A stretch of 41,339 nucleotides of DNA, taken from the IMG/VR virus record IMGVR_UViG_3300037468_000156, positions 1 to 41,339 of that record. One strand, given 5' to 3'. The stretch is from a virus. The translations under genes were made by a program, and so were the position numbers. Positions 1 to 41,339 of this stretch are shown here, in pieces (positions within the stretch are counted from its first letter, which is position 1; every line of letters begins with the position of its first letter). The notes under the pieces were generated by a model. It ran no database searches. It was not told the origin of the DNA and worked only from the letters and a program-made list of their open reading frames with translations.

Positions 1-150
1 GCCAACCACGCTTACGCATTTGACGCGCCTGCTGTGTTTCGCTCGTTAGCCAGCGCGCGTAGCTGGCCCGGTTGCCGACAATGGTTGTAAGCGGCGGGTG
101 CGATTCGACGTAATACTGTTTGCCGTACATTTCAGACCTGCGCCCACCAC
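1..150. repeat. Terminal direct repeat, left copy
   Basis: Bases 1-150 recur at 41190-41339 with 147 of 150 identical. The differences are at 26 (C here, T there), 62 (G, A) and 107 (G, A). Such an end overlap is expected when a circular or circularly permuted phage genome is assembled into a line. The coding frame of the split gene passes through it, so it is not a separate non-coding element. All three differences are third-codon synonymous on the minus strand. Confidence 0.95.
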
Positions 151-406
151 GCCGATAGGGGACTTGAATCAGCCCCTTCTTGAGTGCCCAGAAGAAATAT
201 CTGCGCTGCTTATCGCTCACAAAATCAAACGGCATGCCCTTGATCTGTGCAGGGTAACGCTGTAGGCCGCGTTGACGCAGGATTAGCTTTGCCGCTTGTT
301 GACCGGCCGTAACCCACGCCCGTTCAATCTCAGTCGAACACAAGGCAAGCGCATTAGAAATGCGGGTAGCATCCTCTTTCGTGCCTTCCAGGTTGATGCT
401 CATCAT
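1..406 (-). CDS. Head/neck-region structural protein, 5' part of gene split by the window ends
   Basis: The ATG at 406 overlaps the TGA of the upstream head morphogenesis gene (ATGA junction). The frame stays open through base 1 and continues at 41189 to a stop at 41086. The joined protein is 169 residues. Residues 66-75 read DKQRRYFFWA, followed by GLIQVPYRRGG and, after the repeat, a region rich in Tyr, Arg and Gln. I recall a similar 'RYFFWAL..G.I.VPY.R' pattern in short phage structural proteins, possibly of the tail-completion or gp10-like type, but I cannot assign a family firmly. Its place between the gp7-type head protein and the prohead protease supports a capsid or connector role. 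A second in-frame ATG at 403 is possible. Confidence 0.8.
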   Translation of the reverse strand, partial: MMSINLEGTKEDATRISNALALCSTEIERAWVTAGQQAAKLILRQRGLQRYPAQIKGMPFDFVSDKQRRYFFWALKKGLIQVPYRRGGRRSEMYGKQYYVESHPPLTTIVGNRASYARWLTSETQQARQMRKRGW

Positions 407-1209
407 AGGTTTGTCGTCACCTGTGACCAACACCGGCAGTTAGGGTGTGCTGGCGGCGAGTCAATCCCAAGCTCGGCATTGAATGGCTTATCAAACGGTA
501 CGGGCTTTCCAGTGTCCAGCGGCCCACAAATGTCACATACCCGATCATCCTGATTCGTAAACCAGAACTTCACAACCGGCACGTTGGGGAACTCCCGCTT
601 TAGTTCTGCACCGATGTTCGTGTTCGCCTGAGCGTATGCCCGCGTTATCTCAGTGATGGCTATTCGCTCGGCTCGTTGAGCGTCGAATGGCAGCATTTTA
701 ATCACATCGCCTAGCGTCATGCCGGGAGTGTCTACGAACTGGCGGATAACATCGCGGATCACGGTCTTGGTCGTTTTATCGACTTCGCGTAGAAAATATA
801 GGCTCATGCGTTGAGCGGCCTTTACTGCTTCTGGGTTTATCTTCGTGTAGTCCAGGTCAAATTTAGCCGTTCTACCCCACAGGTCTATACCATCCATGAT
901 GGCCGACAAATATATCCGGTAGAACTCCGCCCGCCACGCCTCTTCTGTCTTGTCTATCTCTTCGTCCGCACTCGGAAGCGTTGCTTTGAATGTCTGATAC
1001 TGCCAAGGCTGGAAGTTTACATTGGCCCATCGCGTGATAGCGTCTAGCTGTGACCTGAACATGCGCCGTACCGTGGCCTGGAACTTGGTTTCAGCCAGTA
1101 GCTTCTGTTGGCGGCCCGGCTCCTTCGGGTCGCGGCCCTTGATAGCGCCGTTCAACACCGCGTAAGCCTCGGCTACATCAAGCGCGCTTACGAGTCTTGC
1201 TAGTCCCAT
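403..1209 (-). CDS. Phage head morphogenesis protein (SPP1 gp7 / Mu gpF-like)
   Basis: 268 residues. The C-terminal part carries the signature of the minor head protein family: FWFTNQDDRVCDICGPLD starting at residue 215, with C225-x2-C228 and then HPNCRCW at 255-261, a probable metal site. In SPP1 and Mu such proteins associate with the portal and a few copies enter the capsid. The N-terminal two thirds are helical and rich in charged residues. It lies just downstream of the portal gene, the usual order. Its start overlaps the end of the small DUF4177-like gene by 32 bases, and its stop overlaps the next start by ATGA. Confidence 0.88.
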   Translation of the reverse strand: MGLARLVSALDVAEAYAVLNGAIKGRDPKEPGRQQKLLAETKFQATVRRMFRSQLDAITRWANVNFQPWQYQTFKATLPSADEEIDKTEEAWRAEFYRIYLSAIMDGIDLWGRTAKFDLDYTKINPEAVKAAQRMSLYFLREVDKTTKTVIRDVIRQFVDTPGMTLGDVIKMLPFDAQRAERIAITEITRAYAQANTNIGAELKREFPNVPVVKFWFTNQDDRVCDICGPLDTGKPVPFDKPFNAELGIDSPPAHPNCRCWSQVTTNL

Positions 1210-1354
1210 CGGTTACTATTACCTGCCTCTTGAGCAAGCACCACACGGTATTGATCGCCTGGGGCACGGCGGCGATAACTTCCCAACCGGCAGCGCCCAA
1301 GGTGTTTAGCTGATGCACGTCGTTCACCACGACCATCAGATATTCCCACGTCAC
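1178..1354 (-). CDS. Small DUF4177-like protein
   Basis: 58 residues starting at GTG 1354, which overlaps the portal stop (GTGA). It begins (M)TWEYLMVVVNDVHQLNTLG and continues AAGWEVIAAVP, then WCLLKRQ. The WEY...LN.LG..GWE.......LKR pattern is that of the short DUF4177 family, two beta strands around a helix, whose role is unknown. It fills what would otherwise be a 140-base gap between portal and head morphogenesis genes, and overlaps the latter by 32 bases. Start coupling and the family-like pattern make it likely to be real despite its size. Confidence 0.7.
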   Translation of the reverse strand: MTWEYLMVVVNDVHQLNTLGAAGWEVIAAVPQAINTVWCLLKRQVIVTDGTSKTRKRA

Positions 1355-2973
1355 GATTGCGACACCTCAATCGCCATTCTCGCCTCGCGTATCTCGCGCA
1401 CCAGGTCGTCAAGTGTCGCCGCCGTAGTCGTGGCAACCTGGCGCAGCAGCGACGGTTTAGAAGGCCAGTGCCGTTCAAACGCCGCGCGCACTTCGCCTGC
1501 TGTCTTGCAGGCCAACAAATCACCAGCGATAGGCTCCCACTCTCGCCTTATCAACGCTGGTTGCCATGCGCGTTCACCGGCTTTAACAGATTCGACGGCC
1601 TTCTTGCGCCACGCCTTTAGCTGTTCCTCTTCGTCGCCCATTACGTCCATGTCCGCTTCTGGCTGTCCCGGCAGTGGGCGAGGCTGCGTGTTTGGAATAG
1701 TGGTAGGAGGAACCACCTGAGGAAGCGCATTACTCTCAGCCTCGGTCTCTTCCTCGCCCACTGCCGGCACACCCGAAGCGAACACCGGCTTGTCGTCAAT
1801 CGGGTCAAGCCCAGCCTCGGCCCGGGCCTCGTCGCGCGTGATCCACCCAGACTTAAAGCCCATGTCGCCGCGCTGAAACTTTGCCGTGCGATCCTCTTGC
1901 AGCGCCTTGATATCGCTCAGGTCGAAGCCACAATAGGCGTCGGGGTAGTAGCGCATGAGCTGGGTTTGTACCTCGGACTCGAAGTATTTCCAGCGCGGGT
2001 TCATCGACTCCTCGTAGAATGATCCTTTGGCTTCCTTATAGTTGCTGTACGTGCTGGCGTCTAGCCCGACCTTTGCGCCGATCAGCATGGGAGGGACATT
2101 GAACACGGCGCACATTCTCGCCTCGTCTCTGCCATCCAGCGCGCCAAAGTCCATCTCCTTGAACGTCATCTGTGTTGGCTGAAATTCTGTCCCGCCACCC
2201 AGCACCGCAACCTCGCCCCACCCAGTAGAGCCGCCGTGCACGTCGCGCCAGCGTTGGCGAATGCGCGTGGCTTCTGCGTCCGTTAAACTTTGCGTGGTCT
2301 TGAGCACGCCAGCAATGATCGCCCCGCGCTGCAAGAACGTCGCCACAAAGTCAGTCGCCGCGTTGTCGGCAGCCGTCACGCGCATCGCAACGGCTGAACG
2401 TGACAACCCTTTTATCATTGGATTCAACGGGTCGAACTCGCTAAACAACAGCACCTTCTCGATTGGCACGTCCACGGCTGTCAGCCCTTGTGGTTGATAC
2501 GTCACGCATGAGATAGGGCGGTTGGGGCCGCGCTTGAACGAGCACCAGTCGGGGCGCATCGGCCATAGCGCGATGGGCTGCCCGCCGTTGGTGAACTCGA
2601 TTTCCCATGCGCTGAACCCGGCGACGCACAGGTAAATCTCAACGGCCTGCCAGAACTCGCCTTCGCTCATTACCTCGTTGGGCCGCTTGATCAGCGCGCG
2701 CGCGGGGTGGTCGGGTAGCTTCTCGCGATCTTCGTCGTCCGCCTCGCTCGAGTACATCAGCATTGGCGGTTCGGCTACTGCTGTCGCGCGCTTTTGAACG
2801 CAGGCATACACGATTTCGTTTCGGGTGTAGCCGGTCTTGGCAAGCGCGTAAGGGGATGGCTGAGGATATTGGGGCGTTTGCTGTTCGTAGATCGGCCAAG
2901 TGTTAGCGATGGCTGGCCCTGCATCGGGCTTCTTGCCAGCGAATGCCGCGCGGAGGTTGTCGATGATACTCAT
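1351..2973 (-). CDS. Portal protein (HK97 family)
   Basis: About 540 residues. It forms the dodecameric ring at the capsid vertex through which DNA is packaged. Family features include the N-terminal YTRNEIVYACVQKRATAVAEPP segment near residue 50, the central FDPLNPMIKGLSRSAVAM, then an ADNAATDFVATFLQRGA helix and VPPMLIGAKVGLDASTYSNY. The C-terminal third is Pro, Glu and Thr rich (VPPTTIPNTQPRPLPGQ). The chosen ATG at 2973 gives an ATGA overlap with the terminase stop; a GTG six bases upstream is an alternative. The order terminase, portal, head protein is classical. Confidence 0.93.
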   Translation of the reverse strand: MSIIDNLRAAFAGKKPDAGPAIANTWPIYEQQTPQYPQPSPYALAKTGYTRNEIVYACVQKRATAVAEPPMLMYSSEADDEDREKLPDHPARALIKRPNEVMSEGEFWQAVEIYLCVAGFSAWEIEFTNGGQPIALWPMRPDWCSFKRGPNRPISCVTYQPQGLTAVDVPIEKVLLFSEFDPLNPMIKGLSRSAVAMRVTAADNAATDFVATFLQRGAIIAGVLKTTQSLTDAEATRIRQRWRDVHGGSTGWGEVAVLGGGTEFQPTQMTFKEMDFGALDGRDEARMCAVFNVPPMLIGAKVGLDASTYSNYKEAKGSFYEESMNPRWKYFESEVQTQLMRYYPDAYCGFDLSDIKALQEDRTAKFQRGDMGFKSGWITRDEARAEAGLDPIDDKPVFASGVPAVGEEETEAESNALPQVVPPTTIPNTQPRPLPGQPEADMDVMGDEEEQLKAWRKKAVESVKAGERAWQPALIRREWEPIAGDLLACKTAGEVRAAFERHWPSKPSLLRQVATTTAATLDDLVREIREARMAIEVSQS

Positions 2974-4187
2974 ATCCACACCTGAGATACTCGGCTGGCT
3001 GCGTACCAGGCCAACGCAAGAGAAATCACTCTATCGTCGTGCTGGCCTTCCGGTGATCCGTAACGCGGGCGTCCTGAATCCCCTACTTCGATTTCATAGC
3101 TCTCTAGTTCATCCGCGTAGTCGGTGGGGATACGCAACTCGCCACGCTCAATCGCCAGTACCAGCGATTCTACCAGCATTGGTTTCGTAGTCGGGAGTGT
3201 CATAAATCCAGGCTTGCTATCAGGCCCGCGCATGACGGGCATATTCTCGGCTCTAAGCATTTCGATATTCGGCTCGCCGATACTGTTGCGCTCAGGTAGC
3301 ACCTGCGACTCAGGCCAGCGTGCAACCATCCCGGCCAGGCGCGCCCGCTGGAACGTGTAGTCTATCTGGTTGAACCTGTCCCAGTCCACCACGCGCGCGC
3401 ACTCACGGCACAGGGCAGTAAGCACAGTGAAGTCCTGGGACTTAGCCCAGTCGCAGCCGATCACGATTGCATGGCCCTTGTGCGCCGCCGGATCGTCGGG
3501 CGCGGTGAGCGTGGCGCACGCGCGCACGTTGTGGAATACGCCGCCTGCATCCTCAAGGAATGCAGCCTCAACCTCTTGCTGATACGTGCGCTCTGGCAGC
3601 TCCGCGCGCATGGCTTCGATTTCAGATCGTTTGATACTTGGGTTGGCATGGGTCGGGAACTGCCAGGAGCGCCAACCGCTTTCATTGCCGCCGCGCCGCC
3701 ACAGCCGGTAGAAATAATTCCGGCCCTTGGGCGTGCTAAAGAACCACGCGTCGCCTTCCATGTCCGCCAGCGTCGGACGGATGGCTGCCTGCCATGCGTT
3801 TTCCAGGCCAGGCACGATAGCCGCTTCATCGATCACGACGCGCTGATACATGCGCCCGCGCGGGGCATCGGGCGAATCGAGCGACCACATATCGAGCGAC
3901 CCGCCGGTAATGATATCGATGCGATGCTCAGAAGCAGCTACCCGTGTCGCAATGGGCCGCAGCGTGTTACAAGTCGTGCGCCACACGTCCGTAAGCATCT
4001 TGTAGGTTGGCGCGAAGTAAGCCGCCGGCTTGCCTTCCAGGACAGTATCGGCTAGCAAGTCCTGAGCCAAGACAGTTTTACCGAACCGCCGCCCGCAATC
4101 GACAACGTTAAACCGAGCGGCTTCGGCTTTAACCCTCGCTTGATTCGGGTGAAGTTCCGGCAGCTCCACCACCATTTCGACGGACAT
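2970..4187 (-). CDS. Terminase large subunit (packaging ATPase/nuclease)
   Basis: 405 residues. Walker A is GRRFGKT at 32-38, Walker B VVIDEA at 117-122, and the coupling motif FFSTPKG at 149-155. The nuclease domain begins at IVIGCDWAKSQDFT (acidic D246) and ends with QHDDRVISLALAWY (HDDR at 383-386). These residues power DNA translocation and cut concatemers. The length is near the lower end for the family, but both domains look intact. Its start lies 59 bases inside the small-subunit gene. An internal Met at codon 5 hardly changes this, and later Met codons would remove Walker A. Confidence 0.95.
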   Translation of the reverse strand: MSVEMVVELPELHPNQARVKAEAARFNVVDCGRRFGKTVLAQDLLADTVLEGKPAAYFAPTYKMLTDVWRTTCNTLRPIATRVAASEHRIDIITGGSLDMWSLDSPDAPRGRMYQRVVIDEAAIVPGLENAWQAAIRPTLADMEGDAWFFSTPKGRNYFYRLWRRGGNESGWRSWQFPTHANPSIKRSEIEAMRAELPERTYQQEVEAAFLEDAGGVFHNVRACATLTAPDDPAAHKGHAIVIGCDWAKSQDFTVLTALCRECARVVDWDRFNQIDYTFQRARLAGMVARWPESQVLPERNSIGEPNIEMLRAENMPVMRGPDSKPGFMTLPTTKPMLVESLVLAIERGELRIPTDYADELESYEIEVGDSGRPRYGSPEGQHDDRVISLALAWYAASRVSQVWI

Positions 4188-4560
4188 AGATAACCTTCAC
4201 TGTGATGGGCGACTCTTCGTCGCCCGCGTGCACGGTCGGCACTGGGCCATCCGTGCGGTCGATCAACTGCTGCAACAGGCCGGGCGTCGGTTCGTTGATG
4301 ATCGACTCAGCCCAGCGCAGGGAAATAAGTTGGCGCAGCGTAAGCTCCTTGGGGAAGCTGTTGTACTCCTTGATGTGATGCTTGTAAGCCTTTGCAATCT
4401 CTGGGCCGCTCATGCTCAGGATATCGCGCATGACGGCCGCAAACGATACCCCGTCGCGCGCGTGCCCCTTTGGATTACCAGACTGGCCCTTCTTCCAGGG
4501 CCGCCCGGTAGCCTTGCGCTTTGGCTGCTTTGCGCTGCTGACAGCGGATTTACTAGGCAT
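4129..4560 (-). CDS. Terminase small-subunit-like DNA-binding protein (DUF5681-type N-terminus)
   Basis: 143 residues from the ATG at 4560 (MPSKSAVSSAKQ), which overlaps the upstream stop by 8 bases. The N-terminal GRPWKKGQSGNPKGHARDG is the GxPWkKGqSGNPkG motif of the DUF5681 family, often found next to large terminases. The middle holds helices (LTLRQLISLRWAESIINE) and the tail is Gly/Ser rich. A small-terminase role, recognising the packaging site, is inferred from position; the motif alone shows only a basic DNA-binding-like segment. An upstream start at 4587 lies inside the glycosidase-like gene and lacks support. Confidence 0.75.
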   Translation of the reverse strand: MPSKSAVSSAKQPKRKATGRPWKKGQSGNPKGHARDGVSFAAVMRDILSMSGPEIAKAYKHHIKEYNSFPKELTLRQLISLRWAESIINEPTPGLLQQLIDRTDGPVPTVHAGDEESPITVKVIYVRRNGGGAAGTSPESSEG

Positions 4561-5620
4561 ACGTCTGCACCATCGCCGCGCGCGCAAACTGCCTGCGGCT
4601 GTCCTTGAACGCCTCGTACATCCACTCTTCCGCCCGCGTGCGGTGAAGGTAGGGATGGCACGGGGCCGTCAGCAGCGCCCGAATATCCTGAGCGATGGCC
4701 TTGGGCGTATTCTCCGCCAGGCCCTCAGGCCATTCGCTGCCGGTGATGAACTGCACTCCCTTCGCTTGCTCCCGCTCCATCCACGGGCGGAACCGCTCAA
4801 ACCCGTGCTTGCCGAACCACGCGAACACGATATGGTAATGCGTAGTCGGCATCAGCTCGGCACGGATCGCGTCCAGGTAACAGGTGATGTCCATGTTGCC
4901 CGATGCCTTCCACAGAACATCGGTGTAAATCGGGTGCATCGAAGTGAACACGTCGCCGCCCGATGGGTGGTAGATGCGAAGCTCGTCAATCAGCAGGTCG
5001 GTAAGCGTCTCACGCAGCCAGCGCGAGCACTGTGGGTTGTTGATGTTCGGCTCGGCATCCTTGCCCGCGTATCGCTTGAACGATGCCACGGCCATCGGGT
5101 CATAGATGCACGGCGTACCGGGTGGCATGAGCGCCTCGCCCTCTTGCGATTGCGCGTTGATGCACATGACGTCGTAGGTGTTGTAGCGGTTGCAGCACTC
5201 GAGCACGAAGTCCAGCAGGTACGCGCGCGCCTCTGGATTCCACGGCGACAGGCAGCCCCAGGTTTGCCGCGCGCCCTGGTAGATCGGCTTGCGGTAGACG
5301 TGGCCGAACTCGTCCCACACGTACCACTCATCAGGGGCACACGTTAAAGTGGTGGTCGGCAGCATGAGTAGGACTTTAAGCCCAGCGGCCCGGCAGCGCG
5401 TCACGATTTCATCCCCAAGTGCCCAGTCACGAACGCCCATCTTGGTTTCGATCCTGTCCCAGTGAAGGAACTGCAAGACGGTTTGTACTCCGCAATCCCT
5501 GAACCGCTTGAGATCGTCAACGTGCATGGCCTTGGAAGTGAACTGCGGCAGCGTGGGAATCTCACCGATGTCGGGCGAGTCCATGAGGATGTTAAATTCT
5601 GACGGGCTGATAAAACTCAT
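4553..5620 (-). CDS. Glycoside hydrolase-like TIM-barrel protein (GH42/clan GH-A-like)
   Basis: 355 residues from the ATG at 5620, which overlaps the upstream stop by ATGA. The beta-strand/helix pattern resembles a beta-galactosidase-like barrel: GVQTVLQFLHWDRIE (44-58), AAGLKVLLMLPTT (78-90), DEWYVWDEFGH (97-107), CLSPWNPEARAYLLDFV (123-139), VMCINAQSQEGE (151-162) and FITGSEWPEG (291-300). E160/E162 and E296/E299 sit where clan GH-A enzymes place acid/base and nucleophile. No signal peptide is seen, so it would act in the cytoplasm or on the particle. It sits between an aaRS-like gene and the terminase, an unusual place for a glycosidase. The substrate is unknown, and a non-catalytic role is possible. 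Confidence 0.6.
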   Translation of the reverse strand: MSFISPSEFNILMDSPDIGEIPTLPQFTSKAMHVDDLKRFRDCGVQTVLQFLHWDRIETKMGVRDWALGDEIVTRCRAAGLKVLLMLPTTTLTCAPDEWYVWDEFGHVYRKPIYQGARQTWGCLSPWNPEARAYLLDFVLECCNRYNTYDVMCINAQSQEGEALMPPGTPCIYDPMAVASFKRYAGKDAEPNINNPQCSRWLRETLTDLLIDELRIYHPSGGDVFTSMHPIYTDVLWKASGNMDITCYLDAIRAELMPTTHYHIVFAWFGKHGFERFRPWMEREQAKGVQFITGSEWPEGLAENTPKAIAQDIRALLTAPCHPYLHRTRAEEWMYEAFKDSRRQFARAAMVQTYA

Positions 5621-6318
5621 ATCACCACCTGGGGACTGGCTTTGATGTTCCGCCAGTCCCAATCGCCGTCTGGATCGTCCAGGCACGACATGCGAAGCAG
5701 CTTGACTACCTCTTGGGGTTTCCATCCCGCGTCACGGTAGGCCGCTATTCTGTGCGTGCCATTTGTCTTTTTGACGTCGTCTAGCTCACCCTTCCCTCGC
5801 AGCCTGGGCAGGAATATCTGCGGTATCAGCGGCAGGCCAAGAAGGATGCTCACCTCCGAGTAGAGCGCAAACCTGGGTAGTAAATCCATGCCCACAATCA
5901 GCATGTCGACGCCCAACATGGAGTCAAGCAGCCTCACCTTTGCCGTCAGGTAGCGCGTGTAAGGATACCAGTCGTGGGTTGAGCCGACGACAGTGGGGAA
6001 CATGACCGGCGGGAATACGCCCGTGTCTTGCGCGTCGGGCCAAACGTCGCGGATCCGCTCGCTCACCATCATATCGGACTCGTAGAACGCGCCGTCGAAC
6101 TCGATGCCCAGCCAGAACATATCTTCCATCCACTGCTCGCCAAACTCGCGCATCTGCTGTGCGGTGTGAATCTTGAGCCAGGCTGTTTGATCGTCCTCGC
6201 CGCGAAAGTAGAACTTCCCGCCGGTGGATCGCGCGGCGTGCTGGTTCGTGAGCGCGAGGTAGGCATGACCAAGGTGGGGAAGCCCGTTGAGAGTTGGGTT
6301 CAGCCGCGCCGTGGTCAT
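5617..6318 (-). CDS. Truncated class I aminoacyl-tRNA synthetase-like protein (GluRS catalytic-core type)
   Basis: 233 residues that follow the GluRS/GluQ-RS catalytic core in order: RLNPTLNGLPHLGH (5-18, matching RxAPSPTGxxHxGG with HIGH as HLGH), GGKFYFRGEDDQ (33-44, like GGKFxLRIEDTD), MFWLGIEFDG (67-76), IVGMDLL (141-147, like IRGEDHL) and VKKTNGTHRIAAYRDAGWKP (182-201, the KMSKS-type KLSKR..TSV..YR..GY segment). The protein ends there, without an anticodon-binding domain, and is shorter than GluQ-RS (about 300). The Arg of IRG is Val here, so amino-acid specificity may have changed. It probably adenylates an amino acid or similar carboxylate; the acceptor is unknown. It is coupled to the glycosidase-like gene by ATGA. 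Confidence 0.68.
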   Translation of the reverse strand: MTTARLNPTLNGLPHLGHAYLALTNQHAARSTGGKFYFRGEDDQTAWLKIHTAQQMREFGEQWMEDMFWLGIEFDGAFYESDMMVSERIRDVWPDAQDTGVFPPVMFPTVVGSTHDWYPYTRYLTAKVRLLDSMLGVDMLIVGMDLLPRFALYSEVSILLGLPLIPQIFLPRLRGKGELDDVKKTNGTHRIAAYRDAGWKPQEVVKLLRMSCLDDPDGDWDWRNIKASPQVVI

Positions 6319-6650
6319 TGTTTGCCGGCTTTGAGCGCCGCGATTTCGGCGCGTAGTAGCTTTAGCTCCATGTCGGTATCGCTCTTCAATTTCTCGTAGC
6401 TGCCGCGCGCCGCTTCCAGCCGGGACGCCTCAAGTTGTGACGTAAGGCTTTGGATGTTCTGCCGCAGCGCTATGATTTCAAGCCGCGCCTCTTTCACCTC
6501 GCCGCGCAATGCCTCGATTAGATCATTCGCCTGACCCAGGGCGACGTTGTCAATTTCCATGCGCATCTTGCCGCGCTGCGACAGAAGCGCCACTCCAGAC
6601 CCGACCAGGCTTATGACCGCGAGACCAATAGGAATCCATGCTGCATCCAT
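6315..6650 (-). CDS. Membrane-anchored coiled-coil protein (inner-spanin-like candidate)
   Basis: 111 residues. One N-terminal membrane segment (IPIGLAVISLVGSGVALL, about 6-23) is followed by a long charged helix with heptad-like spacing to the C-terminus (ALGQANDLIEALRGEVKEARLE and beyond). This layout matches inner spanins and related lysis helpers, and the gene sits directly downstream of two small membrane proteins and a lysin. No outer-spanin lipoprotein was seen nearby, so the spanin reading stays tentative. It overlaps the aaRS-like start by ATGA. Confidence 0.6.
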   Translation of the reverse strand: MDAAWIPIGLAVISLVGSGVALLSQRGKMRMEIDNVALGQANDLIEALRGEVKEARLEIIALRQNIQSLTSQLEASRLEAARGSYEKLKSDTDMELKLLRAEIAALKAGKQ

Positions 6651-6656
6651 GCCGTG

Positions 6657-7013
6657 CTACCCCCCTTTACCCGGTGTCGATCCCTCGATATTGCCCTTTG
6701 GCGCTGGGCCGTTCCCGTTCCCATTCCGACGCGGGTACGGCATGATTAGCATGTACATCATGAGCGTGAGCAAGGCTTGGGCGAGTAGTACCTGCCCCCA
6801 GATGTTCAGGGCCGTAATCCACTCGCGGCCCAGATCGCCCCACAGAATCACGCCGTTCCTGATGGCAGCGTGCGTGAGCAGGAAAACAACCGGCACGGCC
6901 AGGGGCCAGTATTTCCGGTAGGTGTTCATCCACACGAAGCAGAACAGCACCATCCCTACGATGATGAACAGCACCGCGCCGAGAACGGCTTGGGTGACCG
7001 TTACAGTCGTCAC
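6657..7013 (-). CDS. Three-helix membrane protein, holin-like candidate
   Basis: 118 residues from GTG 7013 (GTGA overlap with the upstream stop). Hydrophobic segments lie at about 9-29 (AVLGAVLFIIVGMVLFCFVW), 37-50 (PLAVPVVFLLTHAA) and 70-90 (IWGQVLLAQALLTLMMYMLI). A Gly/Asn/Pro-rich hydrophilic tail follows. Size, topology and position two genes after the lysin fit a holin or a regulator of one, but no family motif was recognised. Confidence 0.6.
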   Translation of the reverse strand: MTTVTVTQAVLGAVLFIIVGMVLFCFVWMNTYRKYWPLAVPVVFLLTHAAIRNGVILWGDLGREWITALNIWGQVLLAQALLTLMMYMLIMPYPRRNGNGNGPAPKGNIEGSTPGKGG

Positions 7014-7237
7014 GGCTTGTACTCACCCCTCGCGCGCTGGGCACGCATCGCCTTCACCGTCGCGCGCGCGCCGCGAATGCCGACCGCGCCAAGGACGACG
7101 ACAAGCAGCGCATTCACTAGCGCCAGAATGTTGGGCGGGAAGTCCGGCAAGAAGTAGACAACGAGCGCGTTCGCCAGCGCGATGAACGCGGCCCACACCG
7201 CCCCCGATGTCAGTATCGCCTTGATCCAGTCAGCCAT
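7010..7237 (-). CDS. Small two-helix membrane protein, holin-like
   Basis: 75 residues from the ATG at 7237, chosen because AAGGAG lies eight bases upstream; the longer frame to 7264 has no such site. Two hydrophobic segments (AVWAAFIALANALVVYFL and NILALVNALLVVVLGAVGI) are joined by the short turn PDFPP and followed by a basic tail (RGARATVKAMRAQRARGEYKP). This is the usual shape of class II-type holins, which make the membrane lesion for lysin release. It overlaps the HNH gene end by eight bases. Confidence 0.65.
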   Translation of the reverse strand: MADWIKAILTSGAVWAAFIALANALVVYFLPDFPPNILALVNALLVVVLGAVGIRGARATVKAMRAQRARGEYKP

Positions 7238-7484
7238 ATCCGTGCTCCTTGGCGTGGCAGTCATGGCACAGCACCGCCACGTCGCTCATGAGTTCGTGCC
7301 ACAAAATCGACTTGCCGTTTCGCCTGTATCGCAGGTGGTGCACCTCCAGCCGGTTCGGGCTGCGGCAGGTGAGGCACTTGTAATCGGCGTACTTGAGAGC
7401 GCGCTCCCTGATGCGCTTCCAGTGCGGGGTACGCAAGTAGAGCCGGTACACGAAGCGTCGCCAGGCGAGTTTGATTCGCTTCAC
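7230..7484 (-). CDS. Small HNH endonuclease
   Basis: 84 residues with the HNH/McrA-type motif: C37-x2-C40, LEVHHLRYRRNG with H49 and H50, DVAVLCHDCHAKEHG with C73-x2-C76, H77 and H81. The cysteines form a zinc site and the histidines the ββα-metal nuclease centre. Short phage HNH proteins often assist packaging when next to terminase genes. Here it lies between lysin and holin-like genes, 2.7 kb upstream of the terminases, so homing-type mobility is an alternative. The start overlaps the lysin stop by ATGA. Confidence 0.88.
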   Translation of the reverse strand: MKRIKLAWRRFVYRLYLRTPHWKRIRERALKYADYKCLTCRSPNRLEVHHLRYRRNGKSILWHELMSDVAVLCHDCHAKEHGYG

Positions 7485-9361
7485 TTCCAGAACTCCGCCA
7501 GCACGGGGATATATCCTTCGATGTTATATCCGGCCCATCCGCCCGACCCTGAATCACGATTCCCAACCTGGAATATCGCGCCGCCTAGAATCTGCGATGG
7601 CAGGCCCATGACCGGCTGCGCTTCGCACGACAGCCACGACGAGCACCACGACCTGAATTGCGCGATGGTGTAAGCGTGGGCCGGGAACCCACCTACCCCG
7701 CCTTCGTCCACGCCCGTCTCGCTGCATAGCACCTTACGCTTGGCCGGGTCGAACCCGCACACTTCAAACAGCCGTTGCCAGCGCCGCGCGTACCAGATGT
7801 CAAAGTCCATGTCGTACTTGCGCGTGTACAGGTGGAACCCGATGTAGATGCCGGGGTCGTTGTTGTACAGCGGGGCCACGCGCCGCTTGAACTCGTCGAT
7901 GATCCCCGCGTCCCAGAAGTCGGGCGTGCCCATCGAGTAACCGCCCAAGCTCACCATGTAGCCGCGCTGCCGCACGATCTGGGCCGCGCTCAGTTCTGCG
8001 TCCAGCCTGTTCTTAAGCTCAGTCACGGACCCGTAGGCCGCGCCGTGGTCTTGCTCGTTGAGCGTCTCGTAGATTACGCCGGGGTGCATCTCGCCGGCCA
8101 TCATGTGATCGGCAAGCGCCTGGCCGCCCATCGACCACCCGACGTAGTGCCGGTGGACAATCACGGCATCGGGGTACTGCCGCTTGAGCTGGGCCGCCAC
8201 ACCGAAGTTATCGAAGATCAGGAAGTACCTGCACCCGCGCGCCGCGTAGTCGAAGGCGATCTGATGATTAGCCAGCACGTTTACGCCCAACTTGATCCCG
8301 ACCGGCAGGGGCGGCGGTGGTGGCGGCGGCGGTGGTGGGACGAACGGCGACACGGCGACCACGACGGTCTTGGTTTGCGTAGTCGTGTCGGCGTACTTGG
8401 CGATCAATGTGTACGTCGTGTTGACGGTCGGCGTGACCGTCGTGCTCTGCGAGGTCGCCACGGCTGCGCCGTTGAGCGTCGCTGATGCAGCCTGTGGCGC
8501 ACTCCAGGTGACGGTGGACGACTGGCCCGCGGTGATGCTTGTTGGCGTGGCCGTCATGGTGATGGCCGGCTTCGCTTCCCCCGGCCAGGCGCGAAACTCG
8601 ACGACCGCGGCCTTCGTGCCGGGGTACGCGCCTGCTACGAAGTTGCGGAACGCCGTCTGCTGATCCGCCGCCACGCCGTAGAAGTAGATCGTCCGCAAGG
8701 CGAACTCAGTCACGCCGGCCAGTGTATTCTGGAGCAGCACCAGCGCCCCATCGTCGGCTGAACACGTCGCACTGTGGCCGGCCTTCGACGCCAGCAAATA
8801 CACCGCGTCACGCTGCGCCTGCGTGCCACCTACGCACACATGATAGGTCTTGCCGTATGGTGGCCTGATGATCGTCGCCACGGGTGGGGCCTTGGTCGTG
8901 CCGCCATTCCCGCCACCGTCGCCACCCTCGCCTGGTACTTCTTCGATACCCACTCTTACACCTCGCTCGGCGGCGTCAAGCGTCGCCTTAGCCGTGACTA
9001 TGTCCGCGCCTTGCACACCAGGCCACAACGGATCATGATAGCGTTCGTCACTCAGCCTGACAATCCAGTGCTGCCCAGTGAACGATTTGTCGTAGCGAAC
9101 AGGCAGCTTCGGGTACGACACAAGCGCGATGTACGGGTACTTGTCGACCAGCGTGTGAGTCAGCCCAAGGTAGGTGATGGCCGCGCGCAAGTCGGTTGCA
9201 GTCGTGCCGTCCTGCTGCACGTCGTAGCGTTCGGATAGGGAAGTGACAGTCGCATCCTCGCCGCGGCCAACCCAGCGGGCCAGCATCAAAACAGCCGCCA
9301 GGCCGCAATCGTTTCGCCGTGGCGAGTCGGTTATCTGGGAGATGTAGGGGACTTGCGCCAT
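7481..9361 (-). CDS. Modular lysin: C39-like peptidase + Ig-like domain + glycoside hydrolase-like domain
   Basis: 626 residues. The N-terminal part resembles a C39-like papain-fold peptidase: NDCGLAAVLML with C19, GQHWIVRL with H98 and YHDPL with D110 as a possible triad. Residues 140-160 are a Gly-rich linker. About 262-337 form an Ig-like beta domain (ITMTATPTSITAGQSSTVTW). Ten consecutive prolines (342-351) lead to a TIM-barrel-like region with YETLNEQDHG (E436) and VLCSETG (E548), placed like the two glutamates of clan GH-A. It probably cleaves cell-wall peptides and glycans, as an endolysin or virion lysin. No signal peptide is seen, so export would need the adjacent holin-like proteins. 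Confidence 0.75.
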   Translation of the reverse strand: MAQVPYISQITDSPRRNDCGLAAVLMLARWVGRGEDATVTSLSERYDVQQDGTTATDLRAAITYLGLTHTLVDKYPYIALVSYPKLPVRYDKSFTGQHWIVRLSDERYHDPLWPGVQGADIVTAKATLDAAERGVRVGIEEVPGEGGDGGGNGGTTKAPPVATIIRPPYGKTYHVCVGGTQAQRDAVYLLASKAGHSATCSADDGALVLLQNTLAGVTEFALRTIYFYGVAADQQTAFRNFVAGAYPGTKAAVVEFRAWPGEAKPAITMTATPTSITAGQSSTVTWSAPQAASATLNGAAVATSQSTTVTPTVNTTYTLIAKYADTTTQTKTVVVAVSPFVPPPPPPPPPPLPVGIKLGVNVLANHQIAFDYAARGCRYFLIFDNFGVAAQLKRQYPDAVIVHRHYVGWSMGGQALADHMMAGEMHPGVIYETLNEQDHGAAYGSVTELKNRLDAELSAAQIVRQRGYMVSLGGYSMGTPDFWDAGIIDEFKRRVAPLYNNDPGIYIGFHLYTRKYDMDFDIWYARRWQRLFEVCGFDPAKRKVLCSETGVDEGGVGGFPAHAYTIAQFRSWCSSWLSCEAQPVMGLPSQILGGAIFQVGNRDSGSGGWAGYNIEGYIPVLAEFWK

Positions 9362-9392
9362 ACGGGGAATGATACACCCGCCAGAAATAGAG

Positions 9393-9414
9393 CCGGGGCG
9401 GTTGCCCGCCCCGG
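9393..9414 (-). terminator. GC-rich hairpin upstream of the lysin gene
   Basis: A perfect 9-bp stem (CCGGGGCGG with CCGCCCCGG) closes a four-base loop that reads GCAA, a GNRA tetraloop, on the minus strand. It is followed in the minus direction by CTCTATTTCT. It lies 32 bases before the lysin start. It could be an attenuator or terminator limiting lysin transcription, or an RNA stabiliser. The T-tract is weak. Confidence 0.5.
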
Positions 9415-9621
9415 TGTGCTTTACGATTAGCAGTAGATAAATTGTTGTCTACGTCCACAGGCCCCGACACCGTCACACATTCAGCCCAGAACCTAGAGAG
9501 CGTGAACGATGTAACCTGCTTGCGTCTACCTGCATAGCCAGGCCAGCGCGCTCGTCCGCGGTGCGCGCCCCCGCTTGTCATGTGTGCCTCCTGTTAAGTC
9601 CCACTCGCCCACTCGTACCAA
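9415..9621 (-). other. Intergenic stretch with a strong ribosome-binding site but no convincing gene
   Basis: Between the stop at 9622 and the hairpin is an AGGAGG followed five bases later by an ATG at 9581. The frame after it stays open into the lysin gene in a different frame (to 9048), and its sequence there is only a shadow of the lysin. A short inverted repeat GTAGA-N10-TCTAC lies at about 9430-9449. The stretch could hold a leader peptide that ends differently in the live phage, or a leader controlling the lysin. Nothing here matches a tRNA. Confidence 0.4.
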
Positions 9622-10068
9622 TCAGAAACGATCTTGCGTAACCTGGGCAAGTCGGCGAATTCCATGCAGTCTGTAAACATCGACGACATTCTGAACATGC
9701 GCCGCGGTGATCTTCCCGTCCGGCGCGGTTGCCTCTACCGTCTGCCACACCTCGGCGCGCTGTTCGGATGGCACGCGCGTAAGCGGGCGGGCTTGTGCTT
9801 CGTTGGCGGGAAGTTCCACAATTGTGGAACTTTTTAGACTAGCAACTGTAGCAGCAGCATCCATCATCTGATAGGCTCGGCTCTGTTTCATCCCCCACTT
9901 CTCGCGGCAGTAGTCCTCGAACGTGCCATGCGACGCGCGGTATAGCCGCTTGTCGCGGATCGTCATCAGCGCCGTCCCTACTTCGACGAACGTGTTTAAC
10001 CCGGCGCGGATAACCGACTCGCACGATTCCAACTCAGTAATTTCGATTGCTGTAATACCTGACATCAT
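9622..10068 (-). CDS. Conserved phage/plasmid protein with TFEDYCREKWG motif (HTH-like)
   Basis: 148 residues. The N-terminal half has the pattern LESCESVIRAGLNTFVEVG, IRDKRLYR, GTFEDYCREKWG and MKQSRAYQMMDAA. This is a widespread pattern in phage and plasmid proteins that contain a helix-turn-helix-like segment and are often annotated as DNA-binding or ParB/KorB-like. The C-terminal part has LTRVPSEQRAEVWQTV, typical of the same group. A regulatory or replication-linked role is likely but unproven. GGAGG precedes the paired ATGs at 10068 and 10065. The first overlaps the upstream stop; the second has the better spacing. Confidence 0.65.
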   Translation of the reverse strand: MMSGITAIEITELESCESVIRAGLNTFVEVGTALMTIRDKRLYRASHGTFEDYCREKWGMKQSRAYQMMDAAATVASLKSSTIVELPANEAQARPLTRVPSEQRAEVWQTVEATAPDGKITAAHVQNVVDVYRLHGIRRLAQVTQDRF

Positions 10069-10427
10069 TCCTCCTCACACACCACCGCGCCCCTGAGCGC
10101 CTTGCCGACGACGCCCCAGGCGCGCGCCACGTTTGCGTCGATCTCGCCTAGCACGTTGCCCCGCCGCATCCATGCGCGCGTGCGCGAGTCGCCCGCACAG
10201 TCGAACACCATCAGCCGCGCCGTGTGGCCCTGCCAGTGGACGCGCCACACCTGGCCGATGTCTGAGCAGCGCATCGACGCGATATACCCGTCGACGCCGC
10301 GCCGATCCACCGGCAGCGTGTACGCCGTGCGGCCCGGCGTTGAGCGGTTGCGAAGCACGGCATCAGTCGGCCCTTGCGCGTACTGCGACAGCAGGCCAAC
10401 GATGCAGGCGGTGATGACGAGCATCAC
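10065..10427 (-). CDS. Hypothetical exported protein
   Basis: 120 residues. The N-terminus (MMLVITACIVGLLSQYAQG) looks like a signal peptide or membrane anchor. The rest is a small beta-rich domain with two likely disulphide cysteines: RCSDIGQVWRVHWQG, LMVFDCAGDSRTRAW and GEIDANVARAWGVVG. The fold could be a small beta barrel, but no family was recognised with confidence. The stop overlaps the next start (ATGA), and its own start overlaps the stop of the upstream gene. Confidence 0.65.
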   Translation of the reverse strand: MMLVITACIVGLLSQYAQGPTDAVLRNRSTPGRTAYTLPVDRRGVDGYIASMRCSDIGQVWRVHWQGHTARLMVFDCAGDSRTRAWMRRGNVLGEIDANVARAWGVVGKALRGAVVCEEE

Positions 10428-10759
10428 TCACCCCTCGCCCTTCGTATCGTCACTTCGGGCGGTTCATCGTTCTGCGGCAGCACCCCGCGCGCGCGGCGGT
10501 AGCCGGTTGTCTCTTGCAGCTTGCGCGACTGCTCGCGGCCATTGAGAAATTTATCCTTCTTATCCAGCCATGCACGCTCTTGCGCATGTCTGGTTTTGCA
10601 TCGGCCACACACGCGGCGCGTCGTAGCATCGGCAAGAGCCCACCGCCCTTCGCGCTTTGCTACGCGCCCATCGTAAACGCCGCAATGACATTTCGCGGTG
10701 CCATCTTCTTCGGCGTAGTGCGCCGGGGCGCGCTTGTCTTCGGCCACCAGGTATTTCAC
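10424..10759 (-). CDS. Hypothetical small Cys-containing protein
   Basis: 111 residues. Two Cys clusters, KCHCG near 23-27 and CGRCKTRH near 51-58, may bind zinc. The C-terminal half is basic and helical (DKKDKFLNGREQSRKLQ). Position in the accessory stretch of the leftward unit and overlaps at both ends suggest coordinated translation. Nucleic-acid binding is plausible from composition only. Confidence 0.55.
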   Translation of the reverse strand: MKYLVAEDKRAPAHYAEEDGTAKCHCGVYDGRVAKREGRWALADATTRRVCGRCKTRHAQERAWLDKKDKFLNGREQSRKLQETTGYRRARGVLPQNDEPPEVTIRRARGE

Positions 10760-10920
10760 GTCTCACCCCCGTAGTCGTTCACCTCGATGTAGTCGAAAGC
10801 GACTTTAAGTTCGACCTTGCACGTCGGGCACTCAAAAATCTCTTCGCCGCCCGGCGCGATGTTAAGCTGGCCTGAGTAAGTGAAGTCCTCGCCACAGGCC
10901 GGGCAGTAGACGATTATCAT
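10756..10920 (-). CDS. Small zinc-ribbon protein
   Basis: 54 residues from the ATG at 10920, which overlaps the TGA of the RHH gene (ATGA). MIIVYCPACGEDFTYSG and IFECPTCKVELKV give a clear CPxC...CPxC zinc ribbon. The longer frame up to 11028 only reads through the RHH gene and is rejected. Small ribbons of this kind are common in phage accessory regions and may touch nucleic acid or host enzymes. Confidence 0.72.
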   Translation of the reverse strand: MIIVYCPACGEDFTYSGQLNIAPGGEEIFECPTCKVELKVAFDYIEVNDYGGET

Positions 10921-11069
10921 TTCGGCTGGTACCCATGCTTGACGGCCATCTCGCGGATAGCCAATTCGATAACTGCGGTGAGGTTGACGCCCTGCTTTTG
11001 TGCCAGCCATAGCAGCATCTTCACGCACGTCTCAGTCAACTTGAATGATTTAGGGATTTTCTGTTCCAT
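10917..11069 (-). CDS. Ribbon-helix-helix-like small regulator
   Basis: 50 residues, starting at the ATG at 11069. KIPKSFKLTETCVKMLLWLA followed by QGVNLTAVIELAIREMA has the beta-strand, helix, turn, helix pattern of RHH regulators. It has a near-consensus promoter directly upstream with no room for a leader, and it is coupled to the zinc-ribbon gene downstream. A role as repressor of its own promoter or of the other divergent promoters is an inference. Confidence 0.7.
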   Translation of the reverse strand: MEQKIPKSFKLTETCVKMLLWLAQKQGVNLTAVIELAIREMAVKHGYQPK

Positions 11070-11075
11070 ATATGC

Positions 11076-11103
11076 AGTATACCCCTATTACCGCCCTAGT
11101 CAA
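11076..11103 (-). promoter_or_regulatory. Sigma70-type promoter for the small RHH gene
   Basis: On the minus strand, TTGACT (11103-11098), a 16-base spacer and TATACT (11081-11076) form a strong promoter. The ATG at 11069 follows the -10 box by only six bases, so transcription would begin at or next to the start codon, giving a leaderless message. CAAT/ATTG inverted arms overlap the -35 box (11101-11116). The bases up to 11189 contain a short GC-rich palindrome (11138-11152) without a T-tract and no other gene. Confidence 0.75.
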
Positions 11104-11189
11104 TACCGGGGCATTGTAGAACATGCCTGCCCGCCCGCCTGCCCTGGGCAGGTCGGGGTGATTCGGCGCGCGATGGCCGGGGGAGGGGG

Positions 11190-11366
11190 CTAGTCATTCT
11201 CCCGCTCCATGCGCTCGGCCAGCTTCATTAACGCGGGCGTGACCGCGAAGGTAGAGATAAACATGGCGATAGATGCAGCTGACTTCGCCAGGGGTTGCGC
11301 GTCACGCATTAAAAAGTAAACCGTAACGATAACCGAAATCCACAGAAGGGTAAAAAATATTTTCAT
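11190..11366 (-). CDS. Small two-helix membrane protein
   Basis: 58 residues from the ATG at 11366, which overlaps the upstream TGA (ATGA); an ATG two codons earlier is also possible. Two hydrophobic segments (FFTLLWISVIVTVYFLM and SIAMFISTFAVTPALM) flank a short polar stretch. It is the last gene of a run of three coupled membrane genes (12360 down to 11190). No function recognised. Confidence 0.6.
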   Translation of the reverse strand: MKIFFTLLWISVIVTVYFLMRDAQPLAKSAASIAMFISTFAVTPALMKLAERMEREND

Positions 11367-11926
11367 GTCCATTCGTATTCCCTGCCCTGCCCGCCCCCGG
11401 TCACAAGGCCCATTTCCTTGAGATGATCCATTGCCTTAGTGATTAGCCCATTCGAATTCAAGCCAGGCACCATCGCCTTGATATTCTCGCGCGTCGGGCG
11501 CGGTCGCATGTCGGGCTGAATGTTGTACTGTTCGTGCATCGTGTTCCAGATTTTCATCGCCGCGATTGCGACGGCTTCTCGCCGATACATCGCGTTATCC
11601 TCACTCACCCACTGGCTACCCGGCGCGGGAAGTTGCGGCGTTCGCACCGTCCACTCAGTGTCGATGGCTGGCTGGTGCTGCTGAACCGCCGCCACAATGT
11701 GCTCTACATCGTGGCGGTGCATCGAGCGCATGAACAGCGCCGTAGCACCGACAAGCACGACCGAATACGTGAGCAAGAAGCACACCATCGCGGCAGCTTG
11801 GACGCTCCCGCTGATAACCCATATCAGCGTGAACATTCCAAACTCAACCGCAGCGCCAGCCACGATGTACGCCTTCCACCGCGTATCGTCGCGCGCGTCG
11901 CGCATCGGCATTTCGTTTTCAGTCAT
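11363..11926 (-). CDS. Membrane protein with cytoplasmic winged-helix-like domain
   Basis: 187 residues from the ATG at 11926 (ATGA overlap with the upstream stop). Two membrane helices lie near 19-39 and 45-65. A polar linker follows. The last 75 residues resemble a winged helix: AMKIWNTMHEQYNIQ, then PTRENIKAMVPGLN as a recognition-type helix region, and AMDHLKEMGLVTGGG leading to a short wing. A membrane-tethered DNA-binding or sensor-like protein is suggested; this is inferred from the pattern, not from a named family. Confidence 0.6.
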   Translation of the reverse strand: MTENEMPMRDARDDTRWKAYIVAGAAVEFGMFTLIWVISGSVQAAAMVCFLLTYSVVLVGATALFMRSMHRHDVEHIVAAVQQHQPAIDTEWTVRTPQLPAPGSQWVSEDNAMYRREAVAIAAMKIWNTMHEQYNIQPDMRPRPTRENIKAMVPGLNSNGLITKAMDHLKEMGLVTGGGQGREYEWT

Positions 11927-12360
11927 TCGCGCCTCCACTTGAAATACAACCACACCCCGCCAGCAATGAGCAACACGCTCACGCCGAACGCAGCAGCGAT
12001 AACCCAGTCCGGCCATCGCTCAACCTTCTCGCCTTGCACCTGCGCCGCCTGCACCACCACCACCGTCGGCACGATGATTATCGGAACCTGCGGCGTCCAT
12101 GTCGGCTGCGGCGTCGCCGTGTCCGCCGGCGTCGGTTGCGGCGTCCATGTCGGCTCTGGCTCCAGCGTCGGCAGGGGCGTCGGCGTCGTGGTCGGCGTTG
12201 GCGTTCGCGTCGGCTGCGGCGTGAGCGTCGGAGCCATCGCCGTGGCACGGTCAACACTCCAGGTCGCCTGTGCCTTCGCAGACTCAAGCGTCGCACGCGC
12301 ATCAAGTGGCGGCGGCGGCTCTTGGGCAAGCAACGCGAACAGCAACGCGAGGAGGATCAT
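11923..12360 (-). CDS. Membrane protein with Thr-Pro-rich extracytoplasmic linker
   Basis: 145 residues from the ATG at 12360, just after the stop of the PAPS-reductase-like gene. It has an N-terminal hydrophobic segment (MILLALLFALLA), about 60 residues rich in TP/TPQP repeats (PTLTPQPTRTPTPTTTPTP), a short hydrophobic patch (VPIIIVPTVVVV) and a C-terminal membrane helix (WVIAAAFGVSVLLIAGGVWLYF) ending in basic residues. Such TP linkers are typical of surface proteins in Chloroflexota. A repeated PTWTPQ element comes from a duplicated stretch of about 19 bases. The function may be to alter the host envelope, but this is only inference. Confidence 0.6.
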   Translation of the reverse strand: MILLALLFALLAQEPPPPLDARATLESAKAQATWSVDRATAMAPTLTPQPTRTPTPTTTPTPLPTLEPEPTWTPQPTPADTATPQPTWTPQVPIIIVPTVVVVQAAQVQGEKVERWPDWVIAAAFGVSVLLIAGGVWLYFKWRRE

Positions 12361-12361
12361 G

Positions 12362-13129
12362 CTATACCCCACATATCCCCTCGCACTCCTCATCCCATAA
12401 GCTCAACTGCCCGCGCTCCTCTGCCGTGCGAAAGTCCACCTCCGCAATCGGGACGCGAGATGGATGGATGAACAAGTCGAACGGCGGGCGCACCTTGCGG
12501 ATTCGCTCGTCAACTTCGATGGCCTTGTGCCAGTCGCCATTGCCCGATTCTTTCAAGTGGTGCCAGGCGGCCTGGTCGTGATATGGGCAGAATACGCAAG
12601 CCGATTTTGGCGGCACGTCCAGCCCATGCGCCTGAAGCCATTCGACGCAGGCGGCGCGAGTCATGCGCCGTTCAATGAGCGGGTATCGGTGCGTGATGTA
12701 CTTTACGTCGCTTGACTTCATCCGCTGGATTTCGTCAAGTGATATGCCCATCCACAGCTCAACCGGCGCGCCATTGCGATTAGCCTGGAGCCAGCGACGT
12801 ATCGGTGCAATCTTCCATCGCGCCGTACACTGACGGCGTAGCATCCCTCCACCAGACGAGTTAGTAGCGGCGAATGCGGGGATGAAGATTTCCCCCCCCA
12901 CTCGGTCGGTCACGACACGCGGATCGGCATCCCGCACGGTCACGACGCGCACGCCGTGAGACTCAAGCCAGGGCGTGTACTTCACAGCGAAAGCATACGT
13001 CCCGCTGGCTTCGTGCGTTGTGTCAGCGTGAACTGCTGCATCGGGCATCGGCAGTTCGCCAAGCGCGCACATGGCAGCAAGAGTGAAGGACTGCACGCCC
13101 CATCCAAGACTTATAGACTTCATGATCAT
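12362..13129 (-). CDS. Phosphoadenosine phosphosulfate reductase-like (PP-loop family) protein
   Basis: 255 residues. The N-terminal SLGWGVQS (7-14) is a PP-loop variant, followed by AAVHADTTHE (31-40), the typical strand and D-T-x-H/E segment. RRQCTARWKIAPIRRWLQ (98-115) and CVFCPYHDQAAWHHL (178-192) match a phage subgroup of the PAPS reductase/adenine nucleotide alpha-hydrolase superfamily with extra cysteines. Relatives activate sulfate or modify nucleic acids; true PAPS reduction is unlikely in isolation. Residues G78-G79 are coded by a run of eight G (12892-12899), in frame here. The ATGA overlap fixes the start at 13129. Confidence 0.75.
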   Translation of the reverse strand: MIMKSISLGWGVQSFTLAAMCALGELPMPDAAVHADTTHEASGTYAFAVKYTPWLESHGVRVVTVRDADPRVVTDRVGGEIFIPAFAATNSSGGGMLRRQCTARWKIAPIRRWLQANRNGAPVELWMGISLDEIQRMKSSDVKYITHRYPLIERRMTRAACVEWLQAHGLDVPPKSACVFCPYHDQAAWHHLKESGNGDWHKAIEVDERIRKVRPPFDLFIHPSRVPIAEVDFRTAEERGQLSLWDEECEGICGV

Positions 13130-13428
13130 TTCACGATCCCCGTTCCTATTAGGAGCGTCAGGAACCCCGCAAGCGCTAACAGGCCCCAGAACAACTCAAG
13201 AGTGACTTTTGTTTTTTCTCTCTGGTCGCCATCCGTAGCCCAGTCGCGTTTCAAGGGAGCGCCCCGCCCAAGCACGCCGGGCGGGAAGATCACGCAGCCC
13301 ACAAACACCGCGGCCAACGCAAGGTTGGCATATCCGAGTATCGGCTGGCCTATTTCAAGCAGCCCCAGCCCGACCAGCACGATCACGAACGCGACAAATG
13401 TCATCGTCACTGAATAACACCCTCTCAT
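13126..13428 (-). CDS. Small membrane protein
   Basis: 100 residues from the ATG at 13428 (ATGA overlap with the upstream stop). Three hydrophobic segments are visible (TFVAFVIVLVGLGLLEI, NLALAAVFVGCVIF and LFWGLLALAGFLTLLIGTG), with a charged loop (KRDWATDGDQREKTK) before the third. No family recognised. It is coupled to the PAPS-reductase-like gene downstream. The longer frame to 13497 is not needed. Confidence 0.55.
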   Translation of the reverse strand: MRGCYSVTMTFVAFVIVLVGLGLLEIGQPILGYANLALAAVFVGCVIFPPGVLGRGAPLKRDWATDGDQREKTKVTLELFWGLLALAGFLTLLIGTGIVK

Positions 13429-13703
13429 CGCAGAACCACCTGCCGAGGCGTGGCGGTGACGACCTCGTACCACCCACCGGCATGAGTCAGGCTCCACACC
13501 ACCGGGCCGGGCCGGTTAGACATCCTGGCGAACGCTTCGTAGAACGCGCGCTTGTCGCTCGGCTCAAACGTGAGCGCGACAGTGCCATCACCGGCCACGA
13601 CCTTGATGCACTGCGAGCGCAACACACGCTCCACGGCTGCTACTACCGCGTCAGCGCTGGGCATGTCAGGCGCGCCGTACAACAGCGCAACCGGGTTAGT
13701 CAC
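13425..13703 (-). CDS. Hypothetical protein
   Basis: 92 residues with a mixed alpha/beta look: DAVVAAVERVLRSQCIKVVAGDG, TVALTFEPSDKRAFYEAFARM and WSLTHAGGWYEVVTATPRQVVLR. No motif was recognised. Both ends overlap neighbours by four bases, which supports the start. It lies just downstream of a MazG-like gene. Confidence 0.6.
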   Translation of the reverse strand: MTNPVALLYGAPDMPSADAVVAAVERVLRSQCIKVVAGDGTVALTFEPSDKRAFYEAFARMSNRPGPVVWSLTHAGGWYEVVTATPRQVVLR

Positions 13704-14344
13704 TGCCTCACCCCTCGCTTCACGTCCGCCGTCGCCTTCGTGACGGCCAGCTCAACCAGATCGATGCCCAGCGCCTGGGCCGCGACGAACAGCGGGATAG
13801 CTACGTCGGCCAGCTCCAGCTTGAACTCGTCGGGCTTCCACACGCCGACGAGCATCCGGCCATCGAACAACGCGCGCGCCTTGCGCTTCACTTGCACCAG
13901 CGAATCGCGCAAGTCCTCGAACGTGTCCTGCTGCCCGTTCGTCGTCATCAGCGGGTACAAGTGCTCGAACGCCTCGCACAGTTCCTCCAGCGACTTGAGC
14001 ACCTGCCGCCCGGCCAACTCTTCGGGCCGGTAGCCGTCGGTGTAGCCGCGCGCCGCGACTGCGTCGTAGATGGTTGCCTGTGCGTGGTACGCCTGCGCAT
14101 CCGCCTCAGCCCGTGGCCCGTAGAAGCGCGCGATCTTCGCGCGCACCGCCGGGATAAGTTCGGCGATGGCCGCGCTCAGTTGGCTGCCTATCGTTTCAAC
14201 CTCGTAGCGCTCGCCCACTCGCCACACTTCCAGCGTCACGCGCAAGCGCTCCGGTACAGCCACGTCGCCCCAGTGCTGCACGTCAACCCGCAGTTCATAC
14301 TCACGCGCCAGCTTGTCTAGTTCGCGGCATGGTTCATAGTTCAT
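13700..14344 (-). CDS. MazG-like nucleotide pyrophosphohydrolase-type protein
   Basis: 214 residues from the ATG at 14344, with GGAGG seven bases upstream and a TGATG overlap with the preceding stop. The C-terminal half has the helical MazG pattern: VLKSLEELCEAFEHLYP with an ExxxE pair, and KLELADVAIPLFVAAQALG with the ExxD that binds magnesium. IDLVELAVTKATADVKRG matches the end of the family. It would hydrolyse abnormal or signalling nucleotides during infection. The N-terminal 90 residues (VERYEVETIGSQLSAAIAEL-like helices) are not part of the usual domain. Confidence 0.65.
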   Translation of the reverse strand: MNYEPCRELDKLAREYELRVDVQHWGDVAVPERLRVTLEVWRVGERYEVETIGSQLSAAIAELIPAVRAKIARFYGPRAEADAQAYHAQATIYDAVAARGYTDGYRPEELAGRQVLKSLEELCEAFEHLYPLMTTNGQQDTFEDLRDSLVQVKRKARALFDGRMLVGVWKPDEFKLELADVAIPLFVAAQALGIDLVELAVTKATADVKRGVRQ

Positions 14345-14676
14345 CACTGCACCTCCTTACCCTTGGCGATTTGATCCCGCACGGATTCGGCCAACTTGCC
14401 GATGAGCGGAACGATCGCGTTGGTGTAGGCGCTCCCACTGGCCCACTCCCCAGTACTAGCCGTCAGCTTCATGCTGCCCTTCATGCTGTCGAGCCGCCAC
14501 TCCGGGTTGGCGACCAGCCACGCGAGCGCATCCCATGCGTTGTGGATATCGGCAAACAGCATCATGTTCAGGTCGCGATCCGGCCCAGTGAACCGGGCGA
14601 TGACTTTATCGCCATCAACCACGATGCACTCGCCGTCGCTTTCCGGCTTGCCCTTGTCAAAACTAATCTCGATCAT
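14344..14676 (-). CDS. Hypothetical protein
   Basis: 110 residues with an AGGAGG site ahead of its ATG at 14676. Beta strands come first (ISFDKGKPESDGECIVVDGD, VIARFTGPD), then a helical stretch (FADIHNAWDALAWLVANPEW) and another (AYTNAIVPLIGKLAESVRDQI). No family recognised. It sits among replication-linked genes. Confidence 0.6.
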   Translation of the reverse strand: MIEISFDKGKPESDGECIVVDGDKVIARFTGPDRDLNMMLFADIHNAWDALAWLVANPEWRLDSMKGSMKLTASTGEWASGSAYTNAIVPLIGKLAESVRDQIAKGKEVQ

Positions 14677-14685
14677 GTTGTCCTC

Positions 14686-15072
14686 CTACTTGCGTATCAG
14701 CACTCGCTCGAGTTGTTCTATCGCTTCGTCGTCAAGCACCTGGCGCGTCGTGTACTCGAACACGCGCCAGCCTCTCTCAGTTGCGGCGTTGATCTTCTCG
14801 CGGTCGTTCTCGTAGCCCTTGCCGGTGACGTGCCGCCCGACTGGTACTTGACCGCAAACCGGGCATCGCTCCGCGCCCTTGCGCGCCCATGTTCCACCAT
14901 TGATTTCCACAGCAACCGGGTACAAGCGATCCAGCCAGGCGAGGTCAAAACGCCAGCGGCGCGTCTCGTCAAACTGATATTCCAGCGTCGGCTCAGGCAG
15001 GCCCGTCTGCCTGATGCGCGTGAGCAGGTGCCGGACGGCCGGCGGCTGTTCGCGCATCGTCTTACCACTCAT
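14686..15072 (-). CDS. PD-(D/E)XK-type endonuclease, Vsr/DUF559-like, with zinc knuckle
   Basis: 128 residues. EYQFDETRRWRFDLAWLD gives the catalytic D43, and YPVAVEINGG gives E56-x-N58, the (D/E)XK-equivalent strand. A CPVCG insert (C70, C73) follows, then GKGYENDREKINAATERGW and VFEYTTRQV, the Y..D..K.....GW.V pattern of the Vsr/DUF559 group. Phage proteins of this shape act as nickases or junction-cleaving nucleases in replication and recombination. The insert resembles half of a zinc ribbon. It overlaps the upstream zinc-ribbon gene by 11 bases. Confidence 0.78.
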   Translation of the reverse strand: MSGKTMREQPPAVRHLLTRIRQTGLPEPTLEYQFDETRRWRFDLAWLDRLYPVAVEINGGTWARKGAERCPVCGQVPVGRHVTGKGYENDREKINAATERGWRVFEYTTRQVLDDEAIEQLERVLIRK

Positions 15073-15253
15073 GTTCGCCGTCCTTGTCTGCGTTTAACTT
15101 TGTAACCGTCATGCAGGCCGGGCAGTGCTTAACCTTGCTGTCGATCCCGATGATGACGCGCCGGTTCCTGCACACGTTGCAGTTCGTCGTGCCAGGCGCT
15201 GCCGGTGTCCAGTCGTCAGCCGGCAACGCTTCAATCGTTGGTTGCGCGTTCAC
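15062..15253 (-). CDS. Small zinc-ribbon protein
   Basis: 63 residues from GTG 15253 (GTGA overlap with the upstream stop). Two pairs of cysteines, NCNVCRNRR and HCPACMTV, form a likely zinc ribbon; the ends are acidic and disordered (DADKDGEHEW-like). Located between the helicase-loader-like and nuclease genes, it may help assemble replication proteins on DNA. Confidence 0.62.
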   Translation of the reverse strand: MNAQPTIEALPADDWTPAAPGTTNCNVCRNRRVIIGIDSKVKHCPACMTVTKLNADKDGEHEW

Positions 15254-15804
15254 TTCCCACTCCCCAGCCGCGGCGTGTTCGCGTCAAGCTGGCCCGACAG
15301 CCGCTTAATCATGTCGTTCGTGCCCGGCAGGTTGCGCGCCTGCTGATCCGCGCGCCGCGCCCTCGCGTTGTACGAGTCCCTGAACTGCGCCCGAATGGTG
15401 GGCAGGTTGTCCTCGTCGGTGTAGCAGATGTCCCGCCACCACGTCTTCACAAAATCGCGTATCGCCTCGCTCGGCCAGGTCGTATCGTCAAACCGGGCGT
15501 AGCCGATGGACGATGCCTGCCGTACTGCCGACTGGAATACCTCGGCTGCGTCCGGCCAGCCGTTCACCATCCCGCGAATCACCAAGGCGCGCTCGCGTAG
15601 TTCGGCAACCGTTGGGAAGAACTTCGATTCAGCCGCCGCCTGCTTTGCCGCCGTCGCCAGCGTGTCGGCATCGATATCTTGCAGCAAGTCCGCGTAAGCG
15701 TCGATAGTCCGTTTCTCCAAGGTGAAGTTTGGGTAGGATGATGCCAAAGTCCACAATACCTTTACGACCTGTGTGTAATCAGCCACGTTAGTTGTTCTCC
15801 TCAT
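15250..15804 (-). CDS. Helicase loader-like protein (G39P-type)
   Basis: 184 residues. VVKVLWTLASSYPNFTLEK, then AYADLLQDIDADTLATAAKQ and FFPTVAELRERA resemble the N-terminal domain of phage helicase loaders (SPP1 G39P type), including the W..L..xYP and FPPTvaEir features. The C-terminal half is basic and contains a long helix. It would bring the host DnaB-type helicase to the phage origin. The gene overlaps the initiator by 17 bases. A GTG at 15786 with GAGGAG ten bases upstream is an alternative start. Confidence 0.65.
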   Translation of the reverse strand: MRRTTNVADYTQVVKVLWTLASSYPNFTLEKRTIDAYADLLQDIDADTLATAAKQAAAESKFFPTVAELRERALVIRGMVNGWPDAAEVFQSAVRQASSIGYARFDDTTWPSEAIRDFVKTWWRDICYTDEDNLPTIRAQFRDSYNARARRADQQARNLPGTNDMIKRLSGQLDANTPRLGSGK

Positions 15805-16669
15805 TCCAGCGCGGATCGTTCATGGCTTCGATAACCGCGTCCGTGCTGGCGTCTATCCCCTTCTTGCGCCCGTTGCCGCTGGGCTTGATCGTCCCATCCC
15901 ACGCTACGGACTTAGGCCACTCTTGCCACACCTGTTCAGGCGTGGGCCGCTGTTCTGGGTTCTTCTGCGCGCGCCAGTCAATCGCCCACCACCACCGTTC
16001 AAACTTCTGACATGCCTCAAGGGTCGCGCCCGTATCGTCGATCTTCTTGGCCGTCGCTCCGATTCTGGCTGGCGCGTTGATCTGGCAAAGATCATTCAGC
16101 CACCCGAAGATAGGGCGATAGTTGTCTGATTGCTTAGGGGCGGTTTTCGTCTTGGCAGGCTTGTTAGGTGGAGAAGAGGCGGCAGGCGCAGGCGGAGCGG
16201 TAGCGACCGCAATATCTTTATCTTCTCTTCTCTTCTCTATATCTTCCTCTATATCTAATCTAGGGGTGAGATTCACGCGTGATTCTCGCGTGATGCCATC
16301 CGGTTTATCGGCCTTTTCGCGCGCTTTGCGTTCGCGCCATTCCGCGCGGCGTTCGTCTTGTGTTCGTCCTTGACGCTTTTCGAACGCAGGAATGACACAG
16401 GTCGAACACACCACGGACACAAGCCGAGCGTTTTCGAGTAGTTTCAGATCGGCTTTTACACGTCCTGGGCGGAGGTGAAGTATCCAGGCGATGTCCTCGG
16501 CAGTCATCGGTTCGTTGTCCTCACCCTTCACTAGCGCACCCAGCGCGTCGCATTCCCCGGCCAGTAGTAGCAGTTGAATGTACCGCCACTTTACGGACTC
16601 CGGCAAGTGCGACAACTTGGGGTCGTGCAGCAGCTCGCCGTATAGTTTGATCCAGGGCATCCCGGCCAT
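15788..16669 (-). CDS. Replication initiator, DnaD-like replisome organiser
   Basis: 293 residues. The N-terminus WIKLYGELLHDPKLSHLPE, then RYIQLLLLAGECDALGAL and EDIAWILHLRPGRVKADLKLL is the winged-helix replisome-organiser domain of phages. A basic, Lys/Arg/Glu-rich region (100-140) and an Ala/Pro linker (APPAPAASSPPNKPAKTK) lead to a C-terminal helical domain with WLNDLCQIN and FERWWWAIDWRAQ. It binds the phage origin, perhaps inside its own gene, and recruits the loader encoded next. It is the first large gene after the leftward promoter. Confidence 0.8.
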   Translation of the reverse strand: MAGMPWIKLYGELLHDPKLSHLPESVKWRYIQLLLLAGECDALGALVKGEDNEPMTAEDIAWILHLRPGRVKADLKLLENARLVSVVCSTCVIPAFEKRQGRTQDERRAEWRERKAREKADKPDGITRESRVNLTPRLDIEEDIEKRREDKDIAVATAPPAPAASSPPNKPAKTKTAPKQSDNYRPIFGWLNDLCQINAPARIGATAKKIDDTGATLEACQKFERWWWAIDWRAQKNPEQRPTPEQVWQEWPKSVAWDGTIKPSGNGRKKGIDASTDAVIEAMNDPRWNEENN

Positions 16670-16677
16670 GTAGTGAC

Positions 16678-16887
16678 CTACTTCGCCGTCTTGCGCTTGC
16701 CGTCAGTTGGGGTTACTATTTCTTGCGGGGCAGCCGGATACTTGTCACGCAGGTAGCGTGACAGGATGTAGCGCACCATGTCGGCGGGCTTACGATCTTC
16801 GTCTTCGGCGGCTCGCTCCAGGAGCGCGTATTGATCCGGCGCGATCCTGAACATCATTCGGTGGGACTTATTTTGCATCTTTGCCAT
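16678..16887 (-). CDS. Ribbon-helix-helix regulator at the divergent promoter
   Basis: 69 residues from the ATG at 16887. HRMMFRIAPDQYALLERAA followed by DRKPADMVRYILSRYLRD is a typical RHH: a strand that enters the DNA groove, then two helices. A basic tail follows. The gene lies first in the leftward unit, immediately downstream of its promoter, so it is well placed to control both divergent promoters. An ATG at 16896 overlaps the -10 box and cannot be transcribed from this promoter, which is why the shorter start is chosen. Confidence 0.78.
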   Translation of the reverse strand: MAKMQNKSHRMMFRIAPDQYALLERAAEDEDRKPADMVRYILSRYLRDKYPAAPQEIVTPTDGKRKTAK

Positions 16888-16894
16888 AGCCTGC

Positions 16895-16923
16895 ATAGTA
16901 CACTACTTTTGTCGCCGTGTCAA
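16895..16923 (-). promoter_or_regulatory. Leftward sigma70-type promoter
   Basis: On the minus strand, TTGACA (16923-16918), a 17-base spacer and TACTAT (16900-16895) are near consensus. Seven bases separate the -10 box from the ATG at 16887, so the message would be leaderless or nearly so. It drives the RHH regulator and probably the whole leftward unit. Confidence 0.85.
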
Positions 16924-16936
16924 TCCCCTATTGACA
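16918..16936. promoter_or_regulatory. Operator candidate TGTCA-N9-TGACA shared by both -35 boxes
   Basis: The perfect inverted repeat TGTCAAT-CCCCT-ATTGACA covers the -35 boxes of both divergent promoters. Its core, TGTCA-N9-TGACA, is repeated with the same spacing at 20152-20170. A protein bound here would block both transcription directions. The RHH regulator encoded beside it is the likely binder, by inference. Confidence 0.72.
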
Positions 16937-16959
16937 ATCGTCGAACAAGGTGCTACAAT
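16931..16959 (+). promoter_or_regulatory. Rightward sigma70-type promoter
   Basis: TTGACA (16931-16936), a 17-base spacer and TACAAT (16954-16959) form a near-consensus promoter. The first gene starts at 16999, preceded by AGGGAGA, leaving a leader of about 33 bases. The -35 box is half of the shared operator candidate. Confidence 0.88.
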
Positions 16960-16998
16960 CCCAAACGTCAACAGGGAGCGATTCACAGGGAGAACGAC

Positions 16999-17235
16999 AT
17001 GGACGAAGGGGAACAGGAACGACTCAAGGACGAGAACTACAGGCTCCAGCAAGCCAACGCCGATCTTGTGGTCGGCATCCGCAAGGCGCTGGCAGACCTT
17101 GGCCCGGTGTGTCCTTTACCACTTTTCGCGCGTCAAACCTTAGCTGACGCGCTGGTACTCGCCGGCGAGGGATCGCCGCTGGAGAAGGCCAGCTACCTGG
17201 CGCGCAACGCCGTCGACTACGAGGTGCAATCGTGA
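16999..17235 (+). CDS. Hypothetical early protein, first gene of the rightward unit
   Basis: 78 residues from the ATG at 16999, with AGGGAGA nine bases upstream. It starts with a charged coiled-coil-like helix (EGEQERLKDENYRLQQANAD), continues ALADLGPVCPLPLFAR and ends in a helical EKASYLARNAVDYEVQS. No family recognised. Its position next to the strong promoter implies early expression and perhaps host takeover or regulation. The stop overlaps the next start (GTGA). Confidence 0.7.
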   Translation: MDEGEQERLKDENYRLQQANADLVVGIRKALADLGPVCPLPLFARQTLADALVLAGEGSPLEKASYLARNAVDYEVQS

Positions 17236-17459
17236 GCAAGTGTCCGAAGTGCAAGCACAACTACACCAGCAAGGCGCACAAGACGCGCTGCCTGCGCCAG
17301 ACGTGGAAGCCTCGCAGCCCGCGCGCGTCGACGCGGCGCAGCGGCCCCGACATGTGGCGCGTGCTGTCGGCTCCGGTCGCCAGCCAGTCGTTCTACAGCG
17401 ACCGTAAGTTAGAGGGGGTGATCCAGACTTCTCCGTCACCCAGTGAGGTGACGGCGTGA
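17232..17459 (+). CDS. Small basic Cys-motif protein
   Basis: 75 residues from GTG 17232. The N-terminus SKCPKCKHNYTSKAHKTRC holds a C-x2-C and a later Cys/His group that may bind zinc. The middle is strongly basic (PRSPRASTRRSGPD), which suits nucleic-acid binding. No family was recognised. GTGA overlaps at both ends tie it to its neighbours. Confidence 0.6.
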   Translation: MSKCPKCKHNYTSKAHKTRCLRQTWKPRSPRASTRRSGPDMWRVLSAPVASQSFYSDRKLEGVIQTSPSPSEVTA

Positions 17460-17920
17460 AAGACGAGATTGACGACTTTATTGATGCCATCCTGGAAATT
17501 GAGTGGCCCATGACTGAGGAAGAAGCGGGGATGATGGCTGCGGCGACGATTAGCGCCATCTGTGACCCGAATGCAATAACCGCCGCAGCGTTGATCGATG
17601 CTTCGGTGTTGATCTTCTGTTGCGGCAATGAGACGAAGGCCGTGACTGAGCGATTCGTAGCCACAAGGGTGGCGCTGGAGCGGGCGTTGGGGTGTAAATG
17701 CGTGACTGACAGCACCACCATTACCGCGCGCGGCACGTACTACGACGTGCCGCTCGAAGTGATCGACATGATCCGGCCCGACGCGCTGGAGCAGTACATC
17801 GCGGAGACCGACGCCGCGCCGCCGGCTGACGACACACAGGACGCAGACATCGACGCCATGAGCGTCGAGCAAATCGAAGCAGAGATCGCCACCCGGATCA
17901 TGTACTGGGTGACGTGGTAG
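17456..17920 (+). CDS. Hypothetical acidic protein
   Basis: 154 residues from GTG 17456 (GTGA overlap). It is acidic and helical: DEIDDFIDAILEIEWPMTEEE, ATISAICDPNAITAAALIDAS, then YYDVPLEVIDMIRPDALEQYI and a very acidic stretch (AADDTQDADIDAMSVEQIEAE). Such acidic phage proteins sometimes bind host DNA-binding enzymes, but nothing specific can be claimed. Confidence 0.62.
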   Translation: MKDEIDDFIDAILEIEWPMTEEEAGMMAAATISAICDPNAITAAALIDASVLIFCCGNETKAVTERFVATRVALERALGCKCVTDSTTITARGTYYDVPLEVIDMIRPDALEQYIAETDAAPPADDTQDADIDAMSVEQIEAEIATRIMYWVTW

Positions 17921-17930
17921 GAGGATATCA

Positions 17931-18542
17931 GTGAACATCAACAACGCATTTCCGAGCAAGTATCTCAAGTCTGGTGACATCACGGATGGGGACATGGTGC
18001 TGACTATCAGCCACGTCGAAATGGAGAATGTCGGCCAGGGTGACGACGCCGAGATTAAGCCCATCGTCTACTTTGAGGAAACCGAGAAGGGCTTTGTGCT
18101 CAATAAGACGAACGCGGCAACCATCGCCAAGGTGGTGGGCACGCCTGAAACCGACGGTTGGGCCGGTAAGCAGATCGCCCTGTTTGCGACCGAGGTGGAC
18201 TTCCAGGGCAAGCAAACCCTAGCCCTGCGCGTGAGGATGCGCCCGCCGGCTAAGATGGCGGTTTCCTCGGCCATCCCGCCGGATCAGTCGCCACTGGACA
18301 ACACCATCGACGCGATTGTGGCCCGCAGCCAGGCCATGCTGGACAACCCGCCCGCCAAGCTCACCCCGCAGCAGTTTGATGCCATCAAAGTGGACTGGCA
18401 GCAGGTGTGGGACACGTCAATCGCGAAGGGTGTCTCAGTGGACGCTGTTCCCGGCAGCGCTACGCCCGGTGTGTACCTCCGGGCTATCGTCGCCGGCGGC
18501 AAGCAGATCATGGATAAGCAGTCCGAGGCTATCCCGTTCTAA
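17931..18542 (+). CDS. Conserved phage protein with FPSKYLK motif (OB-fold/ssDNA-binding-like)
   Basis: 203 residues from GTG 17931 with AGGAGG upstream. The N-terminal 105 residues (NNAFPSKYLKSGDI, VLTISHVEMENVG, KPIVYFEETEKGFVLNKTNA, ATIAKVVG, WAGKQIALFATEVDFQGK) match a widespread phage group with five or six beta strands. I believe this group is OB-fold-like and linked to DNA replication, but its function is unsettled. The C-terminal part is helical (ARSQAMLDNPPAKLTPQQFD). It is the largest protein of the first half of the rightward unit. Confidence 0.7.
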   Translation: MNINNAFPSKYLKSGDITDGDMVLTISHVEMENVGQGDDAEIKPIVYFEETEKGFVLNKTNAATIAKVVGTPETDGWAGKQIALFATEVDFQGKQTLALRVRMRPPAKMAVSSAIPPDQSPLDNTIDAIVARSQAMLDNPPAKLTPQQFDAIKVDWQQVWDTSIAKGVSVDAVPGSATPGVYLRAIVAGGKQIMDKQSEAIPF

Positions 18543-18595
18543 TCCACATTGCCCCAGGCGCGGCGAGTGTCGCGCCTGGGGCGGGAGGTGATGAC

Positions 18596-18814
18596 ATGGT
18601 GGGTTGGTACAACTACGACACAAGGGAGTATGACGACGGGCCGGCTGACATGACGAGCGCCGCCGCAATGTGCCCGTATATTCCTGACATACCGGCAGCG
18701 CGCAATCTCTACCAGGCGCTGATCGCTTCCGGTAAATACCCGGTTCGTGCGGCGATACACGTACATGAGTCGGTGCTGGGCATCCAGCACACTATCGAAG
18801 TCGTGGGGGTGTGA
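18596..18814 (+). CDS. Hypothetical small protein
   Basis: 72 residues from the ATG at 18596, with GGGAGGTG upstream. The sequence (GWYNYDTREYDDGPADMTSA, then AARNLYQALIASGKYPVRAA and HVHESVLGIQHTIEVVGV) has no recognised motif. The upstream 53 bases (18543-18595) hold GC-rich inverted arms (GCCCCAGGCGCGGCG and CGCGCCTGGGGC), a hairpin that could act as a partial terminator or stabiliser. Confidence 0.58.
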   Translation: MVGWYNYDTREYDDGPADMTSAAAMCPYIPDIPAARNLYQALIASGKYPVRAAIHVHESVLGIQHTIEVVGV

Positions 18815-18815
18815 C

Positions 18816-19022
18816 GTGAGCAGCGTTTACGTCGCCTGCCATTTCTGTGGTGATCACTACGGTATCAACGGCAGGCGTGAAACTTTCGACGAGCGCGCCC
18901 GCACGATGCGCGCCGCCGGATGGGCGATCGACGAGTGTCGGCGCTGGAAGTGCGACCGGTGCCAGAAGGAAGATGCTCAAGGGGGGCATGATGAACTGGA
19001 ACGACGAAAAGACGAAGGCTAA
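18816..19022 (+). CDS. Small zinc-ribbon protein
   Basis: 68 residues from GTG 18816. ACHFCGDHYG and WKCDRCQKED give two C-x2-C pairs, separated by RRETFDERARTMRAAGWAIDE, a helix and strand. This is like the small phage proteins that carry a ribbon with an inserted helix. The last 35 bases overlap the start of the next gene. Nucleic-acid or protein binding is likely, but unproven. Confidence 0.65.
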   Translation: MSSVYVACHFCGDHYGINGRRETFDERARTMRAAGWAIDECRRWKCDRCQKEDAQGGHDELERRKDEG

Positions 19023-19701
19023 GGTTGATCAGGTAGTGGAAGTGCCCGACGAAATCGGGCGGGGGACGGCATGGCTGGCGTTGCTCATGGCGGGGTGCCT
19101 GGTGGCAGTCATGCTGGCCATGTGCGGGGCGTCCCCGGTGCATGCCGGGGTGGAAGGCGAGCCGGCGCAGGTGTGCGGGTTGTTGCCGAATGGGGAGTGG
19201 GACACATGGGTGCTTCCCACCGTGCAGGACGCGCTGGACTACGTGCGGGACAACCCGCCGTCGTACCTGATGTGGCCGGTCGGCGCGCCTGGTCGCCCGT
19301 GCCCGCCAGTGGATGAGCCGACGCCCACGGCGACAGCGACCCCAGCACCTACTGCCACGCCCACGCCCACGCCCACGCCTGCCCCAGCGTGCCCAGGCGC
19401 GTCGGTGCAGGCCCGCGTGAGCATCACGGGTATGGTCACGCTCGCCAACAGCACCGGCACCGCGGTAGGCCCGTTCGGCCTTACCATCACGACTACCAGC
19501 GCGGCTGGCGTGGTCGTGCTGCGATGGGCTGACGTGACAGCCCTGGCCCGGTCGACGACCATCGTCGGTCAAGCCTGGCCAGGCCGCCCGTCTCATTCGA
19601 TGGGCCGGTGGGGTAGCGTCGCTCAGATGGGCGGCGCGTGGTGTGAAGCGGTGCCGGCCGGCGATGGCTGGCGGTACTGGTTCCCGTTTATGGCACGGTG
19701 A
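18988..19701 (+). CDS. Exported protein with Thr-Pro linker and C-terminal beta domain
   Basis: 237 residues from the ATG at 18988, with AAGGGGGG upstream. A cytoplasmic charged N-terminus (NWNDEKTKAKVDQ) precedes a membrane segment (AWLALLMAGCLVAVMLAMCG). An extracytoplasmic region with VCGLLPNGEWDTW follows, then a linker of TPTATATPAPTATPTPTP, and a beta-rich C-terminal domain from about 140 (ASVQARVSITGMVTLANSTG) with the ending YWFPFMAR. The linker is coded by a run of CCCACG repeats (about 19352-19380), prone to length change. The style is typical of Chloroflexota surface proteins. A role in superinfection exclusion or envelope change is conceivable. Confidence 0.65.
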   Translation: MMNWNDEKTKAKVDQVVEVPDEIGRGTAWLALLMAGCLVAVMLAMCGASPVHAGVEGEPAQVCGLLPNGEWDTWVLPTVQDALDYVRDNPPSYLMWPVGAPGRPCPPVDEPTPTATATPAPTATPTPTPTPAPACPGASVQARVSITGMVTLANSTGTAVGPFGLTITTTSAAGVVVLRWADVTALARSTTIVGQAWPGRPSHSMGRWGSVAQMGGAWCEAVPAGDGWRYWFPFMAR

Positions 19702-19705
19702 CGCG

Positions 19706-20137
19706 ATGACACGCCAAGACATCGAACGACTAGCGCGGGCCGGGGACATTACCCGGCAGCAGCGCAACCATTCAAGGCACAGCGGCCCCAGCGCCCGCAC
19801 AGCATTTTTCCTGGTGCTGTGCCTTCTCCTGTTGGCGGTGATGGCGACGTGCGCGGGCGCGTCGCCAGCCGCCGGTCAGCTACCGGTCGGTGGCTGGAAC
19901 GTGCAGACGTTCACCCGCCCGGTGTACGCCGTGCGGCCTGCCGCGAATGGACAGTGCACGCTGTTGGCGCGCCGCGATATGTGGGGGTGGATGACTCTCA
20001 CGGTTCGCACCGCCTGCGCCACCGCCAGTCGCAACCCGGCAAGCTTCTCGCTCAGGAGGACGTGCCGGTGGTACGCGATCGGTAACGTCAAGACCTGGGG
20101 GCCGTCTTGCACCAGGCCCATGCTAGTTCGCGCTTAG
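19706..20137 (+). CDS. Exported or membrane-anchored Cys-rich protein
   Basis: 143 residues from the ATG at 19706 (MTRQDIERLARAGDI). A hydrophobic segment AFFLVLCLLLLAVMATCAG at about 33-51 is followed by a Cys-containing region: NGQCTLLARRDMW, VRTACATASRN, LRRTCRWYAIG and WGPSCTRPM. Four cysteines after the membrane segment suggest disulphides outside the membrane. No family recognised. It pairs with the preceding TP-linker protein, four bases upstream. Confidence 0.62.
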   Translation: MTRQDIERLARAGDITRQQRNHSRHSGPSARTAFFLVLCLLLLAVMATCAGASPAAGQLPVGGWNVQTFTRPVYAVRPAANGQCTLLARRDMWGWMTLTVRTACATASRNPASFSLRRTCRWYAIGNVKTWGPSCTRPMLVRA

Positions 20138-20151
20138 ATTGCGCTTAGACT

Positions 20152-20184
20152 TGTCATTGTATAGTTGACAAGCTAACCGGTTAG
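20152..20184 (+). promoter_or_regulatory. Operator region: TGTCA-N9-TGACA and CTAACCGGTTAG palindrome
   Basis: TGTCA (20152-20156), nine bases and TGACA (20166-20170) repeat the symmetry and spacing found at the divergent promoter; here the arms extend to CTTGTCA/TGACAAG (20150-20172). The 12-base perfect palindrome CTAACCGGTTAG (20173-20184) lies in the spacer of the promoter. A direct repeat GCGCTTAGA occurs upstream at 20130-20138 and 20141-20149. Two regulators may bind here. Confidence 0.7.
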
Positions 20185-20193
20185 GTGTAGTAT
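20165..20193 (+). promoter_or_regulatory. Second rightward sigma70-type promoter
   Basis: TTGACA (20165-20170), 17 bases and TAGTAT (20188-20193) form a strong promoter. The start codon of the next gene, at 20218, follows an AAGGAGA site. The promoter lies inside the operator region just described, so it is likely repressed in some phase of infection. Confidence 0.85.
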
Positions 20194-20217
20194 ATAGGCC
20201 AAGGAGAACAGAACAAA

Positions 20218-20382
20218 ATGACACAGCAGGAACTCAGGGACAACTTCGACCGGCTAGCCAGTAATCTACGGAATGCGGGAATGGTAGAGGAAGCCGCAAA
20301 AGCTGAACTACTGAAAGAGTATTACACCAACGCCGAATTCCGGGCGGCACTTGAGAAATACGACTACACCGCCACCGCCTAA
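20218..20382 (+). CDS. Small helical protein
   Basis: 54 residues from the ATG at 20218, preceded by AAGGAGA. TQQELRDNFDRLASNLRNAG, MVEEAAKAELLKEYYTNAEF and RAALEKYDYTATA suggest two or three helices. It is the first gene after the operator-controlled promoter, which hints at a regulatory protein, but no DNA-binding motif is visible. Confidence 0.65.
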   Translation: MTQQELRDNFDRLASNLRNAGMVEEAAKAELLKEYYTNAEFRAALEKYDYTATA

Positions 20383-20431
20383 CACCGCACCGCCCGCCGG
20401 GTCACACCGGCGGGCACAACAGGAGGATCAC

Positions 20432-20701
20432 ATGACGAAGGACCCCAACGCCGTCGCCCTTGGTCGAAAGGGCGGGGCATCACGCAGCCCGGCGAAGCAG
20501 GCCGCGAGCCGGGCGAATGGCAGCAAGCGCAAGAAGACGACGATCACGTTTCGCGTGGGCGATAAGGTGCGACAGCTCGGACAGGACGGCCCATTTTACA
20601 TCGGTGTGGTGGAGTACATCACCCCCACGCTGATGGGCGTCCGCATGGCTAACGGTGAGTGGTGGTCGATGGCGATTGTGCCGGCGAAGGTGCAGCCATG
20701 A
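20432..20701 (+). CDS. Small basic protein with GRKGG motif
   Basis: 89 residues from the ATG at 20432 with AGGAGG seven bases upstream. The N-terminus DPNAVALGRKGGASRSPAKQ belongs to a common pattern of short phage and bacterial proteins (NPxAVxLGRxGGx..). Residues 33-89 read as a small beta barrel, with FRVGDKVRQLGQDGPFYIG, VVEYITPTLMGVRM and GEWWSMAIVPAKV, like an SH3-type or KOW-like fold. RNA or DNA binding is plausible. Confidence 0.65.
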   Translation: MTKDPNAVALGRKGGASRSPAKQAASRANGSKRKKTTITFRVGDKVRQLGQDGPFYIGVVEYITPTLMGVRMANGEWWSMAIVPAKVQP

Positions 20702-20817
20702 CGCGCATCCTACACGCCGCCGTGTGGATCGTCGCTGGCCTGGCCGCGCTGGTGCTGGCCGTCGCGATCGGCGTGCCAGCGTGGGTTGCACGGAAGGCGC
20801 GGCGCACCAGGCTCTAG
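20698..20817 (+). CDS. Single-helix membrane miniprotein
   Basis: 39 residues. The ATG at 20698 overlaps the preceding TGA (ATGA). A hydrophobic stretch (AAVWIVAGLAALVLAVAIGV) is followed by a basic tail (ARKARRTRL), a clear type of membrane miniprotein with the tail in the cytoplasm. It is the last gene before the terminator. No function recognised. Confidence 0.58.
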   Translation: MTRILHAAVWIVAGLAALVLAVAIGVPAWVARKARRTRL

Positions 20818-20848
20818 CCACAACCCGCGTATAGGCATCCACCTACAC

Positions 20849-20880
20849 AAACGGCCCGAACGTTGAAATTCGGGCCGTTT
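20849..20880. terminator. Bidirectional terminator between convergent units
   Basis: A perfect 12-bp stem, AAACGGCCCGAA with TTCGGGCCGTTT, closes an 8-base loop. The A/T ends let it terminate from either side. It lies between the last rightward gene (ends 20817) and the last leftward gene (ends 20933), where opposing transcription meets. Confidence 0.88.
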
Positions 20881-20932
20881 CCATTGATTCTACGGGCATT
20901 CTAGCCCACCTTCCCACCGGCGGCCCCTACCG

Positions 20933-21244
20933 CTACCTCTCGCAGATCACTTCAAACCACGGTTTAGGCACGTTGCTACCCGGCCCGGTAAAGGCAACCT
21001 CCACCCGGTAGACGTGGCCCAGGGTGAGCGCAGTCATCAGCGGCAGCGTGATCGTAGCGCCGCTCACGCTGGCGGATCCGGCAGGCATGACGGTGGTCGT
21101 CACGTCCGCGCTGGCGTTCGATTCATCGTACACCTTGGGCGTCGGCCCGGTCGGGGCGGTCGTCCAGTTCGTCATGTCAAGCTGGTACGCGATGGACTCC
21201 CCAACGCCTTGATACTGTGCCCCCACCTTGCGAACGTTAGCCAT
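20933..21244 (-). CDS. Tail-region protein, last gene of the leftward unit
   Basis: 103 residues from the ATG at 21244, with GGAGG ten bases upstream; the ATG at 21253 lies directly against that site. The protein is beta-rich, like an Ig-like or fibre-end domain: YQLDMTNWTTAPTGPTPKVY, TTTVMPAGSASVSGATITLP and HVYRVEVAFTGPG. It overlaps the adhesin gene by eight bases. It is probably a virion or host-contact protein. Confidence 0.6.
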   Translation of the reverse strand: MANVRKVGAQYQGVGESIAYQLDMTNWTTAPTGPTPKVYDESNASADVTTTVMPAGSASVSGATITLPLMTALTLGHVYRVEVAFTGPGSNVPKPWFEVICER

Positions 21245-22964
21245 TGTCGTCATCCTCCTTGGGAGTCATCTTGTAGTCGCGTGTCTGTGCCGTCAGGCTG
21301 AACCTATCATCCGCCGCCATTCTGAACGAGCGCGCCTTGGCCGTCATCTTGCGAATGCCGTAGATGCCCAGGTTGAGATACACTTCCGCGACCGCGCTCA
21401 GCCCGCTTGACGCGAGCGCGCCTGTAAACGACTTGGCCGTCTGTCGTGTGAGTGCCCCGGCACTGGATAGGCTGCCGGCTAGGGACTTCCCGGTTTGGCG
21501 AGCAAGTGTGCCTGAACTTGTGACTACACCGGCCACGGACAGTAAGAACGTCTTGATCGTGGCGAGTGCGCCGCTGCTTGTGACGGCTCCAGCGAACGTC
21601 GTAGCCGTCTGCTTCGTGAGTGTGCCTGCGCTGGTGGCTGCACCTGATAGAGCCTTGCCAGTGAGCCGCGTGAGTGTGCCCGCGCTTGTGACAGCTCCAG
21701 ACACAACCAGTAGAAAGGTTTTGATCGTGGCAAGCGTGCCCGAGCTTGTAACCGCCCCGGCAAACGTCCGCGCCGTCTGCTTCGTGAGTGTGCCTGCGCT
21801 TGCGACTGCGCCTGACAGCGCCTTCCCCGTTGCGCGCGTGAGCGTACCCGCGCTGGTGACTACACCGGCCACGGACAGCAGCACGACCCGAATGACCGTT
21901 AGAACGCCCTCACTTGTGACTGCCCCGGCAAACGTTGTGGCGGTTCGCTTTGTGACTGCACCCGTCGGGGTAGTAGTGCCCACCAGCGCCTTGCCTGTCG
22001 CGCGCGCAAGCGTGCCCGCGCTCGTTACAGCACCGCTCACTGCCTTGCCCGTTGCGCGCGTGAGCGTACCTGCACTGGTGACCGCGCCTGTCTTGGCAGT
22101 GCCCGTGCGCCTGGTGAGCGTGCCCGCTGGAGTTGTCGCACCTGTCTTGGTCGTGGTCGTGGCGCGACTGAGAAGCCCGGCACTTGTGACCGCCCCAACC
22201 TTGGTCGCGCGCGCCTGGCGTGTAAGCGTGCCCGCGCTTGTGACAGCGCCGGACACAGACAGGTTGTTGACGGTGCCGCCGGCCGCAGCAAACGGGAAGA
22301 ATAGCGGTATGCCACCCCATGATATAGGCGGATGCTCGTCGTCTGTGATCGTCCCGACTTCGGTGAAGTTACGCCCGTTCCCACTGTAATCTAGGGCTCG
22401 CTCTCCCGATCCATTCAAGCATGGTAGCCAAGCGAACAAGTTTTCCGTTCGCTTTGGCAGCGTTGTATACATTTCTATATGTATTTCCGCTGCCGTCAGG
22501 CTTGCAGTATATAATTTGACCGCCGCCAATCTGCTAACACAACCCGCGCTTGTGTGGTCTCCAATCCTAACTGTCGCTACGTCCTGTCCGTCAGGTACAG
22601 TCCCGGTGTATGTTTCTTCTACCGCACCGTTGAGATATATGATATGGCTGTTTGCTGCCGTCCTCACCAACGCCAGGTGATACCATACGCCAGTTGACAA
22701 CTCGGTCGAGCCATTAGTTGTATTCCCGCCGTCGTTCCTGATTACCTCAAATCTTAGGACATTTGTTCCGCCGTTGTCGTACCACCCCAGAGTATCGGTA
22801 TAGTAACTGGAGCTGACCCCATTCAGAGACAATACATTGTCAAGTGTCCACTCATTCCCTTTTGTTACGAGCATCGCCCAACACATCAACGTGTAGTTGG
22901 CGTCATAGTCAAGTAATGCACTTGTATACGTCAGCCCGGTTGTGCTTGTAGAACGGATCGACAT
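21237..22964 (-). CDS. LamG-domain adhesin with 16 tandem short repeats
   Basis: 575 residues. Residues 1-170 resemble a LamG/concanavalin-like lectin domain: NYTLMCWAMLV, GVWYHLALVRTAANSHIIYL and RIGDHTSAGCVSRLAAVKLY. From about 237 to 531 there are 16 units of 18 or 20 residues with the consensus GAVTSAGTLTRxTGKALx, followed by an unrelated 45-residue end. Units are likely beta-helix or fibre forming. This is a candidate receptor-binding or surface-adhesion protein. It stands after the fibre genes, as in tail modules. Repeat number may vary by recombination. A long plus-strand frame through the repeats is a mirror of their codon bias. Confidence 0.8.
   Translation of the reverse strand: MSIRSTSTTGLTYTSALLDYDANYTLMCWAMLVTKGNEWTLDNVLSLNGVSSSYYTDTLGWYDNGGTNVLRFEVIRNDGGNTTNGSTELSTGVWYHLALVRTAANSHIIYLNGAVEETYTGTVPDGQDVATVRIGDHTSAGCVSRLAAVKLYTASLTAAEIHIEMYTTLPKRTENLFAWLPCLNGSGERALDYSGNGRNFTEVGTITDDEHPPISWGGIPLFFPFAAAGGTVNNLSVSGAVTSAGTLTRQARATKVGAVTSAGLLSRATTTTKTGATTPAGTLTRRTGTAKTGAVTSAGTLTRATGKAVSGAVTSAGTLARATGKALVGTTTPTGAVTKRTATTFAGAVTSEGVLTVIRVVLLSVAGVVTSAGTLTRATGKALSGAVASAGTLTKQTARTFAGAVTSSGTLATIKTFLLVVSGAVTSAGTLTRLTGKALSGAATSAGTLTKQTATTFAGAVTSSGALATIKTFLLSVAGVVTSSGTLARQTGKSLAGSLSSAGALTRQTAKSFTGALASSGLSAVAEVYLNLGIYGIRKMTAKARSFRMAADDRFSLTAQTRDYKMTPKEDDDNG
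21372..22253 (-). repeat. Tandem repeat array of 54- or 60-base units in the adhesin gene
   Basis: Sixteen coding units of 18 residues (54 bases), or 20 residues (60 bases) for units 7, 10 and 13. The 20-residue type, with ATIKTFLLxVx or VIRVVLLSVA, returns every third unit, giving a higher-order period of three units (56 residues) over units 7-13. Units differ in detail, so the array is old or under selection for variety. Confidence 0.85.
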
Positions 22965-22978
22965 GTGTTATCCCCAGA

Positions 22979-23470
22979 TCATGCCGCGTCGCGTATTTCC
23001 ACCGCCAGCACGTAGCAGTCCCCAGCAGCCGTATCCGCTGCATCTGCAATATCACGCGCCACGCTGAACCTCACATAGTCCGCCGCCGCCGCGCTGTCCA
23101 GGTTCGACAGGGTGATACTGAGCTGCTCCATGTAGCCAGCCGTGCCGGGCACAGCCGCATCATTCCCGGCGTTCACCGTGTCGAAGCTCACCCCTGCATC
23201 AAGGTCTACGGCGTCCGCGCTCGTGACCGCCTCGACAGCCACGTCGAACGCGACACCGCCAGATGTTGCGCTTGCCATCATGTACGAGATGACGGCCACG
23301 ACTGTTCCAGTCCACCCCTGCGGAACGATGCTAGTCCAGTAAGCCGTCTCGCTTGTGGCTGCATCGAACGCCAGCACCATGCGCCGGGGCGTGTTTACCA
23401 TGACGATCTGCGGGAAGTTGGTGGCCGGGAAGTGTGCGCTTTCCGGCGTGAATACCATCCGAGTTGCCAT
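22979..23470 (-). CDS. Virion protein, beta-rich
   Basis: 163 residues. RMVFTPESAHFPATNFPQIV, RRMVLAFDAATSETAYW and GTVVAVISYMMASATSGGVAF suggest a jelly-roll-type domain, and the end is rich in Ala/Asp (DIADAADTAAGDCYVLAVEI). Such proteins occur next to tail fibre genes in environmental phages, but I could not name the family. The ATG overlaps the upstream stop by one base (TGATG). Confidence 0.62.
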   Translation of the reverse strand: MATRMVFTPESAHFPATNFPQIVMVNTPRRMVLAFDAATSETAYWTSIVPQGWTGTVVAVISYMMASATSGGVAFDVAVEAVTSADAVDLDAGVSFDTVNAGNDAAVPGTAGYMEQLSITLSNLDSAAAADYVRFSVARDIADAADTAAGDCYVLAVEIRDAA

Positions 23471-23793
23471 CAGTCCACCTCTCCGAACACAGACTTGAGA
23501 TAGTCAACTCCGCGCCGCATGGCAACCACGGCGATAATCAGGTCGGATTTCTGCTCCGCCGTCAGCGCCGTGCGCATTGCCGCTGTGAGCGCGCCATTTA
23601 TGCCGACGGTATCAGCCGAGGTCGTGCCTGAGTGCGTATCCACCCACGTATCAACGCTGGCGACCGCGCCGGTGTCGGCACCGGGGTTATACAGTGCGCC
23701 CTTGAGAAACGGACACGCGACACTATCCCGCGACCAGCGGCGCATTAGGCCACGCCATACGCGCGTCCGATCCGCCACAGACATTGCAGCCAT
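23470..23793 (-). CDS. Tail-region protein with RTRVWRG motif
   Basis: 107 residues from the ATG at 23793, with GGGAGAA upstream; the TTG six bases earlier is a poorer start. VADRTRVWRGLMRRWSRD followed by VDTWVDTHSGTTSADTVGINGAL and LTAEQKSDLIIAVVAMRRG resembles a short helical phage protein found with virion genes, of unknown task. It is closely spaced with both neighbours. Confidence 0.6.
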   Translation of the reverse strand: MAAMSVADRTRVWRGLMRRWSRDSVACPFLKGALYNPGADTGAVASVDTWVDTHSGTTSADTVGINGALTAAMRTALTAEQKSDLIIAVVAMRRGVDYLKSVFGEVD

Positions 23794-23815
23794 ATTCAAT
23801 TCTCCCTGCCAGCGG

Positions 23816-24457
23816 TTAACCGCCAGCCGTGATTGTCAGTTGGTACGTCGCCACGATGCTGTCACCGCTGGCCACGTTGATCGCAGCGAACAGGGATCGA
23901 TCCATCATTGTTCCGCCGCCAGTTGCCGCCTGGGTGAATACGGCGTGCTCAGTGATGGCGCCAGACCCATCGAAGGAGATCGTCCCGACCGATTGCATGA
24001 CCGGGGCGGACGGCTGCGTTTTGACACCAGTCGCGCGAGTGCTGTCCACCGTGAGGATGGTCGTAGACTCAGTCACCAGCGCGGTATGTGCCGCACTTTC
24101 CGCCGTGGTGCCCGTGCCAACGCCGTGGAAGTTGAACAGCGACACATCGTTCGCGCCGCCGTCCCAGTCATCGACCAAGAATGCCGCGAACGCATCTGTC
24201 ACCAGGCGGCGCGACACGATGCCATAGTCGATCCACGTCCCGTCGGCCTTGTGCAGCTTGACACTCAGCTCGCCGAGGAGCGTCTTGACCCCGGTTACGC
24301 GCGTGAATGCGCGGGCCATCGCGTGACACATCAAGCCCCAAATGAACGCCCACCGAAGCACGTTGGCAACGCGCCACGAAAGCGGGGCGCGCTGTGCGCC
24401 GACGCGCCTGATACTCACCGTGCCGGACATCTGCGTATTACCCTGAAACGTTGTCAT
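23816..24457 (-). CDS. Virion-associated structural protein
   Basis: 213 residues. A short basic helix region (VANVLRWAFIWGLMCHAMARAF) precedes VKTLLGELSVKLHKADGTWID and VSRRLVTDAFAAFLVDDWDGG. The second half is a beta domain with NDVSLFNFHGVGTGTTAE, HTALVTESTTILTVDSTRAT and a Thr/Gly-rich end, resembling phage structural proteins of unknown location. It overlaps the preceding small coiled-coil gene by 20 bases. Confidence 0.62.
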   Translation of the reverse strand: MTTFQGNTQMSGTVSIRRVGAQRAPLSWRVANVLRWAFIWGLMCHAMARAFTRVTGVKTLLGELSVKLHKADGTWIDYGIVSRRLVTDAFAAFLVDDWDGGANDVSLFNFHGVGTGTTAESAAHTALVTESTTILTVDSTRATGVKTQPSAPVMQSVGTISFDGSGAITEHAVFTQAATGGGTMMDRSLFAAINVASGDSIVATYQLTITAGG

Positions 24458-24626
24458 TGCCTTTCTGTTCCTCGCCCTTCTGGGCCTTGACGATCTTGTA
24501 GCCGCCGTCCTTGATCGCCTGTAACAGCTTCATGCGGCCTTGAAGCTCAGCGAACGTCGCCTTGACCTGTTCGATTGCGGTCTTGACGTTCTCGATTTCC
24601 TTGTCGATGTCGAATTCTTCGTCCAT
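24438..24626 (-). CDS. Small coiled-coil protein
   Basis: 62 residues from the ATG at 24626, with AGGAGG five bases upstream; the longer frame to 24740 is only the fibre gene read in another frame. DEEFDIDKEIENVKTAIEQV, KATFAELQGRMKLLQAIKDG and KAQKGEEQKGNDNVSG form one long helix with heptad spacing. It sits between the fibre and structural genes and may be a fibre chaperone or trimer helper. Confidence 0.62.
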   Translation of the reverse strand: MDEEFDIDKEIENVKTAIEQVKATFAELQGRMKLLQAIKDGGYKIVKAQKGEEQKGNDNVSG

Positions 24627-24633
24627 ATGCCTC

Positions 24634-27471
24634 CTAATTCCAGTGCAACACACAAGTAGTTGTGCTACCTGCTGCTCCTGTCTTGTATACGTGTCCGATC
24701 TCGCGGTTGTGTACTGCAACAGCCGGGAGTGCTGAATCACGATCTGCTACACCCGCCGTATCGGACACGAAAGCAACCTCTCCGCGCGTAGGCGTAACGC
24801 CGCCCTTGAACGTCACCTGGGCAAACCCGGCCACCACGATCCATACCGGGTTCCCGCTTGTTGCTGTGGCGTACACCGCGCCGCAGGGCATATCCGAGTT
24901 GGCCGCAGCCTTCATCACGCGCTCACTTGTGGCCGTGGACACTGAGACAATCTCTCCCGCTGTCAGGTTCTCGGCTGCTGTGGCGAGGATGGCGAAGCCG
25001 CCCTCCGGTGTGATGATTGCATTTCCGACGACGACGCTACCGGCTGGATTGATCTTGACGACCGGCGCGTTATATGTCCCGCCGATCCAGTGGTAAGTTA
25101 GCGTATCCGACGAACCGTATGCTCCGAAGCCGGATAAAGCGGTCCCGCTGCTCCCCTTGAAATAATACCCTTGTGCCCATGTCCCGGTAGAAGCCTGGAT
25201 ATTCATTGCTCCGCTGCCGTGTGCATAGGTTAATACTCGCGTGGTCCCTACACTTAGGTCAAGAGCGACATTCAATGTGTCATCCGTGGAGAGCACATTA
25301 GTGCCACTGCGGTAGATATTCGTGTCCTGAGATGTCCCGAATTGAAGTTCCCCGGAAGATGTAAGGCGCGCCACTTCCGCGTTGTTGGTGTAGAACACAA
25401 CCGGATCATCTGTCAGCGTTCCAAACAAGATGTAGCCGCCGCTGGCCGTGAGGTTTAGCCGCTCGCCGCCTCCGGCTGCATCCGAGAATACCGCCAGTCG
25501 CCCGGTCATTACATCCGTCGTGAGTTGTAGCGCAGCTTGCGCGCCGCTGCCTACATTGGCGTTGTTGATCTCCCACTGCAATGTCGCGTTGGTGCTGTAT
25601 GTCCCGATGACCTCGCCCACCGCCGCACCTGTGGCAGTGCCCAGGTTGATGCCGGTAAGGATTGTCCCGATAATATCTATCCCATCATCGTCTATCGTTA
25701 TTGATTTTGGAGTCCCGGCGTCGAACGTCAGCACTACCCCCGCGGCTGTTGAGGCAGTAACCCCGGTTGTTATAGTGGCATTTGATGCGCCCAACGAAGC
25801 AGACGCCGCGTATGTCGTCGGTGACGCCGCAGCAATCAAGACTTGATGAACGGCATTAGCGGTATCAACATTCTTTATTTCTAGGGCATAGTTTCCTGAA
25901 TCCAGATAGGCTCCTATCTGGAATATGTCCGTTGTGGACGAAACAAAGCTAATCGAACTTGAGCGAACCACCGTGGCTGATGCAGGGATATTAAGATCGA
26001 GCCCCAATTGATTTATCGTGACGCCTCCCCCGCCCGCCTTGATGGTGAATGCCGTGCCGTCATACAGCAAATAATTGCTCCCTGAATAGTTGCCTATGCC
26101 GACACCGTAAGTGTCTGCCGAAATACCGTACAGCCCGTTAAGGTTTCCAATGGCCCATCTCTCTGAGATGTCATTGTAGGTGGTTGAGTTGCGCGCCCAT
26201 CCGACAATTGTGGGGCCGTACTGCGTCGCACTTTTTATTGACCTCTCGCTGTACAAATCGATAAAGCCGTCGCCAGTCGTCCCGGTGTTAAACACCGCAT
26301 CGCCCGCATACCAATCGTTCGCCCCTGTCCCGTCCAGGTCGCGCGTCACCACATAGTAGTAAGAACCGAATTCATACGTCACATACGCCAAGACACGCAA
26401 GAATTCCACTTTGCCGCTCGCCTCCAGATAAACGATATCGCCGGCGGCAAAGTTGTTGTACTTCACCCTGACCGTGTTGTCATCAGTATCAAAATCATCT
26501 TGGAGTTGGTTGGTTGGCCCGATTAAAATACGTCCGCCAATTGTAGCGATGGTGTTTTGTGCCACGAGAGTTTCAACCCACAACTCGGCAGCGTGGAGCG
26601 AAAGCCACTTCTTGTTTATTAGCCCAAGGTTGTTATCGTAGTTGACGCTGGGGTAAATATCGTTTCCGGTCGGGTTGAACACCACGTCACCAACCGGATT
26701 GATCGTCAGGCTTGCCGCCGCGGTAATGGCCGGCGTGGTAAGCGTCTGTCCTGCGGCCACCGTTGCGCCTGCGTTGAATGTGCCGAGCGCGCCGTTTACC
26801 GTCACGCCAGCGGACATCGTTTGTAGGCCGCTCCAGGTGATCGCGCCGCCTACCCCGCCAATCGGTATCGTGTTCGCCGCCACGGTTGACGCTGGAGTGT
26901 GCAGGCCCAACGTGTTCGTGCCTGTCAACCCGACAAGCTGGTAAGTGCTACCCGTTACGGTGTGGTCGCTTGCCGAGGTTATCGCGTGCGAGCGTACATG
27001 ATGCGCGTCCACGTTCGCGGCGTGCGCGCTGATGTCCACGCCGTCTATCGTCACTCCAGACGACACGCCTACGGTGCCGGTGAACGTCCCGCCGGCCAGC
27101 GGCATGGCCCACGTCGCCTGGGCCGTCGTAATCTCACCGGCATGGTGCGCGCTGTTCATGTCGTGCGGCGACGGCGCGTAAATCCCGGCTCCGCTCCCCG
27201 ATCCGCTGCCCAGCACCACCAGCCCACCGGCCCCTGCCGTCGTCTTGCCGCTCGTAGCGCTCACAGGCAGGCCGTCAATCAGGGATACCGTGATCTTGCT
27301 GCCGACGACCGGCGCGCCGCCGGCCAGTGGCACGCGCCGATGGACTTCTCCACCGGCCATGCGAACGTCCACCGTACCCGCCCCGGCAGCCAGTACCGTA
27401 CCCGTCTCGGATCGTGCCTGGCTGGAGGTAGTTAGGTTTCTCGCAAAGCTAACAGGCGGTCGCTGCTTCAT
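24634..27471 (-). CDS. Tail fibre / central tail protein
   Basis: 945 residues. The N-terminal 60 residues (TGTVLAAGAGTVDVRMAGGE, PVVGSKITVSLIDGL) look like the small OB-like attachment domain of tail-tip proteins. A Gly/Ser linker and a long repetitive beta region follow (PLAGGTFTGTVGVSSGVTID, AVFNAGATVAAGQTLTTP-like). Residues 300-600 carry aromatic, irregular beta segments (FGSYYYVVTRDLDGTGANDW). The last 115 residues (LTAGEIVSVSTATSERVMKA and GGVTPTRGEVAFVSDTAG) resemble a small DUF2190-type domain. It is probably a receptor-contact fibre. The ATGA overlap sets the start. Confidence 0.75.
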   Translation of the reverse strand: MKQRPPVSFARNLTTSSQARSETGTVLAAGAGTVDVRMAGGEVHRRVPLAGGAPVVGSKITVSLIDGLPVSATSGKTTAGAGGLVVLGSGSGSGAGIYAPSPHDMNSAHHAGEITTAQATWAMPLAGGTFTGTVGVSSGVTIDGVDISAHAANVDAHHVRSHAITSASDHTVTGSTYQLVGLTGTNTLGLHTPASTVAANTIPIGGVGGAITWSGLQTMSAGVTVNGALGTFNAGATVAAGQTLTTPAITAAASLTINPVGDVVFNPTGNDIYPSVNYDNNLGLINKKWLSLHAAELWVETLVAQNTIATIGGRILIGPTNQLQDDFDTDDNTVRVKYNNFAAGDIVYLEASGKVEFLRVLAYVTYEFGSYYYVVTRDLDGTGANDWYAGDAVFNTGTTGDGFIDLYSERSIKSATQYGPTIVGWARNSTTYNDISERWAIGNLNGLYGISADTYGVGIGNYSGSNYLLYDGTAFTIKAGGGGVTINQLGLDLNIPASATVVRSSSISFVSSTTDIFQIGAYLDSGNYALEIKNVDTANAVHQVLIAAASPTTYAASASLGASNATITTGVTASTAAGVVLTFDAGTPKSITIDDDGIDIIGTILTGINLGTATGAAVGEVIGTYSTNATLQWEINNANVGSGAQAALQLTTDVMTGRLAVFSDAAGGGERLNLTASGGYILFGTLTDDPVVFYTNNAEVARLTSSGELQFGTSQDTNIYRSGTNVLSTDDTLNVALDLSVGTTRVLTYAHGSGAMNIQASTGTWAQGYYFKGSSGTALSGFGAYGSSDTLTYHWIGGTYNAPVVKINPAGSVVVGNAIITPEGGFAILATAAENLTAGEIVSVSTATSERVMKAAANSDMPCGAVYATATSGNPVWIVVAGFAQVTFKGGVTPTRGEVAFVSDTAGVADRDSALPAVAVHNREIGHVYKTGAAGSTTTCVLHWN

Positions 27472-30400
27472 ACTGTGCTCACATAATCCCGCAGTACATA
27501 CGTCGCGCGCACGCTCGCGCGATTCGCTGCCAAGGTGATGGACGTGATGACATGATCTGAACTCGCGTGGGTTGGCGCGCCGCTGGTGGGAGTGTACACC
27601 AGCGCCACCAGGTCTTCCGGCTGGGGCGCGATCCGCCCGTAGCCCGTGACAGATCGGGTGTTAGCCCACTCGCTGCCCTCGCGGATGATCAGCCGCGCCT
27701 CGTCTTGGCACTCAGAAACGGCCCTCAGCGCGTCGTTCTGCCCGGCATCGAATGAGTATCCTTGCGCCCGTATCATCGCCTCGTCGATTGCTTCGCCGGT
27801 TGCTTCCTGGCCTACTATCTGGAGATGGGCGGACTGGTTCAAATCGACTTGCTCCCAGTCGTCTTGTAGCAGGTTCTTCTGGAGCGCCCCGGCATCGTCG
27901 CGCGCCCAGAACTGAGACACTTCAATCCCGCCCGTGGCGGTCGTGCGCGTGCTGATGTGCCGCCCCGCTGTCAGGCTGTCCAGGATACCCCGCCCGCTGT
28001 TCCCCTTGGCGGCCCTCAGCTCTTCGACCTGGCTTGAGAGTTCTTCAACGTGAATCGTCGCGCTGTTGCCAGCGGCCGTGGCTGCGTAGGCAATGGTAAT
28101 GGCCGCGTCCGTGTCGGCCCGGTAGTCAATCGTCGTACCTTCGACGAATGAATCGAGATTGAACGTCCACGCGTGCTGTCCGCAGATGTCCACATGGATG
28201 TACTGATCCTGCACCGTGAGACGGATGTGACAATTCTGAGAGGTCGCCGTAGAGATGTCAAACTCTGTCAGCGGAATCTCTGCCCACTCCAGCCAGCGGT
28301 AGTCGCCGGACAAATCCACGTCTTCTGATGTGGTTTCCAGCCCGACCCGCACGACGCCAGCCGTGGCGGTTTGCCACAGGTGCAGCCGGTAGTAATTCCT
28401 GAACACGATCCGCAGGCCGTTTGTCGTGGCCGGGATATGGGCTGTCAGGTCAAGCACGAAGTTAGCGCAACTCTCGCGGAGCGTCACGCTGTAGGGCGTG
28501 GTCGTGATCGCCCGCGTGACATCAGCGGCAGGTGTGGCCGTGGCGTTGCGGACTGTCACGGAGTGCTGCCCAGCCCAGGCGCAGATCGTCTTGATTGCGT
28601 CCTCGAGTGTTTGCGATTTCCCGCTGTAGTACTCGAGGCGCGATATCAGGATGGATGCAGGCGCGCCGGTGGACGTGTTACACGGGTAGTACAGCACCGG
28701 GGCAGTAGGTTCGTGGCCGGTCTTGACCGTCCCGAATGCGCCACGGCCTGAACAGATAGCCACCTCATATTCACCGGCAGGAACCTGGGGCGTCGCCGTT
28801 GATAGCGTGCCGAACGCCGCGTCATACGTGCCGAGCACAATCGCCGCCGTTGCGCCCGTCCCCGACTTGCTCACGACGTAGTACCGGGGCGGGTCGGTGA
28901 TAACTCCCGGCATTCGGAACCCCTGTTCGGGGGCCTCGCGTGCCGTCATCTCCACCAGCATTCCCACTAGCACAAGCGCCGAATCGAACCCTTCTCCCAC
29001 CGCGTGACTGTCAATCCACGCGTTGTACACCGTGCCAGCCGGGGCCGCCTGTTTCGCCATGATGGTGTAGTAGGTTGGGGATAGTGTCATGTAGGCCGTC
29101 ACGTTGGGCGTATCGCCGATGATCTGGCCGAACTGGGTGTAGCTGGACTCGATGTAGCGAATCACTTCATCGTCAACTATCATGTATCCGGCAGTAGCCA
29201 GGTTGTAACTGTCGCTTACGCGGTAGGTTGCGAGCGCGTTGTGGCTGAACAGGAAGCGCCAGGCCGTCGGCACAGCAATAGGGTTTGTAACGTCGTAGTC
29301 CGTGCCTAACTTCCAGTGTGTTACGCCGTCGCTCTTCCAGTAGTCGTATTCAAGGGCGGTATTGTCGTTCGTGACGACGACGCCCGCGCCGTAGAGCATG
29401 AGCGCGGCCTTAGCAGCGCCCGTATTGTTTGGCACTACGGCCCCATCAATAGTACGCTCGCCGCTGTCACTTGAAGCGGTAGCCCACTCCGTAGCCGACG
29501 CTAACCAGACGGTCGCCGAGCCCGTGTCGCTGCCCTGGTTCGCGCCACTAACGATGTTATACGTAAGCGTGATCGTCGTCCCAACCGCCGACTCAACCAC
29601 GCCATACCGGTCGCCGTGCGCGCTGAAATTCATCACCACGCGCAACCGCTGGCCCGCGCTGAAATGGCCTATCGTGCCAGTGACTAGGGTAATGGTATCC
29701 GATGCGCCCGCGTTGCTCACGGTGTACGTGCCGGCGATTTGAGTCGTGTAGGCCGCTGCCGAACCCGCTACGTAGTCAGACTCAGCACCGCCCAAGTAGT
29801 CTTCCGCACTTGTCAGCGCCAGCTCCACGTCGTCGTACATGGCATGAGCGAATGCCGACGTATCCACGAACACGTCCGTCCCCGCCGCGATGCCGGTATA
29901 GGCTTTACCTTCTGGCATCTTCTGGAGCTGCCAAGAGAAGTTAGCCTGGCTGCGAAGCGTGTAGCCAGCCGCCGCCGCGCACGTTGCCGCCGCGAGGTCG
30001 TGCGCCTTGACGAACACCTGCGCCCGCTTGCCCATCGTGCGAATGGCGATATCGTACTTGGTCGCCGCCACAATCGCCGGTGCGCTGTCCGTGGCGTAGG
30101 TGGCCGTTACTGCTGCCGTGCGAGCCGTCCCACCGGCTGACTCCCACAGGTTATTTACTCGAGTGGCCAGGTTGAATCCCGAATCGAGCGCGCTGGGGTC
30201 GTCCTGGTTAGCGGCAGGCAGCGCCAGCGACCGCAGGCGCGCGACCGTCTGGGTGTGATCTGTCCAGGCGTTTGCCTTGGGCACAAGGTAGGCCGTGCCC
30301 GTCCCATCATCCGCCGCCCCCACCAGCCCGCCCACGCTGGACAGGTGGTAGTCGTTTGCCACGGTCGGCGTGACTTGCAGCTTCATCAGCCCGTCGCCGT

Positions 30401-31988
30401 CGTAGTGGGCATCGAGGTACGCGATAAATGGATCATTCAGGCCGTTGATTTTCAAGCCGGTGCTGATGAACGTGTAACCCTGGCCGTCGGGCGTCTTGAT
30501 GATCAGCCCATCAGGTGTGGTAAGCGTTGAGACGAACTCATGCCGGCCATGCCGAACCGCGTCAAACTGTAGCCGCCAGTCGGCCAGCCGCTTGCCCGCA
30601 ATGTCGCGCCCGCTCAGGCTAACAGGTGACGCGCCCGCGCGCCCGTGCGAGCCGCTCGGCTTGTCAAGTCCGTATACCCCGAAGTCCGCAACCGTCGCGC
30701 CCTGGCCGGTTTGCAGGTACGCGACCGCGCCGGGCTTGACAAGCGGATCACTGGACAGCTCCGCATTGCCCCTCAGCAGGCTCATACTGAACGAGTCCGC
30801 GCCGCCGGTGATCTGCTGCACCTGCCAACTCTCCACGTCGCCGAGCGTGGCGAATTGCGTCGATGATTCGGCGTCTTGTAGCGGCGTCGCCGTGGCGCTG
30901 GTGAAATACAAGTTGCCGCCGTAATACACGACGTGCGTGCCTGTGTCTGAGTCTGCAATCTGCACCAGTGTTCCAGCCGCGTTGCCAGACTGGAGGTAGA
31001 AGCTGCGTTCTCCAATGCTCCAATGTTCACCGTCCGCGCTTGTCAGGTAACAGTCAAAAGCGACCGTCGATCCGTCTGTCATTTCGCGCGTCATGCGCCC
31101 GGCCAAGTAGTACCGGCTGTTCATCACAGTGACAGACGAAGCGCGGAAGATAGCCGCCGTGCTCTCGTTGTCCACCGGCAGCACTGGCATGATGGGCGTC
31201 TCTATCCCGTTGCGAATGCCAAACATGCCCGTTCGCCCGTCCGCGTCCATCGGCGTGTACACCCATATCGTCTCTGTCGTGGCGTTGTACACGGCACAGG
31301 TATGGGTAGCCCAGTGCGCGTCCGCGTACCAGGTGCTATACGTGTCCGTCAGCGGTGCCTGCACTATCGCATTGAGCGCGTAGTGGGTGTTGCCGTCCGC
31401 CGCAATCCACGAATAGTTGAGCGTGCTCAGGCCGTTTACGTAGTCGTGGTTTCCCATGACCACGATCACGCCGTTGTCCGTGATACTGATCGACTCGATT
31501 CGCCGAACCAAGTCCGATGTATTCGTCAACGCCGCGCCGAACGTCGGCCCCCAGTTGCCCCACGACAGCGTAGGGGCGTTAGTCGTGCCGGTCAACTCAG
31601 ACCGGGATATCTGTATTTCTGCTTCCGATATACCAGCCCGGTAAATGTAGAGCGTGCCGGCCAAGTTCACTACACCGGGGCGCATCGTGCACGGGCTGGT
31701 CGCCGTCTGTACTGCCGTCGCCGTTTGGGTGAGTGCCCAGTTTGCAGCCGTGCCAGGCGCAAACACGACACAGTGCGTAGTACCTGCTGCCCGCCTGAAC
31801 GCCGCAAACACATGCGTCTCTTCCGCGTTCATCACGTAAGACTGTGGCACGGTCAACGTGAGGTTGGCGTTGGTTTGCAGGTCGGGGACAGCGAACGATA
31901 GCAGCTCGTTCTTGACCACGATGGTATGAGCGGGGTTTAATGCCGCTACAATCTCCGCCGCTGTGATACCTGCTGCTACTGTCCTCAT
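27468..31988 (-). CDS. Large tail-tip/baseplate protein
   Basis: 1506 residues, the largest protein. The N-terminal 380 residues resemble a beta-propeller: they include one SADGEHW Asp-box-like turn and repeated Trp/Tyr strands (SLYIYRAGISEAEIQISR-like). After this come GVYGLDKPSGSHGRAGASPV and LSGRDIAGKRLADWRLQFD, then a long mixed region. The last third holds lectin-like LHLWQTATAGVVRVGLETTS and HVDICGQHAWTFNLDSFV, and a C-terminal hub-like LVALVYTPTSGAPTHASSDH. No catalytic site was identified. Its place between the distal tail and fibre genes indicates the tip hub that carries receptor-contact parts. Confidence 0.7.
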   Translation of the reverse strand: MRTVAAGITAAEIVAALNPAHTIVVKNELLSFAVPDLQTNANLTLTVPQSYVMNAEETHVFAAFRRAAGTTHCVVFAPGTAANWALTQTATAVQTATSPCTMRPGVVNLAGTLYIYRAGISEAEIQISRSELTGTTNAPTLSWGNWGPTFGAALTNTSDLVRRIESISITDNGVIVVMGNHDYVNGLSTLNYSWIAADGNTHYALNAIVQAPLTDTYSTWYADAHWATHTCAVYNATTETIWVYTPMDADGRTGMFGIRNGIETPIMPVLPVDNESTAAIFRASSVTVMNSRYYLAGRMTREMTDGSTVAFDCYLTSADGEHWSIGERSFYLQSGNAAGTLVQIADSDTGTHVVYYGGNLYFTSATATPLQDAESSTQFATLGDVESWQVQQITGGADSFSMSLLRGNAELSSDPLVKPGAVAYLQTGQGATVADFGVYGLDKPSGSHGRAGASPVSLSGRDIAGKRLADWRLQFDAVRHGRHEFVSTLTTPDGLIIKTPDGQGYTFISTGLKINGLNDPFIAYLDAHYDGDGLMKLQVTPTVANDYHLSSVGGLVGAADDGTGTAYLVPKANAWTDHTQTVARLRSLALPAANQDDPSALDSGFNLATRVNNLWESAGGTARTAAVTATYATDSAPAIVAATKYDIAIRTMGKRAQVFVKAHDLAAATCAAAAGYTLRSQANFSWQLQKMPEGKAYTGIAAGTDVFVDTSAFAHAMYDDVELALTSAEDYLGGAESDYVAGSAAAYTTQIAGTYTVSNAGASDTITLVTGTIGHFSAGQRLRVVMNFSAHGDRYGVVESAVGTTITLTYNIVSGANQGSDTGSATVWLASATEWATASSDSGERTIDGAVVPNNTGAAKAALMLYGAGVVVTNDNTALEYDYWKSDGVTHWKLGTDYDVTNPIAVPTAWRFLFSHNALATYRVSDSYNLATAGYMIVDDEVIRYIESSYTQFGQIIGDTPNVTAYMTLSPTYYTIMAKQAAPAGTVYNAWIDSHAVGEGFDSALVLVGMLVEMTAREAPEQGFRMPGVITDPPRYYVVSKSGTGATAAIVLGTYDAAFGTLSTATPQVPAGEYEVAICSGRGAFGTVKTGHEPTAPVLYYPCNTSTGAPASILISRLEYYSGKSQTLEDAIKTICAWAGQHSVTVRNATATPAADVTRAITTTPYSVTLRESCANFVLDLTAHIPATTNGLRIVFRNYYRLHLWQTATAGVVRVGLETTSEDVDLSGDYRWLEWAEIPLTEFDISTATSQNCHIRLTVQDQYIHVDICGQHAWTFNLDSFVEGTTIDYRADTDAAITIAYAATAAGNSATIHVEELSSQVEELRAAKGNSGRGILDSLTAGRHISTRTTATGGIEVSQFWARDDAGALQKNLLQDDWEQVDLNQSAHLQIVGQEATGEAIDEAMIRAQGYSFDAGQNDALRAVSECQDEARLIIREGSEWANTRSVTGYGRIAPQPEDLVALVYTPTSGAPTHASSDHVITSITLAANRASVRATYVLRDYVSTV

Positions 31989-32407
31989 TGCTGTATCAGG
32001 TCAAATGGCACGCGCCAGATAGAACTTGTGCCTGCCGTGTTGGGCGTCAGCAGCTCAGGCGCATACACACCCTTGTTGGCGATGATGATATCGTAGACGG
32101 CACTCGCCGCGTCGTCTACTGTCTGAAACTTGAACAGGTTCGACGCTGCTGTCGTGGCGGTGAACCAGTTGCTAACCGTCGTGATGTTGGCGTAAGACGT
32201 TACCGCCGTGGCCCAGATAATCGCGTTGAACTTCCAGCGCCGCTTGCCCGCGCCGTAGCTCATGACGGTTGAGCCGTCCAGCGCGTACTCGATTTCCACC
32301 GGCGTCTCAACGTTCGGGCTATACGTCTCATGCTCCAGGTTGAGCCGCAGCCCGTCGGTGATCGACGTGCCGCTTGCTGTCGTGCCGACGACCAAGTAAT
32401 TAGCCAT
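31985..32407 (-). CDS. Tail protein, distal-tail or tail-tip component
   Basis: 140 residues. NYLVVGTTASGTSITDGLRL, then VETPVEIEYALDGSTVMSYG and KFNAIIWATAVTSYANITTV are beta strands of the type found in distal tail or minor tail proteins placed immediately after the tape measure. It starts eight bases inside the tape measure gene. A specific family was not recognised. Confidence 0.65.
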   Translation of the reverse strand: MANYLVVGTTASGTSITDGLRLNLEHETYSPNVETPVEIEYALDGSTVMSYGAGKRRWKFNAIIWATAVTSYANITTVSNWFTATTAASNLFKFQTVDDAASAVYDIIIANKGVYAPELLTPNTAGTSSIWRVPFDLIQQ

Positions 32408-35400
32408 AGCGTCGCCCGTCCTCGTAGACCATGCCGGTCATTCGATCCATCACGATGCGCGCGACGGTCGCGCCGTCAAGCGTGAGGTTTACTGTGGTGG
32501 ACCCGCCGCCGCCGTTCGGCACAATCGCGCCGCTCTGCCGCGGCACGAACAGCTCAGGCCCGCGCTCGCCCACGACGTAGGGGCGGAAGGCCGAAACCGG
32601 CCCACCTGATGCGCGCCCGTACTTGTCTAGGTCACTCTGAGATGGGCCGGTAGGCGGTGGCGTCATCGTCGGGATAGCCACGATGCGAACTGGGATATCA
32701 ACCACCGGCAACCCGACGTAATTACGAACTGCACTCCGCATTTGATCCATGATATCAAGTGGCCGCATGGCGCTGCCGCTTATGCCGGTAAACACCGGAA
32801 CCGCATAGACACTTACCGGTATGTTTGTCGCCGGGATGCCGATGTATTTATTGACACGCGCCACCATCTGAGAAATCAAGTCCAATGGCCGCTCTGCCAT
32901 TGCGCTAATGCCCTGGAAGATGGGTTTGGCGTAAGTGCTCACCAGAACATCGAGAGCCGGGATGCCGATGTAGTTCCTAACGCTTGTCGTGATCGTAGCC
33001 AGTAAGTCTAGCGGCATAGGAGCCATGCTGCTTACACCGGCGTAGACAGGTTGGGCATACAGCGACGCCACGACATCAATGATCGGCGACCCGCTCAGAT
33101 AGGCAAGCACTGCATCCTTGATCTTCATCAGGATATCGAGTGGCTTCATCGCCCCTTCTGCGATCCCGCCAAACTTGGGCAGCGCCATGATGTTTGCGGG
33201 CGTGACTACTGTAGCCGTCCCGCCCGCGGTGGTCGTGCCAGCCGCGCCCATCGCCCCGCCCATCTGCTGCGCCATTGTCAGCGCCTTGGCAGCGATGCGC
33301 GTCAGCGGCCCCAGGACGGCGACGGTCAGCGCATTCTCAATCCATCCCGCACCCGCCACGATCCCGGCTGCGATGCCCTCAGCAAGAGGTGTACCGATGT
33401 TGGTCGCTGTCCAGGTAGAAGGAGAGGCGATACCGAACGCGCCCTTGATGGCGTCCATGCCAGTTTGAACAGCAGCCTTCCCGCCCTCGCCGATGACCTT
33501 GCCCTGTCCTTCCAGGCCAACGCCGATCCCGGCACCAAGCGAGGTGCCTATTGCCACGCCCGATGCAGTGGGGTCCCCAACCAGGCTTTTAATTTGATCG
33601 ATCAGCCAGGTTGTTGGCCCCTTGCGATACATCTCAGTGAGCGCGTCCGTGATGCCATTCAGAAAGTCGGACTGCGCCAACTGTGCCTTTATCTGCTCTG
33701 TCCAGGTCGTCAGGCCGGCAGTGTCGATCTTGAGTGCGCCCGAATTGAGCCAAGCCTGCCATGCGCCTTGGAATTGTTGCCGAACTCCTTCTGTGGTTGT
33801 GGGACTGCTGAGATTCTTTATCCCGCCTATTACGGCATCCTCAACGCCTGTCGATATGCGCTCCTTCATGCGCTCCCAAAGCCTGTCGATTGCTGGGCCG
33901 ATCTGGTCGCCCCACTCTTCGACCTTTACGCCGATCTTGACCCCCAGGGTGGCCCACGCTACATCGCCTTTGGTGATGTCCTGCACTGGTTGACCCAGCC
34001 GATCCCATAGCTGCCGCTTAGTCATCCCTTCAATGGCTGGTGCTTGTTTTCCGAGCGCTGCATCTATCGCATTCACCAGCCCGGCGACGGCGATATCAAT
34101 CTGTGGCGTTATCCCTTCCCACACTCCATCAAGAACGCCGACAAGGGCCGGGTCAATTACGTTATCCACAAATGACTTGGCCGCCGCGAGCCAGTCGCCC
34201 ACCTTGCCGAACGCGCCAGACAGGTCGCCCTTGAGCACAAGCCCGGCAATATCAATCGTGATCATGCCCAGCTTCTCAAGCATGGGCGGAAGCTCCAACG
34301 CCTCCAACGCCTTCTTGAATGCCGCAATCGGGTCGCGCGCCATCTGCATCGATGTCTGGAACGCATCGACGGCGCGCACGATGCCGTTGATGGCCGGCAT
34401 GAGCGCGGGCGGTACAAACGTTTGAAGCGCAAGACGGACGGCGTAGAGAGGCTTGATGCCCTTCTTGATAGCGTTATCAAACACCTCGAACGCGCGACCC
34501 GCGCCCCTGAATATGTTGTCTATCCCGCGCAAGGGGCCGGTGAGCATGTCACCTACGGCATCCCCTATCATCTGCATCGCGCGCGCGACGCCCGGCATTT
34601 GTAGCGATTCGACCACGTTGTTTAGAATCGGCTGCACCCGTGCGAAGATCGGGGTAAACACGTTTCGCATGGCGATATCTTCCAGGTCCTTGAACGAAGA
34701 TACCAGCCCCGCGAATGTGCCTGCCTGGGCTTTAGCCGCGCCGCCAAAGTCGCGGTTTAACGTCTTGGAGAATTGCTCCAGGAACTTGTCAGACTTGACA
34801 ACCCCCTTCCCTACATCCTCCAGTGTGTAGCCCATCTCTTTGAGGATGTCTTGCACAGGTACGCCCGCCGTCATTAGCTGGCGCAGGTCTTGCGTCATCA
34901 CCTTCGACCCGGCGCGTATCTGCCCAAGCGGGTATGCCACTTGACCGAGCATATCGGAGGATGCGCCGGTCGCCGCTGCAAAGTCGATTAGGGTTTCGGT
35001 GAGCGCCTTTGCCTGCTTGCCCGTGAACCCATAGGTTAGTGCGGTCTTGTAAGCAACAGCAACCCCTTCCCGGTCAAATGGGGATTGAATGGCGATCTTC
35101 TCCATCCACTTGAGCGTTGAGCGCGTCTCTTCCCCGGCAATTTTCATTGCCTCGGACATCGTTAGGGTTTGCGTGGTGACGGTCTTGTAGACTCCAACCG
35201 ACCGCGCCGCCTGAGCCGGGATAACTCCAAGCTGCCCCGAATACCCTGCTGCCGATCGCTTTGCCGCCTCTACTGCATGACTCGCCGCCGCAATCTGTGT
35301 GGCTGTGGCTTTGCCTGATTGACTCAGTTTATTTAACCGTTCTGTCGCCGCTGCTACTCGGATATTCGCGCCTTCCAACGAGAACTTGATGTCATCTACA

Positions 35401-35783
35401 CTCTTCTTACTCTTGCCGTTGACGACGGTTTGTTCCTCGGTCGCTTTTACCATCGCCGTCCCAACCCTGATGCGCGCCGTTGTGACAGATGCAGCCATGA
35501 TTTCGCGGGCCGTTAAAACTTGAATGCTGGCTGATAGACGCTCGTAGCTGGCGACGGCCTCGAATGGCCTTTGGAGTGCGTTAGCAATGCCCCCTAGCGC
35601 CCCCTTGAGCGCCCCGACAATGCCGATGGCCGCATTCAGATTCAGCAGCCGCGTATTTAGCCCGCCGAATGCCGCGGTTGTTTTGTCGGCATCACCCGCA
35701 AGTCCTCCCAGCCCACCACGCGCCGAACTGATAGCAGCCTTGCTATCGTCTTTGCCGACTATCCTAACCCTTACATCAGCCAC
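32400..35783 (-). CDS. Tape measure protein
   Basis: 1127 residues from GTG 35783. Family features: the N-terminal GGLGGLAGDADKTTAAFGGL helix, and the conserved domain TRSTLKWMEKIAIQSPFDRE, VAVAYKTALTYGFTGKQAKA and LRQLMTAGVPVQDILKEMGY. The end GERGPELFVPRQSGAIVPNG, with a Gly-rich bend, is also typical. Hydrophobic and amphipathic regions include GAGWIENALTVAVLGPLTRI. The C-terminal quarter holds four tandem 42-residue units. By the 0.15 nm per residue rule, a tail of about 170 nm is predicted. It lies just after the frameshifted chaperone, the classical order. Confidence 0.93.
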   Translation of the reverse strand: MADVRVRIVGKDDSKAAISSARGGLGGLAGDADKTTAAFGGLNTRLLNLNAAIGIVGALKGALGGIANALQRPFEAVASYERLSASIQVLTAREIMAASVTTARIRVGTAMVKATEEQTVVNGKSKKSVDDIKFSLEGANIRVAAATERLNKLSQSGKATATQIAAASHAVEAAKRSAAGYSGQLGVIPAQAARSVGVYKTVTTQTLTMSEAMKIAGEETRSTLKWMEKIAIQSPFDREGVAVAYKTALTYGFTGKQAKALTETLIDFAAATGASSDMLGQVAYPLGQIRAGSKVMTQDLRQLMTAGVPVQDILKEMGYTLEDVGKGVVKSDKFLEQFSKTLNRDFGGAAKAQAGTFAGLVSSFKDLEDIAMRNVFTPIFARVQPILNNVVESLQMPGVARAMQMIGDAVGDMLTGPLRGIDNIFRGAGRAFEVFDNAIKKGIKPLYAVRLALQTFVPPALMPAINGIVRAVDAFQTSMQMARDPIAAFKKALEALELPPMLEKLGMITIDIAGLVLKGDLSGAFGKVGDWLAAAKSFVDNVIDPALVGVLDGVWEGITPQIDIAVAGLVNAIDAALGKQAPAIEGMTKRQLWDRLGQPVQDITKGDVAWATLGVKIGVKVEEWGDQIGPAIDRLWERMKERISTGVEDAVIGGIKNLSSPTTTEGVRQQFQGAWQAWLNSGALKIDTAGLTTWTEQIKAQLAQSDFLNGITDALTEMYRKGPTTWLIDQIKSLVGDPTASGVAIGTSLGAGIGVGLEGQGKVIGEGGKAAVQTGMDAIKGAFGIASPSTWTATNIGTPLAEGIAAGIVAGAGWIENALTVAVLGPLTRIAAKALTMAQQMGGAMGAAGTTTAGGTATVVTPANIMALPKFGGIAEGAMKPLDILMKIKDAVLAYLSGSPIIDVVASLYAQPVYAGVSSMAPMPLDLLATITTSVRNYIGIPALDVLVSTYAKPIFQGISAMAERPLDLISQMVARVNKYIGIPATNIPVSVYAVPVFTGISGSAMRPLDIMDQMRSAVRNYVGLPVVDIPVRIVAIPTMTPPPTGPSQSDLDKYGRASGGPVSAFRPYVVGERGPELFVPRQSGAIVPNGGGGSTTVNLTLDGATVARIVMDRMTGMVYEDGRRYG
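32664..33147 (-). repeat. Four tandem 42-residue repeats in the tape measure protein
   Basis: Consecutive units begin PLDILMKIKD, PLDLLATITT, PLDLISQMVA and PLDIMDQMRS. Each has a helix, then YIGIPA-type strand motifs and SVYAVPVFTGIS-like strands; the lengths are 43, 42, 42 and a truncated 33 residues. The repeats are diverged from one another, so they look like old internal duplications. Their number could tune tail length. Confidence 0.8.
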
Positions 35784-36215
35784 GGTGTTTCATTTGCTCC
35801 CGCTTGCGCTCTCTTTCCTTCCACTTCTGTTCCTCGTTGATGCAGGTCAGATGTTTCAGGATTGTTTTCGTCGGCGGTAATTGCGCTGGAGGACAGTGAT
35901 ACACGTCCCGGCATAAAATCAACTCCAGGTATTCGGGCGGGCATACGTCCCCCGCGTCCAAGTGCGCCGTTACTCTTAGCTTGAGACTTCGGCCACCTCT
36001 TTTGGGTTTGCTATTTCACTCACTGCAAGGCTAACGGCCTCAGCCAGCTTACGCAGCTCGCCCGCCTTCCGCTTGCCCGCGCCGCCCTCGATCACGCGGT
36101 TAAGGAAGTCGCGCATATCGCGCAGGCTGGCTTTGCCGTCGCCAATATCCTCCATCAGCACGAGGTCGTCAATCGTGATTTCATCGTACTTTACCGTGAT
36201 GTCAGTATCGGCCAT
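35776..36215 (-). CDS. Tail assembly chaperone, -1 frameshift product (G-T type)
   Basis: Frame 0 reads AAC CCA AAA at 36008-36000, so the heptamer C-CCA-AAA (36006-36000) is a canonical X-XXY-YYZ slippery site. After slipping back one base, reading continues AGA GGT GGC... without a stop to 35776. This gives a 146-residue product: the first 72 residues of the short chaperone plus 74 more, including DVCPPEYLELILCRDVYHCP and a very charged end (EEQKWKERERKREQMKHRG). In lambda-type phages the long form bridges to the tape measure protein. The position directly before the tape measure gene strongly supports the reading. Confidence 0.82.
35976..36215 (-). CDS. Tail assembly chaperone, short form (G type)
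   Basis: 79 residues: DTDITVKYDEITIDDLVLME, DGKASLRDMRDFLNRVIEGG and GELRKLAEAVSLAVSEIAN, ending VAEVSS. It is a small acidic alpha/beta protein, typical of the short chaperone that coats the tape measure during tail assembly. It is eight bases from the major tail protein gene. Normal termination makes this form, and the slippery site before its end makes the longer one. Confidence 0.82.
   Translation of the reverse strand: MADTDITVKYDEITIDDLVLMEDIGDGKASLRDMRDFLNRVIEGGAGKRKAGELRKLAEAVSLAVSEIANPKEVAEVSS
36000..36006 (-). promoter_or_regulatory. Programmed -1 ribosomal frameshift slippery site CCCAAAA
   Basis: The heptamer CCCAAAA lies in the correct phase (AAC CCA AAA) seven codons before the stop of the short chaperone frame. 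Both tRNAs can re-pair after a one-base slip (CCC, AAA). A strong downstream hairpin was not evident, so the efficiency is unknown. The long open -1 frame after it is the main support. Confidence 0.8.
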
Positions 36216-36223
36216 AACACCCC

Positions 36224-36691
36224 TTAGCTTGTGCTGGTGCTAGTCGTGATCGACGCGCATCGGACCGTCATGTCCATGATGATCGGATCAGCACTCGAAG
36301 CCTCGCCGCCAGGATAGCCCAGCGTGACAATCTTTGAGTTCCCGAACACGGTCGTATACACCCATTCGCCCGTCGTGCCGCTGATAAGGCCCTTGGGCGA
36401 CCATCGGATACCGACGCTCGATCCGGCCACCCAGTAGGGCAGCAGGACGGGATACGGGGCCGTGCCCGTTTCGTCGTAGATGATCCGGGTGGTAATCGTG
36501 ATCGGCTGAATCTTGCCGACAGTCGTAATGCCGGTCGAACCATCGAAGGTGTAGAACTCGCCCAAGGCGTGCTCGCCGCCTTCCATGGAAACAGTCCCGG
36601 CATAGCCGCTCATGTCGGTGAAGTTTGTGCCGTCAGTTGAGTAAGCAACGCTTACATCTTTTGCGCTGATGGCCGCGGTAGTCTGTGCCAT
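36224..36691 (-). CDS. Major tail protein
   Basis: 155 residues. AQTTAAISAKDVSVAYSTDG, TDMSGYAGTVSMEGGEHALG and TGITTVGKIQPITITTRIIY, with PVLLPYWVAGSSVGIRWSPK, form the beta sandwich typical of tail tube proteins, and TVRCASITTS closes it. It lies between the connector/completion genes and the tail chaperone, exactly where the tube protein gene sits in long-tailed phages. Confidence 0.82.
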   Translation of the reverse strand: MAQTTAAISAKDVSVAYSTDGTNFTDMSGYAGTVSMEGGEHALGEFYTFDGSTGITTVGKIQPITITTRIIYDETGTAPYPVLLPYWVAGSSVGIRWSPKGLISGTTGEWVYTTVFGNSKIVTLGYPGGEASSADPIIMDMTVRCASITTSTSTS

Positions 36692-36702
36692 TTGTAAAAC
36701 TC

Positions 36703-37164
36703 CTATCTAAACTCGGTCACTCGTAAGTCGAATTTGCAGCCATGGAATAGCTGCCCAGTCGGATCGACAACCGGCCCAAAGGCAGGGGCACTCATCGGCC
36801 TGATGTCATGCGCGCCGTCTATGGCCTCGCTGTCAATCAGCACCGTTATCGTGTCCTCGAATGCTTGGGCCAGGTCTGAAAACGTGGCGAATAGCGAGAT
36901 GCCATCGGCCACGGGAGAACTGTAAAGGACGTAGTGCAACGTGTAGCCGAGCCGATAGCGCCGCCCCGCACTTGTGCGAAACGATAGCCTCTCAAACTCC
37001 AAGTCGGTGCAGTACATCTCCGCGTCTGGAACTAGCAGTGGACAGTCTTGGGGCTCTACGGTTTCGGGTATCCCGGTCAAGTCGCGGATGGTAACATTCT
37101 TGCCGCCCGTAAAGATGGCAAGCGAAGCGAACCATTCAGCGATCCGGTTTAAGTCCATTGCCAT
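36703..37164 (-). CDS. Tail terminator / minor tail-like protein
   Basis: 153 residues from the ATG at 37164; the longer frame to 37281 overlaps the connector gene and has no site of its own. MDLNRIAEWFASLAIFTGGK, TVEPQDCPLLVPDAEM, FRTSAGRRYRLGYTLHYVLY and DLAQAFEDTITVLIDSEAID resemble tail-terminator or neck proteins, an alpha/beta type. By position it completes the tail tube at the head end. Confidence 0.7.
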   Translation of the reverse strand: MAMDLNRIAEWFASLAIFTGGKNVTIRDLTGIPETVEPQDCPLLVPDAEMYCTDLEFERLSFRTSAGRRYRLGYTLHYVLYSSPVADGISLFATFSDLAQAFEDTITVLIDSEAIDGAHDIRPMSAPAFGPVVDPTGQLFHGCKFDLRVTEFR

Positions 37165-37168
37165 AGCT

Positions 37169-37993
37169 TCACCCAAACGACAGCCGCAAGTAACCCATTG
37201 AATCGAGCCGCCGGCGGATGAACTCATGCACGTCTTTCGGCGTGCTGAACTGATCGCCGCCCACAACGACGGTTTCACCAACCGGGTTCACCCTCAGCCG
37301 CCAGTAGGCGACCGTGGCGTCCCGGCACAGCTTCTCGATCACCGGGTAAGTCCAGCGATAGACCACGCCCGCGCTCGCATGCGTAGTGGCCGTTGACCCG
37401 TTCGCCGCCCGCTCAATCGTCAGCGTGTCCGTCGTGCCTTCCAGCAGGCTAGACACGTAGACGAACTCACTATCCACTTTGAGCAGGTCGCCGCTGACGA
37501 TCTTGTTGGCTGGCACGCTGCATGTCGTGGCCGTGGTCGTGGCAACGGTCGTAGAGAGAGCCGTCACCGTGAGCCATGCGCTGCCGTAGTCCTCATGGTA
37601 GCCCCACACCCCGGCCAGGCTTACCGCGCCCTCGTAGTCGCCGTGGCTGTCAGACTGCCACTGTGCAGTCGAAGAAGCCAGCACCCGTACCGCGTGCTTC
37701 GGGTAGCTGTTGAGCGGATACAGCTTGTACTGGCTGGTGGTCATGGCCGTCCCGTCGCCGTTCGTGAGCGTCGTCGCCTCAAGTAGCCCGGCGTCCAGGT
37801 TGAGCTGCGGCGTGGCCGGCGTGTCAAAGCATCGCGTCTCGATGCGCGGGTAGAACTGCTCGCCGGCTATCCCGTCAATCTCCCGCGCCGTGGCTTGGAT
37901 GATTGTCAGGATGGCCTCGTCCCTCACGCTGTTGTCAGTAGAGAGAGACAGCCTGCGTACCGCGTCAACCGTGGTGTAGTCAGCTCGTACCAT
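37169..37993 (-). CDS. Head-tail connector protein (gp6-like adaptor)
   Basis: 274 residues, longer than a typical gp6 adaptor (about 100). The N-terminal DYTTVDAVRRLSLSTDNSVR, TIIQATAREIDGIAGEQFYP and the C-terminal YPVIEKLCRDATVAYWRLRV form the helical adaptor core. A beta-rich insert of about 130 residues separates them (residues 80-220), with TATTCSVPANKIVSGDLLKV. It attaches under the portal. The insert may decorate the neck. The start overlaps the glycosyltransferase gene by 14 bases. Confidence 0.72.
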   Translation of the reverse strand: MVRADYTTVDAVRRLSLSTDNSVRDEAILTIIQATAREIDGIAGEQFYPRIETRCFDTPATPQLNLDAGLLEATTLTNGDGTAMTTSQYKLYPLNSYPKHAVRVLASSTAQWQSDSHGDYEGAVSLAGVWGYHEDYGSAWLTVTALSTTVATTTATTCSVPANKIVSGDLLKVDSEFVYVSSLLEGTTDTLTIERAANGSTATTHASAGVVYRWTYPVIEKLCRDATVAYWRLRVNPVGETVVVGGDQFSTPKDVHEFIRRRLDSMGYLRLSFG

Positions 37994-38678
37994 TGCCGCC
38001 CTCCGTCGCCGTTGTGTCTGGCCGGATCAGCTCAGGGTGATCCGCCCGATACGCCCGCCAGGTCTTGTCGTCCACCCAGCCCGGCGTAAAGTGCGGCGTG
38101 ATGACCGACGTGTCGCACACGATGGGAATACCCGACTGCCTCAGCTTGTCGCTGAACTGGAAGTCCTCGCTCGGCATGTCCATCGCGCCGTCGATGTACG
38201 GGTATCGCCACCACGGGCGATTGAAGCCGTTCGCTTCCATCGTCAAGAACGCGCGCCGCTGGATTGCGATTGCCGCGTGCCCGGCTACGTCGCCGTTGTA
38301 CGCTTTGCCGTCCACCCAGTCGGCCATTGAGTGCGCGCTGCCGTCCGCGTCGCGCACAAAGAAACAAGCGTCGTATGGTGGGCCGCGCCTGAACGCGAGC
38401 GCCACGACTACAGGCAGGTCATGCCGCGCCAACCCGAACAGGATGTCCGCCGGGTGGTCGTGGTCGTTGTCCAGCATGATCAGCGTGTCGTCCGGCTCCT
38501 TGCTCAACGCGAGGAACTGAACCGCCAGAAAGTTGCGCGCGATGTCTGTCCGATAGCTTTCGATGGGCAGGCGTTTGTATTGTCGCCTTTCGCCCATGAT
38601 AGCCACGTTCAGCAACGAACTCACGCACGGCCCGATAACGGCTCGCTCCAGCAACACGGCCCACCATACGTTTTTCAT
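37980..38678 (-). CDS. Glycosyltransferase-like protein (GT-A type)
   Basis: 232 residues. DDTLIMLDNDHDHPADIL holds the metal-binding D-x-D (D70, D72, D74), and LPVVVALAFRRGPPYDACFF, AIAIQRRAFLTME, WWRYPYIDGAMDMPSEDFQF and VCDTSVITPHFTPGW follow the usual GT-A order, with a catalytic-base candidate in PSEDF and a metal His in TPHFTPGW. The product could glycosylate a capsid, tail or host polymer. Location between a capsid-side protein and the connector is unusual. It starts three bases after the upstream stop. Confidence 0.75.
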   Translation of the reverse strand: MKNVWWAVLLERAVIGPCVSSLLNVAIMGERRQYKRLPIESYRTDIARNFLAVQFLALSKEPDDTLIMLDNDHDHPADILFGLARHDLPVVVALAFRRGPPYDACFFVRDADGSAHSMADWVDGKAYNGDVAGHAAIAIQRRAFLTMEANGFNRPWWRYPYIDGAMDMPSEDFQFSDKLRQSGIPIVCDTSVITPHFTPGWVDDKTWRAYRADHPELIRPDTTATEGGNGTS

Positions 38679-38681
38679 GTG

Positions 38682-39050
38682 CTACCGATCCAGCACCAAC
38701 AACGAAGCCGCGGTCGGCACGCTCCCGGTAGCGTCAAGCGTGTAGGCCAGGCGCACGTAGCGGAGGTTGGGGTAGAACGGGATTTCGGTGATGCCCGCCG
38801 CCGTCACTGTTGCCGTGGTCGTGCCCGCACTGGGTGCCGCCCATGTGCCGTTTGTCGTGGCGCACACCTCCACGTTGAGGGTCAGTGTCGCCGTAGTCGA
38901 AAGCGCGCCCACCTGTACCACCGCCAGCACCTCGCGGTTCTTCAGCGAAGCGTAAGCCGCCAGGTCAACCGTCCTCGAAGGCGTCGCGCTGGTAGTCGTG
39001 AGCGCGATTGCGCGCGTCAGCTCCAGCGCCGTATAGGTTCCAGTCCACAT
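38682..39050 (-). CDS. Capsid-associated structural protein (decoration-like)
   Basis: 122 residues, Thr/Ala-rich, all beta: WTGTYTALELTRAIALTTTS, VDLAAYASLKNREVLAVVQV, TTATLTLNVEVCATTNGTW and YVRLAYTLDATGSVPTAASL. It lies immediately downstream of the major capsid gene. The composition and place suit a decoration or head-fibre protein, but no family was recognised. Confidence 0.6.
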   Translation of the reverse strand: MWTGTYTALELTRAIALTTTSATPSRTVDLAAYASLKNREVLAVVQVGALSTTATLTLNVEVCATTNGTWAAPSAGTTTATVTAAGITEIPFYPNLRYVRLAYTLDATGSVPTAASLLVLDR

Positions 39051-39062
39051 TTCTCACTCTCC

Positions 39063-40427
39063 TTAGCTGGTGCCCAGCTTCATGACCTTAACTTGGAAGT
39101 CCTTCACTAGCTGGCCGCCGAACCGACGGCGCGCGTAGATGATGACTTCATCCTTGAGCGCGCGCAACTCGCGCAGCACTTCGATGGAGATGCCCACCCG
39201 CTGCGGGGCGTAGTACGCCTTGAGGTCGCCCAGGATCACACTGTAGCTGTCAGCCGCTGGCACGGGGACGAAGTTATCCATCACCACCGGCTTCCCCAAG
39301 ATGGTGCTCTGATACCCGTTCGTGTAGTCGGGGTAGGAGTTGGCCCAGAAGGGGCGTCCGGTCGTGTCCACGATTGCGCGTGCCTGTGCGTATGCGGTCT
39401 TATGCGCGTACCACTTCACGCCAGCGTCATACTGCGGCGGCATTGCGTGCTCCATACCGATGAAGCCCTCGCCACTTTCCGGCGTACCGATGGCCGTGCC
39501 CGCCCAACTCACTGCCGCACTAATGCCCGATGGCACATACATGCCACCCAGGCCAGTAGCGAAGATGTGCGCGACTGTGGCATTCGTCGCAGTCAGGATG
39601 CCCTGCGGCTGGCCAACGCCCGTGCCGTTGATGTAGGCATCGTCCTCGCCGAGTGCGAACGCCTCACCGATCAGCCCCGTCACGTAGCCGAGGATATCGA
39701 ACTGGGAATCCTCGAGCAGCGCGCGCGTCATGATGACGGCACACGTCGCCGTGTGAACCGGGATGTTCACCCGCCCGGCGACCGGGTTGGTAGCCTCGGA
39801 GATGTCAGAAGCCGGGGCCTCGGCAGTCCAGGAGAAGCGAACGCCGCTCGTGTACTGATTGCTTGCCACATAGCTCACGGTGGGGAAAGATACGATGTCA
39901 GACCCGATGGTGAACTTGTTGACGTCGCTCACAACACCCGTCACGCCCGCCATGCGCTTGATCAGCTCAGGCCGCATATCCGGTGGAACCCAGAAACCAC
40001 CCGCCGAGTCAAGCCCTTCCATGAGGACCTTCATCGACTTGTCAGGCAGCGTCTTGCCGGGCCGCGCGCGCAAATAGTCCACAAATGCGGACTTGTACGC
40101 GCCGCTCTTGAGCGCCTTGAGTTTGGCGTTCCCAACGCCAGCCACGTCGTACAGATAACCCGACGAGTCTGCCGTCACGCCCTCGATATCACCCTCGCCT
40201 GGCAGCGCCTCGCCTGAGAATCCAGACTTGACCGCGCTGCCGGCACTTGAATCGCGCCATGTCTTGAGCGCGTCAAGCGCCTGCATATCCTCGATCTGGC
40301 CCTTGAGAGTTGTGGCTTCAATCAGTTTCGACTTGAACGCCGCGCCCTCTTCGGGCGTTAGCGTTTCCTTGGCACGTAGGGCGTCCATCTCAGTCAGTAG
40401 CCCGTTGTACCTTTCTTGAGTGTTCAT
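39063..40427 (-). CDS. Major capsid protein (HK97 gp5 family)
   Basis: 454 residues. The N-terminal coiled coil (ERYNGLLTEMDALRAKETLT, LIEATTLKGQIEDMQALDAL) is the delta or scaffold-like domain, removed by the prohead protease in this family. From about 125, DSAGGFWVPPDMRPELIKRM, the E-loop/A-domain parts (TIGSDIVSFPTVSYVASNQY) and KVMKLGTS at the end are typical. FILED at 240-260 (EAFALGEDDAYINGTGVGQP) matches the spine-helix end. It is preceded by the protease gene by five bases. Confidence 0.95.
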   Translation of the reverse strand: MNTQERYNGLLTEMDALRAKETLTPEEGAAFKSKLIEATTLKGQIEDMQALDALKTWRDSSAGSAVKSGFSGEALPGEGDIEGVTADSSGYLYDVAGVGNAKLKALKSGAYKSAFVDYLRARPGKTLPDKSMKVLMEGLDSAGGFWVPPDMRPELIKRMAGVTGVVSDVNKFTIGSDIVSFPTVSYVASNQYTSGVRFSWTAEAPASDISEATNPVAGRVNIPVHTATCAVIMTRALLEDSQFDILGYVTGLIGEAFALGEDDAYINGTGVGQPQGILTATNATVAHIFATGLGGMYVPSGISAAVSWAGTAIGTPESGEGFIGMEHAMPPQYDAGVKWYAHKTAYAQARAIVDTTGRPFWANSYPDYTNGYQSTILGKPVVMDNFVPVPAADSYSVILGDLKAYYAPQRVGISIEVLRELRALKDEVIIYARRRFGGQLVKDFQVKVMKLGTS

Positions 40428-40432
40428 GTTTC

Positions 40433-41083
40433 TTACCTCAGTTTCAGATAGTCAAACCAAAGCCTGAGCCGCTCTACGTCGGCACTATCCAGCGCCAGGC
40501 CATCCGGCCCACCCTTCGCACTATCCAGCGCGAGGGTTATTCTTGGCAGCTCATCGGCTATTGATTTCCAGTGTAATGCCCCTTCGTCAAGCATCCTCGG
40601 CTCGCAAGGGGACGCCGTTAGCGCACCCGCGAACAGGGGCCAACGCTTGAGCCACACGGCTTTACCGTCAGCCTGTGGCTCGCGGATGATGTACTGCGGC
40701 GCGCTGTCCGATGACGTGCCCACCGCCCGCTGATTGATTAGATTGTCCACCATCGTCCGGTATTGATGGTTGCGTTGCAGCGTGGCACGATACCACCTGC
40801 CTAGATCGTCATCACCCATCTCGCCGATCTGCCCAATGATGGGGTCGGCCTTCATGCTTGCGTCCTGGGCATGATCCCACGTCAAGGGCCTGGGCAGTGT
40901 CAGCACCTTGTCCCAGAAGTCGGTCTTGGCGGTGAAGTATTCGCCTTCGAGGTCGGCCCCGCCCCACAGTGCGAGATAGCCTTGGATGTCATCGCGCCCG
41001 ATGCGCTTGACGGCCACCAGGTCGGCTACCATCTCTGCGTCCTCAGGTGGAAGGTGCAGGCCCTTAATATATGTTAATTCCAT
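40433..41083 (-). CDS. Prohead maturation protease (HK97 gp4-like serine protease)
   Basis: 216 residues. IGRDDIQGYLALWGGADLEG gives the family's VxGYxxxW..xD strand; TWDHAQD (H71) and AVGTSSDSAP (S124/S125) provide the catalytic His and Ser, equivalent to the GxxH and GVSSxSxP motifs. WPLFAGALTASPCEPRM is the conserved 'sLTpxPxxP' end. It trims the delta domain from the capsid protein during head expansion. A C-terminal 40-residue helical tail is left. The start lies two bases after the stop of the split gene. Confidence 0.85.
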   Translation of the reverse strand: MELTYIKGLHLPPEDAEMVADLVAVKRIGRDDIQGYLALWGGADLEGEYFTAKTDFWDKVLTLPRPLTWDHAQDASMKADPIIGQIGEMGDDDLGRWYRATLQRNHQYRTMVDNLINQRAVGTSSDSAPQYIIREPQADGKAVWLKRWPLFAGALTASPCEPRMLDEGALHWKSIADELPRITLALDSAKGGPDGLALDSADVERLRLWFDYLKLR

Positions 41084-41085
41084 CT

Positions 41086-41339
41086 CTAGCCCTCACCAAT
41101 GTTAAGCCGGTCTATTGCCTGCTTAGTCCATCGTTCATATATCCCTACAATCGGGTCGTATTGTTCGCGAACCACGTCCGCTAATACGCGCCAACCACGC
41201 TTACGCATTTGACGTGCCTGCTGTGTTTCGCTCGTTAGCCAGCGCGCGTAACTGGCCCGGTTGCCGACAATGGTTGTAAGCGGCGGGTGCGATTCAACGT
41301 AATACTGTTTGCCGTACATTTCAGACCTGCGCCCACCAC
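41086..41339 (-). CDS. Head/neck-region structural protein, 3' part of split gene
   Basis: This is the C-terminal part of the 169-residue protein that starts at 406. The frame enters the window at 41339 with codons for GGRRSE and then MYGKQYYVESHPPLT, identical in protein sequence to the left copy, and stops with TAG at 41088-41086. The Met at 41319 is internal and should not be taken as a start, because the left copy shows 92 residues ahead of it. Two bases separate the stop from the ATG of the prohead protease gene at 41083, so the two are probably translated together. Confidence 0.85.
   Translation of the reverse strand, partial: GGRRSEMYGKQYYVESHPPLTTIVGNRASYARWLTSETQQARQMRKRGWRVLADVVREQYDPIVGIYERWTKQAIDRLNIGEG
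41190..41339. repeat. Terminal direct repeat, right copy
   Basis: Second copy of the 150-base end repeat, with variant bases at 41215, 41251 and 41296. Removing one copy closes the molecule at 41,189 bp and restores an intact reading frame across the junction. It could be a physical terminal redundancy, but the sequence differences fit two population variants joined during assembly better. Confidence 0.95.

Follow-up and report, generated by a model that had tools for sequence, protein, structure and literature searches.

A phage-borne family of compact GluRS-like proteins paired with a TIM-barrel gene, a candidate amino acid ligase for a non-tRNA acceptor

We analysed a stretch of viral DNA of 41,339 nucleotides (hereafter the window), in which two overlapping genes on the complementary strand encode a small protein resembling glutamyl-tRNA synthetase (GluRS), which we call mini-GluRS, and a TIM-barrel partner. 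The two genes and the ends of the contig are arranged as follows:

5617-6318, complementary strand: mini-GluRS-like protein of 233 aa, assigned from the open reading frame, Pfam and NCBIfam matches, alignment, a structural model, and fold and profile matches
4553-5620, complementary strand: TIM-barrel partner of 355 aa, GH42/beta-amylase-like by sequence and fold matches
5617-5620, complementary strand: ATGA overlap of the mini-GluRS stop and the TIM-barrel start
1-150, no strand assigned: terminal direct repeat, copy 1, from repeat comparison
41190-41339, no strand assigned: terminal direct repeat, copy 2, with 98% identity to copy 1

The mini-GluRS reading frame is intact and has an ATG start (complement of 6318..5617). 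The TIM-barrel gene likely starts at the ATG at 5620 rather than at 5725, and the ATGA overlap likely couples translation of the two genes. The terminal direct repeats (150 bp, 98% identity) are consistent with a complete assembly of the contig, and no tRNA genes were found in the window. Elsewhere, the complementary strand of the window encodes a PAPS-reductase-like protein (12362-13129; phrog_424, E 9.5e-35), a LamG-domain protein with a long degenerate repeat array spaced in multiples of about 54-57 bases (21237-22964), and a protein with a peptidase C39-like N-terminus (Pfam E 5.2e-6) and a further C-terminal region (7481-9361). The last of these lies beside small membrane-protein-like genes in what is probably a lysis region, and it has homologues near the gene pair in one relative (L024) and also in L027.

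When searched against Pfam, the window mini-GluRS matched the GluRS/GlnRS catalytic domain alone (PF00749, E=1.7e-11, residues 4-82); its best NCBIfam match was GluQ-RS, scoring 50 bits where the cut-off is 250, and a PHROG search returned no match. The top PDB fold matches of an AlphaFold model of the protein (pLDDT 90.8, pTM 0.89) were all GluRS (E 6e-13, TM 0.73 by query length), and a profile of 18 relatives matched GluRS in the PDB at E of about 1e-22, spanning both the N-terminal half and the part from IRG to KMSKS. From these profile and AlphaFold matches, we conclude that mini-GluRS has a class I synthetase fold of the GluRS type, with the HIGH and KMSKS elements, the latter degenerate in the window protein. 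The protein stops about 45 aa past KMSKS, leaving no anticodon-binding domain, in keeping with the original prediction of a stand-alone core. That prediction had read a GluRS-like protein from a series of motifs and had staked itself on a class I fold and on motifs shared by close homologues: the motifs are all present, the resemblance is far beyond chance by the Pfam and profile matches and by the identity to relatives given below, and both the fold and the conservation were found.

Relatives were found in IMG/VR with a degenerate DNA pattern (HxGH-x14-GG-x4-RxED) followed by profile scans, which together gave 21 further loci with an intact gene and one truncated gene (L043); a second profile scan of IMG/VR added nothing. 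Another intact copy (L128) came from a TIM-barrel query, bringing the total to 22 further intact genes, several of them near-identical to one another, in addition to L043. No relatives were found when viral contigs were scanned with the window's mini-GluRS, TIM-barrel or capsid protein as a single query. The aligned members are 226-252 aa long and align end to end, with 28-54% identity to the window protein. In a maximum-likelihood tree they form one clade on a long branch (support 100/100), separate from GluRS, GlnRS, GluQ-RS and megaphage GluRS; the tree program warns of long branches meeting at the base of the family, and the tree does not fix its exact sister group. Among the matches listed when 84,980 prokaryote species were scanned, none was a full-length family match; these matches were partial, of the GluQ-RS/GluRS type and mostly to residues 5-110, and rare cellular or prophage members may exist. 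Matches from the phage collection were set aside as bacterial-type GluRS, GlnRS or GluQ-RS genes or megaphage GluRS, and a match in Microbacterium phages Bush and Blett as a brief stretch within an unrelated ORF. The gut entries filed as 'Bacteriophage sp.' (MT836547.1, MT838755.1, MT837607.1 and MT835591.1; L003-L006) carry ordinary bacterial-type GluRS, GlnRS or GluQ-RS genes and may, for that reason, be bacterial sequence deposited under a phage name. The family has no name in Pfam or PHROGs, and we found no description of it in the open-access literature; going by its sequences, we regard the mini-GluRS clade as a previously unnamed phage-borne family.

Alignment of the family located the following residues in the window protein:

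6304-6306, complementary strand: Arg5, invariant in the family
6265-6276, complementary strand: HLGH (residues 15-18), the class I HIGH motif, with HxGH invariant in the family
6193-6198, complementary strand: Glu41-Asp42, with E or D at position 41 and Asp42 invariant
5893-5895, complementary strand: Val142, where GluRS has the IRG Arg
5758-5775, complementary strand: V-K-K-T-N-G, a degenerate KMSKS

The residue roles we assume are those of Arg5, Glu41 and Arg205 of GluRS and Cys229 of GlnRS: we take family Arg5 to be the equivalent of T. thermophilus GluRS Arg5, which binds the substrate carboxylate, and position 41 to be the acidic residue that binds the alpha-amino group. Together with Arg5, the HxGH residues and Asp42, the invariant positions are Pro8, Asn11-Gly12, Tyr20, Asn25, Thr125, Asp132 and Gly143, and the window protein also contains GGKFYFRGED (33-42), LGIEFD (70-75), I-V-G (141-143), KKTNG (183-187) and YRDAGW (194-199). 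KKTNG, which had been offered as a core motif, is present in the window but as a degenerate KMSKS, a loop that reads [VIM]-S-K-[TSRH] in most members and V-K-K-T here. S-K at positions 183-184 is kept by all but two members, the window (K-K) and L039, the only one of the 18 aligned members without Lys184 (17/18 retain it).

In GluRS, the IRG Arg recognises the acidic side chain; GlnRS has Cys in its place. Position 142 is Arg in 13/18 aligned members and is V/V/V/T/C only in a window clade made up of the window, L024, L012, L026 and L027. The change from Arg to Val to which the original prediction had drawn attention is thus real at residue 142, but it belongs to this clade and not to the family. 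As the Arg is kept in most of the family, a Glu-like substrate is likely there, whereas its replacement by V/T/C suggests that the window clade has probably moved to a different substrate, with Gln or some other neutral amino acid the more likely candidate. A dN/dS of about 0.05-0.06 in the L030 group indicates purifying selection; the ratio was higher in the window clade (0.29-0.50), and several other comparisons were saturated.

The same residues bear on whether the protein activates an amino acid. One alternative is a nucleotidyl- or adenylyltransferase on the HUP fold that has lost amino acid activation and serves in sugar adenylylation, in sugar nucleotide formation or as a binding subunit only. 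Such a protein would fit the retention of HxGH throughout the family alongside the changed IRG Arg and KMSKS Ser of the window, the cytidylyltransferase-like proteins among the weaker viral fold matches, and glycosyltransferase-rich neighbourhoods that could use a nucleotide sugar. However, the GluRS-specific Arg5, acidic position 41, Asp132 and most IRG and SK positions are conserved, and Pfam, PHROG and NCBIfam gave no sequence match of mini-GluRS to nucleotidyltransferase families. We consider this alternative unlikely and propose that mini-GluRS probably still activates an amino acid.

The distance from WLG to IRG is 70-76 aa in the family vs about 133-163 in fetched GluQ-RS sequences (a comparison by motif hits, in which the L047 hit is spurious), which indicates that the connective insertion is about halved. 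In GluRS and GluQ-RS, the insertion shortened here holds the zinc site and accommodates the acceptor, and a new conserved C-terminal motif, CLxxxxxxWxxxNIxxxP, stands in place of the remaining GluRS parts. The original prediction had pointed to GluQ-RS, and a tRNA modification of this type would have mini-GluRS glutamylate a modified nucleoside, such as queuosine, of a host tRNA. In favour, GluQ-RS is likewise built as a stand-alone core with no anticodon domain, alphaproteobacterial GluQ-RS is similar to the first 75 residues of mini-GluRS, and the best NCBIfam match is to GluQ-RS, albeit far under the cut-off. Yet I, L or V at the GluRS Thr position after RxED is said to characterise GluQ-RS (PMC3542578), and the family has instead D (window) or D/N/T/Y (aligned members) at this position, residue 43. 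The halved connective domain falls short of the full GluQ-RS insertion, the family is a clade of its own, no family contig contains TGT (queuosine transglycosylase), and this explanation leaves the constant linkage to a glycosidase-like gene unaccounted for. GluQ-type modification has become less likely on the evidence of TGT, residue 43 and the connective domain, and we now judge it distinctly improbable.

A tRNA acceptor is also implied if mini-GluRS is a minimal translational synthetase that charges host or phage tRNA-Glu or tRNA-Gln for late protein synthesis. Large phages carry synthetases, and a 634-kb phage (LR745206.1) encodes a 285-aa GluRS whose connective domain is apparently mostly absent (L124:12004-12861). 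Since this megaphage gene sits in an array of synthetase-like and EF-G-like genes, loss of the connective domain is compatible with a tRNA acceptor. The family clade, however, lies apart from megaphage GluRS, its proteins have no anticodon-binding domain, and their neighbours are carbohydrate and structural genes. Furthermore, no other synthetase family (PF00133/PF00587) exceeded the cut-off in 24 contigs, and tRNA genes are absent from the family contigs except for one doubtful tRNA-Gln in L012. A translational role therefore seems to us very unlikely. The missing TGT, synthetases and tRNA genes, together with residue 43, lower the likelihood of a tRNA acceptor, although modified tRNA can come from the host, and we think it fairly likely that the acceptor is something other than tRNA.

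The model of the TIM-barrel protein (pLDDT 93) has beta-amylase, GH164 and GH42 as its closest folds, a barrel of the GH-A/beta-amylase type, and its sequence profile is closest to GH42 (E 3e-7). Glu162, Asp174, Trp127 and Trp201 are invariant in its family, the first of these located as follows:

5135-5137, complementary strand: TIM-barrel Glu162, invariant, within an xGExxxP setting, from alignment

We take the xGExxxP setting to resemble the beta-amylase catalytic-acid motif. The usual second catalytic acid is not conserved (position 296 is E/D/Q/H/N/M), for which reason the TIM barrel may not be a hydrolase. Tandem duplicated TIM-barrel genes occur at L040:10618-12731, L041:1336-3700 and L128:3195-5299, and the second copy in L040 has Gln at the possible second catalytic acid.

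The original prediction had proposed, as a check, a search for co-occurrence with the glycosidase-like gene, and this was observed at every testable locus: the TIM barrel is present wherever mini-GluRS is followed by enough downstream DNA and is unseen only in L010, L015, L028, L039 and L043, whose contigs stop a short way downstream. The complete alignment of TIM barrels proved too divergent to scan with, and two subsets served as queries; these retrieved seven contigs, all with mini-GluRS (7/7), one of them new (L128). The pair lies upstream of terminase in the window, L026 and L037, downstream of capsid genes in the L030 group and L040, between portal and capsid in L034, and after a connector gene in L027. 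As the two genes are kept together at different genome positions, we propose that they are inherited or moved as a unit, and they are found across unrelated phage backbones.

Glycosyltransferase genes of families GT2 and GT4 (with an FkbM methyltransferase) precede the pair in many loci, GT2 being detected in 13/23 contigs and GT1/4 in 11/24, and GT17 is also among the neighbours. A CUT2-type sugar importer (permease, substrate-binding protein and ATPase) joins the pair in many loci, its permease directly after mini-GluRS in the L030 group, L033 and L042 and after the TIM barrels in L040, L041 and L128. These importers, several with an ATPase as well as the permease and substrate-binding protein, lie among head and tail genes (L030:10333-12316, L033:10699-13300, L040:13389-15964, L041:3679-6268, L042:4111-7613 and L128:5299-7871). 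The substrate-binding protein of L030 has no relative in the phage collection, and we found no account in the open-access literature of sugar importers next to genes of this kind in phages. A weak match to rhizopine-binding proteins was set aside, as the solved-structure matches are ordinary sugar-binding proteins. L038 has a CUT1-type importer instead: directly after its TIM barrel (L038:11724-16897) lie an SBP_bac_1 protein with two permeases, unrelated to the CUT2 importer, and a melibiase/beta-L-arabinopyranosidase-like enzyme.

No Pfam-detectable glycosyltransferase or transporter was found in the available contigs of the window, L026, L027, L034 and L037, which leaves the TIM barrel as the one link to sugar in the window clade. 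A head-module gene of the window (37980-38678, complementary strand, 232 aa) is a possible glycosyltransferase, with GT-A-like stretches (DND..., SEDF...), no more than a weak match to a glycosyltransferase (PHROG E=0.069) and a short similarity to L034:8781-9551.

In L026 and L028, genes for N6/N4 DNA methylases lie close to the pair, and groups derived from amino acids can occur in the DNA of phages; both points would suit an enzyme that attaches an amino acid to a hypermodified base of phage DNA or to its sugar. Methylases are not constant neighbours of the pair, however, and base-hypermodification genes were not recognised among the window genes examined; we rate this explanation as exceedingly improbable.

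We propose that mini-GluRS is a tRNA-synthetase-derived amino acid ligase whose acceptor is not tRNA but most probably a sugar or a sugar conjugate, and assign this reading a probability of about 0.5. We count in its favour the fold and catalytic residues, the monophyly of the phage family, purifying selection, the TIM-barrel linkage, the carbohydrate neighbours, the short WLG-to-IRG spacing, the absence of TGT and other synthetases, and two precedents for synthetase cores outside translation, namely MshC, a CysRS paralogue that joins Cys to GlcN-Ins, and GluQ-RS (PMC9437257). The degenerate KMSKS of the window protein (VKKTNG) counts against it. In the mechanism we envisage, ATP and an amino acid bound in the GluRS pocket would form an aminoacyl-adenylate, from which the aminoacyl group would pass to a small hydroxyl or amino acceptor other than the tRNA 3' end. 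The acceptor would most likely be a sugar or sugar conjugate, conceivably prepared or recognised by the co-translated TIM barrel and, in many relatives, also by phage glycosyltransferases and the sugar importer. The gene neighbourhoods favour a saccharide over GluQ-type tRNA modification, and we put the chance that the acceptor is a sugar at about even. The purpose might be decoration of a glycan on the virion or host surface. More tentatively, then, we suggest a system of phage glycan aminoacylation, in which the GluRS-derived ligase and its glycosidase-fold partner, often with glycosyltransferases and an importer, would put an amino acid on such a saccharide.

Few synthetase cores are known to have been put to use outside translation, and each of these has given unexpected chemistry (mycothiol, glutamyl-queuosine). 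Mini-GluRS would extend this recruitment, and the compact phage family with its constant partner is a two-gene module open to direct expression and assay. If the acceptor is a sugar, phages make aminoacylated glycans, which would account for the joint presence of importers, glycosyltransferases and a GluRS core in the midst of virion genes; if this acceptor is proven, the whole cassette is a new system. Glycan aminoacylation, if true, would be the first case of a GluRS/GlnRS-type core acting on a sugar.

GluQ-RS (YadB), the glutamyl-queuosine tRNA-Asp synthetase, is like the family a stand-alone GluRS core with HxGH and an IRGxDL-type segment and without an anticodon domain, and alphaproteobacterial GluQ-RS shares roughly 33-48% identity with the N-terminal 70-100 aa of the family. 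In contrast to GluQ-RS (285-300 aa), the family proteins are about 235 aa long with a halved connective insertion, form their own clade, are phage-borne, always stand beside a TIM barrel and, in the window clade, lack the IRG Arg. With GltX (glutamyl-tRNA synthetase) the family shares the fold, HIGH, Arg5, acidic position 41, IRG in most members and the SK of KMSKS, but it differs in having no anticodon-binding domain, half the connective domain and the new C-terminal motif. The partner resembles GH42 beta-galactosidases and GH14 beta-amylases in its TIM barrel and in an invariant Glu at the apparent catalytic-acid position, yet shares only about 10-15% identity with them, lacks their C-terminal domains and does not conserve the second catalytic acid. 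The importers of the relatives, which are absent from the window, have the permease, lipoprotein-like substrate-binding protein and ATPase of CUT2 importers of the Rbs/Ara/Xyl type, with a binding protein closest to CbpA and other sugar-binding proteins, but they lie among phage head and tail genes and their three proteins score below all curated equivalog cut-offs. MshC, in which a class I synthetase core couples an amino acid to an amino sugar, would be the parallel in function; MshC derives from CysRS, whereas Pfam, fold and profile place mini-GluRS in the GluRS ancestry.
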